49,520 nucleotides of DNA from a virus: positions 1-49,520 of IMG/VR virus record IMGVR_UViG_3300046491_000214. One strand, 5' to 3'. The translations under genes were made by a program, and so were the position numbers. Positions 1 to 49,520 of the stretch are shown in pieces (within the stretch, counting starts at the first letter, position 1; the number at the start of each line of letters is the position of its first letter). The notes below the pieces were generated by a model. That model had not been told where the DNA came from, searched no databases, and saw only the letters and a program-made list of their open reading frames with translations.

Positions 1-1810
1 CGATGATGTTTTTCCGGCGCTGCATAAGTACCTGCAGGTCGCCAAGCGCCTTTTCACGCGCCGATTGATCTTCTTTGCCACCAGCGATTTCGGCCTGCTT
101 CTTGAGGATCGGGATTTCGAGATCGATTTCCTTCACCTGCATGTCGCGCTTCTTCGCGTAGTACTGCTCCTGGCCAATCAGCTGCAACTTGTACTGAGTG
201 TCGAGGTCAGTCGACTCGCCGGCCATCTTTTCCTTCGCCAAGTTGCGCGAGTTTTCGAGCTGGGTCAGCGTGACGTTGTTCACTGCGGAGTACTTCTGAT
301 TGATCTTATTGATCGCCTTCGCAATGTCAGCATCGGAAGCGCCAGCATCCTCACCTTTCTGACGCGCTGCCGCGATCTCCTTCTCGCGCAACTGCTCCTT
401 GGACAGCGTCGTGTCCATGATCTTGTCCCACTCGAGACCGGCCTGACGCAGCTTTTCCGAGATCTCAGCCTGGCGACGATCCCACTCGTCCTTCTCGACC
501 TGCCATTTGAGTTCGCTTTCGCGCTTCTGGAGCTCGGTCAGCTTACCGGCAGCCATCGATCGCCGCATCTCGGCTGCATCCGAGCGGTCGCCGGTACCGG
601 TAGACGGCGCCTGCTGTGCGAGCGCGATCTGGCTCTGCACTTCTGCCAATTCCTGCTGCGGCGTCTTCTTTCGGCCAACGCCGAGAAAGGCGTCCCAAGC
701 CTTCGAAGCTGAATCCTTCGCACTCATCCAGGCGGACTCGATCGCACCTAGGTTGTCCTTCATTTTGGCCGCGCGTTCTTCGAAGGCAGTGGCGTAGGCT
801 TTCTGCGCTACCTCGGCAGCCTCGTCGTTCTTACCTTGGTCCTGCAGAGCCTTAATTTGCTCGTAGACGGCGCTCGTCAGGTAGTGATACGACTCGCTCA
901 GTTTCAAACTCGCTTCGACGGGTGACTTGCCGAGCTCGGCGAAGTCCTTGACGGTATCATCAACACTGCGACCGATGTACTTCTGCACCTCGACGGCGAC
1001 TTGGCCGAACTGCTTGAGGTTGTCCGACCCGACCTGTCCCGTGGCGGTCAGTGCTGCCAGGGCTTTGGCGGCCTCGGCTTGCGTACCGACGGCGTTGCTG
1101 ATCTCACTGGCGTACGCCGCGAGTTGGCTTCCGCTCGTACCGGCCGCGTTGCCAGTCATGATGATGGCTGCGTTGTATGCGTCGGCCTCTTTGCTGCCCT
1201 CGTTATAGGCGAATGCCAGCGCGCCGACAGCGCCAGCGAGAACGGTGTACGGATTCACCAGACCAAGGAGCGATGCCCCTACCCCGCGGATCGTCGCCGG
1301 GATACTGCCGAACGAATCGCGCAGTTGGCTGCCTTGCTGCATCAGGACCATCAGCGGCGATTGGCCGCCGGCGAGCTGCACAGCGATATCAGACAACTGG
1401 GCCGGCACCATGCGCATCGCGTTGGCGATCTGAGCTGAGGATGCGCCGGTGCGCGCCTGGGCCTGCTCGACGTTTCGCAGCGCTGTCAGGTATGGCGTCA
1501 GCGTATTCGGATCGATGCCACGCTGGCGGGCCAACAACTCGTAATATTGGGATGTCGCCCGCCCGCCAGCCTCCATGGCGACGGTCGTTCGCTGGATCGA
1601 GCCGATGATGCTGCGGCTCGCAGAATCCACGCTCCTCGACGAGGTGGCCGCGCCTGAACCTACGGCAGTCACAGCGCGTTCTGCCTGCTCTCCGGCCCGG
1701 GTGACCTGTTGCGCCATCGTGTTGGCCTGCTGCCCGATCTCATTGAAGCCGGCCCGGGTGCGGGTCGTGTCGACCTCCGCCACAAGCTGTACGCGACGCT
1801 CTTCAGTCAT
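1..1810 (-). CDS. Phage tail tape measure protein (3' end cut by window)
   Basis: About 603 codons are visible, from ATG at 1810 (MTEERRVQLVAEVDTT) to the window edge. The N-terminus matches lambda-type tape measure proteins: a short start, then a long Ala/Gln-rich region (NTMAQQVTRAGEQAERAV) and an internal hydrophobic stretch around residues 180-210 (IRGVGASLLGLVNPYTVLAG). It continues with long charged helices typical of the coiled-coil ruler that sets tail length and fills the tail tube. A second ATG four bases upstream (1814) is out of frame and stops at once, so 1810 is the start. It is separated from the upstream tail genes by a two-gene cargo island and two terminator-like hairpins, so it needs readthrough or antitermination to be expressed with the tail operon. 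Confidence 0.9.
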   Translation of the reverse strand, partial: MTEERRVQLVAEVDTTRTRAGFNEIGQQANTMAQQVTRAGEQAERAVTAVGSGAATSSRSVDSASRSIIGSIQRTTVAMEAGGRATSQYYELLARQRGIDPNTLTPYLTALRNVEQAQARTGASSAQIANAMRMVPAQLSDIAVQLAGGQSPLMVLMQQGSQLRDSFGSIPATIRGVGASLLGLVNPYTVLAGAVGALAFAYNEGSKEADAYNAAIIMTGNAAGTSGSQLAAYASEISNAVGTQAEAAKALAALTATGQVGSDNLKQFGQVAVEVQKYIGRSVDDTVKDFAELGKSPVEASLKLSESYHYLTSAVYEQIKALQDQGKNDEAAEVAQKAYATAFEERAAKMKDNLGAIESAWMSAKDSASKAWDAFLGVGRKKTPQQELAEVQSQIALAQQAPSTGTGDRSDAAEMRRSMAAGKLTELQKRESELKWQVEKDEWDRRQAEISEKLRQAGLEWDKIMDTTLSKEQLREKEIAAARQKGEDAGASDADIAKAINKINQKYSAVNNVTLTQLENSRNLAKEKMAGESTDLDTQYKLQLIGQEQYYAKKRDMQVKEIDLEIPILKKQAEIAGGKEDQSAREKALGDLQVLMQRRKNII

Positions 1811-1823
1811 TCATTCACCCAAT

Positions 1824-1847
1824 AAAAAAACCGCCACGAGGGCGGTT
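1824..1847 (-). terminator. Terminator-like hairpin before the tape measure gene
   Basis: On the minus strand a 5-bp GC stem with flanking AA/TT (CCGCC/GGCGG at 1831-1845) is followed by seven T residues (1830-1824). It lies between the secreted-protein gene and the tape measure start. Confidence 0.7.
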
Positions 1848-1855
1848 CATCAAAC

Positions 1856-1878
1856 AAAAAGCCAGCTTTCGCTGGCTT
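1856..1878 (-). terminator. Second terminator-like hairpin
   Basis: On the minus strand GCCAGC-GAAA-GCTGGC (1861-1876) forms a 6-bp stem with a GNRA tetraloop, followed by TTTTTG. With the hairpin at 1824-1847 it forms a tandem terminator at the end of the cargo island. Confidence 0.75.
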
Positions 1879-1900
1879 GGCTTCATTTCTTATCAACCAT

Positions 1901-2296
1901 CTATCGCGCCCACTTGGTCCGGTCGCAGGCCTCGGGGAATGCTTTATCGCCTGCCTGCGCCCTGATAAGCGCTTTGGAGCACGCGAAGGCTTTGTCCGAA
2001 TAGGCCGAGTCGGCGAATGTAGTCCTTGGGAGCGGGCACTTGTTCGCCTGCATAAGCGTCAAATGCATCTGCATGAGGTTGGTCGTGACTACTTTTTCAA
2101 GCTGCTGGTTCGTCTCGCGGGGGGCACTCCGCTCCAGCTCTACCTGAGACCGCAAGAACGCGAGCTCCTTCACCCCATCTTCAACCGCATTTGCAAGTGC
2201 CTCGCAAATTTTCGCTTGCTGAATTTGCGAATTGATGTCGGCCGCCCGAGCAAACCCGCAGACCGCGACTAGCAGTACTCCTAATGTCCACTTCAT
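1901..2296 (-). CDS. Secreted small protein of the tail-module cargo island
   Basis: 131 residues with a clear Sec signal peptide: MKW, a hydrophobic core (TLGVLLVAVCGFA), and a likely cleavage after ARA. The mature part is polar and helical, with Cys at about positions 30, 91, 109 and 124, and would be periplasmic. The start has a strong AAGGGGG ribosome site. It follows the P63C gene on the same strand and is followed by tandem terminators. I do not recognise the family. A signal-peptide protein between tail chaperone and tape measure genes is best read as a lysogenic-conversion cargo gene rather than a tail part; that role is inferred. Confidence 0.75.
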   Translation of the reverse strand: MKWTLGVLLVAVCGFARAADINSQIQQAKICEALANAVEDGVKELAFLRSQVELERSAPRETNQQLEKVVTTNLMQMHLTLMQANKCPLPRTTFADSAYSDKAFACSKALIRAQAGDKAFPEACDRTKWAR

Positions 2297-2344
2297 TGCA
2301 TCCCCCTTTGTCCTGTGGAGGGGAATATATTACCGCAATGCAAA

Positions 2345-2372
2345 TAGCCGCCCGTATTTCTAGGGGCGGCAC
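2345..2372 (-). terminator. Hairpin after the P63C gene, weak terminator
   Basis: GCCGCCC (2347-2353) pairs with GGGCGGC (2364-2370), a 7-bp GC stem with a 10-nt loop. It lies just after the P63C stop. There is only a short, interrupted T tract on the minus strand, so it may slow or protect the transcript rather than end it. Confidence 0.4.
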
Positions 2373-2377
2373 CACGC

Positions 2378-3361
2378 TTAGCCGAGGTCAAGTTCCCTTT
2401 GATCCCCAAAGCGCTCACGAATCTTGCGCTCGTACTCCTCTTTAGTTTTTGAGGACTCGGTCATCTCAAGGATACGACCAAGATGGATCCGCAACGCGCG
2501 GGTTCCGATTTCCGAAAGGAACTGGTGAAGCTTTTTGGTACGATCACCACTCGCCGCCTTATTCGCCTGCATCAGCTCAAGCAGTTTGCCATTGCTTTTT
2601 GCTAGCGGGAAGTAGATATGGTTCAGGGTCAAGGTCTTGAATTCCCAAGGTCGCCCACGCTCAAATTTGGGAATCTCGTACAGCTTGTACCACTCCTCGT
2701 AAAGCTGAGGCGGGAACTCCTTCTCGTACTCTTTTGCCTCCTGCTGAACATAATTCTTGAAGGCGGTGATAATCTCTTCGCGGGTTGCATCGTAGCCAGA
2801 CAAGGCATAGACCAGCCCCTTGATGCCTGCCTTTGCTGATGCACCGAGAATCACATGGGCCTGCCGTGCAATGTGCAGCTGAGACGACTGGAGCTTGCCG
2901 TCGTTTTCGGCCTGAATGATTGCCTTGCAAAGGTCAATCAAGATGGTGACGTCATAGCCGTGCACCTCACCTCTAAGCTTCGAGTCCGCGCCCGGCATAA
3001 CCCCTTGAAAAATAACGGGATTATCAAGCTTTTCGCGTAGCTCACGCCCGACATAATTCGAGATGGTTTTACCGTTGACGAAGCTCGTCAGCCGACTCCC
3101 GCCTTCGCTGAAACCTAGGGCAAGAGCCATGCCGCGCTTGCTCACAACCGCCGTCTTCGCATCATCGTTCAGGACATAACATTCGACATCCATCCCAAAG
3201 TCTTGCTTGAACGTTCCAGTATGGGTAGCTTGTAGCGGCTTCACTCCCCATCTAGCTGCAGCAGCTTTTTTGGCGATCGCACTTTTCTCCGCGGGCGACA
3301 ATGATCGAGCGCGAGCGATGCCGCCAGCAGCCTTAGTTTGGTTTTTTGGCTTAGTTACCAT
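2378..3361 (-). CDS. P63C-domain protein
   Basis: 327 residues. The N-terminus is basic and Ala-rich (SPAEKSAIAKKAAAARWG). Residues ~45-190 carry the pattern of phage P63C proteins (CYVLNDD, VVSKRGMALALGF, GYDVTILIDLCKAI), and residues ~195-300 carry the P63C domain itself (FPPQLYEEWYKLY, LNHIYFPLAKSNGKLLELM). The biochemical role of the family is not established; members occur on phages and integrative elements. The ATG at 3361 is preceded by GAGGA. The gene has its own promoter with an array of four palindromes, one of which overlaps the start codon, and it sits inside the tail gene module. This suggests independently regulated expression, probably in the lysogen. Confidence 0.8.
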   Translation of the reverse strand: MVTKPKNQTKAAGGIARARSLSPAEKSAIAKKAAAARWGVKPLQATHTGTFKQDFGMDVECYVLNDDAKTAVVSKRGMALALGFSEGGSRLTSFVNGKTISNYVGRELREKLDNPVIFQGVMPGADSKLRGEVHGYDVTILIDLCKAIIQAENDGKLQSSQLHIARQAHVILGASAKAGIKGLVYALSGYDATREEIITAFKNYVQQEAKEYEKEFPPQLYEEWYKLYEIPKFERGRPWEFKTLTLNHIYFPLAKSNGKLLELMQANKAASGDRTKKLHQFLSEIGTRALRIHLGRILEMTESSKTKEEYERKIRERFGDQRELDLG

Positions 3362-3447
3362 GCAAGCATCCTCATTCGTTGATATGCTTGCATACTAGCA
3401 GTCAACGCGACCCAAATGCAAGCATAAATTTAGGCCCATGCTTACAT
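3360..3447. promoter_or_regulatory. Operator array of four ATGCAAGCAT-type palindromes
   Basis: The 10-bp motif ATGCAAGCAT (or its complement ATGCTTGCAT) occurs at 3360-3369, 3384-3393 and 3416-3425, with a one-base variant ATGCTTACAT at 3438-3447. The copies flank and overlap the predicted promoter and start codon of the P63C gene. The binding protein is unknown; the P63C protein itself is one candidate. Confidence 0.65.
3392..3421 (-). promoter_or_regulatory. Predicted promoter of the P63C cargo island
   Basis: Minus-strand -35-like TTGCAT (3421-3416), an 18-bp spacer and -10-like TAGTAT (3397-3392), giving a predicted start near 3385 and a ~24-nt leader with GAGGA. The -35 lies inside the third palindrome. 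Both hexamers are imperfect. Confidence 0.45.
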
Positions 3448-3605
3448 AGCCGCCTATCATTCCGGCTGTGCATCCCCTCCAATGCGATCGCATCGAAAAC
3501 GTCGATCAACTCAAGCTCCCGGGCCGCGAACGTGGCGCGCTCGTCGTCATCGAACGGCAGATACGGCGGGACTCTTCCCATATCGGGCGCCCCATGCGCG
3601 GCCAT
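3402..3605 (-). CDS. Hypothetical small protein
   Basis: 67 residues from ATG at 3605. The central part (DDDERATFAARELELIDVF) looks like a natural helical protein segment, but the C-terminus reads through the palindrome array of the next gene, and no strong ribosome site precedes the start. It may be the remnant of a tail assembly gene interrupted by the cargo island. No family recognised. Confidence 0.3.
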   Translation of the reverse strand: MAAHGAPDMGRVPPYLPFDDDERATFAARELELIDVFDAIALEGMHSRNDRRLCKHGPKFMLAFGSR

Positions 3606-3717
3606 TCGATGTTCATAAGAGAGGCGCGCGCACCGGTATTATCGCGGTGCGCTCAGGTGAGTACGCGGCGTGGCGCCGCCTTGCCGCGTCGCCACCGCCT
3701 CCCCGCCAGAGGGCCCC

Positions 3718-3729
3718 GGGGGGGGGGGG
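3718..3729. repeat. 12-base G homopolymer
   Basis: A run of twelve G directly follows CCCC in the plus strand, in the ~150-bp gap after the DUF1799 gene stop. It is unusual for this otherwise mixed sequence. Confidence 0.9.
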
Positions 3730-3755
3730 AGGCAGAAACGCTCCCTTTTTACACC

Positions 3756-4058
3756 CTACTCCCGCTCAGCCATCGCCTCAAGCGCGGCATACTCCATTGC
3801 CCGGATGTCGCTCTCAAGCTCGTCGTATTCCTCGGGGTCGAGCTTCATCCGATCCATTTTCTGGAACAAGACACTGTAGTCCAAACCTGTCGGCCCCATC
3901 GCGCCGACGCGCCACTGCGTGCGGATGTCGGCGAACAGGAAATAGGCCCGCTGATTCTCGGGCCACACCTCGACGTCTTCGCCCGCGTAGTCTTCCGGCG
4001 TGAAGCCGAATTCCTTCATCTTTGCGATGTCCTCCTTGCTCGGCGGCGGGGTGAACAT
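3756..4058 (-). CDS. DUF1799 tail assembly protein (gpT-like, frameshift extension)
   Basis: 100 residues if started at ATG 4058 (MFTPPPSKEDIAKMKEFGF). It has the DUF1799 pattern with acidic/aromatic segments (YAGEDVEVWPEN, GPTGLDYSVLF). The frame is the -1 frame of the preceding chaperone gene, and it is open from the slippery heptamer at 4079-4085 straight into this ORF. It is therefore probably made mainly as the C-terminal part of a gpGT-like fusion that recruits the tail tube protein to the tape measure during tail assembly. Independent initiation at 4058 is possible, but no strong ribosome site is visible. Confidence 0.8.
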   Translation of the reverse strand: MFTPPPSKEDIAKMKEFGFTPEDYAGEDVEVWPENQRAYFLFADIRTQWRVGAMGPTGLDYSVLFQKMDRMKLDPEEYDELESDIRAMEYAALEAMAERE

Positions 4059-4075
4059 CTCGCGGGCGATTTCCC

Positions 4076-4501
4076 TTAGTTTCCCAGGCGGCCCTCAACG
4101 ATGGCCGAACGGTAGTCGGTGATGATCGCGCCGACTGCGGCCGGAAGTTCGTCGACGAGCTGCATGGCCGACTCCTCGTCGAATGGTACATCGAGGTTCC
4201 ATCCATCGACCACGCCCAGCAGGTAGCGAACGTTGAACGCGTTCTGGCGCGCGGTGATCTCGGCTTGGGTCGGTTCTGCGACCTTCTCGCCGGCCTCGAC
4301 CGCGGCGCGCACACGTGCGACCTCAGCGCCCGCTTCGGCCTTTACTTCGGCCTGCAGTTTGTCGGTGAATTCGGCGTGGTCCGAGCGGGTGCGATACTTG
4401 TACGTGACTTCGATACTGCCTGCGTCCTCACCCGGCATCGGGAACGACACGGTGCGTTTGAACGAAGTCGGGCGCTTGCCCAAGATGATTTTCTTTGCCA
4501 T
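4076..4501 (-). CDS. Tail assembly chaperone (gpG-like)
   Basis: 141 residues, close to the length of lambda gpG (140). The sequence starts MAKKIILGKRPTSFKR, has a beta-rich N-terminal part, a long Ala/Glu helix (KLQAEVKAEAGAEVARVRAA) and ends GRLGN-stop. It lies between the tail tube gene (upstream) and the DUF1799 frame (downstream), the usual position. A canonical slippery heptamer sits over its last two sense codons. The short product would coat the tape measure, and the frameshifted longer product links to the tube protein; this is by analogy with lambda. Confidence 0.85.
   Translation of the reverse strand: MAKKIILGKRPTSFKRTVSFPMPGEDAGSIEVTYKYRTRSDHAEFTDKLQAEVKAEAGAEVARVRAAVEAGEKVAEPTQAEITARQNAFNVRYLLGVVDGWNLDVPFDEESAMQLVDELPAAVGAIITDYRSAIVEGRLGN
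4079..4085 (-). promoter_or_regulatory. -1 ribosomal frameshift site (GGGAAAC)
   Basis: On the minus strand the end of the chaperone reads CTG GGA AAC TAA, placing G-GGA-AAC in the correct X-XXY-YYZ phase, one codon before the stop. Slippage by -1 gives a frame that stays open through CTA AGG GAA ATC into the DUF1799 ORF. Lambda uses GGGAAAG at the equivalent place. Confidence 0.82.
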
Positions 4502-4598
4502 GGTTATTGTCTTTCGGGGAGGGAAAAAGACCGCGAGGAGCTACCCCGCGGCGAAAAGGCCGACGCCGCCCGTTGGAGCGCCGACTGGCAACGCGGGA

Positions 4599-5246
4599 TT
4601 ACGAGGCGTAGCGGACGACCTTGCCGGTCACGGCGAAGCCTGCCTTCACGGCCATGACCTGGCCCTTCGACAGGCTCGGATTTTCGTTGAAACTCACGTA
4701 TCCGCTGTACAGCAAGATGGCGCCGCTCGGCAGGACCATCTTCAGCGCGGCGACCTTGGCCGAATTGGATGCGGTACGCAGCACGGCATTGTGCGGCTGC
4801 GTCGGGTCATCGGCGATACTCAGGCTGTAGGTGGTGGCCGAGAAACCGTCCGGCAGGTTGATCTCGGTATCGCTGTCCATGAGGTTGACGTTCGCGTACT
4901 TCGCGTCACCGCCCGAAGGGTCACAGCCCACAACCTGGACGATCGACTGCCAGGTCGTGATCTTGCGAACGGACCCGGTGCCGGCGCCTGCCGGGAACTG
5001 CACGGTATCGGTCGTGTCGAAGCCTTCCAGGGTCACCGACGTCGCCGCCGCGGTTTTGACACGGAAGACGCGGCCCGTGGCCTTGCTCCAGCCGCTGGTG
5101 AACTCGAGGAAGTCGCCGACGGCGTAGGTGTTGGTGGCGGTCGTCAACACAGCTTCCGAGGCGTTGGTCGCCGCGCTGACGTTGATCGAGGCGGCGTACG
5201 CGGAAGCGACCGCGAACGAGATGTTGTTTGGCAGTTGGAAGCTCAC
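4599..5246 (-). CDS. Major tail tube protein
   Basis: 215 residues, beta-strand and Thr/Ala/Val rich (VASAYAASINVSAATNASE, GAILLYSGYVSFNENPSLSKGQVM). Size, composition and position between the DUF3168 completion protein and the gpG-like chaperone identify it as the gpV-type subunit whose hexamers stack into the siphophage tail tube. The C-terminal part (KAGFAVTGKVVRYAS) is typical. It is preceded by two terminator-like hairpins, so it may have a distinct mRNA level from the upstream head genes, as expected for an abundant structural protein. Confidence 0.85.
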   Translation of the reverse strand: MSFQLPNNISFAVASAYAASINVSAATNASEAVLTTATNTYAVGDFLEFTSGWSKATGRVFRVKTAAATSVTLEGFDTTDTVQFPAGAGTGSVRKITTWQSIVQVVGCDPSGGDAKYANVNLMDSDTEINLPDGFSATTYSLSIADDPTQPHNAVLRTASNSAKVAALKMVLPSGAILLYSGYVSFNENPSLSKGQVMAVKAGFAVTGKVVRYAS

Positions 5247-5264
5247 TTATGGGCCTTTCAAATG

Positions 5265-5284
5265 AAAAAAGCCCGGGACCGGGC
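5265..5284 (-). terminator. Hairpin plus T6 before the tail tube gene
   Basis: Minus strand GCCCGG..CCGGGC (5284-5271) followed by TTTTTT (5270-5265), only ~20 bp before the tail tube start. The stem is short and the loop tight, so it may be weak. Confidence 0.5.
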
Positions 5285-5304
5285 TGTTGCGCCCGTTTCC
5301 GGGC

Positions 5305-5337
5305 AAAGAAAAAGCCGCCCGGATCGCTCGGGGCGGC
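5305..5337 (-). terminator. Strong terminator between DUF3168 and tail tube genes
   Basis: Minus strand GCCGCCC (5337-5331) pairs with GGGCGGC (5320-5314) across a 10-nt loop, followed by TTTTTCTTT. It starts about 20 bp after the DUF3168 stop. Confidence 0.7.
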
Positions 5338-5358
5338 TTGATGATTGGTCAATCGTGG

Positions 5359-5715
5359 TTACTGGCGGTCAGCCCACACAGAGAAGTCCTGGCGCGAGCA
5401 ATACCGCTGCATGTCCGAATCGGCATCCGAAGCGGCGGCGGCAGTCGGGCGCGCGTCGAAAGCGGTGGAAGTGATCAGCGCATTCTCGATCTGCTTGATA
5501 AGGCCTTTGGCCTCGGCGCGCCGGTCGCTCCAGACGTTGACCTGAACGAGCGCGTTCTCTTTCGACGGCAAGGCGTTGTCGAAGAAATCAATCGCATCGC
5601 CGCCGATCTGCTGCCAGGTCACGTATGGGCGCGCGGTATCCGTCGGAGCGAAGTCCGGGAACGTTCGCGGGCAGATCGCCTGCAGAAGCGCGACTAATTT
5701 TTCTTCCAGCGTCAT
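5359..5715 (-). CDS. Tail completion protein, DUF3168 family
   Basis: 118 residues. It has the DUF3168 pattern: a short N-terminal helix (LEEKLVALLQAICPRTFPD), then RPYVTWQQIGG, a beta segment ALVQVNVWSDRRAEAKGL and a helix. Proteins of this family close the tail end and join it to the head connector. The ATG overlaps the stop of the HK97 gp10-like gene by 4 bp (ATGA), indicating translational coupling. Confidence 0.85.
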   Translation of the reverse strand: MTLEEKLVALLQAICPRTFPDFAPTDTARPYVTWQQIGGDAIDFFDNALPSKENALVQVNVWSDRRAEAKGLIKQIENALITSTAFDARPTAAAASDADSDMQRYCSRQDFSVWADRQ

Positions 5716-6233
5716 TGGACCGCCCTATGCAGCGCATCCGCTGCGGCTTGTGCCGCCTGCGGAAACTTCACTTCAGCCTTGCGTACAAAGGATTTCGCTG
5801 GCACCTGACGAGGGGCGGCCAACGCAACGTAGTACGCATCCTTTACCGCTTGCGACGCGCGGCGCCCAGGCTTGCGCTTGCCGCGCGACTCTCGACGTAC
5901 GGCGGTGTAGAACTGTCCGTCACTGCCGACGTAGGTAGCGTACCGCTGGATATGCCCGAATTCGACAAGGTGACCGTGCGGCGCCTTCCTCACGTTCCAG
6001 CTGATGTGGTACGTTGCACGCCCCTCCGCGCTGTTCGCCTGCGAATAGACTTGGTAGATACTCTGACCCAGTTTCCCCGTCTTAGCCGGGATGGCGGCGA
6101 CGTTGCGCTTCACCTCATCGTAGAGAACTTGTGCCGCGGCCTGGGCCGCTGGCCGAGCTGCGGTCTCTGCGGCATCACCCATTTCGGCAAGCATCGCGGT
6201 GACGCTGGCCATATCGACGGAAAGCATGGTCAT
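5712..6233 (-). CDS. HK97 gp10-family tail completion/joining protein
   Basis: 173 residues from ATG 6233, which overlaps the preceding stop (ATGA). A longer in-frame start at 6332 lies wholly inside the upstream gene and is rejected. The protein shows the HK97-gp10 pattern: an Ala-rich helix (ETAARPAAQAAAQVLYDEVK), PAKTGKLGQSIYQVYS, and GHLVEFGHIQRYATYVGS. It works at the head-tail interface with the DUF3168 and gp6/joining proteins encoded beside it. Confidence 0.85.
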   Translation of the reverse strand: MTMLSVDMASVTAMLAEMGDAAETAARPAAQAAAQVLYDEVKRNVAAIPAKTGKLGQSIYQVYSQANSAEGRATYHISWNVRKAPHGHLVEFGHIQRYATYVGSDGQFYTAVRRESRGKRKPGRRASQAVKDAYYVALAAPRQVPAKSFVRKAEVKFPQAAQAAADALHRAVQ

Positions 6234-6538
6234 TTCGCGCACTCGCAGACCAGGAACATGAACATTGGATCGCGGTCGGGAAGCGGCGAGCCCTTGACTT
6301 CGTACTCCTCGCCCGCGTAACGCACGCGCCAACTCGCATCGATGTCCCTGCGGGCACGGATACGGATCGACGCGCGCTTTACCGAGACATCAGCGTTAGC
6401 ACGCAACACCTCGGCACCGCTCTGGAAAAGCACGTGCGCCCAGATCGTGGCAACGTCGACCCAGTCCGTGACGGGCTGGCCGACAGAGTCCTTGCCGGCC
6501 TCGCGCCGCAGCAACGTGATTCGATGGTTCATGGTCAC
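6230..6538 (-). CDS. Head-tail joining protein (SPP1 gp16-like)
   Basis: 102 residues. The pattern HRITLLRREAGKDSVGQPV...WVDVATIWAHV...IRIRARRDIDASWRVRYAGEEYEV matches the Phage_H_T_join family, which forms the stopper ring below the connector. The GTG at 6538 overlaps the upstream stop (GTGA); ATG at 6532 (MNHRITLL) is an equally plausible start. Both neighbours overlap it by 4 bp, so the four joining and completion genes form one coupled unit. Confidence 0.85.
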   Translation of the reverse strand: MTMNHRITLLRREAGKDSVGQPVTDWVDVATIWAHVLFQSGAEVLRANADVSVKRASIRIRARRDIDASWRVRYAGEEYEVKGSPLPDRDPMFMFLVCECAK

Positions 6539-7551
6539 AGGAACACCAGATAAGGGTCAAGAAGGCGATCGAAGTTCGCCTCTTTGGCCGTGGAAACCGG
6601 AGAGAACTGCTGCTGAATCCGGGCGAGCACGTACTGCTTGACCGGCTTCGGCACGCTCGCCTCAGTCGGCCCGTAGCCGGCCGTGTACTGCACCTCCACC
6701 GCGTTCGCCCGATCGAGCACTATCGGCCATGCACGCCCCGGCGCCGGCGTCAGCACCGCGGGCTCAGCATCGACGTCGACGAAGTAATCTCGCGGGTCGA
6801 TCGTCTGCTGTGCGCCGGTCTCGTCGTAGTACGACACGTGCGTGATGCTCATCAGCGGCGGCTTCGGCAGGATCATTTCGCCAGCAAAGGCCCGGAAGCC
6901 GGCGCGCCACGTTTGCATCACGAAGGCCCGGCCGGTGGTGTGCTCCGCGGCTTCGGTGTAAGCCTCGGCTGCAGTTACGATCTCTTCATCCAGCTCATCA
7001 CCGTCAGCCCTGGCAGCACGTCGCGCCGCGTCAACTGACACAGCAGACTGCACGAGGCCAACGCGCTTGAGCGAATCGGGATAGACGGCCGGACCATGAC
7101 GGCATGCGGTACCAAGCGGCGCGCGCACGTATTCGATAGGGGGCTCCACTGCAAACGTGATCGCAAGATCACTCGACACCGAGGAATAGACTGTGTACGC
7201 CGCGGAAAGCGAAGCCGAAACAGACGACATAACCAGCGCCTGCACTGAATACGACGCAGCCAGATCGGCAAATACCTGAGCGCGCACCGAGTAAGCGGCG
7301 CCCAGGTCCGCGTCAACCCGCCCCTTGACGGTGAATGCGGCGGCGAGATCCGCCGACACTTGCGCACGCACTGCGTACTGGCTTGCCAGGTCGGACGATA
7401 CCGCTGCCCGGACCGCGTACGCGGCCGCAAGGTCGGACGAAACTGCACCGCCAACCGAGTAGGCGACGGCCAGATCCGCCGAAACGCTCGATGTGGAACT
7501 TGTTCCACCCTCCCCGACAGCACTTGTGCCTACCGCGTTAAATGCTGGCAT
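6535..7551 (-). CDS. Head-tail connector (gp6-like) with N-terminal 14-residue repeats
   Basis: 338 residues. The C-terminal ~190 residues are a gp6/phiE125 gp8-type connector: SVDAARRAARADGDELDEEI, YTEAAEHTTGRAFVMQTWR, the proline-rich strand PKPPLMSITHVSYYDETG, and AVEVQYTAGYGPT. Residues ~18-135 are about eight copies of a 14-residue unit, consensus V-S-S-D-L-A-A-A-Y-A-V-R-A-x. Ordinary gp6-type proteins are ~100-190 residues, so the repeats are an added N-terminal domain. The alternating polar/hydrophobic pattern suggests a beta-rich repeat that may project from the connector; that is inference. The gene lies 10 bp after the large esterase gene. Confidence 0.85.
   Translation of the reverse strand: MPAFNAVGTSAVGEGGTSSTSSVSADLAVAYSVGGAVSSDLAAAYAVRAAVSSDLASQYAVRAQVSADLAAAFTVKGRVDADLGAAYSVRAQVFADLAASYSVQALVMSSVSASLSAAYTVYSSVSSDLAITFAVEPPIEYVRAPLGTACRHGPAVYPDSLKRVGLVQSAVSVDAARRAARADGDELDEEIVTAAEAYTEAAEHTTGRAFVMQTWRAGFRAFAGEMILPKPPLMSITHVSYYDETGAQQTIDPRDYFVDVDAEPAVLTPAPGRAWPIVLDRANAVEVQYTAGYGPTEASVPKPVKQYVLARIQQQFSPVSTAKEANFDRLLDPYLVFL
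7146..7500 (-). repeat. 42-bp tandem repeats coding 14-residue units
   Basis: About eight diverged in-frame units coding (S/A)DLA(A/S)(A/S)Y(A/S/T)V(R)A with a hydrophobic linker. One unit (around residues 105-125) is longer, showing an indel within the array. Confidence 0.8.
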
Positions 7552-7561
7552 GACTTACCCC

Positions 7562-10240
7562 TTATGCGAAGCCCGTGCCGACCGGACCGACAAACTGGCC
7601 GTTGGACTGCCCCAGGATCTGCAGGTATTTCGTGCCGGCGGCCACGTTTGCCTGTTTAGCGATGTCCGTCCACGTCGTTCCGCCGTCGCTCGACACGGCA
7701 TACGTGACGTTGGTCCCCGAACGAGTCATGCGAACCAGATCGTTCTCCGCCGGAATGCGGTTGGTCACATACGTGGTCGAGTTCGCGTCAGGGAAGTACA
7801 GCTTGTAGCCGGTCGTCTCGGCCATGAACAGCGCCGTCAAGCTGCCGTAATTCGTCGTGGGCGCCGTGGTCTTCAGGCCGATGAACTGGCGAGCGCTGAC
7901 CGTTACGAGCTTGACCGTAAATGTACCGTCGCCGGCCAACGACTTGACTGCCGTACCGCCCTGTTGAGTCGCGGCGTAGTTCACGCTGCTGCCCATTTTG
8001 TACGTGTACGGCGCCACGCCCGCGCCACCGACCGACGTATCCGTCATCAGGTAGAAATCGGCGAACTGGAGGTCGGTAGCACTGGGCGCCGCCGCGACGT
8101 TGTTCGTGACCGTTACCGCGCCGAAGCTGGCCGTGACGTTGCCCGACGCGTCCTTGATGCGCGGATCTGCCCCCGGCGCCGTGTAGGTCGCCTGAATCGC
8201 GGTGCCGCTGGAGAAAGGCGTTGCAACCGTGACGGAGACGATCGGACCGCTGACGGACACGCTCGATACGGTTTTCGCGACGCCGCCCTCGGTGATCACG
8301 AACGCCGAAGTTGGCGGGTTGCTGGCGGCCAGGCTTTCCGACATCGTGATCTGCACGACGGTCGGCGATGCGTTGGCAACCTGCGCGCTGCTGAATGTCG
8401 GCGCGGTCGTGTCGGATGCCGGGGCGTTGTTCGTCACGCCCACGCCCGAGAACGACACCAGCAGATTGCCCGCGAGGTCGCGGATACCAGCGCTGCCCGG
8501 CTGCGTGTAGCTGACCGTGCGCGCGGCTTCGCCCGCAACGAACGCTTCGCCCAGCGACAGGGTGACGGTGTTCGGGCCAACAGCTACGCTCGTGACCGTA
8601 TGCCCGCTGACGGCGAAAGTCGATGCTGCCGGCACGTTGGTCGTGTCGAGCGATTCGGATGCCGTCATCGTCAGCGTGGCCGGCGTCCCGCTGGCGACGG
8701 TTGCATTGCTCAGGGTCGGCGGCGTGCTGTCGACAACCGGCGCGTTGTTCGTGATGTTGATCGGCGATTGCGTCGCCATCAGGTTGCCCGCCAGATCGCG
8801 CAGGCCGTTACCGCCGCCCGGCGCGGTGTACGCGACGGTGCGCGTCGCCTCGCCGTTGACGAACGGGCTCGATACGGTCAGGTGCACGTAGTTGCCGTTA
8901 CCGCTCGCCGATGTCACCGTGTGGCCGCTGACGGTCCAGGCGCTTGCCTGCGGCGGATATGCCGGGTCGTACGGCTCGGACAGCGCGACGGAGACAATGC
9001 TCGTTGCGCTGGCATATACAGTCGCACTGCGCGTCACGGGCGCCGTCGTGTCGACGCCGGCAGACGCGATTGCCGCGGGGATGACGGAAGCCATGTTGCA
9101 ACCCAGGATGCGCGCGCCAGCAGCGGTATAGTGCAGGTTGTCGCCCATCTTGTAACCGGTCAGGCCCGGCGTATAGGCGCATCCGGGGAATTCTGCAGCG
9201 ACGGCGCGGTGCGCGTTGTCGACGGCCGCGTAGCCCGGATGGCCAGCGGTATCGGCGACGTTCTCGCCCATCAGGCCACCGATGACGAACCACGCTTTCG
9301 ATGCGGTCGGCACGCGGGTGCGAATGGCCTGGATCAGGGTCTTGAGCGCACCTTGGTAGTTCAGTTGAAGGTTGAGCCCGTACCAGTCCGCATCGCCTTC
9401 GCCTTGAAGCCACGCGATGCCGACGACGCGACTTTTCGGATACAGAAGCTGCGCCTCGGCGACGGCAAGCGCTCCCTGATTGATGGAGGCGTCGAGCAGT
9501 GTTGAACCGGCTGCACCGAGCGTAACGCCGCTGCCCGCACTACCGTCACCGGGAAACCACTCGCGGGTATCGGCGAAAAGCTTGGTCGCGCTACGCGCGA
9601 AAGGCACGAGAAACACCTTGCGATTCGACGGAATCATGCCTGCGTACGTGCGCGCCAGCCACGAGCCCGGCCCCAAGCCGACGCCGCCGCCCTGTGCGGG
9701 CAGATTTGCGTAACTAGCCGGGTTCAGGTTGTGGCGCAGCGGGTCGACGGCCTGCGTAATCTTGCGGTACGTAGTAGCCTCGTTGGAGAATCCGCCATAC
9801 GTGAAGACGCGCGGATCGACGACGTCGAGTGTGGCCGTGCTCACATCCTGCCCAACCATGTTCGACTGCCCAAGGAGGAGGATGATGTCGAAACCCGGAT
9901 CGTACGGGTTAATCAGGCCTGCATTCAGGTCCGCCGCTGTTTCTGCGTTGGTGACAGTCAGCGTCGAGCCGTTGAACGTGACGGCTGCGCCGCCATTAGA
10001 GCTGTTCAGCCGAACCGTTTGTGTAAGGGTTGCCCCGCCGTTGGAAAGGGTATAGCGAGCGCTTTCCCAGTTTCCAGCCGCATCCTTTACGACGAACGGC
10101 ACGTTCGTCTCAGTCGCGCTGAACTCGCCCGAGGCGATGGCTTGCGCGGGCGTGCGCATGCCAAGGGTTGCGGCGCCAACGGTGATAACAGCGGCGCTCG
10201 TGCCAGTGGCATTAAACTCTACGCGGTCTGCTAGTTTCAT
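7562..10240 (-). CDS. Large virion protein: SGNH/SASA esterase with Ig-like repeats
   Basis: 892 residues. Residues 1-110 resemble the beta N-terminal module common in phage surface proteins (ADRVEFN... LNSSNGGAAVTFNG). Residues ~115-395 are an SGNH hydrolase of the sialate-O-acetylesterase-like (SASA) group: nucleophile Ser126 in LLGQSNMVG, block III WLQGEGD (277-283), and Asp367/His370 in GDNLHYTAAG. Residues ~397-720 are three SwmB-type Ig-like repeats (TAPTF/PPTLSNATV...DLAGN). A ~170-residue beta C-terminal domain follows (TSVGGAGVAPYTYKMG). The enzyme would remove acyl groups from glycans. It sits in the head gene cluster between a small structural gene and the connector, an unusual place for a receptor enzyme. 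Its start overlaps the upstream stop. Confidence 0.85.
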   Translation of the reverse strand: MKLADRVEFNATGTSAAVITVGAATLGMRTPAQAIASGEFSATETNVPFVVKDAAGNWESARYTLSNGGATLTQTVRLNSSNGGAAVTFNGSTLTVTNAETAADLNAGLINPYDPGFDIILLLGQSNMVGQDVSTATLDVVDPRVFTYGGFSNEATTYRKITQAVDPLRHNLNPASYANLPAQGGGVGLGPGSWLARTYAGMIPSNRKVFLVPFARSATKLFADTREWFPGDGSAGSGVTLGAAGSTLLDASINQGALAVAEAQLLYPKSRVVGIAWLQGEGDADWYGLNLQLNYQGALKTLIQAIRTRVPTASKAWFVIGGLMGENVADTAGHPGYAAVDNAHRAVAAEFPGCAYTPGLTGYKMGDNLHYTAAGARILGCNMASVIPAAIASAGVDTTAPVTRSATVYASATSIVSVALSEPYDPAYPPQASAWTVSGHTVTSASGNGNYVHLTVSSPFVNGEATRTVAYTAPGGGNGLRDLAGNLMATQSPINITNNAPVVDSTPPTLSNATVASGTPATLTMTASESLDTTNVPAASTFAVSGHTVTSVAVGPNTVTLSLGEAFVAGEAARTVSYTQPGSAGIRDLAGNLLVSFSGVGVTNNAPASDTTAPTFSSAQVANASPTVVQITMSESLAASNPPTSAFVITEGGVAKTVSSVSVSGPIVSVTVATPFSSGTAIQATYTAPGADPRIKDASGNVTASFGAVTVTNNVAAAPSATDLQFADFYLMTDTSVGGAGVAPYTYKMGSSVNYAATQQGGTAVKSLAGDGTFTVKLVTVSARQFIGLKTTAPTTNYGSLTALFMAETTGYKLYFPDANSTTYVTNRIPAENDLVRMTRSGTNVTYAVSSDGGTTWTDIAKQANVAAGTKYLQILGQSNGQFVGPVGTGFA

Positions 10241-10731
10241 GGTGCGGTATCACCCGTGACGCGGAAGTTCGCGGTGTCGTTGGTAGCGCCCGTACCGGCC
10301 TGGATCGTGCGGCGCAGCCAAACAGCGCGGCTTTGGCCTGCCGGGATGTCGCCAAGGGCCACGCCAGCGCCTTGGGTAGCAGCAGCGGCGAAGGTGACGT
10401 CACTCGGCGCGGTGTTTTCGTCTGCGACTGCCGGCTCCGTACCGTTCAGGGCAGACGTGCCAACGCCAACGTCGAAGGTCGTCGAGGCGCTTGGCGTATT
10501 TGCCTGGATCCAGAAGACAGGGCCGACGAGCGTCAGGCTGCCGTGCGCGTTGTGTACGTAGACGCAGCGATACTCGGTATCGCCAGCCACTGCCTCGGCC
10601 GAGGCGACGTCGTCGAAGATGTTCGCGCCCGCGGCGGTCGTCGATTTCGCGCCACCGAGGGACGCTGCAGGCGACGTGTTACCGGCACCGCCGGACAGCC
10701 GGTATTGAATGTCGGTCGAGGCAATGGCCAT
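10237..10731 (-). CDS. Putative phage structural protein
   Basis: 164 residues, starting MAIASTDIQYRLSGGAG. The sequence is beta-rich with Thr/Ala/Gly (YRCVYVHNAHGSLTLVGPVFW) and has no signal peptide or catalytic motif. I recall similar short unannotated proteins in phage head or tail-fibre regions, but no defined family. The stop overlaps the start of the esterase protein (ATGA), so the two are translationally coupled and may act together on the virion surface. Confidence 0.7.
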   Translation of the reverse strand: MAIASTDIQYRLSGGAGNTSPAASLGGAKSTTAAGANIFDDVASAEAVAGDTEYRCVYVHNAHGSLTLVGPVFWIQANTPSASTTFDVGVGTSALNGTEPAVADENTAPSDVTFAAAATQGAGVALGDIPAGQSRAVWLRRTIQAGTGATNDTANFRVTGDTAP

Positions 10732-10740
10732 TCTGTTCTT

Positions 10741-10926
10741 TCATTGTTCAGCGAGCCGACTGGCGATGAACGTCAGCAGCTCGTCGTCGGACTTGCCGAC
10801 TATGTCTTCAGGGAAGATCGCCAGTGATCCGCCTCGCGTCTTGCGGCGGATGACGACAAGGAACACGCGAGGATCCGCAGCCTGGGCCCGCACGTCGGAG
10901 AGCAAGGCTGCGGACTCGGGGCTCAT
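10741..10926 (-). CDS. Hypothetical small protein of the head cluster
   Basis: 61 residues (MSPESAALLSDVRAQAADP), mixed helix and strand, no recognised domain. The ATG lies 3 bp after the stop of the 53-residue ORF upstream, and 9 bp separate its stop from the next gene, so it fits the operon tightly. Confidence 0.65.
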   Translation of the reverse strand: MSPESAALLSDVRAQAADPRVFLVVIRRKTRGGSLAIFPEDIVGKSDDELLTFIASRLAEQ

Positions 10927-10929
10927 GGA

Positions 10930-11091
10930 TTACTTCGCCAGCGACTCGGCGTAAGTGACTGCCGCAGGATCTGCGTCCAGCGCGCCCGGCTGGGCCTTGA
11001 CCTCAGCAGCGTCGACCTCAACGACATCGTTCGGCTTTCCGTACGAGCTCTCGACGAGAACCCGCGCCTTGACTTTTTTGGTGTCTGCCAT
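10930..11091 (-). CDS. Small head-cluster protein (53 residues)
   Basis: A short ORF from ATG 11091: MADTKKVKARVLVESSYGKP, then DVVEVDAAEVKAQPGALDAD. The pattern, a short beta strand followed by 'asset-type' VKA-Q-P-G..D..A.AV.YA, is like small proteins often found just after the major capsid gene. It lies 48 bp after the capsid stop with GGAGAAAAAC upstream. The function is unknown; a capsid-associated or head-completion role is inferred from position. Confidence 0.7.
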   Translation of the reverse strand: MADTKKVKARVLVESSYGKPNDVVEVDAAEVKAQPGALDADPAAVTYAESLAK

Positions 11092-11139
11092 GTTTTTCTC
11101 CGGTGATGGCAGCCGGCGCTTGCCGACTGCCGATTACGA

Positions 11140-12336
11140 TCAGGTCGCGCTGTTCTGGTACAGGCGCACGGCCGCGGTGTCGAGCAGATTGCCGCCCGAG
11201 CGCGTCCAGCCGCAGAAGCCGACTTGCCCCTTGAGGGCGAAGGCCGAGTCGTCGAAGCGGCGCATGGTGGTCGAGTTCGAGACGTCGCGGATGAAGTACT
11301 GCGACAGGTCGCCGAATGCGATCGACTTGGCGTTCGCCGCCATCACGGGAACGTCGTCGTTGATGGCGATCGGCTTGCCGAGCAGCAGGTCAGGCGCACC
11401 TTCGGTGACGGCCGGGATCCAGATCGGGCGCCCGACGGTGTCCACCAGCTTCGACAGGGAGGCTACGCTCAGGTCATTCATCATCCAGCGCGCGCTGCCA
11501 CGGTAGGCGCGGTTGACCGAGTGCTTCACGTCGACCAGGTCACCGTAGGTCACGGCAGCGGTCTGGCCGGTGGCGCCGACTTTTCCGACGGTCGAAGCAG
11601 GGATGAGCCCCAGCGGCTGGCCGCTGCCGGTGCCGACGGTCTGATGCATGTTCTGAATGCGTGCGATGCGGGTTGCGAGACGGTTCACGACGAACGCGAC
11701 GACGTCGATCGCGCTGTCCTGGATCAGCTCCAGCGGCAGTGCGATCTGCTTCGACGAATACTTGAACACCGGGAGGCCCAGCGTGCTGAAGGTCACGTCG
11801 CCGCTGCCTGCACTGCCGTTTTCTGCGACGATTTCGCCGATCTCGCTCGTGCCATCGCTAGTCGGGAAGTTCATCGAGTGACCGGTTTCGGTGGTCAGCA
11901 CGGTAGCGACGTCGCGCATGCCGCCGAATGCCTTGAGGCGGTCGATGACCATGGCGGCGACTTCTGCCGGGACGGTGTAGCCGCCTTCGGCCGGGGTGGT
12001 GGTCGACATGGCGTTGCGGATCGCTGCAGCCTGCTCTGCGGTAACGTTCGAACCGTGTCGCATGTACAGGGCAACGGCAACGAGAGCGCTGATCTCGACG
12101 TCACCACCGGCGGGCTGCGCCTTCCTGGTTGCGTCGTTGAAGAACTTCTCGGCTTCCAGCTCGCGCATGGTTTCGAGGTTCTTGATCTGGGCCTTGGCGC
12201 CGTTGATTTCGGTCGCGAGGTTGTCGAACTTCGCTTGGTCTTCAGTCGACCAGATCTGGTCGCCCTTGTCAGCGATCAGCTGATTGGCCTGGGCTGCGAG
12301 GTTGGAAATCTTCTCGCGCAGTTGCTGGATGGTCAT
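11140..12336 (-). CDS. Major capsid protein, HK97 fold
   Basis: 398 residues. The N-terminal ~70 residues are a charged coiled-coil delta/scaffold domain (QLREKISNLAAQANQLI...IKNLETMRELEAEKFF). The capsid domain begins around residue 110 (STTTPAEGGYTVPAEVAAMV) and shows HK97 gp5 patterns: MNFPTSDGTSEIGEIVAENG, FKYSSKQIALPLELIQDS, WMMNDLSVASLSKLVD, LLGKPIAINDDVP, and AFALKGQVGFCGW. The neighbouring ClpP-like protease would remove the delta domain during prohead maturation. GAAGGA precedes the start. Confidence 0.95.
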   Translation of the reverse strand: MTIQQLREKISNLAAQANQLIADKGDQIWSTEDQAKFDNLATEINGAKAQIKNLETMRELEAEKFFNDATRKAQPAGGDVEISALVAVALYMRHGSNVTAEQAAAIRNAMSTTTPAEGGYTVPAEVAAMVIDRLKAFGGMRDVATVLTTETGHSMNFPTSDGTSEIGEIVAENGSAGSGDVTFSTLGLPVFKYSSKQIALPLELIQDSAIDVVAFVVNRLATRIARIQNMHQTVGTGSGQPLGLIPASTVGKVGATGQTAAVTYGDLVDVKHSVNRAYRGSARWMMNDLSVASLSKLVDTVGRPIWIPAVTEGAPDLLLGKPIAINDDVPVMAANAKSIAFGDLSQYFIRDVSNSTTMRRFDDSAFALKGQVGFCGWTRSGGNLLDTAAVRLYQNSAT

Positions 12337-12347
12337 GTGGTTCCTTC

Positions 12348-12376
12348 AAAAAGAAAAGGGAGCCGCTTGGGCTCCC
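12348..12376 (-). terminator. Terminator-like hairpin between protease and capsid genes
   Basis: Minus strand GGGAGCC-CAAGC-GGCTCCC (12376-12358) is followed by TTTTCTTTTTG, directly before the capsid ribosome site. It could attenuate transcription or, after processing, stabilise the abundant capsid mRNA. Confidence 0.6.
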
Positions 12377-12418
12377 TGATGGCGAGGTAAGACGACCTCG
12401 GGCGGCGCGCGAGAAGCG

Positions 12419-13198
12419 CTATGCTGCTAAGACGAGTGCCAGACGGTTTGCGTTGGCTTGCGCCATGCGCGGGCCGGTCGGCTCGGGCTTGGTGCCAGGT
12501 TGGGCGTCGTGATTAGCAGGCTCCGGCGCAGCGGGTGCCTGGCGCGCAGCAGGCGCAGCGATGTTCGCCGGCGCTTTCGAATAGGCCGCGAGGTTCCACA
12601 CGTTGCTTGCCTTGGTTTTATCAGCCGGCGCTTGCGTGATGCGATCGATGAAGCCGTTTTCGAGAGCCTCCGTAGCCGAGAACCAGGTTTCCGCGTCCAT
12701 CCATGCGATGATCTCCGCCTCGTCCTTACCAGTTTTGGCGACGTAGTCGGCGACAATCGCGCCTTCGATCTTCTCCAGGACGTTGGCTTGCTCGCGCAGG
12801 TCGCTCTTGTCGCCCCACGCGATGCAGCTGGCGTTGTGGATCATGAAGAAGGCGCCCTCGGACATCTCGACTTCGTTGCATGCCAGTGCAATGCTGGTAG
12901 CGGCGCTCGCGCACAGGCTGTCGATGTGGGCAATGGTCTTGCCTTGGAAGCGCGCAAGGGCGGCCATGATGGCGCGGCCTTCGAATACGTCGCCACCAGG
13001 GCTGTTGATGTACACGTGGAGCACTGCGGCATCGCCGGCCTGCGCCACCGCATCGATCACATTCACGGCGCTCACGCCCCAGTAAGGATCGATCACGTCG
13101 TAGATGTAGAGCGACGCCTCGGCCGCGTTGCGCACGACGTTGACCGGACGCTTTTCGCCGCCGGCGTTGTCACGGTACAGCTGGAGGATCTTTTTCAT
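12419..13198 (-). CDS. Prohead protease, ClpP-like
   Basis: 259 residues. The ClpP/crotonase-fold serine protease domain spans ~25-195: HVYINSPGGDVFEGRAIM (oxyanion region), nucleophile Ser98 in SLCASAATS, His121 in FFMIHNAS, and the helix DYVAKTGKDEAEIIAWMD with the third catalytic position nearby. The C-terminal ~60 residues are Pro/Ala rich and low complexity. It matures the capsid by removing the N-terminal delta domain. The start overlaps the portal gene 3' end by 29 bp. Confidence 0.93.
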   Translation of the reverse strand: MKKILQLYRDNAGGEKRPVNVVRNAAEASLYIYDVIDPYWGVSAVNVIDAVAQAGDAAVLHVYINSPGGDVFEGRAIMAALARFQGKTIAHIDSLCASAATSIALACNEVEMSEGAFFMIHNASCIAWGDKSDLREQANVLEKIEGAIVADYVAKTGKDEAEIIAWMDAETWFSATEALENGFIDRITQAPADKTKASNVWNLAAYSKAPANIAAPAARQAPAAPEPANHDAQPGTKPEPTGPRMAQANANRLALVLAA

Positions 13199-14462
13199 TG
13201 GCTGATTTGCTTCCGGGTTGGGATTGGTCGCGCGGCGCGCGATATATTTCGTCGCCGCCAGGAACCGGCGGCAGGCGGCGCGCTCGACGTACTTCGTTCA
13301 GCGTCTTCCAGCCATCGCCGGCGCCGGGTCCGCCTAATGCAGCACGATCAGCCTTCGACTGCGCGTCAATGTCGCCCTCGTAAAGCGCCTCGCGCTGGAA
13401 CTCCAGAAAGCGGCCGTTGTTGCGCGGATAAAGCTTGCGATTCAGCTCTTGCTCGATCTTGCGAAGCCAGGGGTTGAGCGTGTACTGGACGAAAGCGCGG
13501 CCGATCGATTCCAGACCAGTGCCCCAACTGGTGGAGCCGGTCGATTCGTTGATCATGAAGCCGGGCACGCCGAATGCGCGGGCAATGTCCATAACCTGGA
13601 ACTTGCGGGCCTCGAGCAATTGCGCGTCTTCAGCCGATAGGCTCAGCTCTTTGGCTGAGACACCCTCAGTCAGCACCAACGGCAGACGGTGAGCATTGGC
13701 CAGTCCGGCATAGCGACTCGCGAACGCGGCCTGCATGGCCCTCACCTGCCCCTCGTCCATCTTCTTGTCGGAGGTAAGAATGATCGACGGGTGCGCGCCG
13801 CCCTCGAAGAACTTACCACTGTACTCATCCATCGCCAGCGCGTTGCCGATCGCGGCGCGAGCACCGAACTGGATGACTGACATCGACCGCATAGTCGAAT
13901 CGTCGAAGCCCAAGCCCGGGAAGTGCAGAATGTCGGAGGGCTCAACCCAGGTGCAAATACCGTGAGCAGGAGAGTTCACGTAGTAGCGAACACCCTCACC
14001 AGGTGTGCGAATCGGTGATACGCACCCCCACGGCAGTGGCAGGATCTCGCGCAGCGAGCCATTCACGCGCCAGCGCAGCAGGCCGAACGCATCGCCGCGC
14101 AGCAGCTGCGCCATGCTGACACCCTCCCACATCGACGCTGCGGTGTACTGCGGACTGGGCTGCTCGTTCAACAGATACCAAGTTTCGCTGCGCGGCAGCA
14201 TGGCCGGAATGGCGCCGCCATCGAGCGAGAATTCGTTGACCGGCATGCTGACCATCGCGCCGGCGATTTTTGCGACACACGCCGCAGCTGCCGACACGCG
14301 CATGGCCGACGTCGCCGAGACGGTAGTCCCGGAGGGAGAAACACCGAACGCCTCCATCACCTCTGTTGAGTATTGCGTCTGATTGGAGACTTGCGCCCCC
14401 TCGCGACGCGCGGGCTCCTGCCGCCAGTGCTGGGTGGCGGCCAGCGCATCGAATAGTTCCAT
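13170..14462 (-). CDS. Portal protein, HK97 gp3 family
   Basis: 430 residues. Portal-family segments are visible: VSATSAMRVSAAAACVAKIAGAM near residue 55, WYLLNEQPSPQYTAASMWE, LLRGDAFGLLRW, DILHFPGLGFDD, NLKQ-equivalent KKMDEGQVRAMQAAFASRY, and FGVPGFMINESTGSTSWGTGLES. Twelve copies form the DNA entry vertex and bind terminase. The ATG has an excellent site (AAGGAG) that overlaps the terL stop. Confidence 0.95.
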   Translation of the reverse strand: MELFDALAATQHWRQEPARREGAQVSNQTQYSTEVMEAFGVSPSGTTVSATSAMRVSAAAACVAKIAGAMVSMPVNEFSLDGGAIPAMLPRSETWYLLNEQPSPQYTAASMWEGVSMAQLLRGDAFGLLRWRVNGSLREILPLPWGCVSPIRTPGEGVRYYVNSPAHGICTWVEPSDILHFPGLGFDDSTMRSMSVIQFGARAAIGNALAMDEYSGKFFEGGAHPSIILTSDKKMDEGQVRAMQAAFASRYAGLANAHRLPLVLTEGVSAKELSLSAEDAQLLEARKFQVMDIARAFGVPGFMINESTGSTSWGTGLESIGRAFVQYTLNPWLRKIEQELNRKLYPRNNGRFLEFQREALYEGDIDAQSKADRAALGGPGAGDGWKTLNEVRRARRLPPVPGGDEIYRAPRDQSQPGSKSANEKDPPAVP

Positions 14463-14470
14463 GTGACTCC

Positions 14471-16144
14471 TTACAGGACGACGAAGCCCTGGGTAATTTC
14501 GCCGGACGACGCGACGGGATTAAGGGACATGAGATAGACCGCGTTCAGCATCGCCATCAGCGGATCGATCTTCCCGGTGCCCGAGGCTTGTTTCGTGATC
14601 AGCACAGCATTCGCGCTCGGCACGATCTTGGCATTGCTGACGCACCAAGCCATCAGCGGCTGCCCCCCATGCACCAACACGCCCTCGGCTAGCTTGCGTT
14701 CGGCGGTCTTAATCGGGCTAGTCAGTTTCCAGCCCTGCGTGATACCGATGATCTTGTCCGGCGGTACGCCCCCCATCTCGAGTGCATCGAGAATGGCGCC
14801 GATTCCCTGAGGATCCAGGCCAAGCTTGTCCAGCACGCCGGCCTCGTAGACCATGGCGACGTTGGCCGCGAACTGGTCGATGTCCTGGCCGATGTGCTCG
14901 ACCAGCGTCAAGTGACCGTCGCGCGCGAAGTCCTGCAACCGCGGTGCGATTTCCTTCCGGCGCTCCAGCACGGAGGGGTGTGCCCAGGCATGCCCCCAGC
15001 CCAGCCAGCGCCGCGTTTCCTTGCAGCGGCCAATTGCGTACTGCCCCAGCAAGTCATCGAGGCCACCACCGTCGCCGCCCATCGTGACCACTTCGGATCG
15101 CTCGATCAGGTCGGCCAACGAAAATGTACGCTCGAGAACGCCCTGCTTGCTCCAGAAATCAGCGCCAGCCCAGCGATCAGAGCGAAGGTTCATGCCGATC
15201 TCGACGTTCGCGTGCTTCGCCATGAAGCCGCGGAACGATTCGGGACCAGCCTGCTCCGCCTTCGTGAATTCGCGCTCAAGGAACGCGCGGTCGACCGAAA
15301 ACCCGATATTCGGGTTGACCATCGCCATGTTTTCGAGCAGTAGGCACTCCCCCGACGCCACCATTTCCGGCGGATGCTCAAAGATGATCGGCACAAACGA
15401 CGGGTCAACAATCTCACCGTCACGCACCTTGCGGGCGTATTCGAGCTTCTGCTTGAAAACCCCTGCCGGCGGCTCGTCAGACTGAGTTGTCAGCCAAATA
15501 ACGAAACCTTCGGGCCGCGATGCCAGGCCGCCAAGCGCCTCGCGAAACATGTTCTCGGCGCTCGACATCTTGCCGAACAGGTGCAACTCGTCTACCAGGG
15601 TGCCGACTGACTTCTTGCCGCCCACCGTGTTTTGGTCGGCAGCCAACACCTTGAGGATTGAGTTGCTTTCGCGGTGCGTAATCTTTTTTTCGTGGGACTG
15701 CACGTGCATTAGCGCATCGAGCTCGTCGTCCTTCTGCACCATGTCACGCGCCGGTGTATATGCATTGTTGGCCACCTCGACCGTTGGCGCCAGCACGGAG
15801 AACTCAGCCGACTGGCGCCAGTTCAGAATCAATGCCGTCAGCATGATTCCAGCAGCAACCGTCGACTTCGAGTTCTTTTTTGGTAGGAGCACAAAAAATT
15901 CAACGATCAGGCGCCGGCCGCTGTCCGCATCGTAGGCGCCGAAGATGCATCGCACCAAGTCAAACACCCATTCGGCGCAGGATTCGCCAAAGGTCGGGCT
16001 GCCCGGCGCGTCAACGATCTTGAGTTCCTTGAAGATTGCAAGCGCCTGCTCAGCCTGCTCGGGGAAGATCGGAGGCGGAATGATTGTCTCGCCCGCTAGC
16101 AGGCGAGCCGCCCAGTCAGGGCAGGCAGTTGTCCAGTCCGGCAT
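14471..16144 (-). CDS. terL: Terminase large subunit
   Basis: 557 residues, the usual size for the HK97/P27-like TerL. The ATPase domain has a Walker A-like PKKNSKST (88-95) and Walker B LVDELHLF with Asp185/Glu186. The nuclease domain has MGGDGGGLDD around residue 355 and HGGQPLMAWCVSNA near the C-terminus, where acidic residues bind metal. The protein pumps and cuts DNA during packaging. It starts directly after terS. Confidence 0.95.
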   Translation of the reverse strand: MPDWTTACPDWAARLLAGETIIPPPIFPEQAEQALAIFKELKIVDAPGSPTFGESCAEWVFDLVRCIFGAYDADSGRRLIVEFFVLLPKKNSKSTVAAGIMLTALILNWRQSAEFSVLAPTVEVANNAYTPARDMVQKDDELDALMHVQSHEKKITHRESNSILKVLAADQNTVGGKKSVGTLVDELHLFGKMSSAENMFREALGGLASRPEGFVIWLTTQSDEPPAGVFKQKLEYARKVRDGEIVDPSFVPIIFEHPPEMVASGECLLLENMAMVNPNIGFSVDRAFLEREFTKAEQAGPESFRGFMAKHANVEIGMNLRSDRWAGADFWSKQGVLERTFSLADLIERSEVVTMGGDGGGLDDLLGQYAIGRCKETRRWLGWGHAWAHPSVLERRKEIAPRLQDFARDGHLTLVEHIGQDIDQFAANVAMVYEAGVLDKLGLDPQGIGAILDALEMGGVPPDKIIGITQGWKLTSPIKTAERKLAEGVLVHGGQPLMAWCVSNAKIVPSANAVLITKQASGTGKIDPLMAMLNAVYLMSLNPVASSGEITQGFVVL

Positions 16145-16621
16145 TTAAACCTTCTTCCCGCCTGCGGCGACAAGCTTTGGAGGCGCGGCCGCGGCAAATT
16201 TTCCGGCCCCCACCTTCTTGGCCGCATCCTGCTTCTGGTCCTTTTTGCCGCCCTCGCCCAGCCTTTGATGTTTAAACGGCAGCATGGCCTTGGCTGCATC
16301 GATCCGATACCGAAGGTCCGCCGCCGGCTCGTTCATGATCGTAGTGAGGAACTCGATCGGATCAGCAGTTGCCGGAATATCAATTGGGTCATCATCAGAC
16401 CGGGGCGATGTCGATGCGGATCTCGCCGGCGCCGCCGCGCGTTCGGAGGCGGCCGCGCGGCGCTTTTCGAGGTAGGCTTTAACATCCGGGTCTTTAACAT
16501 TTCTCGACCCGGCAGCCGATGCGGTTTTTTCACTGAAACCGGCGCGAATCGCCGCTTCCTTATTCGAGAACCCGGCCAAAACGGCATCGGCGAAGGCTCG
16601 CTTTTTGCCTGTTAAAGCCAT
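16145..16621 (-). CDS. terS: Terminase small subunit
   Basis: 158 residues from ATG 16621, which has GGAGGA nine bases upstream; an in-frame TTG at 16627 is rejected. The N-terminus is a Terminase_2-like helix-turn-helix (KKRAFADAVLAGFSNKEAAIRAGFSEKTASAAG). The middle (YRIDAAKAMLPFKHQRLGEGGKK) is typical of terS in P27/HK97-like phages. It recognises the packaging site and loads TerL. Confidence 0.9.
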   Translation of the reverse strand: MALTGKKRAFADAVLAGFSNKEAAIRAGFSEKTASAAGSRNVKDPDVKAYLEKRRAAASERAAAPARSASTSPRSDDDPIDIPATADPIEFLTTIMNEPAADLRYRIDAAKAMLPFKHQRLGEGGKKDQKQDAAKKVGAGKFAAAAPPKLVAAGGKKV

Positions 16622-16723
16622 TAACAAAATCCTCCATGGGGAATTTTTTCTGCGAATGAGAGACTATGCGGTGTCGGAGGCCAAAAGGCCCTGGACTTTG
16701 ACCCGCCCCTCCCCTTCAGGCGG

Positions 16724-17044
16724 TCAGCCGCCGCGCGCCCGTTCCCGAGCCTCGCGCGCCGACTTCGCGTCGTGGCAGGGCTGACAGAGAAGCTCCTTGT
16801 TCACGTCGTCGTCCGTGCCGCCCTTCCACAGCGGCTCGATGTGGTCGACCGCAGCGCCGACGCTCACGCGGTCATGGCGCAGGCACTCCTGGCACAGGCC
16901 GTTGTCGCGCTTGCGGATTCGTTCACGGTCCTGCACACCGGCCCAACCGCGCTTGCGCTGAACTGTGTCAGGCCGAACTGGGGTGAGCACAGCCAGGCGG
17001 CCACCAGCGGTTTGCAATCGCGGCTTGAGCGTTGTGAGCTTCAT
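16724..17044 (-). CDS. HNH endonuclease, terminase-associated
   Basis: 106 residues with the HNH fold: CQECLRHDRVSVG (CxxC), AAVDHIEPLWKGGTDDDVNKELLCQPCHDAKS (DH, N and CxxCH). HNH proteins next to terS are required, with terminase, for cos cleavage in HK97-type phages (established for HK97 gp74). The position suggests a cos-type packaging mechanism; the cos site may lie nearby in 16622-16723 or upstream. Confidence 0.9.
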   Translation of the reverse strand: MKLTTLKPRLQTAGGRLAVLTPVRPDTVQRKRGWAGVQDRERIRKRDNGLCQECLRHDRVSVGAAVDHIEPLWKGGTDDDVNKELLCQPCHDAKSAREARERARGG

Positions 17045-17046
17045 GG

Positions 17047-17427
17047 TCAGTCGATCCCGCCGAGCGAGATGCGATAGAACTGCGCGATCTCATCCGCGCT
17101 GTACGTGCGCCGGATACATGGCGGCAGGTGGGATGTACGCGCCATGAACTCGCGGTGCGCGCGCTCGGTTCGATCTCTCATCCAGGCGTCGAAGCTCCGA
17201 TCTGCTGCCGGGCCAGAGTCCGAGTCTAGAACTGGCGCAAAACAGAAGTCAGCGATGAGGCAGTCTTTGCCCATTTCACGTAGCTGATGGCGAAGCCCGC
17301 TCATCTCGTCGGCGAGCCGTAGCATCTCCAGAACAGCGTACCGATGCAGCTTCTCGACACCTGAGGCAAGCAGCATGATTGCGACAGCAAGCGACAGAAG
17401 TGAAAACAATCCAATCACGTCTCTCAT
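17047..17427 (-). CDS. Small membrane-anchored protein
   Basis: 126 residues with one N-terminal membrane segment (VIGLFSLLSLAVAIMLLASGV) and a polar C-terminal part (RTERAHREFMARTSHLPPCIRRTYSADEIAQ). The ATG overlaps the previous stop by 4 bp, and its stop is 2 bp from the HNH start. The Rz-like layout (N-terminal anchor, ~100-residue polar domain) is suggestive but there is no recognisable spanin motif or overlapping Rz1. No family assigned. Confidence 0.6.
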   Translation of the reverse strand: MRDVIGLFSLLSLAVAIMLLASGVEKLHRYAVLEMLRLADEMSGLRHQLREMGKDCLIADFCFAPVLDSDSGPAADRSFDAWMRDRTERAHREFMARTSHLPPCIRRTYSADEIAQFYRISLGGID

Positions 17428-17750
17428 CGCGCACTCCAGATGTCATGCCCTTCGCCCAGGTCAGGGTATTGGCCGGTTGACGGCATCGGCGCCGTACGGC
17501 GCTGCTTCCTGAACAGGTCGCGCAACAGCCCGCGGACGTTCTCGGGCAGACTGCGCGCCAACTCGACGAACGTCATGCCGGCGGCGCCGTAGCCCTTCGC
17601 CCGCAAGATGCTCTTGGCATCCTCGCAGTCGACGAGGTGTGCGGCGATGCGATTGAGGCGTGCGGGATCCGCTACCTTGGCCTCGTGCGCATGAGCGCCC
17701 AGCACAGCGCGCAGGATCTCGGCGCGATAGACGTCGATAGGGCCTTTCAT
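17424..17750 (-). CDS. Hypothetical phage protein
   Basis: 108 residues from ATG 17750 (MKGPIDVYRAEILRAVLGAH), which overlaps the stop of a 32-residue ORF (ATGA). A longer in-frame start at 17816 overlaps that ORF completely and has a less natural N-terminus. The fold appears helical (NRIAAHLVDCEDAKSILRAKG, LPENVRGLLRDLFRKQRR). No family recognised. Confidence 0.6.
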   Translation of the reverse strand: MKGPIDVYRAEILRAVLGAHAHEAKVADPARLNRIAAHLVDCEDAKSILRAKGYGAAGMTFVELARSLPENVRGLLRDLFRKQRRTAPMPSTGQYPDLGEGHDIWSAR

Positions 17751-17845
17751 TTCGCTGCCCGCCTGCGCGCAATGGCTGCGTTCTCGCGCTGCACCTGGAG
17801 CATGAGCCTCAGCCACACCACTTCGTTTTCAAGGCTCATGCGCAT
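17747..17845 (-). CDS. Small ORF (32 residues) coupled to the next gene
   Basis: From ATG 17845: a single charged amphipathic helix (MRMSLENEVVWLRLMLQVQR...). The stop overlaps the ATG of the next gene (AAATGA), which argues for translation. Its role is unknown. Confidence 0.45.
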   Translation of the reverse strand: MRMSLENEVVWLRLMLQVQRENAAIARRRAAK

Positions 17846-17853
17846 GAGGCACC

Positions 17854-18375
17854 TCAGTTAAGTAACGACGGCTGCATCGCCGTTTCCAATGACTCGCGCT
17901 CATCGCGCAGTGCCGGCAGTTCGCGCTTTCGGGTCAACATCAGATGTGATCCGAACGAGGCGCGTACCTGCGACCCGACTTCCTTTTCGATCAGCGCCTG
18001 CATCTGCTGCCACAGCGTCTGCTGCTGGCCATGCGCACGATCGAACGCGTCGATTACATCGAGATGAAAATCCGCATCGATCCACATCGCGTACGCGTAC
18101 ACAAGCGGCTTGGTCACAAACGTGCCCTGCGTTATTCCCGGCCTGTTCCCTTTGACGATCGAAACCGGAGTGATGCACAGATCTGTGCATCTCTTCTCAA
18201 TGGCAGCAATTAGCCGCTTCGTTTCATCGCGCCGCATGAACGAACCTGGGCGGTGCTGCTTCGTGGCCTTGCCCTGCGCCATAGCGGCGCGGTGTAGATC
18301 ATTGAGGCAGTAACGTCCATCAGCGTCGCGGTGCACGCCGGTATTTGATATGACTAGCTGGCTCGCGCCGTCCAT
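17854..18375 (-). CDS. KilA-N domain protein
   Basis: 173 residues. The KilA-N DNA-binding domain covers ~8-115: DGRYCLNDLHRAAMAQGKATKQH, FMRRDETKRLIAAIE, GTFVTKPLVYAYAMWIDADFHLDVIDAFD. The C-terminal tail (LTRKRELPALRDERESLE) is charged. Such proteins are phage transcription or anti-repressor factors. The start has GGAGGA. It is the first protein gene after the late leader with its terminators, so it could be made early in the late operon. Confidence 0.85.
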   Translation of the reverse strand: MDGASQLVISNTGVHRDADGRYCLNDLHRAAMAQGKATKQHRPGSFMRRDETKRLIAAIEKRCTDLCITPVSIVKGNRPGITQGTFVTKPLVYAYAMWIDADFHLDVIDAFDRAHGQQQTLWQQMQALIEKEVGSQVRASFGSHLMLTRKRELPALRDERESLETAMQPSLLN

Positions 18376-18392
18376 TCATTCCTCCGTAAACG

Positions 18393-18424
18393 AAAAAGGG
18401 CGACACCCGAAGGCATCGCCCTTT
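18393..18424 (-). terminator. Terminator before the KilA-N gene
   Basis: Minus strand GGGCGATGCC-TTCG-GGTGTCGCCC (18421-18398), a ~10-bp stem with two G-T pairs and a UUCG loop, followed by TTTTTCG. Confidence 0.8.
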
Positions 18425-18535
18425 GCACAAGATGAGGTCTTGACTCGCACCGTACGGCTCGGCTCCTGCCGGATTAAGCATGTCGAGACAACATTCAGCG
18501 CTTCGCAGCGGATGAATTGGATTTGCTACAGGTAT

Positions 18536-18571
18536 AAAAAATGCCGCCGGCGCATTGTTGCGACAGGCGGC
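18536..18571 (-). terminator. Terminator ending the late-leader RNA
   Basis: Minus strand outer stem GCCGCC (18571-18566) / GGCGGC (18548-18543), inner stem CGCA/TGCG with an ACAA loop, then A and TTTTTT (18541-18536). Confidence 0.8.
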
Positions 18572-18638
18572 GAAGTCCAGGAACGAGAGAACCTAGAGGA
18601 GACAGGTTTGTGGCGGCCGGTGCTGGCGTTCCGGCGAT

Positions 18639-18817
18639 GCAATCCGGGATGACGGAGCGTCTGGATTGCCTATGCTCCCTGGCGCATCAGCTAATGCGCA
18701 TACACCACACAAAGCCCGCGGCCGTCGTTCGCACACGCAAGGCGTGCTTGTCGGACTTAGGCTTTGTGTAGCGGCTCCTTACGAGAGCCAGGCGCCGACG
18801 CTCGCATATGGCAGCGT
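18639..18817 (-). ncRNA. Candidate structured RNA of the late leader
   Basis: Five hairpins follow one another: GCAATCC/GGATTGC (18639-18669) with inner GACG/CGTC; GCGCAT/ATGCGC (18682-18699); ACACAAAGCC/GGCTTTGTGT (18707-18769) with inner CACGC/GCGTG; GGCTC/GAGCC (18773-18789); ACGCT/AGCGT (18798-18817). The block lies between two minus-strand terminators, so the minus strand is favoured. No known RNA family was recognised. Confidence 0.4.
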
Positions 18818-18916
18818 TGCCGTATTCAACAAGTCAAGTTGGGATCAGCGGGGCCGGGCCGCTGTGCGTCGGATTGCACGAACCCCAAGGCTATCTGCAC
18901 AAGTGGGCCGTAAACG

Positions 18917-18941
18917 AAAAAACCCGCCAAGGCCGGCGGGT
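18917..18941 (-). terminator. Terminator at the start of the late leader
   Basis: Minus strand CCCGCC (18940-18935) and GGCGGG (18928-18923) across a GGCCTT loop, then TTTTTT. The flanking plus-strand CGTAAACGAAAAA is repeated at the 18393 terminator. Confidence 0.75.
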
Positions 18942-19065
18942 CGTTTCAAATTCTACAGGCGAACGCCGGCTTTACTGCTGGCTGGGCACTCGACTGCCTC
19001 GGGTGATGTTGGCGCCGTAGCGCGCATTACATTTTACCGAGGGAACTGTAGATGAGGACTTAAGT

Positions 19066-19461
19066 TTACGCCTGTTTTTTCGCGCGCGCAACAGTGATCT
19101 CAGCAGCAGCACGTACGATTGCACGGCAGGTGGCGTAGAGGTCATCACCACCTGCCGGCGCGGGCTCGACGACTATAATTGGCGGAGTTCCGCTGGCGTC
19201 AAAACTCCATTCGATTGTCACGCAGCCCGCTGACTCGCATTCGATGCTGACGCGCAGATTCAGCTTCACGGCGAGGCGCAACGCTTCATGCCCGCTATAC
19301 AATGGGTTCCAATGGTCCAGGGTTGTGCCGCGCGGTCGAACGCTGTAGCGGATCGACGACTCGACATCATCCCAAGTTCCATCAATACCCGCCGCCCTTG
19401 CTGCCAGTTCAAGTAATCTGCGGTCCTCAGCGCGCTCCTCATCCGTATATTCGTCCATCAC
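19066..19461 (-). CDS. Hypothetical phage protein, paralogue 1
   Basis: 131 residues. It shares a layout with the next gene upstream: an acidic N-terminus, LLELAARAAGI, DHWNPLYSGHEALRLAVKLNL and a C-terminal CRAIVRAAAEITVA. The WNPL..(D/E)A..LAV pattern recurs in small phage proteins of unknown role. The start overlaps the upstream stop by 4 bp. Confidence 0.7.
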   Translation of the reverse strand: MMDEYTDEERAEDRRLLELAARAAGIDGTWDDVESSIRYSVRPRGTTLDHWNPLYSGHEALRLAVKLNLRVSIECESAGCVTIEWSFDASGTPPIIVVEPAPAGGDDLYATCRAIVRAAAEITVARAKKQA

Positions 19462-19928
19462 ACCTCCGTCGCCTCGCCAACTGCGGCAGCTGCGCGGACG
19501 ATGGCGCGGCGGGTGGCGACCCGCTTATCATCCGCCCACGGCTCGAAGAATTCGGTTTCGAACATACTTTCCTGCCCGGGCACGTACGCCAGTGCGCAGC
19601 TTCGCCGGAACGATTTATTTTGCTCAATTGAGAAATCCAATTCCACCGCCAGATTAAACGCGTCGTCACCGTGCAGTAGCGGATTCCAGTTCCACATAGT
19701 AGAGCCGTCGGCGAAGTGCAGATTCAACCAGCTCTCGCCTTCGATAGCATCGATCCGAACCGCGCCAAGCGCACGAGCGGCCAGCCTGAGAAGCTCCAGG
19801 TCGGCGTCAGATAGGCCGGGCACGCTTGGCGGCTGTAGCGGCATGCCGTCGGCGTCGTCGTCATCGCTCGGCTGCCAGCCGGCGCCGGTCCACTCGGCGC
19901 GCTTGAATTCGTTCTCATCGGTGCTCAT
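19458..19928 (-). CDS. Hypothetical phage protein, paralogue 2
   Basis: 156 residues. The core LLRLAARALGAV, MWNWNPLLHGDDAFNLAVELDF and TRRAIVRAAAAVGEA match the neighbouring paralogue. It has an extended N-terminus with WTGAGWQPSDDDDADG. Both ends overlap adjacent genes by 4 bp, so it is translated as part of a chain. No function known. Confidence 0.7.
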   Translation of the reverse strand: MSTDENEFKRAEWTGAGWQPSDDDDADGMPLQPPSVPGLSDADLELLRLAARALGAVRIDAIEGESWLNLHFADGSTMWNWNPLLHGDDAFNLAVELDFSIEQNKSFRRSCALAYVPGQESMFETEFFEPWADDKRVATRRAIVRAAAAVGEATEV

Positions 19929-20323
19929 GCTGTCTCCAACACGGGAATCGGGTCGGTCCAGTTACCATAGCCGGCCTTTGGCCTCAACTCGGTTGGCGTC
20001 ACGTCAAGGCTATGCTTCTGCGGCATTGCTCGCTTGAGATCCCAAGAGCGTGCTCCGGGCCAGACCTGCGCAAACGCGGCGCACAACAGATTATGTGGAT
20101 CGTAGTCGAACTCCGAACGCGATTCATTCGGATAACCCTGGCCGTCGTTCCGATCTCCCCACCAATCGTAGTAGCACTCACCGCGGAGCTCCTGCGCAAC
20201 GAGCCCAGCGACTACCGAGGAAAACTCGTCACGCTTCTCAGCGAAGGAGCCAAGCAGGCAATCCGCCCACCATTCACCAGCGGCTTTAGCTGCCGCGTCG
20301 AGCTGCTTCTGATTGTCCATCAT
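19925..20323 (-). CDS. Hypothetical phage protein
   Basis: 132 residues (MMDNQKQLDAAAKAAGEWWADC). It is aromatic and acidic (CYYDWWGDRNDGQGYPNESRSEFDYDPHNLLCAAFAQ) with a C-terminal proline-rich tail. GGAGGG precedes two adjacent ATGs. It is the first of a chain of three overlapping genes after the Q-like gene. No family recognised. Confidence 0.65.
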   Translation of the reverse strand: MMDNQKQLDAAAKAAGEWWADCLLGSFAEKRDEFSSVVAGLVAQELRGECYYDWWGDRNDGQGYPNESRSEFDYDPHNLLCAAFAQVWPGARSWDLKRAMPQKHSLDVTPTELRPKAGYGNWTDPIPVLETA

Positions 20324-20365
20324 CCCTCCGTTGTCATCCAGTGAATTCTACCGGTAGCCGAGGAA

Positions 20366-20911
20366 CTATGCCGCCTGTCGCAGCTTGGCGCCCGCGCGCG
20401 CCCCGTGGGCCTGATACAGCCCTTCCAGTTCACTGATCATGTCCTTCACGCGCTCCACCTCGAGGGCGCCGCCGGCGATCGGCTCTCGTCCAGTGCCGGC
20501 GCAGTGCGAGCACGCGCGGCCGGCGGCAATCTTCGTACCATTGCACACCTCGCACTCACCTTGCAGCCAGTGGGCCAGCGACACACGCGCGATCTTTTCG
20601 TAGATGCCGTGCGCCGCCTTGATGTCCCATTCGTGCTTGATCTTGAGCCATTGGCGAGCCAGGCCCTTTTGCACAACGACCTTCGTCCAGACGCGGAGCA
20701 ATGCGGCCAGATTGTGATTGCCCGCCTCGAATGTCTTGCGGTGGGTGCCGACGGCGTACTTCGTGCGCGCCAGGAGCGAGCCGAAGACGACGCCAGAGCC
20801 GCCCGACAGGTCAGCCAAAGCGGCCGCGGCGAGTGCCTCGGTTTGATGATGCAGTTCGTCGTCCCTCAGGTCCGACGTGTTGAGCGATTGAAGGTACTTT
20901 TCGACGAACAT
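20366..20911 (-). CDS. Candidate antitermination protein, Q-like
   Basis: 181 residues. The N-terminal ~110 residues are helical; then comes a zinc-binding region CEVCNGTKIAAGRACSHCAGTGREP with two CxxC pairs, like the CxxCxGxG zinc motif of phage Q antiterminators and DnaJ. It lies at the end of the early operon, immediately before the late leader with its terminators and all late genes. Q proteins load RNA polymerase at the late promoter to pass such terminators; that role here rests on position and the zinc motif. The start has AAGGAG. An alternative is a DnaJ-type zinc-finger protein of unknown role. Confidence 0.6.
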   Translation of the reverse strand: MFVEKYLQSLNTSDLRDDELHHQTEALAAAALADLSGGSGVVFGSLLARTKYAVGTHRKTFEAGNHNLAALLRVWTKVVVQKGLARQWLKIKHEWDIKAAHGIYEKIARVSLAHWLQGECEVCNGTKIAAGRACSHCAGTGREPIAGGALEVERVKDMISELEGLYQAHGARAGAKLRQAA

Positions 20912-21001
20912 GGCTTGCTCCTTGGAATGAGAAGAAGCTTAGCACTCAGCCATAATCTTGCAGTCTGTTCCGACATTTTCCAAACCGCAAGTCATCATGC
21001 A

Positions 21002-21346
21002 TCAAAATTCCTCAATCGCCCAACCCCCGCCGTCCTTCTTTGGCTTCGCCTTGATCGCTACGAAACGCATCGGGTACAGATCGGCGGCGATCTTGATCTT
21101 CGCCCTTCCGTCGTCGGTCCAGAACCCTTTCACCTCGTGCATCTCCAGAGTACCGTCGGAAAGCATGACGTTGAAGTCCGGCGTGTAGCTCGTGTTCTCG
21201 GCGAGGCTGAACTTCATGCCCTCGAACTTGAACCACGCCACCTCGCCCGCAGCGCGGCGCTGCTCGAGCGTCGCCGCGTACGCCGCCTCCGTCTTGTTCA
21301 TGGTGCCGGCCTTGAGCCGGCCCAGAGCCTGAAGTCCGCGCTTCAA
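21002..21346 (-). CDS. DUF1064 nuclease-like protein
   Basis: 114 residues from a TTG at 21346 that overlaps the upstream stop (TTGA); ATG 21301 (MNKTEAAYAATLE) is the alternative. The sequence has the DUF1064 pattern, a compact PD-(D/E)xK-like core: WFKFEGMKFSLAENTSYTPDF, then MHEVKGFWTDDGRAKIKIAADLYP and KKDGGGWAIEEF. The PDF and EVKG residues resemble restriction-type nuclease active sites. In phages it sits among replication and recombination genes. Confidence 0.8.
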   Translation of the reverse strand: MKRGLQALGRLKAGTMNKTEAAYAATLEQRRAAGEVAWFKFEGMKFSLAENTSYTPDFNVMLSDGTLEMHEVKGFWTDDGRAKIKIAADLYPMRFVAIKAKPKKDGGGWAIEEF

Positions 21347-21714
21347 TCGTCGACCCCGATCGATGCTGCGAGAAGCTTCACTGCCGGCAGGCGAGCCCAC
21401 ACTTCAGGAAACTGTGCGCGCGCCTGCTCAATCATCTCGTCCGGGGTGATCGTCAGCGACGGCGCGTAGAACACGCTGTTGCTACCCCCACGGCTATCGA
21501 CGGTGTAGTCCCAGAATGCCAGCGCCGTCACGCCCCAGGCCTCGAGGCGAGAAACAGTCGCGACGTAGCCAGTACTATTGTCCTGCGGCGGCAAGATGCC
21601 ATCGAAATTCAGTAGCTTGCGAAGTTCGGGGCTGTACGGCTCACGCATGCCCGGCTTGAAAAGGTAGTGGCCGGGGCGGCGGTAACATCCGAAGTAAAGC
21701 CAATTAGTGATCAT
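21343..21714 (-). CDS. Hypothetical phage protein
   Basis: 123 residues. The N-terminus NWLYFGCYRRPGHYLF and ALAFWDYTVDSRGGSNSVFY are distinctive, with a helical C-terminus (DEMIEQARAQFPEVWARL). The length and pattern recall small cytosolic phage proteins encoded near replication genes. No family assigned. Its stop overlaps the DUF1064 start. Confidence 0.65.
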   Translation of the reverse strand: MITNWLYFGCYRRPGHYLFKPGMREPYSPELRKLLNFDGILPPQDNSTGYVATVSRLEAWGVTALAFWDYTVDSRGGSNSVFYAPSLTITPDEMIEQARAQFPEVWARLPAVKLLAASIGVDD

Positions 21715-21731
21715 AATTGCAGTTTTCCTTT

Positions 21732-22127
21732 TCAGTTGCCGCGGGCGCCCGCATTAGCCGGGGAAAGACTCTCGGTCTTGATCTTCGTGCTGCCTTCGGC
21801 GTGCTCTTGCAGGCGATCAATCTCCTTCAGCAGCGCGCTTCGGTACTGACCTACCGACTGGAACGACAGTACATAGCTGTCATCTGCGATCAATGAGCGG
21901 AGTCGGCTGACAACTGGGCTAACCGGATCCGCCTGGATAATGGTTTGCAAGTAGTTAGCCAAGTCGAGCGCCTCTTCCAGCGCGTGGCGGGCAATCTGGT
22001 TTCGCGTTAAGCCGGCCGCCGCTAAGGTAGTGCCGTACTTCGTAATACCGATGCGCGAGCGGTCAAGTAGCAACTGGCGGTTGGCCTCGACCACCGGGTC
22101 CTCAGCATGCATATTTTCGTTGGACAT
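21732..22127 (-). CDS. Phage protein with MazG-like helix pattern
   Basis: 131 residues. The segment RSRIGITKYGTTLAAAGL followed by HALEEALDLANYLQTII is a common phage pattern; the E-E-x-x-D arrangement in the helix recalls all-alpha NTP pyrophosphohydrolases, but the evidence is only motif-level. The C-terminal half is helical and ends in a disordered tail. Confidence 0.65.
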   Translation of the reverse strand: MSNENMHAEDPVVEANRQLLLDRSRIGITKYGTTLAAAGLTRNQIARHALEEALDLANYLQTIIQADPVSPVVSRLRSLIADDSYVLSFQSVGQYRSALLKEIDRLQEHAEGSTKIKTESLSPANAGARGN

Positions 22128-22184
22128 TCAATCCTTTCGTATCGTTGTTGTTGCCGCCCGGGCTGGCCAGGCGGCGCCTCATGG

Positions 22185-23135
22185 TTACCAGTCGCTCGAC
22201 GACGAGGACGAGCCCCAATCGCTGCTCGAGCTGCTATCGGACGAGCTGCTGTACGAACTGCTCGATGACCATGTGTCGCTTCCGCTGGACGACGATGAGA
22301 ACGACGACCGCTCGGATGACGTCGAGACCGGCGACGGATCACTGTAGGTCGATGACCAGCTGTCGCGGCTGCGGCGCGCCTCTTCCTCCTCGCTTTCGTG
22401 GCGCCGACGGGCGGCAGTGTTGTCATAGGTCGAGTGGGCATCGTGGTGATGGTGTCGCAAGGCGTCGCTCAACATATTCCCCGCCACTACGCCACCTGCC
22501 ACGGATGCGGCAGTGCCAAAGGCGCCCATCGGCTGGGCCTGCGCGGCTTGCGTGTAATAGTGCTCGTGCACCGAGGCGGTCGGCGGCGGCGCGGAGGTTG
22601 ATGGGCCTTCATATGCCTCCCTGAACGTGGCTCCGCGCGGCGCCGAGGAGCCTGCGGGTGCGGACGAGAATCCTGCGTCGCCTAGTCCAGTGCGGCGGCG
22701 AAGCACCATATACAGGCCAATCCCGCCGACGCTCAGAATCAGGATAGCGAATACCCATGGAAAGCCATCACCGGAAGGCGCTGAGGTGGCGGGCAGGGGC
22801 GCCTGGATCGGACGAGCCGGCACCGAGTCGATTTCGGCGACCACGCGCCCGAACAACGCCGACGACTTGACGTCGCCACGCTTATCCAAGCCGACGGCAG
22901 TCTGCAATTCGGCATTCGCCGCGACCTTGTTGCGATCCGCGTGCACAAGCAGGTAGGAATTGAGCAGGTGCGCCCTGGCGGAATCTGGCTTCTCGCGCAA
23001 AACCTCGGCAACCATGCTCCGAGCTTCAACGTAGTTCTTCGCAGCGAGTGCGTCCTCGATCTGCGATGGGCGCGGCAGCGCGAAGGCGGCCACACACAGC
23101 AGACTCATTACGAGTAATGCGATGATCTTTTTCAT
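22185..23135 (-). CDS. Membrane-anchored TPR-like protein with Ser-rich tail
   Basis: 316 residues. There is a signal peptide (KKIIALLVMSLLCVAAFALP), then a TPR-like helical repeat domain (~25-100: IEDALAAKNYVEARSMVAEVLREKPDSARAHLLNSYLLV). A membrane segment follows at ~130-148 (WVFAILILSVGGIGLYMVL), then a long low-complexity tail: Ala/Gly/Pro, a His cluster (HHHHD), an acidic-basic patch, and ~60 residues dominated by Ser with SSDW repeats at the end. It would face the periplasm with its TPR domain. Similar bacterial envelope proteins exist; in a prophage early operon it is a likely cargo gene. Confidence 0.75.
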   Translation of the reverse strand: MKKIIALLVMSLLCVAAFALPRPSQIEDALAAKNYVEARSMVAEVLREKPDSARAHLLNSYLLVHADRNKVAANAELQTAVGLDKRGDVKSSALFGRVVAEIDSVPARPIQAPLPATSAPSGDGFPWVFAILILSVGGIGLYMVLRRRTGLGDAGFSSAPAGSSAPRGATFREAYEGPSTSAPPPTASVHEHYYTQAAQAQPMGAFGTAASVAGGVVAGNMLSDALRHHHHDAHSTYDNTAARRRHESEEEEARRSRDSWSSTYSDPSPVSTSSERSSFSSSSSGSDTWSSSSSYSSSSDSSSSSDWGSSSSSSDW

Positions 23136-23405
23136 TTAATCCCCTTCAGTTTGTACTTCGGTTGATGTCTGCTTCTTCTCTTTCTTCGCCAACTGCTTGT
23201 CGATCCACTCCTGCCGGACCACTACATCTGCCGCCCTGGAGAATCGTGCGCATGGCTTGGCAGACCACGGCACGAACGGCTTGATCAGGGGCTGGGCGTT
23301 GTCGTATCCCATGCATCGCCCCAGCCCTACTCGCGCATGGTCCGGGTACTCCTTCATCTTGAAGTGCTTGCAGCGGGCGCAGCAGTCAGCGGCAATGACA
23401 GTCAT
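23136..23405 (-). CDS. Small Cys-containing phage protein
   Basis: 89 residues. The N-terminus ADCCARCKHFKMKEYPDHARVGLGRCMGY has CxxC and a spaced Cys, a likely zinc-binding knuckle, and the C-terminus is Lys-rich. The start overlaps the upstream stop by 4 bp and the stop adjoins the next gene. The family of short CxxCxxF proteins is common near phage replication genes; role unknown. Confidence 0.65.
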   Translation of the reverse strand: MTVIAADCCARCKHFKMKEYPDHARVGLGRCMGYDNAQPLIKPFVPWSAKPCARFSRAADVVVRQEWIDKQLAKKEKKQTSTEVQTEGD

Positions 23406-24130
23406 GCGGCCCTCCCTCGCGGCGCGATCGGGCCGATTTCTTTCATCATCTGGACGAGCCCCTCGGGCTTGCCTGCGCGCCGCACCGGTTCGACTGCCTG
23501 CGCCAGGTCAGCGAGCGACGTTGGGCCGGCCTGCGGTCGAATCATCGAGATGGGCGCCGGCGGCTTCCCGCCGTTGTCGATCGCCGCACGAATGCGAGCC
23601 TCCCAGTTTGCTGACGACTCGCCGCTATGCGCTGGGCCCACGCCGACCTCCATTGCCTTCGCGAGCTTCGCTTCGTCGGACAGCCACCACGCAGCATTCG
23701 CCTTCCTGGGATCCTCGGCCGTGTCCTTCTGGATCGTGAGCCGGTCCCAGTGCTCGCGCAGGTTCTTCGGCGAGAGGATGTTCCCGCGCCAGAAGTCGCT
23801 CTTGTGAGCCCACAGGAACAGTTCGCAGATCTCCTTGTGCGTGCGGTCGTCCCGCTCGCGCATCAGGCGCACTTCGTTGGTCCACGTCGTGAAGTTCGGC
23901 TCTTTGGCTTTCGGCGCTGTCATCTGCAGTACCTTGAACAACCAGCGGGCGCACTTCTCGTCGTTCGGGTCGACCGGCGCCTTCTCGCGCTTCGCACGCC
24001 TCTTAGGTGCGTTTAATGTGACGATCATCACAGGATCAAGCAATTGAAGCAGGATTTCGGACTTCACCGTGACCTCTGGCGCCGACCGCGCTTGCTCCAG
24101 CAGTGCGTTGAGGATCGAGGCGTCACACAT
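23402..24130 (-). CDS. Phage replication-type protein
   Basis: 242 residues. The middle segment CELFLWAHKSDFWRGNILSPKNLREHWDRLTIQ is the conserved C-terminal signature of phage replication/replisome-organiser proteins (O-like); the N-terminal DNA-binding half is short and basic (NAPKRRAKREKAP). The C-terminal part has a helix with MIRPQAGPTSLADL. It lies between the antirepressor and DUF1064 genes, consistent with origin recognition or helicase loading. Confidence 0.65.
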   Translation of the reverse strand: MCDASILNALLEQARSAPEVTVKSEILLQLLDPVMIVTLNAPKRRAKREKAPVDPNDEKCARWLFKVLQMTAPKAKEPNFTTWTNEVRLMRERDDRTHKEICELFLWAHKSDFWRGNILSPKNLREHWDRLTIQKDTAEDPRKANAAWWLSDEAKLAKAMEVGVGPAHSGESSANWEARIRAAIDNGGKPPAPISMIRPQAGPTSLADLAQAVEPVRRAGKPEGLVQMMKEIGPIAPRGRAA

Positions 24131-24902
24131 GGCCGCCCTCCCCGCGCTGGTTCAGCTGCCACTTCGCCCATTCGCCTGCTACCCATGTCACGCCTTTGGA
24201 CGTGAACCGCGCCGCGTTGTAGGCGTGGTTGTTCTGCGCGGTTCCCGCCTTTACGCAGAATCGACCCGCGTCGATGTGCTGGCCGTACGGCGTGAGCGCG
24301 CCGGCCAGGCGATACATGATCTTTTCCTCAATGAGGAACTCGCGGAACTGGGCCTCGTTTGCATGGAGGGGCTTCGCCACCTCGCGGAAGCCCTTCGTGC
24401 CGGTGGCGTCGGCGTAGCGCTCGACAAACTCGACGGAGGGCTTTGCTGCTTCGATCTGGGCGGCCTGCACTTCGATGGTTTCTTGCTGCTCGGCCGCCAG
24501 GCGAAGCGCCGCGGCGAACGTCTTGGGCACTTCGAACGCCGGCGCCATTGAATACGACCCGGTTTTTCGGATCGCTGGCAGAACCTCGTGACGAATCCAG
24601 CGCTTGAACGCTTTTGCTGACGGCTTCCGGCTTCCGAGGACGAGGCTGTACAGGCCTGGCTCGTTCACGACGACCATCTGCTGGGCGCCACTTGGGGTCT
24701 GTATTAGACGCAGACCCTTCTCGTCCTCGTCCAGGCGGCGCGTCTGGTCGGTGCTGATCCCAAGGGCGGTGCACGCATCTTGCGCAACGAACCACGGCGA
24801 GCCGTCGTCATCGGTGACGATGCGAACTTGGACGCCCTCGAAGTGAAAAGGCATCAGGCCTGCGCCCGAGGCGTCGTTTTGCAAACTCAGTATGCTTCCC
24901 AT
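24123..24902 (-). CDS. Phage antirepressor, BRO-N plus KilAC
   Basis: 259 residues from ATG 24902, chosen because of AAGGAGAG six bases upstream; an in-frame start at 24935 lacks a site. The BRO-N domain spans ~15-115 (VQVRIVTDDDGSPWFVAQDACTALGI, NEPGLYSLVLGSRKPSAKAFKRWIRHEVLPAIRKTGSY). The KilAC (ANT) domain follows (~165-255: GFREVAKPLHANEAQFREFLIEEKIMY...YGQHIDAGRFCVKAG). It probably antagonises a repressor or regulates replication. Confidence 0.9.
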   Translation of the reverse strand: MGSILSLQNDASGAGLMPFHFEGVQVRIVTDDDGSPWFVAQDACTALGISTDQTRRLDEDEKGLRLIQTPSGAQQMVVVNEPGLYSLVLGSRKPSAKAFKRWIRHEVLPAIRKTGSYSMAPAFEVPKTFAAALRLAAEQQETIEVQAAQIEAAKPSVEFVERYADATGTKGFREVAKPLHANEAQFREFLIEEKIMYRLAGALTPYGQHIDAGRFCVKAGTAQNNHAYNAARFTSKGVTWVAGEWAKWQLNQRGEGGHV

Positions 24903-24924
24903 TTCACTCTCCTTTCGAACCGCG

Positions 24925-25155
24925 TCAGGCGGCATCCTTGGAACGGTGTACGCAACCCGAACATTCAGGATCCGCCGCGTGCATCAGCGTGTACTGGCAA
25001 GCCGTGGTGCCGAACGCGGACCTGATGTCGACGTAGACCGGCACGCGGCAAGGTGCGCCAAAGCCGTCGCGGACAATCTCGCTCCAGCCGGACTGCGCAA
25101 CGTAGCTGCTTTCGGCAGTCGGCCGCGGCTTGTTATGACAACCGTACAGACTCAT
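24925..25155 (-). CDS. Small Cys-rich protein
   Basis: 76 residues from ATG 25155 (MSLYGCHNKPRP). Cys residues occur in CHNK, APCR, TACQ and ECSGC, suggesting a metal-bound fold. TAGGAG upstream overlaps the previous gene's stop. The long upstream extension of this frame is only a shadow of the winged-helix gene. Confidence 0.65.
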   Translation of the reverse strand: MSLYGCHNKPRPTAESSYVAQSGWSEIVRDGFGAPCRVPVYVDIRSAFGTTACQYTLMHAADPECSGCVHRSKDAA

Positions 25156-25163
25156 ATCGGCTC

Positions 25164-25766
25164 CTATCCCATGAGCGCAGACAGCCAGGTCTGCGGGGTG
25201 ACGCGTGATTTCTCTGCCAGCCGGTCCGCCTTGCGCAGCGCGATGTGGCGTATGTAGCGCACGTCTTCCTTCCCGCCAGCCAGGGCTTTCTCGACCGCCC
25301 GCTTGACCCGGCGCCGATAGCTTTTGTTCCGTTGCGACACGGTCGTGCGCTTCAGCGGGCACGGCACGTCTTCGCCCGGGCCGGCGTAGATGATTGGCTG
25401 ATACGCGCCCGGGCCCCGAGGGCGGCGCCACTTGCCGGTGTGGCATTGCTGCGGCTTCATCCTGCGTAACCGGTATTTCACCTGCGCGATCGTCAGGTCT
25501 GCCTTCTTCGCGATCTCGTCGATCGTGGCCGGTAGCACGGCGAGGATTGCCTGCTCGATCTGCTCGCCATATCGCGGATTGCACGTTATGCAGTGTGTCC
25601 ACCCCTGCCGGATTGCGAACGCGTTTGCCTCCATAACTTCGCCGCAGTCACACTCCACTCGCCAAACCGCGCTTCCAATCTTGTTTGACCCAATGCGATG
25701 CGTCGCGGTCAGGTTATCGAAGGGCGAGAGTGGCAGAGTTGCGATCTTTTTCCCCAGAGTCGTCAT
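25164..25766 (-). CDS. Zinc-ribbon/winged-helix phage protein
   Basis: 200 residues. The N-terminal zinc ribbon has VECDCGEVMEANAFAIRQG and CITCN. A winged-helix segment follows (ILAVLPATIDEIAKKADLTIAQVKYRLRRM), then a basic stretch (KSYRRRVKRAVEKALAGG). DNA binding is likely. The stop overlaps the next gene's ribosome site. No defined family. Confidence 0.65.
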   Translation of the reverse strand: MTTLGKKIATLPLSPFDNLTATHRIGSNKIGSAVWRVECDCGEVMEANAFAIRQGWTHCITCNPRYGEQIEQAILAVLPATIDEIAKKADLTIAQVKYRLRRMKPQQCHTGKWRRPRGPGAYQPIIYAGPGEDVPCPLKRTTVSQRNKSYRRRVKRAVEKALAGGKEDVRYIRHIALRKADRLAEKSRVTPQTWLSALMG

Positions 25767-26314
25767 GCTGCCTCCTTCGAATTTTCGTGAACATCACGAT
25801 TAAGCAATGACGCCTCCGTAATCCCGAGCATCCTCACGCACTCCGCCAGCAGATCCATCTGGGTGCCGTATCGCGCCTCAAAGCGTGCCTTGTACGGATG
25901 AACCGCGATTAGCGACGGGTTCGGACCCGTGCCGTCCTGATGGTGACCAGCGCAGAGGGGCAGAACGAGGAAGTGGGCACCCTCTTTCGTTCGACCATCC
26001 ACGTGGTGAAGACTAGTCTCGCGGTTCTCCCAGCCATCCTTAAGGCAGGCGATGCAAGGCAGCGTGCCCATGCGATCCATGAAGCGCGCTTCCTCCGCGG
26101 TCGTGGCCCTGCCCTTCATGCCGCGGGACTTCATCGGCTTGGGCAGCTTCGTCGGTTTCGATTCCCGGTTTCGCGGGAATGAGGTCTTTGCCTGGATCGC
26201 AGCTACGCGCAGTAGGCCGGCGCCGGCGGATGGCGTCTTGAACCCGGATCCTCGCGACATCGGCGTTTTGCGCTGAAGCGGCTTGCCGGGCTTGAGTGCA
26301 GAGCGCTGCCTCAT
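25763..26314 (-). CDS. Ref-like RecA-dependent nuclease
   Basis: 183 residues. The C-terminal ~110 residues match phage P1 Ref: GTLPCIACLKDG, SLHHVDGRTKEGAHFLVLPLCAGHH, and AVHPYKARFEARYGTQMDLL, an HNH-related fold with conserved His and Cys residues. Ref cuts DNA at RecA-made displacement loops, established for P1. The N-terminus is basic and disordered, as in P1 Ref. Its promoter-proximal end lies 14 bp from a divergent plus-strand gene. Confidence 0.85.
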   Translation of the reverse strand: MRQRSALKPGKPLQRKTPMSRGSGFKTPSAGAGLLRVAAIQAKTSFPRNRESKPTKLPKPMKSRGMKGRATTAEEARFMDRMGTLPCIACLKDGWENRETSLHHVDGRTKEGAHFLVLPLCAGHHQDGTGPNPSLIAVHPYKARFEARYGTQMDLLAECVRMLGITEASLLNRDVHENSKEAA

Positions 26315-26328
26315 GCTAAGATTCCTTT

Positions 26329-27015
26329 ATGGCAATCAAAAACAGAGACCTCTCGAAGCCGCGATGGCTTGTTGCATTTCTCGTGCTGGCGGTGGCGATC
26401 AGCATCTGCGTTGGACGCCACTATGGCCTCAGTCGCGACCAATGGGCCGCCTGGGTTCAGGCCGTTGGCTCGGTGCTCGCCATCTTGGTTGCGGTATGGG
26501 TTTCGTGGCACCAGTCCGAGCAGCAACGTATCCACCAAGCGGAGGCAGAACGCGCAGAAGTCGCCGGGGTATTGCGCAGTCTTCGCGCCGAAGTTGAAAC
26601 GACGCTCAGCTACGCTGGAAACCACATTGCGGAGCGATTGGACAGCGTTCGGCCCGGGGCGCCGATCACATTTGTCTTCCCTCTTCCCGAGTACCCCTTC
26701 CCTATCTTCGACGCGCTCATACCGAAGTTGGGACTCATACCGGAGGCGCAACTCCAGCGCCAGATCGTTGACACGTTTTCCGCTGCCAAGGGCCTGGCGC
26801 TGACCATTCATCACAACAACGATCTTTCTGAGGCACTCGCTGTCGCACACCTTGGCCATTTGGAGGTGCCAACGGGAGCGAGCGGTGAAAAACTGAATAT
26901 GGCGACTCGGCAACTCGCGCAATACAGCGCTAGCTTTCGCGAAGCCTTCACGGAGGGACGCAGTAAGCTCCTCGCTCTTCATGCCGCCCTTGATCAAGCC
27001 TGCGCTGATAGCTGA
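26329..27015 (+). CDS. Two-TM protein on the opposite strand of the early operon
   Basis: 228 residues. Two membrane segments (LVAFLVLAVAISICVG at ~13-28; WVQAVGSVLAILVAVWVSW at ~42-60) precede a coiled coil (QSEQQRIHQAEAERAEVAGVLRSLRAEVETTL) and a soluble helical domain. The gene runs against all its neighbours, starting 14 bp from the Ref-like gene start and ending 15 bp before the opposing stop. The ribosome site is weak. It is likely an independent cargo gene; the membrane topology would suit superinfection exclusion or abortive infection, but that is inference. Confidence 0.75.
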   Translation: MAIKNRDLSKPRWLVAFLVLAVAISICVGRHYGLSRDQWAAWVQAVGSVLAILVAVWVSWHQSEQQRIHQAEAERAEVAGVLRSLRAEVETTLSYAGNHIAERLDSVRPGAPITFVFPLPEYPFPIFDALIPKLGLIPEAQLQRQIVDTFSAAKGLALTIHHNNDLSEALAVAHLGHLEVPTGASGEKLNMATRQLAQYSASFREAFTEGRSKLLALHAALDQACADS

Positions 27016-27029
27016 TATAGACATCATCG

Positions 27030-27443
27030 CTAGGCCTTTGTGTGGAATGACACGTCTTCGCGCACAGACCAGTCCGGAATATCCAGGCGCGTGCCGCGGC
27101 TGTTGATCCGGTACTTCTTGCTCAGGCCCGAGCTTGCGAATACGTTGCGCTGCGGCGCCGGCGCGATCTGGCCGACGTACTCCTCTTCCGGCTTCTCGCT
27201 GTACCCGTCGTAGTAGTCGGTAGCAGTCTGGCTGCACGCGATCTTTCCGCGTTGGGTTTCCATCAGCCAGCCGCCACGGATAGCCGATTGCAGGGCCGCG
27301 GCGCGCTCGTTCTGGCTTTTTCCGAACTTCACAGCCAGGAACAGTTCGGTATCGGTGCAAGGACCGTTTTTGTACAGGTACTCGCCGGCGAGGTACGGGA
27401 TCTCGCCCGGTTTCGGCGTGCGGATGTTTTGACGTTGGGTCAT
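27030..27443 (-). CDS. Hypothetical phage protein
   Basis: 137 residues. The segment AGEYLYKNGPCTDTELFLAVKFG looks like a winged-helix start, followed by ALQSAIRGGWLMETQRGKIACSQTATDYYDG. It may bind DNA; no family assigned. The start overlaps the methyltransferase stop by 4 bp. Confidence 0.65.
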   Translation of the reverse strand: MTQRQNIRTPKPGEIPYLAGEYLYKNGPCTDTELFLAVKFGKSQNERAAALQSAIRGGWLMETQRGKIACSQTATDYYDGYSEKPEEEYVGQIAPAPQRNVFASSGLSKKYRINSRGTRLDIPDWSVREDVSFHTKA

Positions 27444-28519
27444 ACGACCTCCATTACGGATTCGATGAAGACGCGCGCCGCGTCGGCGTTGATCGCGTTG
27501 CCGTAGGCGCGCAGGCGTCCCACTCTGGCGGGAGCCCCATGAGCCAACGGGAATGTGCCGGGTTCAACTGGCCGCCACTTTCCATCCCGGCACCCGAGCC
27601 AGTCAGCATCTCGCCAGAAGCCGTTAGTCGGGCCGGGCCGCAGATCGCAGCTGCCATCGATAAGTCCTGCGGCGCCCCCTTGCGCTCGATCTCCGATAGC
27701 GCGCCCTCCAGCGTCCGGACGTTCTTCTCGCCGTCCGCCGCTCGAGTCGTTGGCCATCCCGACAAGTGCCAGGACACTACGTCCACCGTCTTCCGGCTGC
27801 TGTCGTTGTTCTCCGCCGCGTTGTTGCCGTTCTGTGCCGGCGTACCCGCCATCGGCGTCGGCCAGCCCGCTAACAGAACGGAGTCCTGCAGATTGACCAT
27901 GTGCCCGACGCGCTTCGCCGGATCCTGCCCGCCGCGATCCCCGTTGCCCTTCGTTGGTGTCGGCCAGCCGTTGAGCAGCTGTTCGACCGGATACCATGTT
28001 CCGTCGATTTCCAGATATTGCTGCCCAGTAGAGCCGGTCTCGGATGTGCGGAGCACCGACGCCCGCAGACGGAAACGGGACCGCCCCGACCCCGTATCCC
28101 AGGCCTTCCAGGTCATCTTGTACAAGGTCGATCCAAGGATTAACGTCGCTGCTCGCAACCTGCTCTCCAAGGACGACTGCAGGGCGGCGCTCGCCGATGA
28201 GGTGGAAGAACGCCGGCCAAAGGTGCCGCTCGTCAGCAAACCCAGCTCCTTTGCCTGCCGCGCTGAAAGGTTGGCACGGACAGGAACCAGTCCAAACAGG
28301 TCGATCATCTGGCCAGCCGGCGCGACGAAGCGCGAGGGACCAGACGCCAATGCCTGCGAAGAAGTGGCACTGGGTGAAGTCCTGAAGGTCGGCGTGGTGT
28401 ACATCCTCGATGCTCCTTGTGTCGACCTCCCCCGGCGCGATGTGGCCAGCGGCGATCAGGTTACGCAGCCAGGCAGCGGCGTATTCGTCGATCTCGTTGT
28501 AGTAGGCCGCTGCGATCAT
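27440..28519 (-). CDS. C5 cytosine DNA methyltransferase
   Basis: 359 residues from ATG 28519, overlapping the upstream stop (ATGA). C5 motifs: [11 protein letters not shown] (52-61), [16 protein letters not shown] with catalytic Cys82, VI-like VVLGEQV (GEQ rather than ENV), [15 protein letters not shown], and [17 protein letters not shown]. The region between VIII and X (residues ~170-300) is low-complexity, Gly/Arg/Gln rich, and contains the target-recognition zone. It methylates cytosine in an unknown sequence, probably protecting phage DNA from host restriction. A long ORF is nested in another frame. Confidence 0.93.
27454..28404 (-). other. Long ORF nested in the methyltransferase gene
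   Basis: A 316-codon same-strand ORF in another frame, almost wholly inside the methyltransferase. Its product would carry repeated W-P-T-P units and [19 protein letters not shown] near its end. This pattern is familiar from phage annotations, but the same DNA in the other frame encodes true methyltransferase motifs. Translation is unproven. Confidence 0.25.
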
Positions 28520-28965
28520 GCCCACACCTGCGCCGGCACCAGGTTGAAGAAGTGCGCCATCACCGGGTCATGCGCTGGGATCTTGCGAACCGGCCGCACC
28601 TTGAACTCGACGTCGTCCTCCATGATGTGGAAGTGGCGCGCCGGATCCCTGGCGGCAATCGTCAATGCGCAGGCGCGCGGCTTGATCGGGCGAGCCTCCA
28701 TCTGGCTATCCAAGGTTGCAAGGTAGGTTGCAACCTTCGCGGAGTCGCTCGTAAGCCGGCAAATCAGATGGCCATGTTCACCGGACGATTCGATGATGCC
28801 GCCCAGGTCGACCATGTACTTGCGCACACCCGACGGGCCGATGGCCAGGAGACCGCCGATCTCGTCACGCGACAGTTCGCTAACCTGCAGTGCGAAGATC
28901 AGCTTGCGCACGCGCTCGATGCGCTCCGCGGTGCGGGATGGGGTGACGTGACGACCGCGGCTCAT
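28516..28965 (-). CDS. HTH-type phage regulatory protein
   Basis: 149 residues. Residues ~13-60 form a winged-helix (RIERVRKLIFALQVSELSRDEIGGLLAIGPSGVRKYMVDLGGI). The C-terminal part is a mixed domain ending [16 protein letters not shown]. Its stop overlaps the methyltransferase start, so it may belong to the same function, for example control of methylation. No family name assigned. Confidence 0.7.
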   Translation of the reverse strand: MSRGRHVTPSRTAERIERVRKLIFALQVSELSRDEIGGLLAIGPSGVRKYMVDLGGIIESSGEHGHLICRLTSDSAKVATYLATLDSQMEARPIKPRACALTIAARDPARHFHIMEDDVEFKVRPVRKIPAHDPVMAHFFNLVPAQVWA

Positions 28966-29276
28966 GACAGCACCTCGTCCATCGCTTTGTGCTGGCGCGC
29001 CGTCCGAATTTCATGCGCGTGTGCGAACGCCATGGCATGCTGCTGCGGGGTTGTCGCAATCCACTTTGCGCGCGCAGCCTCGAGCGCTTCAGCTGCCGAC
29101 ATCGCCGATGCGATGCGGAAGCCCGTGGCGACATGAGTCACGCTCCAGGCGCCTACGCCATTCAGGCCCGTATCGATAGAGCGGTGCGCCGCGAAGTGTT
29201 CGTCGCCCGACCCAATGTCAACGAGTGCGGCATCGACGACGCGGTCGCCGCTTTTCCCAGTCACGACGAGCCTCAT
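28962..29276 (-). CDS. Hypothetical phage protein
   Basis: 104 residues. The segment AAHRSIDTGLNGVGAWSVTHVATGFRIASAMSAAEALEAARA is typical of small cytosolic phage proteins. Both ends overlap adjacent genes by 4 bp. Function unknown. Confidence 0.6.
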   Translation of the reverse strand: MRLVVTGKSGDRVVDAALVDIGSGDEHFAAHRSIDTGLNGVGAWSVTHVATGFRIASAMSAAEALEAARAKWIATTPQQHAMAFAHAHEIRTARQHKAMDEVLS

Positions 29277-30022
29277 GCTGCACCGCCTTCAGTCGCAGCA
29301 ACAGTAGTGCCGTTATTGACCCATCGCCCGGCATTGTCAGACCGTAGGTTGCGCGGCCGATACTTTGACTCGACCGGCGCGAAGACATCTTTGCAGTTCC
29401 TAGCGAGACGCTGATAGATCCTCAAGCGAGGAATTCCGCTTAACTCAGCAGCCTCCGAAACGGTCATCGTGCGACCGTCGTACTCAACCAGAACATTGCT
29501 GCGCCGGTTGCGGCAGTTTTCCTTGGAGGTGACCCATTTGCAGTTCGACTTTGAGTAGCCAACGTTGTTGTTGATGCGGTCGATCTGCGCCCCATCGGGA
29601 CGCGGCGCCATATCGCGCCGAAACACTCCAAAATCCAGCCATTCTTTGCAGACGGTTATGCCTCGCCCGCCATAGCTCCCCCATCTCTTATTGTTCTTGT
29701 CCGTGCAGCGCTGAATAATTCCGCGCCAGACCGTGTACAGAGGGTCCTTCTTGTGCGGTGCATCAGCGTTCTTGCATAGCCGTTCGCGCCGATAGCAACC
29801 GCATGATTGGGTGCGCCCCTGCGTGAAACTGCCTCCAATCAAAGTCTTTTCGGTGCCGCAGTCGCAGCACACGCGCCATCTTGCGTGAGAGCCCTTCTTA
29901 TCAACGAAAGAGACGACGACCAGGCGCCCAAACCGCTGGCCCGTCAGGTCGCGCTTTGGACGCTTCGTCATATTCCCGGCCGCGTGCGACCCTACAAGTT
30001 CTTCTTGTGCTATGCTTTGCAT
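29273..30022 (-). CDS. AP2/HNH homing-endonuclease-like protein
   Basis: 249 residues from ATG 30022 (AAGGAT upstream). The N-terminal half has a zinc-binding AP2-type DNA domain (DLTGQRFGRLVV, WRVCCDCGTEKTLIGG, SCGC). The middle has a GIRxx core (VWRGIIQRCTDKNNKRWGSYGGRGITVCKEW), then an HNH-like element (AQIDRINNNVGYSKSNCKWVT) and a C-terminal HTH (MTVSEAAELSGIPRLRIYQRL). Such free-standing endonucleases spread among phages. Confidence 0.85.
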   Translation of the reverse strand: MQSIAQEELVGSHAAGNMTKRPKRDLTGQRFGRLVVVSFVDKKGSHARWRVCCDCGTEKTLIGGSFTQGRTQSCGCYRRERLCKNADAPHKKDPLYTVWRGIIQRCTDKNNKRWGSYGGRGITVCKEWLDFGVFRRDMAPRPDGAQIDRINNNVGYSKSNCKWVTSKENCRNRRSNVLVEYDGRTMTVSEAAELSGIPRLRIYQRLARNCKDVFAPVESKYRPRNLRSDNAGRWVNNGTTVAATEGGAA

Positions 30023-30046
30023 ATCAGATCCTTAGTAATGTTTCGC

Positions 30047-30073
30047 GAAGCCCGGTTGCAGCCGGGCTTTTTC
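30047..30073 (+). terminator. Plus-strand terminator-like hairpin
   Basis: AGCCCGG and CCGGGCT pair across a short loop, followed by TTTTTC on the plus strand. On the minus strand it lies between the amber-interrupted ORF and the AP2/HNH gene, where it has no T run. Confidence 0.5.
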
Positions 30074-30179
30074 ATTTCTGCTTCTGCTGCTCCAGCAGTT
30101 CGTCGTACCGCTTCTTGCTCATCACGTGGCCGGGCTCGATCGGCGCCGGCTCTTGTTGCTATTCCTGCCGTTCGGTCAT
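30072..30179 (-). pseudogene. Small ORF interrupted by an in-frame TAG
   Basis: From ATG 30179, which overlaps the stop of the 58-residue gene, the frame reads MTERQE, then TAG, then continues for 28 codons (QQEPAPIEPGHVMSKKRYDE...) to TGA. The part after the stop looks like a normal charged helix and contains its own ATG (MSKKRYDELL). It is either broken by one substitution or translated from the internal start. Confidence 0.4.
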
Positions 30180-30352
30180 GGGTTCACCTGGCTGAAAAAT
30201 CCGCCCCAGTACAGCAATCCGCAGCCGATCAGGCTTGAAACAGCCGTTGCACAAAACGAGTGATTGCCAGTGCGCGGCTTGCCGCTCTTTTCCGCTGCGA
30301 CGCCGAGGCCGATGAAGGTCAGGGCTAGGTAGATCAGGGCTGGGGTGCTCAT
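30176..30352 (-). CDS. Small two-TM protein (58 residues)
   Basis: From ATG 30352: two hydrophobic segments (TPALIYLALTFIGLGVAA and AVSSLIGCGLLYWGGFF) linked by a charged loop (EKSGKPRTGNH). Its start overlaps the stop of a 12-codon ORF and its stop overlaps the next ORF. The layout resembles small phage membrane proteins such as holin-like or exclusion proteins; the role is unknown. Confidence 0.65.
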   Translation of the reverse strand: MSTPALIYLALTFIGLGVAAEKSGKPRTGNHSFCATAVSSLIGCGLLYWGGFFSQVNP

Positions 30353-30387
30353 GTGCGGCCTTTCGTCGATTCCATTTCTTGATCCAT
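30349..30387 (-). CDS. 12-codon leader ORF
   Basis: ATG 30387 has a strong AAGGAG site, codes MDQEMESTKGRT and ends in a TGA overlapping the ATG of the 58-residue membrane protein. It may be a leader that couples translation, since the membrane-protein gene lacks its own strong site. Confidence 0.4.
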   Translation of the reverse strand: MDQEMESTKGRT

Positions 30388-30418
30388 CTGTTCTCCTTAT
30401 GTGATGCGGGTCAGTTCT

Positions 30419-30661
30419 TCAGACTGGAGCCGCGGTATCGTGGTATTTGTGGGAATTCGATTGCGTGAGGAGCTGGCGAATTTCCGCAGCTGGCATGCCC
30501 AGGTACTCGTGCACCCGGAGGATCATTCCATCGCTGATAGAGCCCTTCTTTCGCGCCTGGCTGATGACGCACTGGCTTACCTCCAGTTCACGGGCCAAAG
30601 CAGCATCACTTGCGATCCCCTTTTCCTGACGCAGCTTGTCGAACAGTGTTGATGCGCTCAT
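30419..30661 (-). CDS. Small HTH protein
   Basis: 80 residues from ATG 30661 (GGAAG upstream; the longer frame from 30697 is less likely). The HTH is DAALARELEVSQCVISQARKKGSISDGMILRVHEYLG, a Cro/XRE-like helix set. It follows the CII-like gene in the early operon and probably acts as a second early regulator. Confidence 0.7.
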   Translation of the reverse strand: MSASTLFDKLRQEKGIASDAALARELEVSQCVISQARKKGSISDGMILRVHEYLGMPAAEIRQLLTQSNSHKYHDTAAPV

Positions 30662-30717
30662 CGTCGTCACTTCCATGTTGGTTATTGGTGGCGGCATGCC
30701 CGCCGCCTGGGTCTTCC

Positions 30718-31170
30718 CTACAGCGAAGCCGGTTTCTCCGACATGCCATTGAGGCGCTCGATAAGCTGCATCATTGGGCGGAAGGCCTTGAAGACCGCAG
30801 CGCGGACCTTTGCGACTTCGTGCAGCTCGACGCGCCCGTCCTCCAGGGTCTTGTGCACTTCGTTAGCGACGTCGCCCAGGCGCTGCCAGATGCTCGTGAC
30901 GTTCTCCAGCACGCCCATGTCCGATGCCGGCTGGTATTCGAGCTTGGTCAACACAAAGCCATGCGTCTCAGCCAGGGCGTGCAGGACGGAGTAGTCTTCA
31001 GTCAGCGACATGACGCGCTCGATGTCATCGATCGTCACGACGTTGGCGTCGTTGTTCGGATTGGCCTTGTTCCTCAGGATCGTGGGCGACATGCCCAGGC
31101 GAGCAGCCAGCGCGACGCATCCGCCAGGTGCGGAATGGACGGTTTGGTGAAAGGCGTCTTTGGCGTTCAT
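30718..31170 (-). CDS. CII-like regulator (Phage_CP76 family)
   Basis: 150 residues. The N-terminal HTH (DAFHQTVHSAPGGCVALAARLGMSPTILRNKANPNND) followed by VVTIDDIERVMSLTEDYSVLHALAETHGFV is characteristic of the phage regulatory CII family (CP76). The C-terminal helix may mediate oligomerisation. It lies downstream of cro, the same order as cro-cII in lambdoid phages. The ribosome site is CTGAGGTC. It may activate lysogeny promoters. Confidence 0.85.
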   Translation of the reverse strand: MNAKDAFHQTVHSAPGGCVALAARLGMSPTILRNKANPNNDANVVTIDDIERVMSLTEDYSVLHALAETHGFVLTKLEYQPASDMGVLENVTSIWQRLGDVANEVHKTLEDGRVELHEVAKVRAAVFKAFRPMMQLIERLNGMSEKPASL

Positions 31171-31361
31171 GCTCTGACCTCAGGAAAGAATGATGTTTTT
31201 GAAACTTGTTATTGAGAAAATGCTTGCATCGAAACTTCGCTAACCCCGGAACCCAACATGCCCAACGCCGCCTTTGTACTGATGAACTGCGATCTGGTCG
31301 CTGTGCCTCTGCAACTCGGTGCTGGCGTTGTTACGGTCTACTGCGGGGCGCGGCGGGCGGA

Positions 31362-31628
31362 TCAACTGCTCGGAGACTCCGGCGCCAAGCCCACTTCTTC
31401 TGGCCTGGGGTCTGTAGCGCGGCGGTTTGGCGAGTCGCAAGCAGCGTTAGCGCAGCGTTCGGCATGCAACTCCTCGAGTCGGTCGCCGATGAATTTGGAT
31501 GGTCTCGATCCGCGGGCTCCCGACAAATACGCAGCAATCGTCGATTGCCCGCACGGGACCAGATCGGCCAGCTCTTGCTGAGTAAGTCCGGACTTCAACA
31601 GGTCCGACGTGATTTTTTGCGTATCCAT
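31362..31628 (-). CDS. Cro-like repressor
   Basis: 88 residues from ATG 31628. The XRE-type HTH is KITSDLLKSGLTQQELADLVPCGQSTIAAYLSGARGSRPSKFIGDRLEEL. The C-terminal ~30 residues are disordered. The gene diverges from the repressor at 31701 across three operators. The predicted -10 (31640-31635) is six bases from the ATG and no Shine-Dalgarno sequence exists, suggesting a leaderless transcript. Confidence 0.8.
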   Translation of the reverse strand: MDTQKITSDLLKSGLTQQELADLVPCGQSTIAAYLSGARGSRPSKFIGDRLEELHAERCANAACDSPNRRATDPRPEEVGLAPESPSS

Positions 31629-31634
31629 GGGCAA

Positions 31635-31664
31635 ACAATATCACGTTCGTGTTTGGACCGTCAA
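31635..31664 (-). promoter_or_regulatory. Predicted PR promoter (cro)
   Basis: Minus strand TTGACG (31664-31659), an 18-bp spacer and TATTGT (31640-31635). Operator sites 31642-31651 and 31665-31674 overlap the spacer and flank the -35. Confidence 0.65.
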
Positions 31665-31698
31665 CACCAACGTGATTGTGTTATGTATTACATTCGTG
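31642..31698. promoter_or_regulatory. Right operator, three sites
   Basis: Three imperfect palindromes: CACGTTCGTG (31642-31651), CACCAACGTG (31665-31674) and TACATTCGTG (31689-31698), with AT-rich flanks. Centres are 23 and 24 bp apart. Site 3 is 2 bp before the repressor ATG. Confidence 0.75.
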
Positions 31699-31700
31699 AT

Positions 31701-32183
31701 ATGGATACATTGGCAAAACGACTCATCTGGGCCCGAGAACAGAAAGGGCTAACCCAAGCTTCACTTGCGAAGCTGAGCGGAGTCACGCAGAGCACTATCG
31801 GGAATTTGGAATCAGGCATCCGGGCGAGCGCGCGCCGGATCGTAGACATTGCTGCGGCCCTTGATGTCAATCCAGCCTGGCTGGCGAATGGTCAAGGCGA
31901 AGCAAAGGAAGTCGACTCAACCACAGTTGGAGTTGCTGAGCCTATAGCGGCGTATGGGAAAACGCTTGATGCACCGAGAAGCAAAGCGGTTGGCCGCGAT
32001 GCCGACTATCTCGAGGACGCGTCCCTGTCCTCCGAAACCACTCTCGAACGGCTCAATGCGCGAGAGAAGATAATCCTTGAACTATACCGTCGAGCGAGCC
32101 ACGAGGGCCAGTTGATGATCTACGGCGCCTGCAAAGTTGCGGCGGAATACAGCGACGCCACACTTATCGGACGTTCAGAGTAA
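31701..32183 (+). CDS. Prophage repressor, HTH only (no peptidase domain)
   Basis: 160 residues from ATG 31701 (MDTLAKRLIWAREQKGL); an ATG at 31683 lies inside operator DNA and is rejected. The XRE HTH is AREQKGLTQASLAKLSGVTQSTIGNLESGI. The C-terminal ~95 residues contain a short helical region (LERLNAREKIILELYRRASHEGQLMIYGACKVAAEY) but no S24 Ser/Lys peptidase motif. It is therefore not expected to self-cleave on RecA activation. It occupies the CI position opposite cro. No ribosome site is visible, suggesting a leaderless message. Confidence 0.85.
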   Translation: MDTLAKRLIWAREQKGLTQASLAKLSGVTQSTIGNLESGIRASARRIVDIAAALDVNPAWLANGQGEAKEVDSTTVGVAEPIAAYGKTLDAPRSKAVGRDADYLEDASLSSETTLERLNAREKIILELYRRASHEGQLMIYGACKVAAEYSDATLIGRSE

Positions 32184-32378
32184 GCGGAGCTTGACCGGCT
32201 CGGCCGGAATCGTACGCTTGAAGTTCTCGGACATTTCGATGAATACGGACTGCGCACTGCGCTTCATCGAGCGGAAATTCGACAACAGCCGGCGCTCCTG
32301 GCTCGTTAACTGAAACTCATCATTGTCATTTTCGGTCGCAATGACCAATGTCGGCATCGTCTCGTCTGGCATCTTCAT
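32175..32378 (-). CDS. Small protein convergent with the repressor
   Basis: 67 residues: an acidic N-terminus then FQLTSQERRLLSNFRSMKRSAQSVFIEMSENFKRT. This helical pattern resembles short proteins often encoded next to phage repressors. Its stop overlaps the repressor 3' end by 9 bp. A perfect palindrome lies ~30 bp upstream of its start. Confidence 0.55.
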   Translation of the reverse strand: MKMPDETMPTLVIATENDNDEFQLTSQERRLLSNFRSMKRSAQSVFIEMSENFKRTIPAEPVKLRLL

Positions 32379-32409
32379 TCCTTTGCAAGTCTACTGGCCA
32401 CTTTATGAC

Positions 32410-32425
32410 GTAGGATACATCCTAC
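32410..32425. promoter_or_regulatory. Perfect palindrome, probable operator
   Basis: GTAGGAT-AC-ATCCTAC, with outer TGA/TCA extending the symmetry to 24 bp with one mismatch pair. It lies ~30 bp upstream of the 32378 start. Confidence 0.55.
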
Positions 32426-32555
32426 ATCAACAGAACAGAGGGACTTTCACGGCCTATTTGTTCTGCATACTGTAACAAAGTCTTAGCCTAGCACTACAAA
32501 CATAGCGGGCGGATCAATGTAACAATCGGTCTCTCGTCCAGCTTGTGCGAGAATA

Positions 32556-32576
32556 GTGCCATCGTTTGTATGGCAC
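32556..32576. promoter_or_regulatory. Inverted repeat upstream of the Arc-like gene
   Basis: GTGCCAT (32556-32562) and ATGGCAC (32570-32576) with a 7-bp spacer, 40 bp before the Arc-like start. A likely binding site for that protein. Confidence 0.5.
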
Positions 32577-32616
32577 TCACAACATTTCTGTTCCGAAACG
32601 CGCAAGAATCGCGCGC

Positions 32617-32901
32617 ATGAAAGAACAGCCGCCTAAGAAGCCCCCTATCAAGACCGCGATGCGTCTCCCCGCCGAACTGCACGCCGACCTCAAAGAAGCC
32701 GCCGATCGCGAGGATCACTCGATGAATGACGAGATCATCCTTCGCTGTACGGCCATGTCTGGCGGCGCTTCTCTTGCAACTCTCCTGGCCGAGATTCGAG
32801 GTCTTCGCGAGGAACACCGGCAACTCAGGGCCGACCAGAAGAAAACGCAGCAGATGGTCCAAACCATCATCGATGCCCTAGGCCCAACCCGAAAACGCTA
32901 G
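32617..32901 (+). CDS. Arc-like ribbon-helix-helix DNA-binding protein
   Basis: 94 residues from ATG 32617 (an in-frame upstream ATG at 32566 lies within the inverted repeat). The Arc-type fold is IKTAMRLPAELHADLKEAADREDHSMNDEIILRCTAM, with a following helix (LATLLAEIRGLREEHRQLRADQKKTQQMVQTII) that is coiled-coil like. It should regulate its own promoter and perhaps the following S24 gene. Confidence 0.8.
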   Translation: MKEQPPKKPPIKTAMRLPAELHADLKEAADREDHSMNDEIILRCTAMSGGASLATLLAEIRGLREEHRQLRADQKKTQQMVQTIIDALGPTRKR

Positions 32902-32931
32902 GTCCCTGATCTACTATTGTACGCCTGAAAC

Positions 32932-32949
32932 ACTGTATGTTCATACAGT
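32932..32949. promoter_or_regulatory. LexA (SOS) box
   Basis: ACTGTATGTTCATACAGT: a perfect 8-bp inverted repeat with CTGT-N8-ACAG spacing, the consensus of betaproteobacterial and E. coli LexA boxes. It lies 70 bp upstream of the S24 repressor-like gene. Confidence 0.8.
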
Positions 32950-33018
32950 ATAGATTTGCTCGTTGAGCAAGGTCAAGTAATTCTGTACCTTTGCACTCAA
33001 CCTTTCTATACTGCTCGT

Positions 33019-33774
33019 ATGGATGATCTTAAACAACTTTTAGCGGACTGGATCCGTAAGGCACGGAAGACTGCGGGCCTATCGCAAGAAGGCCTTGGGG
33101 CTGAGCTTGCGCGCGAGCTGGGCGACGACCGCGGCTATACGAAGGCGAACATCTCTGGATGGGAGACGATGCGGCACAGTCCTAACCTCAAGCAACTCAT
33201 GGCCATCGCGAAGGTAACCGGCGTCGGGCTACCGGCGTCGATAGTCGACGCTATGCAGAGCCAACAGCCTGGCACCACTGACCACACTGCCGTCGCAAAG
33301 GCGCTATCGCTCTTCCCTGATGCTCGGCCAATCCGCGTTGGCGACGAACCGGATACAGTCCCGATCCGGTTCGTAAAACTCAAGTTGCACGCTGGCGTGG
33401 CCGGCTTCGAGACGGAGCCGGAACGTGAAGATGGCGGGGTTCTTCCGATGCCACGCGCCGTGATCGAGAAGCACAACCTGTCGCCGGCCCAGCTGCTCGC
33501 GATGCGAGTTGCAGGCTGCAGCATGGAGCCTATGCTCTTCGAGGATGACGTCGTAGTCATCAACACTGCAGACAAGCGGCCAATCAGTAGAGAGGTCTAT
33601 GCGGTCAACTTTGATGGCGAGGCGTGCGTGAAGCAACTGCTTCACCAGGGCGGCCAATGGTATCTCCACTCGCTCAATCCGGATTTCGGACCCATCAACA
33701 TGCGTAGCGGGCAGTGCGACATTGTCGGACGCGTCGTCTATCAGCCGGGCCGAGTTGTGACCGGGCGGCTGTGA
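33019..33774 (+). CDS. S24-family repressor-like protein
   Basis: 251 residues from ATG 33019. The N-terminal HTH spans ~10-70 (WIRKARKTAGLSQEGLGAELAREL...NISGWET). The C-terminal S24/LexA peptidase domain has a candidate Ala125-Gly126 cleavage site (LHAGVAG), nucleophile Ser168 (GCSMEPML) and Lys205 (CVKQLLH). A TATACT -10 lies six bases before the ATG, implying a leaderless message. The upstream LexA box would make the gene SOS-induced, unusual for a lysogenic repressor; it may instead act in induction or control accessory genes. Confidence 0.9.
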   Translation: MDDLKQLLADWIRKARKTAGLSQEGLGAELARELGDDRGYTKANISGWETMRHSPNLKQLMAIAKVTGVGLPASIVDAMQSQQPGTTDHTAVAKALSLFPDARPIRVGDEPDTVPIRFVKLKLHAGVAGFETEPEREDGGVLPMPRAVIEKHNLSPAQLLAMRVAGCSMEPMLFEDDVVVINTADKRPISREVYAVNFDGEACVKQLLHQGGQWYLHSLNPDFGPINMRSGQCDIVGRVVYQPGRVVTGRL

Positions 33775-33851
33775 GAATTGGAGAGGCTCCGCGACAAACG
33801 GTGGCGTATCATGCTAGAACGCAACATGCGCCACTAATCACCGAGGCCCAC

Positions 33852-34202
33852 ATGAAGACCGCTATAGCTTTCGCCGCTCTGCTTGTCATTCCAAGCGCCT
33901 TTGCCGCACCAAAGCAAAAGTCACCGCCGGCGGCGAAGCCGGATCCGATCGCTCAAGCGCGTGAGCGAGTCAAAGAAATTCTCAAAGACCCGGACTCTGC
34001 AAAATTCCGCACTGAGTTCGTCGGGAAGGACGGGGCTGTATGCGGCTTCGTGAACGCGAAAAACAGCTACGGCGGCTACAGCGGTTTCGAGCGATATGTT
34101 GTGTCATTAGAGAGCGTACTTCTGGATAGCGGAGAATCTTGGAAGATGGACTCCCGATGGGCCGACTACTGCGCCGACTTCGAACCTGCGCCGAACGGAT
34201 AA
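33852..34202 (+). CDS. Secreted cargo protein
   Basis: 116 residues. There is a signal peptide (MKTAIAFAALLVIPSAFA-AP), then a domain with VKEILKDPDSAKFRTEFVGKDGAVCGFVNAKNSYGGYSGFERY, a pattern I know from prophage and plasmid envelope proteins. Two Cys residues may form a disulfide. It should be periplasmic. Cargo gene of unknown role. Confidence 0.75.
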   Translation: MKTAIAFAALLVIPSAFAAPKQKSPPAAKPDPIAQARERVKEILKDPDSAKFRTEFVGKDGAVCGFVNAKNSYGGYSGFERYVVSLESVLLDSGESWKMDSRWADYCADFEPAPNG

Positions 34203-34296
34203 CGTCAGCGTGATAATTGGTGAGTATTTTGCCAGACTGACAGCGTATCATTCCTGAGCGAAACGGCACGCATTGATGCCCGCACAGAGAAACCGT

Positions 34297-34857
34297 ATGG
34301 CACGTACATTTGAAAATCCCACAAATCGGCACCAGGAAACCGTCGATGGATCGGACTCCCTAGGCGTACTATTCCTGGGTATGCTCTATTTGCTCTACAG
34401 GGGTCTATGGGCGCATGTTTTGGTATGGTGTCTCGTGGTAGTAGTGCCGGCCCTCTCATTCGGCCCCTTTCTCATCTTTAGCCTCCCGCTCGCATCGATT
34501 GGTTATGCCTTGGCTATCCAAGGGATCTTGTCGAGCCGTTACCTGAACAAGGGATGGCGCGAAGTGACTGTTGCGGAGCAGCCGCCATCGCCTGGACGAG
34601 TCAGTGCGGACGCGATCGCTGCTGCGCCCGTCAGTGAAGGTATGAAACTGTGCCCTTACTGTGCTGAAGAGGTGAAGGCCGCAGCTACGAAGTGCAAGCA
34701 TTGCCAATCTGACCTCCCGATCATTGCTCCCACGGTAGAAACGGGCAGTCCTCACATCAAATTTCATAATGGGATGTATATGGTCGGCGGCTATCACTTC
34801 GACAGGTTGGAAGAGGCGCAGTTGTGTCTAGCCCAATGGGTTGGCCCAAAGCCGTAA
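34297..34857 (+). CDS. DUF2628-like membrane protein with zinc ribbon
   Basis: 186 residues from ATG 34297 (an earlier ATG at 34276 is possible). A membrane domain (LGMLYLLYRGLWAHVLVWCLVVVVPALSF... LASIGYALAIQGILSSRYLNKGWREV) resembles DUF2628. A cytosolic zinc ribbon follows (KLCPYCAEEVKAAATKCKHCQSDL) and a short C-terminal domain (GMYMVGGYHFDRLEEAQLCL). It is probably a lysogenic cargo gene, with a possible but unproven exclusion role. Confidence 0.75.
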   Translation: MARTFENPTNRHQETVDGSDSLGVLFLGMLYLLYRGLWAHVLVWCLVVVVPALSFGPFLIFSLPLASIGYALAIQGILSSRYLNKGWREVTVAEQPPSPGRVSADAIAAAPVSEGMKLCPYCAEEVKAAATKCKHCQSDLPIIAPTVETGSPHIKFHNGMYMVGGYHFDRLEEAQLCLAQWVGPKP

Positions 34858-35002
34858 CGCACCGCTGAGCAGGCGGGCACCAGTGCGAAGTGCTGGGATG
34901 GAACGTACTCCTTCAGCCAGCATCGGCGGGGGACATGTTCGCACCATGGCGGTGTAGGCGCGTGGCTCTGATTCGGCAGACAATTTATAGACGAAAGAAG
35001 AC

Positions 35003-35506
35003 ATGAGCTCTTCAATTCCATGGCCTCTTCCGCACGTCGGACTGCTAACAGACGGCATACTTAATGCTCTTCGTACGGAGCCTAAGCGCAAAGCAAGTAG
35101 CTCCCGTATCAAAGAGAAGATGGGGCACTCCGAACAACAGTTTGAGCTTGTAGCAGATGCCCTACAAGAACGTCGCTACCGTCTTTTTGTGAGACAATCA
35201 CTGTCAAATTCTGACGTTTTCTCTGTTGGTTTGACCCTGATTTTGCCAGATGGTGACTTGATTCTTTGCAGATACAACAGTGGGCATCACGGACACAAAA
35301 ACATCTTGGAAAAGGTCAAGATCCCGCCGGCATGTCACCAGCACCTAATGACGCAACGTTATATCGCCGCTGGCCTTGAGCATCGTGGTTTTGCGGTACT
35401 GCGAACTGAGTATACTTCAGTCGACGGGGCACTTGCGCTACTCGTAAAGGAATGCAATGTGCTCAATGTGCTTAAGTATGAACCACAAACGAAGCTTTTC
35501 TCATGA
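35003..35506 (+). CDS. DUF6978-like protein, first gene of a coupled pair
   Basis: 167 residues. The core TLILPDGDLILCRYNSGHHGHKN followed by HQHLMTQRYIAAGLE resembles DUF6978-like proteins paired with DUF1828. It is basic in the N-terminus (PKRKASSSRIKEKMG). GC content is visibly lower than the surrounding phage genes. The stop overlaps the next ATG (ATGA), so translation is coupled. The family resemblance is at motif level only. Confidence 0.6.
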   Translation: MSSSIPWPLPHVGLLTDGILNALRTEPKRKASSSRIKEKMGHSEQQFELVADALQERRYRLFVRQSLSNSDVFSVGLTLILPDGDLILCRYNSGHHGHKNILEKVKIPPACHQHLMTQRYIAAGLEHRGFAVLRTEYTSVDGALALLVKECNVLNVLKYEPQTKLFS

Positions 35507-36279
35507 TTGACTCTTCCGAACTTCACGAACTGTTGTGCGAGCAATGGTGCGCCGACGTCGCGGTGATGGAAGATTCCGTCGGTACCAGGATTTCGCTGCC
35601 GCTTACCGATCCTGACGGCGATGAAATCACCATCTGGATTTCTGAACGTTTGGGCGGCTGGCATCTTCGCGATTGCGGAACCACTATGATGCGTCTGTCG
35701 TATGAAATGGATGTTGATCTCCTTGCGCTCGGTCAGCGCTCAAAGGTACTGGAACGAGTTTTAAACGAAAGCCATATCAAGCTAGAGAATGGAGAGCTTG
35801 TATGCGATGCAGAGGAGCGAAGTCTGGGTGAGGCGCTGCTTAGGTTTGGCCAAGCCATTCAGCGCGTTGGCGACATTAAACTTTGGACACAGGCGCGTGT
35901 CGCAAGTACGTTCTATGACGACCTTAAAGCAAATTTGATAGATATCGTTGGCGCGGAGTCGTTGCTAATTGATTACGCTGCGCCAAATGTACCGGACAGC
36001 GCAAACTACCTAATTGACTACGCCGTCGTATCCGGCTCAACTCCACTTTATATTTTTGGCGTCCCGAGTTCCGATAAAGCTAAGCTCGCAAATATCGTGC
36101 TTTTGCACTTGCAGCAAGCGCACCACAATTTCAACTCACTAATCATTCCATCTGACTTTGAATCGATATCAAAGCCTGACTTTCGGCGACTTATGAATGC
36201 TGCAAACGACGTCGTTGATTCCAGTGCCTCGGTTGATGTTATAAGACGAAAGATTCAACAGCGTATATCACATCATTAG
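35503..36279 (+). CDS. DUF1828/DUF1829 protein, second gene of the pair
   Basis: 258 residues. The N-terminal DUF1828 domain has DPDGDEITIWISERLGGWHLRDCGTTMMRLS; the C-terminal half fits DUF1829 (LIDYAVVSGSTPLYIFGVPSSDKAKLANIVLLHLQ). These domains are uncharacterised and often occur with a DUF6978-type partner on mobile elements, as here. Low GC and its own terminator (36289-36312) mark the pair as an acquired unit, possibly a defence or toxin-type module. Confidence 0.8.
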   Translation: MIDSSELHELLCEQWCADVAVMEDSVGTRISLPLTDPDGDEITIWISERLGGWHLRDCGTTMMRLSYEMDVDLLALGQRSKVLERVLNESHIKLENGELVCDAEERSLGEALLRFGQAIQRVGDIKLWTQARVASTFYDDLKANLIDIVGAESLLIDYAAPNVPDSANYLIDYAVVSGSTPLYIFGVPSSDKAKLANIVLLHLQQAHHNFNSLIIPSDFESISKPDFRRLMNAANDVVDSSASVDVIRRKIQQRISHH

Positions 36280-36288
36280 CATTCAATT

Positions 36289-36312
36289 GCCCGCTTAGAG
36301 CGGGCTTTTTTT
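36289..36312 (+). terminator. Terminator of the DUF1828/1829 pair
   Basis: GCCCGCT-TAG-AGCGGGC (36289-36305) then TTTTTTT, 10 bp after the stop of the second gene. Confidence 0.85.
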
Positions 36313-36375
36313 ACGCCCATGGCGCCGGCTTACGTGTGCGGTAGCAGCGAGCCCGACGTGCCGCGAGGCCGTGCC

Positions 36376-36567
36376 TCACCTCGGCTTTCTCTTTTTTGGT
36401 CTGCGGCCGGCGCGCGGTGTTTTCATTTCGAACTTGGGTAGCCAGCGTTCGAACGGCGTCAGCGTTGACCCCGGCGGAACATACCATGTCTTCAGCTCAG
36501 CATTCCACCGAGCGCCCAACCGCCGGGCTTCGTCCTTTTCCGCGTAGGGCACGTTCAGTTTGGTCAC
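36376..36567 (-). CDS. DUF5710-type small protein
   Basis: 63 residues from GTG 36567, chosen for AAGGA upstream; an ATG at 36615 is less natural. The core is KLNVPYAEKDEARRLGARWNAELKTWYVPPG, the DUF5710 pattern found in phage and plasmid primase-like and stand-alone proteins, followed by a basic tail. An inverted repeat precedes the start. Confidence 0.75.
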   Translation of the reverse strand: MTKLNVPYAEKDEARRLGARWNAELKTWYVPPGSTLTPFERWLPKFEMKTPRAGRRPKKRKPR

Positions 36568-36595
36568 GGCCTCTATCCTTCCTGCGCACGCGCGC

Positions 36596-36643
36596 ATTAG
36601 ATAACTCGAATACAAAATATAGACAACTCGACTGTTATCTAAT
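36596..36643. promoter_or_regulatory. Inverted repeat upstream of the DUF5710 gene
   Basis: ATTAGATAAC (36596-36605) and GTTATCTAAT (36634-36643) are perfect complements, 28 bp apart, with AACTCGA repeated directly inside. The AT-rich centre could hold a minus-strand -10. A candidate operator or loop site. Confidence 0.5.
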
Positions 36644-37098
36644 CAAGCTGGCTTCTACTACAGCCGCTTCGCTGCACGCTTGCTTCGCAAGCTCTCGCAC
36701 TATCGTGCTCGGCGGTATCTTTTCGTTATTTACGTCTTTTTTCTCTAGCCCCCAACCCCAGAGATATAGCTAATACGCGTGCATGCGCGAGCGCGTACGT
36801 TTCGCTTCCTTCAGGCGTTAGCTCGACAAGCGCTTTCGCGCCCGAGGCACCATCCGACAGACTTTCGGGTACAGGGCTCTCTCTTCGCCACCCTGTGTGA
36901 GTCTCACCCTTGCCCCCCCGTTTTTTTCACCAGGTCGCAGTCTCACCTATCCCCCTACACCTGTGTGTTTTCTGCATGTAGGGCGGCTGATGCCGTCAGC
37001 TCGGTTCCCCTCTAGGCCCTACGCGTCGGAGTTCCCCTCCCTGCCCCAGGCTTGCAATCCACCAAACTCGGCAGATGGACAAATTTTAACCCATTCAT
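36644..37098. other. Non-coding stretch before the left operator
   Basis: No supported gene. It holds a small GCTTGC-TTC-GCAAGC hairpin (36678-36692), two copies of GTCTCACC about 40 bp apart within a pyrimidine-rich plus strand (36900-36960), and C/T homopolymer runs (CCCCCCC, TTTTTTT). Some may be antitermination or origin-type elements, but I cannot identify them. Confidence 0.4.
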
Positions 37099-37132
37099 CA
37101 CGTTCGTGTTGATTTTTTTAAACACGTATGTG
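37099..37132. promoter_or_regulatory. Left operator, two sites
   Basis: CACGTTCGTG (37099-37108) is identical to site 1 of the right operator; CACGTATGTG (37123-37132) is a close variant. Centres are 24 bp apart, as at the right operator. Confidence 0.75.
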
Positions 37133-37137
37133 ATACT
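37109..37137 (+). promoter_or_regulatory. Predicted PL promoter of the plus-strand operon
   Basis: TTGATT (37109-37114), a 17-bp spacer and GATACT (37132-37137), each 4/6 to consensus. Operator site 2 overlaps the spacer and -10, so repressor binding would block it. Confidence 0.65.
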
Positions 37138-37171
37138 GGTTTCAACGCAGCGAACTCAACCAGGAGCCGCA

Positions 37172-37330
37172 ATGACGCACACGAAGAAGCCGAGCAATCA
37201 GCAAGTGCGCAGTTGGATGCAGCAACGCCAGGTGGACAGAACACCGCCGCCGGCGCCGGAGCAGATCCGGAGAGAGCTAGGGTGGGCGATGGTTGAGGCA
37301 GAGCGAGAGACGATTAGGAGCAAACGATGA
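37172..37330 (+). CDS. Small first gene of the left operon
   Basis: 52 residues, basic and Gln-rich (KKPSNQQVRSWMQQRQ...QIRRELGWAMVEAERE). CCAGGAG precedes the start. Its stop overlaps the next gene. The pattern of a short helical, charged protein directly after PL is typical of early phage regulators or inhibitors; role unknown. Confidence 0.65.
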   Translation: MTHTKKPSNQQVRSWMQQRQVDRTPPPAPEQIRRELGWAMVEAERETIRSKR

Positions 37331-37515
37331 GCACCCTCAAGAGCAATGGCTACCGCTTCATGGTCAGCCCCACAGGCCGCGAAGCAGACTGGATTCACCC
37401 GGCCGAGATTTCGGTACGCGTGCCAGATTGGACCGACTGCACGGACATGGATGACGTCGAGTTCGACCTCTTCATGCGCGATCTGTACGCGAAATTTCCG
37501 CCGATTGCTGCGTGA
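37327..37515 (+). CDS. Hypothetical small phage protein
   Basis: 62 residues (MSTLKSNGYRFMVSPTGR), ending in EFDLFMRDLYAKFPPIAA. HPAEISVRVPDWTDCTDMDD is distinctive and acidic. It overlaps the previous stop by 4 bp. The acidic content could fit a small host-inhibitor or regulator, without proof. Confidence 0.65.
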   Translation: MSTLKSNGYRFMVSPTGREADWIHPAEISVRVPDWTDCTDMDDVEFDLFMRDLYAKFPPIAA

Positions 37516-37525
37516 GGTGACGACC

Positions 37526-37954
37526 ATGAACAAACCGTGGAGCGACGACTATCTGCGCCAGGCGTTCGCCGACGAGATCGAACTTGCCTGGGCAAAGCTG
37601 CGGCGCCGCTATGTCGCCCCGACTCAGATCGATCCGAACAGCGATCTACTCCCCGCCCCGCGCCGCGGCAGCAACCTGCTTACCGCTGGACACGATCGCT
37701 TGGCATTCGCCCCTGAGGTCAAGCCCCTACCCCGCTGGCGTCGCTCGTGGAGCGCAGCTGGCCCGCTGATCGGCGAGCTGGGCCTGAGCGTGCGTCCTGA
37801 CGACGAGGAAGGCACGGTCTCGGCAGGAAACGGCAATCGCCGCCGTGACGTCACGGAATCGTACGCCGACCACCCGAATAAAGATGCGGCGATCTGCGCA
37901 GCGATCGTACGAGCTGCGATCCGCGTGTGCACCGAAGCCCGCGAGCTCTATTAA
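37526..37954 (+). CDS. Hypothetical phage protein
   Basis: 142 residues from ATG 37526 with GAGGTG upstream; the longer frame before it shadows the previous gene. The C-terminus (KDAAICAAIVRAAIRV) resembles the CRAIVRAAAE ends of the paralogues at 19066-19928, suggesting a distant family link. No function known. Confidence 0.65.
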   Translation: MNKPWSDDYLRQAFADEIELAWAKLRRRYVAPTQIDPNSDLLPAPRRGSNLLTAGHDRLAFAPEVKPLPRWRRSWSAAGPLIGELGLSVRPDDEEGTVSAGNGNRRRDVTESYADHPNKDAAICAAIVRAAIRVCTEARELY

Positions 37955-38016
37955 CTCATTTGCTCGAAAAGAGCCGCCGGCACGGCGCCAGTGCACTACA
38001 AATTACGGAGCAAGAC

Positions 38017-38328
38017 ATGGAGCGTAAGCCCAACGAATCCTTTGAGCAGTACAAGATCCGCCGCGCAGCCGCAAACCTGGCCACGAAGAACATCAACCGT
38101 CGCGCGCGTTCCGGCGGCGCCACCAGCACCCGCAAACAGCTGCGCTCCGAGAGCAACCCTAAAGGTACGTACGGCGTGAACATCATCGCGAAGTTCGCCC
38201 GGGAGCGCGTGACGCCGGATCGCCTGGCCAAGCACGCTGCGCACGTCAAACACATGGCAGATCGCAAGGTAAAGCGCGTAGCAGCGGCAGTCCTTGCCCT
38301 TGGCGCCGCACACGCCCTCGCCGCCTGA
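38017..38328 (+). CDS. Basic small phage protein
   Basis: 103 residues from ATG 38017 (GGAG upstream). Highly basic (YKIRRAAANLATKNINRRARSGG, FARERVTPDRLAKHAAHVKH), with a hydrophobic C-terminal helix (AAAVLALGAAHALAA). It may bind nucleic acid. A short GC hairpin follows at 38353-38371. No family recognised. Confidence 0.6.
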   Translation: MERKPNESFEQYKIRRAAANLATKNINRRARSGGATSTRKQLRSESNPKGTYGVNIIAKFARERVTPDRLAKHAAHVKHMADRKVKRVAAAVLALGAAHALAA

Positions 38329-38412
38329 TCTGATCTCATTCATTCACCCAATGCCCCGCACGACGGGGCTTTGGCACTGAAACAGGACTACGACAACCAC
38401 CTGGAGACCGCG

Positions 38413-38535
38413 ATGATCCGCTACCTGCTGCTGCACCGTATCGAACAGACCGACCGCCACCCGCGCCTGATGCTGGCTCTCGCGATCGTCGCGATCTGCC
38501 TGGCCTCGGCTCTCGACCCTTCGGTGCCGCAATGA
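38413..38535 (+). CDS. Tiny membrane protein 1 (40 residues)
   Basis: MIRYLLLHRIEQTD, then one hydrophobic segment (RLMLALAIVAICLASAL). It ends in TGA overlapping the next ATG (ATGA). It is the first of three chained ORFs of 40, 40 and 43 codons with one membrane segment each. Confidence 0.6.
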   Translation: MIRYLLLHRIEQTDRHPRLMLALAIVAICLASALDPSVPQ

Positions 38536-38654
38536 GCGCCGCGACCATGAGCCGCGACCAGGTTACAGCCCGAGTGGTCTCGCATGCGATCCGCTGCATC
38601 GCAGCGGTTGGGCTGGTCCTCGTGATCCTCTTCAGCCAGGCAGCAACGCAATGA
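38532..38654 (+). CDS. Tiny membrane protein 2 (40 residues)
   Basis: MSAATMSRDQVTARVV, then a membrane segment (IRCIAAVGLVLVILFSQAA). It overlaps its neighbours by 4 bp on both sides. The shared design suggests the three work together or arose as a set. Confidence 0.6.
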   Translation: MSAATMSRDQVTARVVSHAIRCIAAVGLVLVILFSQAATQ

Positions 38655-38782
38655 CGAGATTTCTCGGCTTGGCCGTCGTCGGCCTCATCGCTTTCCTGAT
38701 CTTGCTTGCCGAGATCGGGCGACTGCAGGAAGACGTCGAAGCACGAATCGAAAACCAGCGCTACTTCAACGCGCACCAATAA
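38651..38782 (+). CDS. Tiny membrane protein 3 (43 residues)
   Basis: A membrane segment at the N-terminus (FLGLAVVGLIAFLILLAEIG) followed by an amphipathic charged helix (RLQEDVEARIENQRYF). The N-terminal segment with charged C-terminal helix resembles small membrane regulators of host enzymes. It is followed by the rdgC gene after 23 bp. Confidence 0.6.
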   Translation: MTRFLGLAVVGLIAFLILLAEIGRLQEDVEARIENQRYFNAHQ

Positions 38783-38805
38783 CGACAACAGAAGGAACCC
38801 AAGAC

Positions 38806-39696
38806 ATGTGGTTTAAGAACCTGCAGGTGTACCGTCTTCCGAAAAACTGGGACATGACCGCCGATCGCCTGGCCGACGCCCTCGCCTCTCAGGCCTTTAC
38901 ACCGGCATCGAGCAACGAGATGCTGCGCCAGGGCTGGGACGTCCAGAACGGCCAGCTCGTGTACACCGTGAACGGCCAGTTCCTGCTGAAGCTCGTCACG
39001 GAAAAGAAGGTGCTGCCGGCGAAGGTGATCAACCAAGTGGCGAAGGCGAAGGCGGCGGAGCTGGAAGAAGTGCAAGGCTTCCCGCCCGGGAAGAAGGCAA
39101 TGAAGGAGTTGCGCGAACGCGTAGCGGATGAACTGCTGCCGCGCGCGTTCCCGGTCAAGTCCGAAACGTACGCCTGGATCGACCCGGTCAACGGCTGGCT
39201 GGTCGTCGATTCGGGCAGCCCGACGAAGGCCGACGACGTGATCAAATTCCTGCTGAAGGCTGTCGACAAGCTGCCGCTTGAGTCGCTGCGCGTCCAACGA
39301 TCGCCGGTCGCCGTCATGACGGCATGGCTGGAATCTGACGAGGCGCCGCACAACTTCACGATCGACCAGGACGCCACGCTGCGCGCCATTGGCGAGAGCA
39401 AGGCTCAAGTCGGCTACAAGCGTCACACGCTCGAAGTCGGCGAAATGCGTGACCACATCGCCCGCGGCAAGCAGTGCGTGCGCTTGGCCATGACCTGGAA
39501 CAGCCGCATTTCGTTCGTCCTGACCGAGCAATTGGCAATCAAGAGCGTCAAGCCGCTGGATGTCCTTAAGGAAAACGACTCGGTCGTCTACAACGATGCC
39601 GAACGCTTCTCCAACGACTTTGTCCTGATGACCGGCGAGCTGGCGAAGATGCTTGCCGACCTGGTCGAGGCGCTCGGCGGGGAGGCTACAGCATGA
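38806..39696 (+). CDS. rdgC: Recombination-associated protein RdgC
   Basis: 296 residues, the full length of bacterial RdgC. The start MWFKNLQVYRLPKNWDM, LPAKVINQVAKAKAAELEE, GFPPGKKAMKELRERVADELLPRAF and WLVVDSGSPTKADDVIKFLLKAV are family hallmarks. RdgC binds DNA as a ring and restrains RecA. Phage-carried copies may manage recombination or SOS during lytic growth. AAGGAACCC lies upstream. Confidence 0.95.
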   Translation: MWFKNLQVYRLPKNWDMTADRLADALASQAFTPASSNEMLRQGWDVQNGQLVYTVNGQFLLKLVTEKKVLPAKVINQVAKAKAAELEEVQGFPPGKKAMKELRERVADELLPRAFPVKSETYAWIDPVNGWLVVDSGSPTKADDVIKFLLKAVDKLPLESLRVQRSPVAVMTAWLESDEAPHNFTIDQDATLRAIGESKAQVGYKRHTLEVGEMRDHIARGKQCVRLAMTWNSRISFVLTEQLAIKSVKPLDVLKENDSVVYNDAERFSNDFVLMTGELAKMLADLVEALGGEATA

Positions 39697-39986
39697 AGAA
39701 GCGGCTGACGGACTGGTTCTCTTCGTCTATCAATCCGACGCTGTGCGGCTGGTACAACGTGAAGTGCGCGAATCACAAGACCAGGTTTGAATCGCTCTCA
39801 GGCCGTGACGGAGGGGTCAGCGGGATGCGGTACTGGAACGGATCGAAATGGCTGTTCAAGCCGGGTGGGCGCGCATCCAATTTTGGCGAGGTTGGATGGG
39901 TGAATGATTACTGGCGCGGATTGGTCGAGCCGCCAACAAGCAGTAAAGATGCCGCCAAAGCAGTGCGCCGGGAGTCAAAGCCATGA
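39693..39986 (+). CDS. Hypothetical phage protein
   Basis: 97 residues (MKKRLTDWFSSSINP), aromatic-rich: LCGWYNVKCANHK, GMRYWNGSKWLF and FGEVGWVNDYWRGL. The YWNG..W motif recurs in small phage proteins of unknown role. It overlaps rdgC by 4 bp. Confidence 0.65.
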   Translation: MKKRLTDWFSSSINPTLCGWYNVKCANHKTRFESLSGRDGGVSGMRYWNGSKWLFKPGGRASNFGEVGWVNDYWRGLVEPPTSSKDAAKAVRRESKP

Positions 39987-40162
39987 GAAAGCGCCGCATC
40001 CGCCGCAACTTCGCTCCAGACACCTCCGGCATGACGCCGGAGGATCGCAAGGCGATGCAGACCTACCGAACGAACCGAGGCTCCAGCCGCTACTACGAAG
40101 ACCTGGCCGCGATCGACAGCGGCGAAAAGCTGAAGCCCAAGACCAACAACGAACCGAAATAG
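39983..40162 (+). CDS. Small basic phage protein (59 residues)
   Basis: MRKRRIRRNFAPDTSG, then MTPEDRKAMQTYRTNRGSS. Very basic; overlaps the previous stop by 4 bp. No known domain. Confidence 0.6.
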   Translation: MRKRRIRRNFAPDTSGMTPEDRKAMQTYRTNRGSSRYYEDLAAIDSGEKLKPKTNNEPK

Positions 40163-40176
40163 CGAGAGAGCGAACC

Positions 40177-41523
40177 ATGTCGAACGAGAGCGAGAGCAAA
40201 AAGGCGCGTCGCGCCGAAGACAAGCGCGCGGAGAGCGCAGTGGATTGGACTGATGCGCCGCGCTTCACGGCGCTGGGCATTGCCGAGACGTGGGCTGTGA
40301 CCGTCGAGGCCGAAGGCCAGATGGTCCTGAGCATCGGAAGCGACCATGTTGCAGGCCTGGATGGCGAGACGCTCGATCAGTTCGCTCCTACTATCCGTTC
40401 GTGCGCCCAGCATCTGCTTGCGTTCGCGGGAGCCGGTCCGATCGCGAGCACCGCGGGTGCCGCGAAGGGCGGCAATACGAGCCTCGAAGGCCTGGCGCGC
40501 TTTGGTTGGACCGAGAACACCTCGCTCGGCATGATCGATCTGCTCCCGCGGCAAGACGGCGCCTACGTCAAGTTTGCCGACGTCGAGCGTCTTCTCGCCA
40601 ATGCCGCTCCCGTCCCGCCACTCACCGCGCCAGCACCGCTAACCGACGAACTGCCGGCGATCCTGTTCGACGGCCATGCTGTGTATTCTGAAATCACGCG
40701 TCACCTCGGCCGGGGGCATTGCTTCACGCCGGACGCTGTATCCACGACGCTGGATGCAGTCGTGCGCCTGATGCGTGCAGAGCGCAAATCGGCCGCGCCA
40801 GCACCGCAGCAGAGCGAGCTGAACGATGAATACATTTATGCCCTCTGGAGCCAGTCGTACACCGAAGCACTAGAAGCTGCGGGCTTCGTGATCGGCAACG
40901 GTGACGTGGCGCACATGAACCACCCTATCTACTTTGCCCGCGCCATTGAGCGCGTGCTCGCCAAGGCTGCGCCAGCCGCCCCGGTGCAGACCGAGCTGTC
41001 GGGCGATGCCATCGACACGATTGCGATTAATGCCGGGATTGAGGTCGGCGGCACGTTCAAGGAAATTCCGGTCACTTCGCTGTCGAAATATGCCCGCGCA
41101 GTTTTGAAACACGCTTGTGTGGCCGCTCCTGTGCAAGCAGAGCAGGCACAGGCAGAGCCGGTGAAACTCCCGTCGACGCCCGAAGAAATGATCGCCTTCA
41201 TCGGAAGCCAGTTCGAAATGCGCGAGGATGCAGAAGACCCGTCTCGCGTCCGCTTCGTGCTGACCGTGCACGATTTGTTATCGGCTTTCGATTGGTGGTT
41301 TGATGGCGCACCTCCCGCACTCCCCGCCCAGGCAGAGCAGGCAGCAGCAGTGCGAGCGAACTATGAGCGGGCGGCGCAGGTTTGCCAAAATATGTACGAG
41401 GACGGCGAAGGAGGCGCGGGTTGCGCAGTCGCCGCTGACCGTATCCGCGCTCTCGCAGCTCCGGGCACCGCAACCAGCAATGACACTGGCGCCCTTGGCG
41501 AGAAAGGGGCGGATCGTGCGTGA
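40177..41523 (+). CDS. Large mosaic phage protein
   Basis: 448 residues from ATG 40177. Several recognisable small modules are joined: PDVERLLANAAPVPP-like linkers, DEYIYALWSQSYTEALEAAGFVIG, a helical ANYERAAQVCQNMYEDGEG, and Ala/Pro/Gln-rich linkers. Such multi-module proteins in the early left operon of betaproteobacterial phages resemble Ea22-type proteins. The end carries the boundary sequence (GEKGAD) found at the following gene joints. Function unknown. Confidence 0.65.
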   Translation: MSNESESKKARRAEDKRAESAVDWTDAPRFTALGIAETWAVTVEAEGQMVLSIGSDHVAGLDGETLDQFAPTIRSCAQHLLAFAGAGPIASTAGAAKGGNTSLEGLARFGWTENTSLGMIDLLPRQDGAYVKFADVERLLANAAPVPPLTAPAPLTDELPAILFDGHAVYSEITRHLGRGHCFTPDAVSTTLDAVVRLMRAERKSAAPAPQQSELNDEYIYALWSQSYTEALEAAGFVIGNGDVAHMNHPIYFARAIERVLAKAAPAAPVQTELSGDAIDTIAINAGIEVGGTFKEIPVTSLSKYARAVLKHACVAAPVQAEQAQAEPVKLPSTPEEMIAFIGSQFEMREDAEDPSRVRFVLTVHDLLSAFDWWFDGAPPALPAQAEQAAAVRANYERAAQVCQNMYEDGEGGAGCAVAADRIRALAAPGTATSNDTGALGEKGADRA

Positions 41524-41881
41524 CTTCTATGTCGTCAGTGTGAAGCACACGCAGCGAGAACATCAGTACATCACGGTTTGGCGACCGGAGGACAAGGGCT
41601 ATGCGTGGCCACTGTCGTGGGCAGGTCGCTATACCGAAGACCAGATCATGGACGCACTCGACTACTACCACTGTGGCGAGAACGTCGCGGTTCCATGTGG
41701 AGTCCTGGATGAGATCGCAGTGCCGCCGGCGCCGAAGACCGTGGACAACGACGCTGGGCCTGTCGTGTTGAACACGAAAGCGAACTGGATGCGGATTACG
41801 CAACACCTCGCCACGTTCGAGCCTAAGCCGATCCGCTTCCCAAAACCAGAATACAAAGGCGCACCGCGCCGGAAAGCCTGA
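41516..41881 (+). CDS. Hypothetical phage protein
   Basis: 121 residues from GTG 41516; AAAGGGGCGG upstream supports this start over the long in-frame extension, which shadows the previous gene. The core is RDFYVVSVKHTQREHQYITVWRPEDKGYAWPLSWAGRYTEDQI, a common phage small-protein pattern. The C-terminus has KANWMRITQHLA. No known function. Confidence 0.7.
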   Translation: MRDFYVVSVKHTQREHQYITVWRPEDKGYAWPLSWAGRYTEDQIMDALDYYHCGENVAVPCGVLDEIAVPPAPKTVDNDAGPVVLNTKANWMRITQHLATFEPKPIRFPKPEYKGAPRRKA

Positions 41882-41882
41882 G

Positions 41883-43217
41883 ATGAACGACAACAATTCC
41901 GCAGCACAGCCGCTCGATCTGGACAAGCTGGAAGCACTGGCGCGCGCTGTTGACGATCTGCCCGAAACCACGCAGCCATTTGTTTCGATGGGCGGACAGG
42001 TCGTCATCCATACATTCTCGATGTCGCCAGAACAGGTGCGGGCAGTGGCAAACCTCTACGACGCTGCCACCCCTGCCGCGATCGTCGCCCTGATCTCCCA
42101 GGCTCGCGCATCCCAGCAACCATCCGGGAATTCCGGAGAGTTGGGCGCTACCGGCACTACAGGGGCGAGCATCGATACGGCAGAGTTCCGCGAGCTGGCC
42201 GATTACGAACTGCGCAAGCTGCATCGCCTTCTCGGGCTGCTTGGTGTTGCCGGTGCCGATACGCTTGACAGTGATACTTCAATGGCCTGTTTTTGGGGGC
42301 TGATCGGCCAAATCATCACCAAGTTGGAGGAAGTTCAAGTTGCGCCAGCCAGCGCACAGCCCGACCGTGGCGCGGCGCAGGAGTTGCTGCTGGAAGCCGC
42401 ACAGTTTCTCGACGACTCAATGTTCCAGAGCGCGGGACAGGCTGCCCGTGCCGAAAATCTCGCGGCTAAGTTGCGTGCACCATCCCCGGCATCGCAGCCA
42501 GTAGCTCCCGAGGCGTCGCAGGCTTTCCCGAACGATGGCCGTGAGCCCGACTGGGCCGGGTACGCTGCGGCCGAGGCGGCGCATGCACAGCAAGAAGCAG
42601 CGCCGACCACCAAGCCGTGGAAGGATCACGAAGTACGGATTCTGGTCAACGACCTTCGGGCGATTGCACAGGCGTTTCACGCCACCGAACAGTTGCGCGG
42701 CCGGATATCTGATCGCGTGGGCCGCTTTCTGGATGCCGCTGTAGCGCCTTCCGACGCGAATGATGCGACCGTGCCGGATCATTCGGAAAGGGGAGCTGCC
42801 AACGCGGGCGGCCTGACGGATGGCTGGAAGCTCGTTCCTGTCGAGCCTACGGTGGAAATGCGCCACGCCTGCTATGAGGAATACCAACGTCCTGGGGCAA
42901 CCTATACCAGCATGTGCCGCGCCATCATAGCCGCTGCGCCGGGCCGATCCCCCGCCACCATCGCAGCAGGTCAGGAAGCCGCCAACGCGAAGGATGTGGC
43001 GCGGCTGGATTGGCTGATTCAAGAGGAAGCCTGCGTGCAATGCGAGCGGCTGCCGGGCAGCGGACGCAAGGTGTTTCAAGTCGTGTGGCCCGAGAACGAA
43101 GACTACAGCATGACATTCTATGAAACGCCCCGCGAAGCCATTGACGCACAAATGTCCATCGATGCGGACAACGCAGCAATGGCCGCCGCTCCGTCCAGCG
43201 AGAAAGGCGGTGCATGA
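41883..43217 (+). CDS. Large mosaic Ea22-like protein
   Basis: 444 residues built of short modules separated by Ala/Pro linkers: LDKLEALARAVDDLPETTQPF, DTAEFRELADYELRKLHRLLG, WKLVPVEPTVEMRHACYEEYQ and DVARLDWLIQEEACVQ. Each is familiar as a separate phage module. It ends SSEKGGA, encoded by the boundary motif holding the next gene's ribosome site. It looks like a product of modular recombination; role unknown. Confidence 0.7.
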   Translation: MNDNNSAAQPLDLDKLEALARAVDDLPETTQPFVSMGGQVVIHTFSMSPEQVRAVANLYDAATPAAIVALISQARASQQPSGNSGELGATGTTGASIDTAEFRELADYELRKLHRLLGLLGVAGADTLDSDTSMACFWGLIGQIITKLEEVQVAPASAQPDRGAAQELLLEAAQFLDDSMFQSAGQAARAENLAAKLRAPSPASQPVAPEASQAFPNDGREPDWAGYAAAEAAHAQQEAAPTTKPWKDHEVRILVNDLRAIAQAFHATEQLRGRISDRVGRFLDAAVAPSDANDATVPDHSERGAANAGGLTDGWKLVPVEPTVEMRHACYEEYQRPGATYTSMCRAIIAAAPGRSPATIAAGQEAANAKDVARLDWLIQEEACVQCERLPGSGRKVFQVVWPENEDYSMTFYETPREAIDAQMSIDADNAAMAAAPSSEKGGA

Positions 43218-43696
43218 TGCGTACCGCTGAACTGACCGGCGCACTGTTGGATTACTGGGTGGCGCGGGCGGACCCACAACGCGCAGGAATCCGATGGGAA
43301 CAGCAAGATGCTGACTGGATTGGCTTCGGCAGGATTGGCAGCAGTCCAGAATTCGCCTGCTGGATTGTCACGGATGCATTTGGTCTGCACGAACGCGCCG
43401 CGCTGCGAGACAAGCACCTGAGTGCAAGATTCTACGAACCGAGCAAGGACTGGGCGCAGGGCGGGCCAATTCTGGAAAAGGTGCTGATGCTGGATGCCGG
43501 GTCATCCGCTTACTACGGCCTGAGCAATGACGGTGCCGGTGGGTTTGACGTGTCGAAATATCACCACGGCGATCACATCAGGACGCTGGCTGACGGCCCC
43601 ACGCCGTTGGTGACCGCCATGCGCGCCTACGTGGCCAGCAAGTACGGCGACGAAGTACCCGCCCAAGAGCCGGGCGAACAGAAAGGAGGCGCGTGA
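43214..43696 (+). CDS. NinX/DUF2591-like protein
   Basis: 160 residues. The N-terminus AELTGALLDYWVARAD and the end GPTPLVTAMRAYVASKYGDEVP are the conserved parts of DUF2591/NinX proteins, whose role is unknown. The middle is variable. Two adjacent ATGs (43214, 43217) are possible; the first overlaps the upstream stop. It ends EQKGGA. Confidence 0.85.
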   Translation: MMRTAELTGALLDYWVARADPQRAGIRWEQQDADWIGFGRIGSSPEFACWIVTDAFGLHERAALRDKHLSARFYEPSKDWAQGGPILEKVLMLDAGSSAYYGLSNDGAGGFDVSKYHHGDHIRTLADGPTPLVTAMRAYVASKYGDEVPAQEPGEQKGGA

Positions 43697-43697
43697 T

Positions 43698-44096
43698 ATG
43701 GACGCGAAAAAAGAATGCTGGTCGAGGGATGGGGAAAATTTCAGCTGCCTGAGCCTGAGCGATCTGCTCGACACCTACGACGAATTGAAGCCGGGTGACA
43801 TCGTGTATGTCGCTGAAGCGGTCCCGCCCGCCATCGGGCGCTTGTGCGACGCTGAAGACGTAATCGACATGATCCACGACCGTGCATACGACATCGGCGG
43901 CGACTACGCGGAGGATTGCGCAAACGTCGGGACGGACGCGAAAGCCGAACTGAACGCGCTGCTGACCGCGTGGATACAGAAGCACTGCACCCTGAATTTC
44001 TGGGAAGTTAAGAACGAACGCACGTACGAAATCACGGCCGATGACCTGTGCCTGCCAGAACTGGACGAACAGAAAGGACAGAGCAATGGGAGCTGA
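43698..44096 (+). CDS. Acidic phage protein
   Basis: 132 residues, strongly acidic (LLDTYDELKPGDIVYVAEAVPP, DDLCLPELDEQKGQ). The LKPGDIVYVAEA segment is a compact beta motif. The 3' end overlaps the Lar-like gene start by ~11 bp. No family name. Confidence 0.65.
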   Translation: MDAKKECWSRDGENFSCLSLSDLLDTYDELKPGDIVYVAEAVPPAIGRLCDAEDVIDMIHDRAYDIGGDYAEDCANVGTDAKAELNALLTAWIQKHCTLNFWEVKNERTYEITADDLCLPELDEQKGQSNGS

Positions 44097-44751
44097 GATG
44101 AACGTCGAGCTGTTACCGTGCCCGTTTTGCGGCAACGACACCGCGTCCGTACAGGACAGCTACATTAGCGGCGGTGGCCACATGGTGCTTTGCCCAAGCT
44201 GTACCGCAGAGGGGCCACTGTGCACTGACGAGATGGCCGCTATCGGAGAATGGAACCGCCGCGCCGCCCAGCCTGCCGATGTAGGAGCGAAACAGGTTCC
44301 GACGAATCCGATTTGCGAGCGCAAGACCAACGACATCATGCAACGCGAGGGCTACCAGAAGACCGGCTACGTGCTGATGAAGGACGACCCGGCGGCACGC
44401 ATCTGCGTCTCCGACCAAGGCGCGGTGTCGTGGTTCACGCGCGATCAATGGAACTGGCTGATGCACAACCGCGATCACGTCGAGTTCCAATGGCCGAAGC
44501 CGCTTGGCGTGCGGCTGAGCGAGGCATCCCCACAAGCAGCGCAGGGCGTGAGCGCTGCCGATGCCGTGAGTCTGATGCTGTGGCTCTATCGTCGCCTACC
44601 TCGCGCATATGGCCGGCCGCCGCACGTCGAGGCTCCGATTGCTGCGATGGCGAAGATTGCCGGCATCGACGTCGCTGACTCATTCAGTGAGCGCGATCCC
44701 GCGCCTCCGCTGTCCAGCGAACAGCAGGCAGAGAAAGGAGAAGGCGCATGA
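44086..44751 (+). CDS. Lar-like restriction alleviation protein with added domain
   Basis: 221 residues from ATG 44086 (AAAGGACAG upstream). Residues ~5-60 form the Lar zinc domain: LLPCPFCGNDTASVQDSY, HMVLCPSCTAEGP and WNRRA. The remainder (REGYQKTGYVLMKDD, WLYRRLPRAYGRPPHVEAPIAAMA) is a second module with no known role. Lar proteins reduce cutting by type I restriction enzymes, established for prophage Rac Lar; this function here is inferred from the domain. Confidence 0.75.
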   Translation: MGAEMNVELLPCPFCGNDTASVQDSYISGGGHMVLCPSCTAEGPLCTDEMAAIGEWNRRAAQPADVGAKQVPTNPICERKTNDIMQREGYQKTGYVLMKDDPAARICVSDQGAVSWFTRDQWNWLMHNRDHVEFQWPKPLGVRLSEASPQAAQGVSAADAVSLMLWLYRRLPRAYGRPPHVEAPIAAMAKIAGIDVADSFSERDPAPPLSSEQQAEKGEGA

Positions 44752-44987
44752 CGGCCGTACGCAAGAAGCTGCTGCAGACGTACGAGCGCGGCGACGGTGG
44801 CATCAGCGGCTACGCGGTCGGATTGAAGAATCGGGACGGCGAAGAGGTCATTCTGGTGGCCAGGTCGATGGAAGCCATAGTGCGATCGGCCGAGATCGCG
44901 GGCCTGGGCGAGGTGGAAGTAGATCGGATCCAGAGCGTCGTAGTACTACCGCGGTGCTCGGTTCTGGAAGAAGTGAAGGGAGATTGA
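44748..44987 (+). CDS. Hypothetical small protein
   Basis: 79 residues: KKLLQTYERGDGGISGYAVG, then a beta-rich segment (EEVILVARSMEAIVRSAEIAG). It overlaps the previous stop by 4 bp and precedes the DUF4224 gene by 1 bp. No family recognised. Confidence 0.65.
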   Translation: MTAVRKKLLQTYERGDGGISGYAVGLKNRDGEEVILVARSMEAIVRSAEIAGLGEVEVDRIQSVVVLPRCSVLEEVKGD

Positions 44988-44988
44988 A

Positions 44989-45213
44989 ATGGCTGCAGTG
45001 TTCTTTTCTGATGAGGAGATTGCCGAGTTGACGCACAAGAAGCGTCACTCGTCACAACGCAAAGTGCTTAATGCGATGGGCGTCTCTCACGTTGTACGCC
45101 CAGACGGAAGCATCGCAGTAATGCGCGCGCACGTCGAAAAGCTGTTCGGTGTCCAGATCGCCGAACGCAAGAGAAAACCAACTGAGCCCAACTGGAGCGC
45201 ATTGAATGCCTAG
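44989..45213 (+). CDS. DUF4224 excisionase-like protein
   Basis: 74 residues. DUF4224 pattern: FFSDEEIAELTHKKRHSSQRKVLNAMGVSHVVRPDGSIAVMRAHVEKLFG. Such proteins are regularly encoded directly before phage tyrosine integrases, and an excision or directionality role is inferred. It overlaps the integrase start by 8 bp. Confidence 0.85.
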   Translation: MAAVFFSDEEIAELTHKKRHSSQRKVLNAMGVSHVVRPDGSIAVMRAHVEKLFGVQIAERKRKPTEPNWSALNA

Positions 45214-46258
45214 GGAAAGAAGCAAAGAGAACAAAGGGCTCCCGCCGCGCTGGCGAGTGGTCCGCGGCGTGTACTACTACCAGGTGCCGGAGGAGCAACG
45301 AACCAGATGGGACGGCAAGACGACCTTTCGGCTCGGGGATAACCTGGATGAGGCTTATGCGGTCTGGGCGCGCCGGATTGAGACGATTCGCAATGCCAAG
45401 AACATCGGCGAACTGTTCGATCGATACCTGATCGAGGTGGTTCCGAAAAAAGCGCCCCGCACACGAGTCGAGAACACGCGTGCCATCCTACGGCTGCGCA
45501 AAGTGTTTGGGGCCATGATCCTGGATGACCTACGCCCGTCTCAGATCTACATGTACGTCTCTGACAGCAAAAACCGGCTGCAGGCGCGGCGCGAGGTTCG
45601 CGTGTTCTCTCACGTGTTCACGAAGGCAGTGGAATGGGGGCTCATCGATCGGCATCCGTTCAAGGGCGAGGTGAGGCTGGAGGGCGTGGACCCGCGCACG
45701 CGGTATGTGGAAGACTGGGAATTCGAGGAATGCTTGACACTCGATAGCAAGCGCAAGAAGGGCAGCGTTTTGATGATTCAAGCGTACCTGCGCATGAAGC
45801 TGCTTACGGGCCTGCGCCTGGGTGACTTGTTGCGCCTGAAGATGGAAGCATTACGTGATGACGGAATTCACGTCCAGCCGCGGAAAACGGCGCATACCAC
45901 GGGGAAGCGGCTGATCATTGAGTGGTCCCCTGCTCTCCGGGCTGCAGTCGATATGGCAAGGGAATCGCGACCATTCGAAGGTGGGGACTACCTGTTCTGT
46001 AACCGGCGCGGGGAATGCTACTTCGACGATGAGAAGGATACGTGCTCGGGGTGGAATTCCATGTGGCAGAGGTTCATGGACCGCGTCTTGGATGAAACCA
46101 AGGTCAAGGAGCGATTTACAGAGCACGATATTCGAGCCAAGGCGGCCAGCGACGCCGAGACGCTTGAGCACGCGCAGAAGCTCCTTGCGCACGCTGACTC
46201 GAAGATCACTGATAGGGTATATCGACGCAAGCCGGAGAAAGTGAGGCCGCTTCGATAG
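45206..46258 (+). CDS. int: Tyrosine integrase
   Basis: 350 residues. The catalytic domain has Arg204 (LLTGLRLGDLL), Lys227 (QPRKTAHTTG), His307/Arg310 (EHDIRAKAASD), His329 (KLLAHAD) and Tyr339 (RVYRRK). The N-terminal half has the SAM-like core-binding domain (FGAMILDDLRPSQIYMYVSDS). It drives integration and, with the DUF4224 protein, excision. The gene ends ~70 bp from tRNA-Arg, the presumed attachment site, which is downstream of the 3' end of the tRNA as usual. Confidence 0.95.
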   Translation: MPRERSKENKGLPPRWRVVRGVYYYQVPEEQRTRWDGKTTFRLGDNLDEAYAVWARRIETIRNAKNIGELFDRYLIEVVPKKAPRTRVENTRAILRLRKVFGAMILDDLRPSQIYMYVSDSKNRLQARREVRVFSHVFTKAVEWGLIDRHPFKGEVRLEGVDPRTRYVEDWEFEECLTLDSKRKKGSVLMIQAYLRMKLLTGLRLGDLLRLKMEALRDDGIHVQPRKTAHTTGKRLIIEWSPALRAAVDMARESRPFEGGDYLFCNRRGECYFDDEKDTCSGWNSMWQRFMDRVLDETKVKERFTEHDIRAKAASDAETLEHAQKLLAHADSKITDRVYRRKPEKVRPLR

Positions 46259-46260
46259 TA

Positions 46261-46293
46261 CGCGAATAGCAAAACGATGCGCGAATCGCAAAA
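46261..46293. repeat. Direct repeats between int and tRNA-Arg
   Basis: CGCGAATAGCAAAA (46261-46274) and CGCGAATCGCAAAA (46280-46293), 13 of 14 identical, 19 bp apart. Position fits integrase arm-type sites. Confidence 0.6.
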
Positions 46294-46329
46294 GACGGAG
46301 TGCCCGCTATCGCTGAAGCCCACTGTTTA

Positions 46330-46406
<77 letters not shown>

Positions 46407-46420
46407 TACGGCTTCATAAA

Positions 46421-46450
46421 TGAAAACGGGCCGTCGAGGACAGCCCGTTT
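46421..46450 (-). terminator. Hairpin between the two tRNA genes
   Basis: AAACGGGC (46424-46431) pairs with GCCCGTTT (46443-46450) around an 11-nt loop, with TTTTC on the minus strand. It may be a processing or weak termination signal. Confidence 0.45.
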
Positions 46451-46458
46451 GCAAACGG

Positions 46459-46535
46459 TGGTCGGAGTACAAGGATTCGAACCTTGGACCCCCTGCTCCC
46501 AAAGCAGGTGCGCTACCGGGCTGCGCTACACTCCG
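46459..46535 (-). tRNA. tRNA-Pro(TGG)
   Basis: Acceptor stem CGGAGTG with TACTCCG, anticodon loop TTTGGGA (anticodon TGG), T arm CAAGGTTCGAATCCTTG and encoded CCA (46461-46459). It is 52 bp upstream of tRNA-Arg on the same strand. Confidence 0.95.
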
Positions 46536-46597
46536 ATTGAGACGATCATACCCCGCCAGGCGGGAAGCGTCAATGAAGCCGCCCGCCCGGCGGACGG

Positions 46598-47938
<1,341 letters not shown>

Positions 47939-47956
47939 TAATTAAATTCTCTTCAT

Positions 47957-48799
47957 CTATTGATTATTCGTAGTGGCCGCTTGCCAGACCTTCAGCGCAT
48001 CCACCGTCTCTGCCACATCATGGACCCGCACGATCCGGGCGCCCTGCGCTACCGCAGCGAGCGCACCGGCCAGGCTGCCGGCCAGGCGCTGCTCCACGCT
48101 GCGTCCCGTCATGGCGCCGATCATCGATTTGCGCGACAGGCCCGCCAATACGGGCAGGCCCAGTTCGCCTTCCATGCGGCTTATGCTTCGGAGCAAAGCG
48201 TAATTATGCTCGACACTCTTCCCAAAACCAAATCCGGGATCGATCGTGATGCGTTCGCGCGCCACACCCGCCGCCAGCAGCGCATCGATCCGCGCGCGCA
48301 GGAAGGCGATCACGTCGGCCACGACGTCGTCGTAATCCGGGTTGGCCTGCATACCCTGCGGGGTGCCCTGCATGTGCATCACGCACAGGCCGCAGTCGCT
48401 GTCGCGCACGGCCTCGATGGCGCCGGGCGCGCGGAAACCGTTGATATCGTTGATCATGTCGGCGCCCGCGATGATCGCCTCGCGCATCACGTCCGGCTTG
48501 CACGTGTCGATCGACAGCGGATAGCCCAGTTCGCGCAGCGCGTAGATCGCAGGCATCACGCGGCGCAATTCTTCGTCGACGGGAATGCTGGGCGAGCCCG
48601 GACGCGTCGATTCGCCGCCGATATCGATGATGTCGACCCCGTCCTTGATCATCTGCTCGGCCCGCTCCACGGCGAATTCGAGCGCCTGGTAGCGGCCGCC
48701 GTCGGAAAAGGAATCGGGGGTGACGTTGAGGATGCCCATGACCAGCGGACGCTGGGCGAGGTTATAGCCGAAACGGCCGCACTGCAGGTATTGACGCAT
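47957..48799 (-). CDS. folP: Dihydropteroate synthase
   Basis: 280 residues from ATG 48799 (MRQYLQCGRFGYNLAQRPLVMG); an upstream in-frame start at 48910 overlaps the ftsH end. Motifs: MGILNVTPDSFSDGG, IIDIGGESTRPG, SIDTCKPDVMREAI, DINGF, DPGFGFGKSVEHN and AGLSRKSMIG. The enzyme joins pterin pyrophosphate and p-aminobenzoate in folate synthesis and is the sulfonamide target. Host gene. Confidence 0.96.
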   Translation of the reverse strand: MRQYLQCGRFGYNLAQRPLVMGILNVTPDSFSDGGRYQALEFAVERAEQMIKDGVDIIDIGGESTRPGSPSIPVDEELRRVMPAIYALRELGYPLSIDTCKPDVMREAIIAGADMINDINGFRAPGAIEAVRDSDCGLCVMHMQGTPQGMQANPDYDDVVADVIAFLRARIDALLAAGVARERITIDPGFGFGKSVEHNYALLRSISRMEGELGLPVLAGLSRKSMIGAMTGRSVEQRLAGSLAGALAAVAQGARIVRVHDVAETVDALKVWQAATTNNQ

Positions 48800-48825
48800 A
48801 ACGAAAAGCCAACGGGATGAAGAAT

Positions 48826-48852
48826 AAAAAGGCACCCGCTCGGGGTGCCTTT
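48826..48852 (-). terminator. Terminator after ftsH
   Basis: Minus strand GGCACCC and GGGTGCC (48849-48831) with a short loop, followed by TTTTTATTC. Confidence 0.85.
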
Positions 48853-48875
48853 CGTAAATTTCTATGACGCAGCGA

Positions 48876-49520
48876 TCAAGCCGGTGCAGTCGCGTTCGGG
48901 GCGACACCACCGTTGTCGCTCGGAGGCGTGCGCTTGGTCAGTACGACCGACTTCGGCGGACGCGGTTCGCGGCCGGCCATGATGTCGTTGATCTGGTCGG
49001 CGTCGATGGTTTCCCACTCAAGCAGCGCCTTCGTCATCACTTCGACCTTGTCGCGGTTTTCTTCCAGCAGGCGACGGGCCAGCGTGTACTGCGTGTCGAG
49101 GATGTTGCGGATCTCGGCATCGACCTTTTGCTGCGTCGCCTCGGAGATGGTCTTCACGGAGCCGCCGAAGAAGCCCTCGTTCGGATCATCCTCGTAGACC
49201 ATCACGCCCATGCTTTCCGACATGCCGAAGCGGGTCACCATCGAGCGGGCCACCTTGGTGGCACGGGCGAAGTCGTTCGAGGCGCCGGTCGACATCTGGC
49301 CGACGAAGATTTCCTCGGCGATGCGGCCGCCGAACAGGATCGAGATCTCTTCCAGCATCTTGTCCTTGTAGCCGGACAGGGCGTCATGCTCGGGCAGCTG
49401 CCAGGTCAGGCCGAGGGCATAGCCGCGCGGCATGATCGTGACCTTGTGCACCGGATCGGCCTTCGGCAGCAGCTTGGCGATCACCGCGTGGCCGGACTCG
49501 TGGTAGGCCGTGTTGCGGCG
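48876..49520 (-). CDS. ftsH: ATP-dependent zinc metalloprotease FtsH (5' end cut by window)
   Basis: 215 C-terminal codons. The zinc site HESGH is at the window edge (RRNTAYHESGHAVIAKLLP). Peptidase-domain parts follow: MPRGYALGLTWQLPE, LFGGRIAEEIFVG, TGASNDFARATKVARSMVTRFGMS, and the third zinc-region helix. The C-terminal tail is Pro/Asn rich. FtsH is a membrane AAA protease and, in lambda, controls CII and lysogeny; a link to this phage's CII-like protein is only suggestive. Host gene. Confidence 0.96.
   Translation of the reverse strand, partial: RRNTAYHESGHAVIAKLLPKADPVHKVTIMPRGYALGLTWQLPEHDALSGYKDKMLEEISILFGGRIAEEIFVGQMSTGASNDFARATKVARSMVTRFGMSESMGVMVYEDDPNEGFFGGSVKTISEATQQKVDAEIRNILDTQYTLARRLLEENRDKVEVMTKALLEWETIDADQINDIMAGREPRPPKSVVLTKRTPPSDNGGVAPNATAPA

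Follow-up and report, generated by a model that had tools for sequence, protein, structure and literature searches.

The locus studied here raises a simple question: what does a gap crowded with hairpins do between the early and the late genes of a prophage? The window, by which we mean the whole stretch of 49,520 nucleotides analysed (IMG/VR record IMGVR_UViG_3300046491_000214), is a prophage flanked by the host gene glmM and two tRNA genes. On its minus strand, the gap at 18376-19065 has early-side genes on one side and the late genes for KilA-N, HNH, TerS and TerL on the other, and the listing of open reading frames contains no minus-strand frame of at least 60 aa within it. A DNA search of catalogued phages gave only a 47-bp terminator-like match. 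A preliminary description had placed in this region, on the lambdoid pattern, a late promoter, a leader RNA that is short and terminated, and the target of Q, with a protein encoded nearby as the controlling factor. Our analysis confirms the observation behind that proposal and finds the reading largely right, with its coordinates shifted. We lean towards seeing in the gap the control region of the prophage late operon, a judgement that holds jointly with the whole explanation developed below.

A putative late promoter

Relatives of the Q-like protein encoded at 20366-20911, together with a pattern scan of the most conserved stretch (39 contigs), gave us 36 distinct upstream regions to compare. 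All 36 contain a TTG corresponding to the -35 element of the window (TTGCGC, 19086-19091, minus strand), placed in every case 17 bp from the -10 element. The latter (19063-19068, minus strand) reads TAAACT in 34 of the 36 and TATAAT or TAAGAT in the other two, and would set the start of transcription at about 19056. The spacer is otherwise variable, except for an A-rich centre and, in most loci, a GGCG adjoining the -10 element, in the interval where a Q-binding element would lie. A late promoter had indeed been expected near the early-late boundary; the conserved TTG-17-TAAACT lies at 19063-19091, just outside the range first proposed. From the -10 element to the core of the RNA described below, the distance is 45-53 nt across leader loci. 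The promoter is closely followed by an intrinsic terminator and then by late genes, the arrangement by which Q-type late antitermination is recognised. By eye, the window also holds TACAGT at 19050-19045, a candidate for the -10-like, sigma-dependent pause element that Q-type systems carry shortly after the start, though some relatives lack it.

A conserved two-hairpin leader RNA

The strongest conserved RNA of the gap is an element of about 87 nt at 18958-19044 (minus strand), which scores 118 bits with our model R1 and shows covariation. In its first hairpin (about 19043-18997), an outer stem leads to an internal loop, where GUAAUG faces CCAAC or CCACC, and then to a GCGC stem capped by a UNCG loop, which is swapped for GAAA in Herbaspirillum (L135, L137). 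In the second (about 18992-18960), CGAG/CUCG lies beneath CCRGC/GCCGG. Some unpaired stretches are conserved, such as CMGCARUAMA and UAAUG, while the paired arms vary freely, and in the distant set only the internal loop GUAAU/CACC is near-universal.

Compensatory changes among related phages, named beforehand as one of the observations on which the proposal would stand or fall, are present: both sides change in 14 of the 22 pairs of alignment A8 (59 sequences). Double-change cells number 122, compared with 26.6 +- 4.0 after shuffling and no more than 23 after sliding the partners. These cells count sequences and not events, and A7 and A8, having been fitted to the leader structure, favour that structure. 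With 43 sequences the count was 13 of 22 pairs, and with 33 sequences it was four; this last alignment was not fitted to the model and already shows the covariation signal. Model-based alignments were used because MAFFT misaligned helix 1 in some rows, and the folds of L135 and L168 were left out of the fold comparison because their ranges cut off helix 1. Folding energy taken by itself shows a moderate excess (z -3.8 over the entire minus strand of the gap and -2.2 in the upstream leader); it is conservation with compensatory changes in relatives that establishes the structure as real. Neither the leader RNA nor the hairpin block further downstream matches an Rfam family at the gathering cut-off or at permissive thresholds, and we found no earlier description of such a leader in a literature search with little coverage of subscription journals.

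Terminators of the gap

The leader is followed by the intrinsic terminator T1 (18915-18943, minus strand), a hairpin of GACCCGCC/GGCGGGTT with a tract of six T. A strict script finds a terminator of this type directly behind 48 of 59 leaders. Judged from these signals, the terminated leader RNA would measure about 140 nt, and a structured RNA lying between a conserved promoter and T1 is a good candidate for the short terminated leader that had been anticipated. All the hairpins and minus-strand terminators named at the outset are in the sequence, namely T1, T2, T3 and a long stem with an inner stem.

T2 (GCCGCC..GGCGGC followed by six T, 18571-18536) belongs to a larger module at 18536-18605 (minus strand) made of GTCTCCTC, a small hairpin and the terminator, and recovered at 11 loci (alignment A2). 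The module resembles the Betaproteobacteria toxic sRNA RF02278 in that it starts with UGUCUCCUC followed by a small hairpin and a terminator, but its Rfam score is 28.3 bits, below the gathering cut-off of 50. In the window (18605-18536, minus strand) and in L135, L101, L148 and L152, it shows GTCTCC, a freely changing stem and a terminator tip CGCA[GNRA]UGCG. T3 (18391-18424, minus strand), taken from a simple terminator scan, abuts the ribosome-binding site of the KilA-N gene. That scan missed T2 and found two terminators against 2.7 expected in shuffles, which is not above chance. A 127-bp block at 18394-18518 is conserved in L001, beside the KilA-N gene of that locus.

Several smaller observations concern the same stretch. 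An identical 14-nt TTTTTCGTTTACGG stands behind both T1 (18908-18921) and T3 (18384-18397), and the stretch after T1, CGTTTACGGCCCACTT..CAGATAGCC, is conserved in relatives. At each KilA-N gene examined (18424-18376 in the window; the upstream region in L001-L008), the ribosome-binding site directly adjoins a hairpin that resembles a terminator and may be an attenuator. The KilA-N gene itself (17854-18375, minus strand; PF04383, E 2.4e-18) is found at no leader locus other than that of the window; this and the lack of an Rfam match led us to reject c4-type antisense control of that gene.

A predicted Q fold

Which protein could act on such a terminator? The gene at 20366-20911 (minus strand) encodes 181 aa with a CxxC..CxxC zinc motif. 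Against sequence families and PDB sequences it returned only a zinc motif of the DnaJ/anti-TRAP type, and Foldseek alone gave no significant match for its AlphaFold model, built from a 33-sequence alignment with moderate confidence (pLDDT 67). Realignment of the Foldseek candidates with VIA-align gave as best matches lambda Q in polymerase complexes (7ubn_Q, Z 10.6; 7ubm_Q, Z 8.8), AlpA (7xya, Z 8.7) and crystals of lambda Q (Z 6.3-7.0). The top six rows are all Q or AlpA, and the next, an unrelated entry, has Z 5.2. Since lambda Q and AlpA are the closest structural matches of its predicted fold, we take the protein to be a Q-type antiterminator, in keeping with its earlier nomination as the controlling factor. 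Its family was not found among 50,697 catalogued phages, and the system of Q and leader RNA thus appears uncharacterised so far.

Linkage of the leader RNA with Q

Comparison of loci ties the RNA to this protein. In 37 of 39 viral contigs the leader RNA lies beside a member of the Q family, the other two (L101, L104) being cut-off contigs with less than 250 nt of upstream sequence. Where viral loci offer enough sequence, the Q gene stands 0.1-1.8 kb upstream of the leader; in L136 and L144 the leader RNA is present and Q was not found within the 3 kb available. Q homologues occur in 47 of 294 sampled genomes from the family to which Herbaspirillum sp. SJZ107 belongs, and a sample of 369 genomes of the class revealed Q in no further genome. 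The leader is found downstream of the Q homologue in 29 of the 30 genomic loci fetched (19 recognised by R1 at E < 0.01, one by R2, and nine by eye from core motif and fold), with Q identities of 43-94%. The one locus without a visible leader is L164.

A natural swap points the same way. Three loci (L148, L154, L155) keep the terminator and a promoter of the same kind, with an unrelated protein of 142-143 aa directly upstream in the place of Q (12631-13059, plus strand; 962-1393, plus strand; and 4605-5036, minus strand, respectively), and no leader RNA was found in them. As the leader is missing where Q is missing, although the TerL of L154 is 97.5% identical to that of the window, it follows Q rather than the late genes. 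The replacing protein belongs to no Pfam or PHROG family, the late promoter is encoded within the last codons of its gene, and it may be another antiterminator, a candidate for a further Q type. Finding a conserved RNA almost wherever the Q-like gene occurs suggests, at the level of sequence, that the switch of the late genes relies on an RNA component in addition to the protein.

A second, modular element

The five hairpins at 18639-18817, on which the preliminary description had centred its leader, are conserved, but they lie in a separate element 3' of T1. This element starts with a hairpin CAGCGG..CCGCTG (18846-18864; all coordinates of this element are on the minus strand), found in L085, L089, L095, L102, L133 and others. 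Hairpin A (18798-18817) is conserved in L084, L085, L089, L095 and L102, and has CCC/GGG in place of CGC/GCG in L133. It is followed by hairpin B (18772-18790), whose seven loop-proximal pairs each occur as at least three pair types over 22 loci. Next comes an exchangeable slot closed by CYAC...GTGG (18705-18771). In the window it holds hairpin C, a hairpin also present in L087, L083, L127, L133 and L146; its long stem ACACAAAGCC/GGCTTTGTGT pairs 18760-18769 with 18707-18716 and encloses an inner stem at 18747-18731. Hairpin D, ATGCGCATTAGCTGATGCGC (18682-18701), was recovered with the pattern GTGGYG + D in 18 IMG/VR stretches; two alternative hairpins (18639-18678) are shared with L148 and replaced by other hairpins elsewhere, and the conserved hairpin E, GCCGG..CCGGC (18616-18635), becomes GCAGG/CCTGC in L119. 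The order of the frame is therefore A, B, slot, D, further hairpins and T2 module. The folding energy of the block is z -2.6.

In other relatives the slot holds unrelated hairpins of about 50-150 nt or tRNA-like domains. A tRNA model matches the slot of L091 with 42 bits, the anticodon arm there carrying an insertion of 33 nt. In the tRNA-like domains seen (L091 2124-2221, L119 219-310, L145, L150, L153), the T arm and acceptor stem are kept and the anticodon arm or the D arm is replaced. An intact tRNA-Gly(TCC) or tRNA-Thr(TGT) occurs in the late leader of L089, L099, L107, L118, L120, L121, L128, L129 and L140, often immediately before the T2 module. The second element is conserved but often interrupted in relatives by genes or tRNAs. 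In L087, L127, L131, L151 and L154, a further conserved non-coding CCCGATGAGTGCCGGAGC...GACGCTGTAACCGGC is placed between T1 and the hairpin frame. A single contig, L148, has two more apparent copies of the frame (2765 and 12023), and in L153 a gene at 12109-12963 (minus strand) matching PF25187 (CBASS inhibitor Acb3, E 9.9e-67) lies upstream of the frame element.

As the hairpin frame is also found with other late-control genes, the five-hairpin block is, on sequence comparison, a second conserved element distinct from the leader RNA. Could the functional leader be this block, as a further non-coding RNA of modular build made late in infection? We hold this about evenly balanced, and it does not compete with a role for the upstream RNA, since both can be true. 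The frame is conserved around unrelated inserts, including a tRNA-like one. The stems compared were chosen for complementarity; as a control, the joint criterion for hairpin B and the slot (B>=6, C>=3) was reached at only 35 of 4152 CYAC sites, mostly frame sites. Against it, the element has no link to any given protein, and nothing indicates a function. Structured phage RNAs near or containing tRNAs are known in GOLLD and ROOL (PMC12286853), but these measure 400-800 nt or more against about 250 nt here, differ in structure, and the second element has no Rfam match.

Discussion

We are inclined, with modest confidence, to explain the leader RNA as a cis-acting part of Q-dependent antitermination at T1. 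Just 3' of the early genes, a sigma70 promoter of constitutive appearance would produce the RNA of about 140 nt ending at T1; with the Q-like protein, polymerase would read through T1, T2 and T3 and reach the packaging and head genes. The initial 87 nt or so of the transcript would fold into the two adjacent hairpins, and near the RNA exit channel the nascent leader may contact either Q or the polymerase that bears it. In doing so it could help Q loading or stabilise a terminator-resistant complex, much as put RNA acts on polymerase.

An RNA partner is unexpected from what is known of the family. In published Q systems, promoter DNA is used to load Q onto paused polymerase, whose RNA exit channel is then narrowed by Q; for lambda Q and AlpA, DNA elements and a paused polymerase suffice (PMC9371919). 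Also speaking against our explanation are the moderate confidence of the Q model, the lack of a match from Foldseek alone, and the loci L136 and L144, where the RNA is present and the available 3 kb showed no Q. The locus is like lambda Q, pR', 6S RNA and tR' in having a Q-fold gene upstream of a sigma70 promoter, a predicted short transcript, an intrinsic terminator and late genes. Unlike lambda, its Q protein lacks a primary-sequence family match, other genes often separate promoter and Q gene in loci of this type, and there is a long conserved structured leader RNA, which published Q systems have not been described as needing. AlpA of Pseudomonas aeruginosa (PMC9371919) shares the predicted fold and a GC-rich block between -35 and -10, the site of its binding element GGGACG; in the window the block is instead GGCG adjoining the -10 element, and no conserved leader RNA is described for alpB.

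The main rival, which we consider unlikely, holds that the lysogen makes the leader as a stable small RNA, which acts in trans on host or phage RNAs or proteins. It may hold Q or polymerase, with late transcription reading through only on induction. A strong conserved promoter, short length, a terminator of its own directly behind and the conserved unpaired stretches would all suit such an RNA, and the linkage between Q and RNA would look similar if a trans-acting RNA were inherited with Q. However, the RNA is lost together with Q while promoter and terminator are kept, which fits a cis part better, and its paired arms vary freely around a single near-universal internal loop.

It is improbable that the RNA alone is a put-like antiterminator working with no phage protein, the Q-like protein being otherwise employed. 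There is a likeness: putL of HK022, of about 73 nt, has two stem-loops just behind its promoter, and put RNA binds polymerase directly (PMC9378689); here, two adjacent hairpins of some 70-90 nt lie directly 3' of the promoter and before the terminators. Yet put in HK022 serves early operons and HK022 carries its own Q, whereas the window RNA would serve a late operon, and a Q-fold protein is near the leader wherever there is enough upstream sequence. Model R2 found no match in the HK022 genome up to E 10; the leader RNA is thus not a member of put by homology. Finally, that the 87 nt are conserved as DNA (a Q-binding element with pause signals) or as a leader peptide is very improbable: they do begin at most about 15 nt from the inferred start, in the zone that carries pause elements in Q systems, and most members have a conserved ATG in the leader loop with a short frame, but compensatory changes and UNCG/GNRA loop swaps speak for RNA, and we rejected coding because the frames from this ATG run from 3 to 161 codons with frame-shifting indels, the ATG itself being absent from the L175/L179-L185 group.

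Beyond the cis-acting leader, we put forward more tentatively, and with somewhat less than even credence, a branch of Q in Burkholderiaceae prophages that cannot work without a dedicated structured nascent RNA as co-factor, so that Q and put mechanisms are combined in one hybrid, accompanied downstream by a second modular RNA whose slot is able to hold tRNA-like domains. On the current view, protein, promoter DNA and a paused polymerase are all that Q-type antitermination requires. With a conserved RNA that accompanies one Q family and disappears where another protein takes the place of Q, the idea of an RNA part in the switch becomes directly testable, using one purified protein and a few templates. 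In the second element, exchangeable RNA inserts form a natural series within a constant frame.
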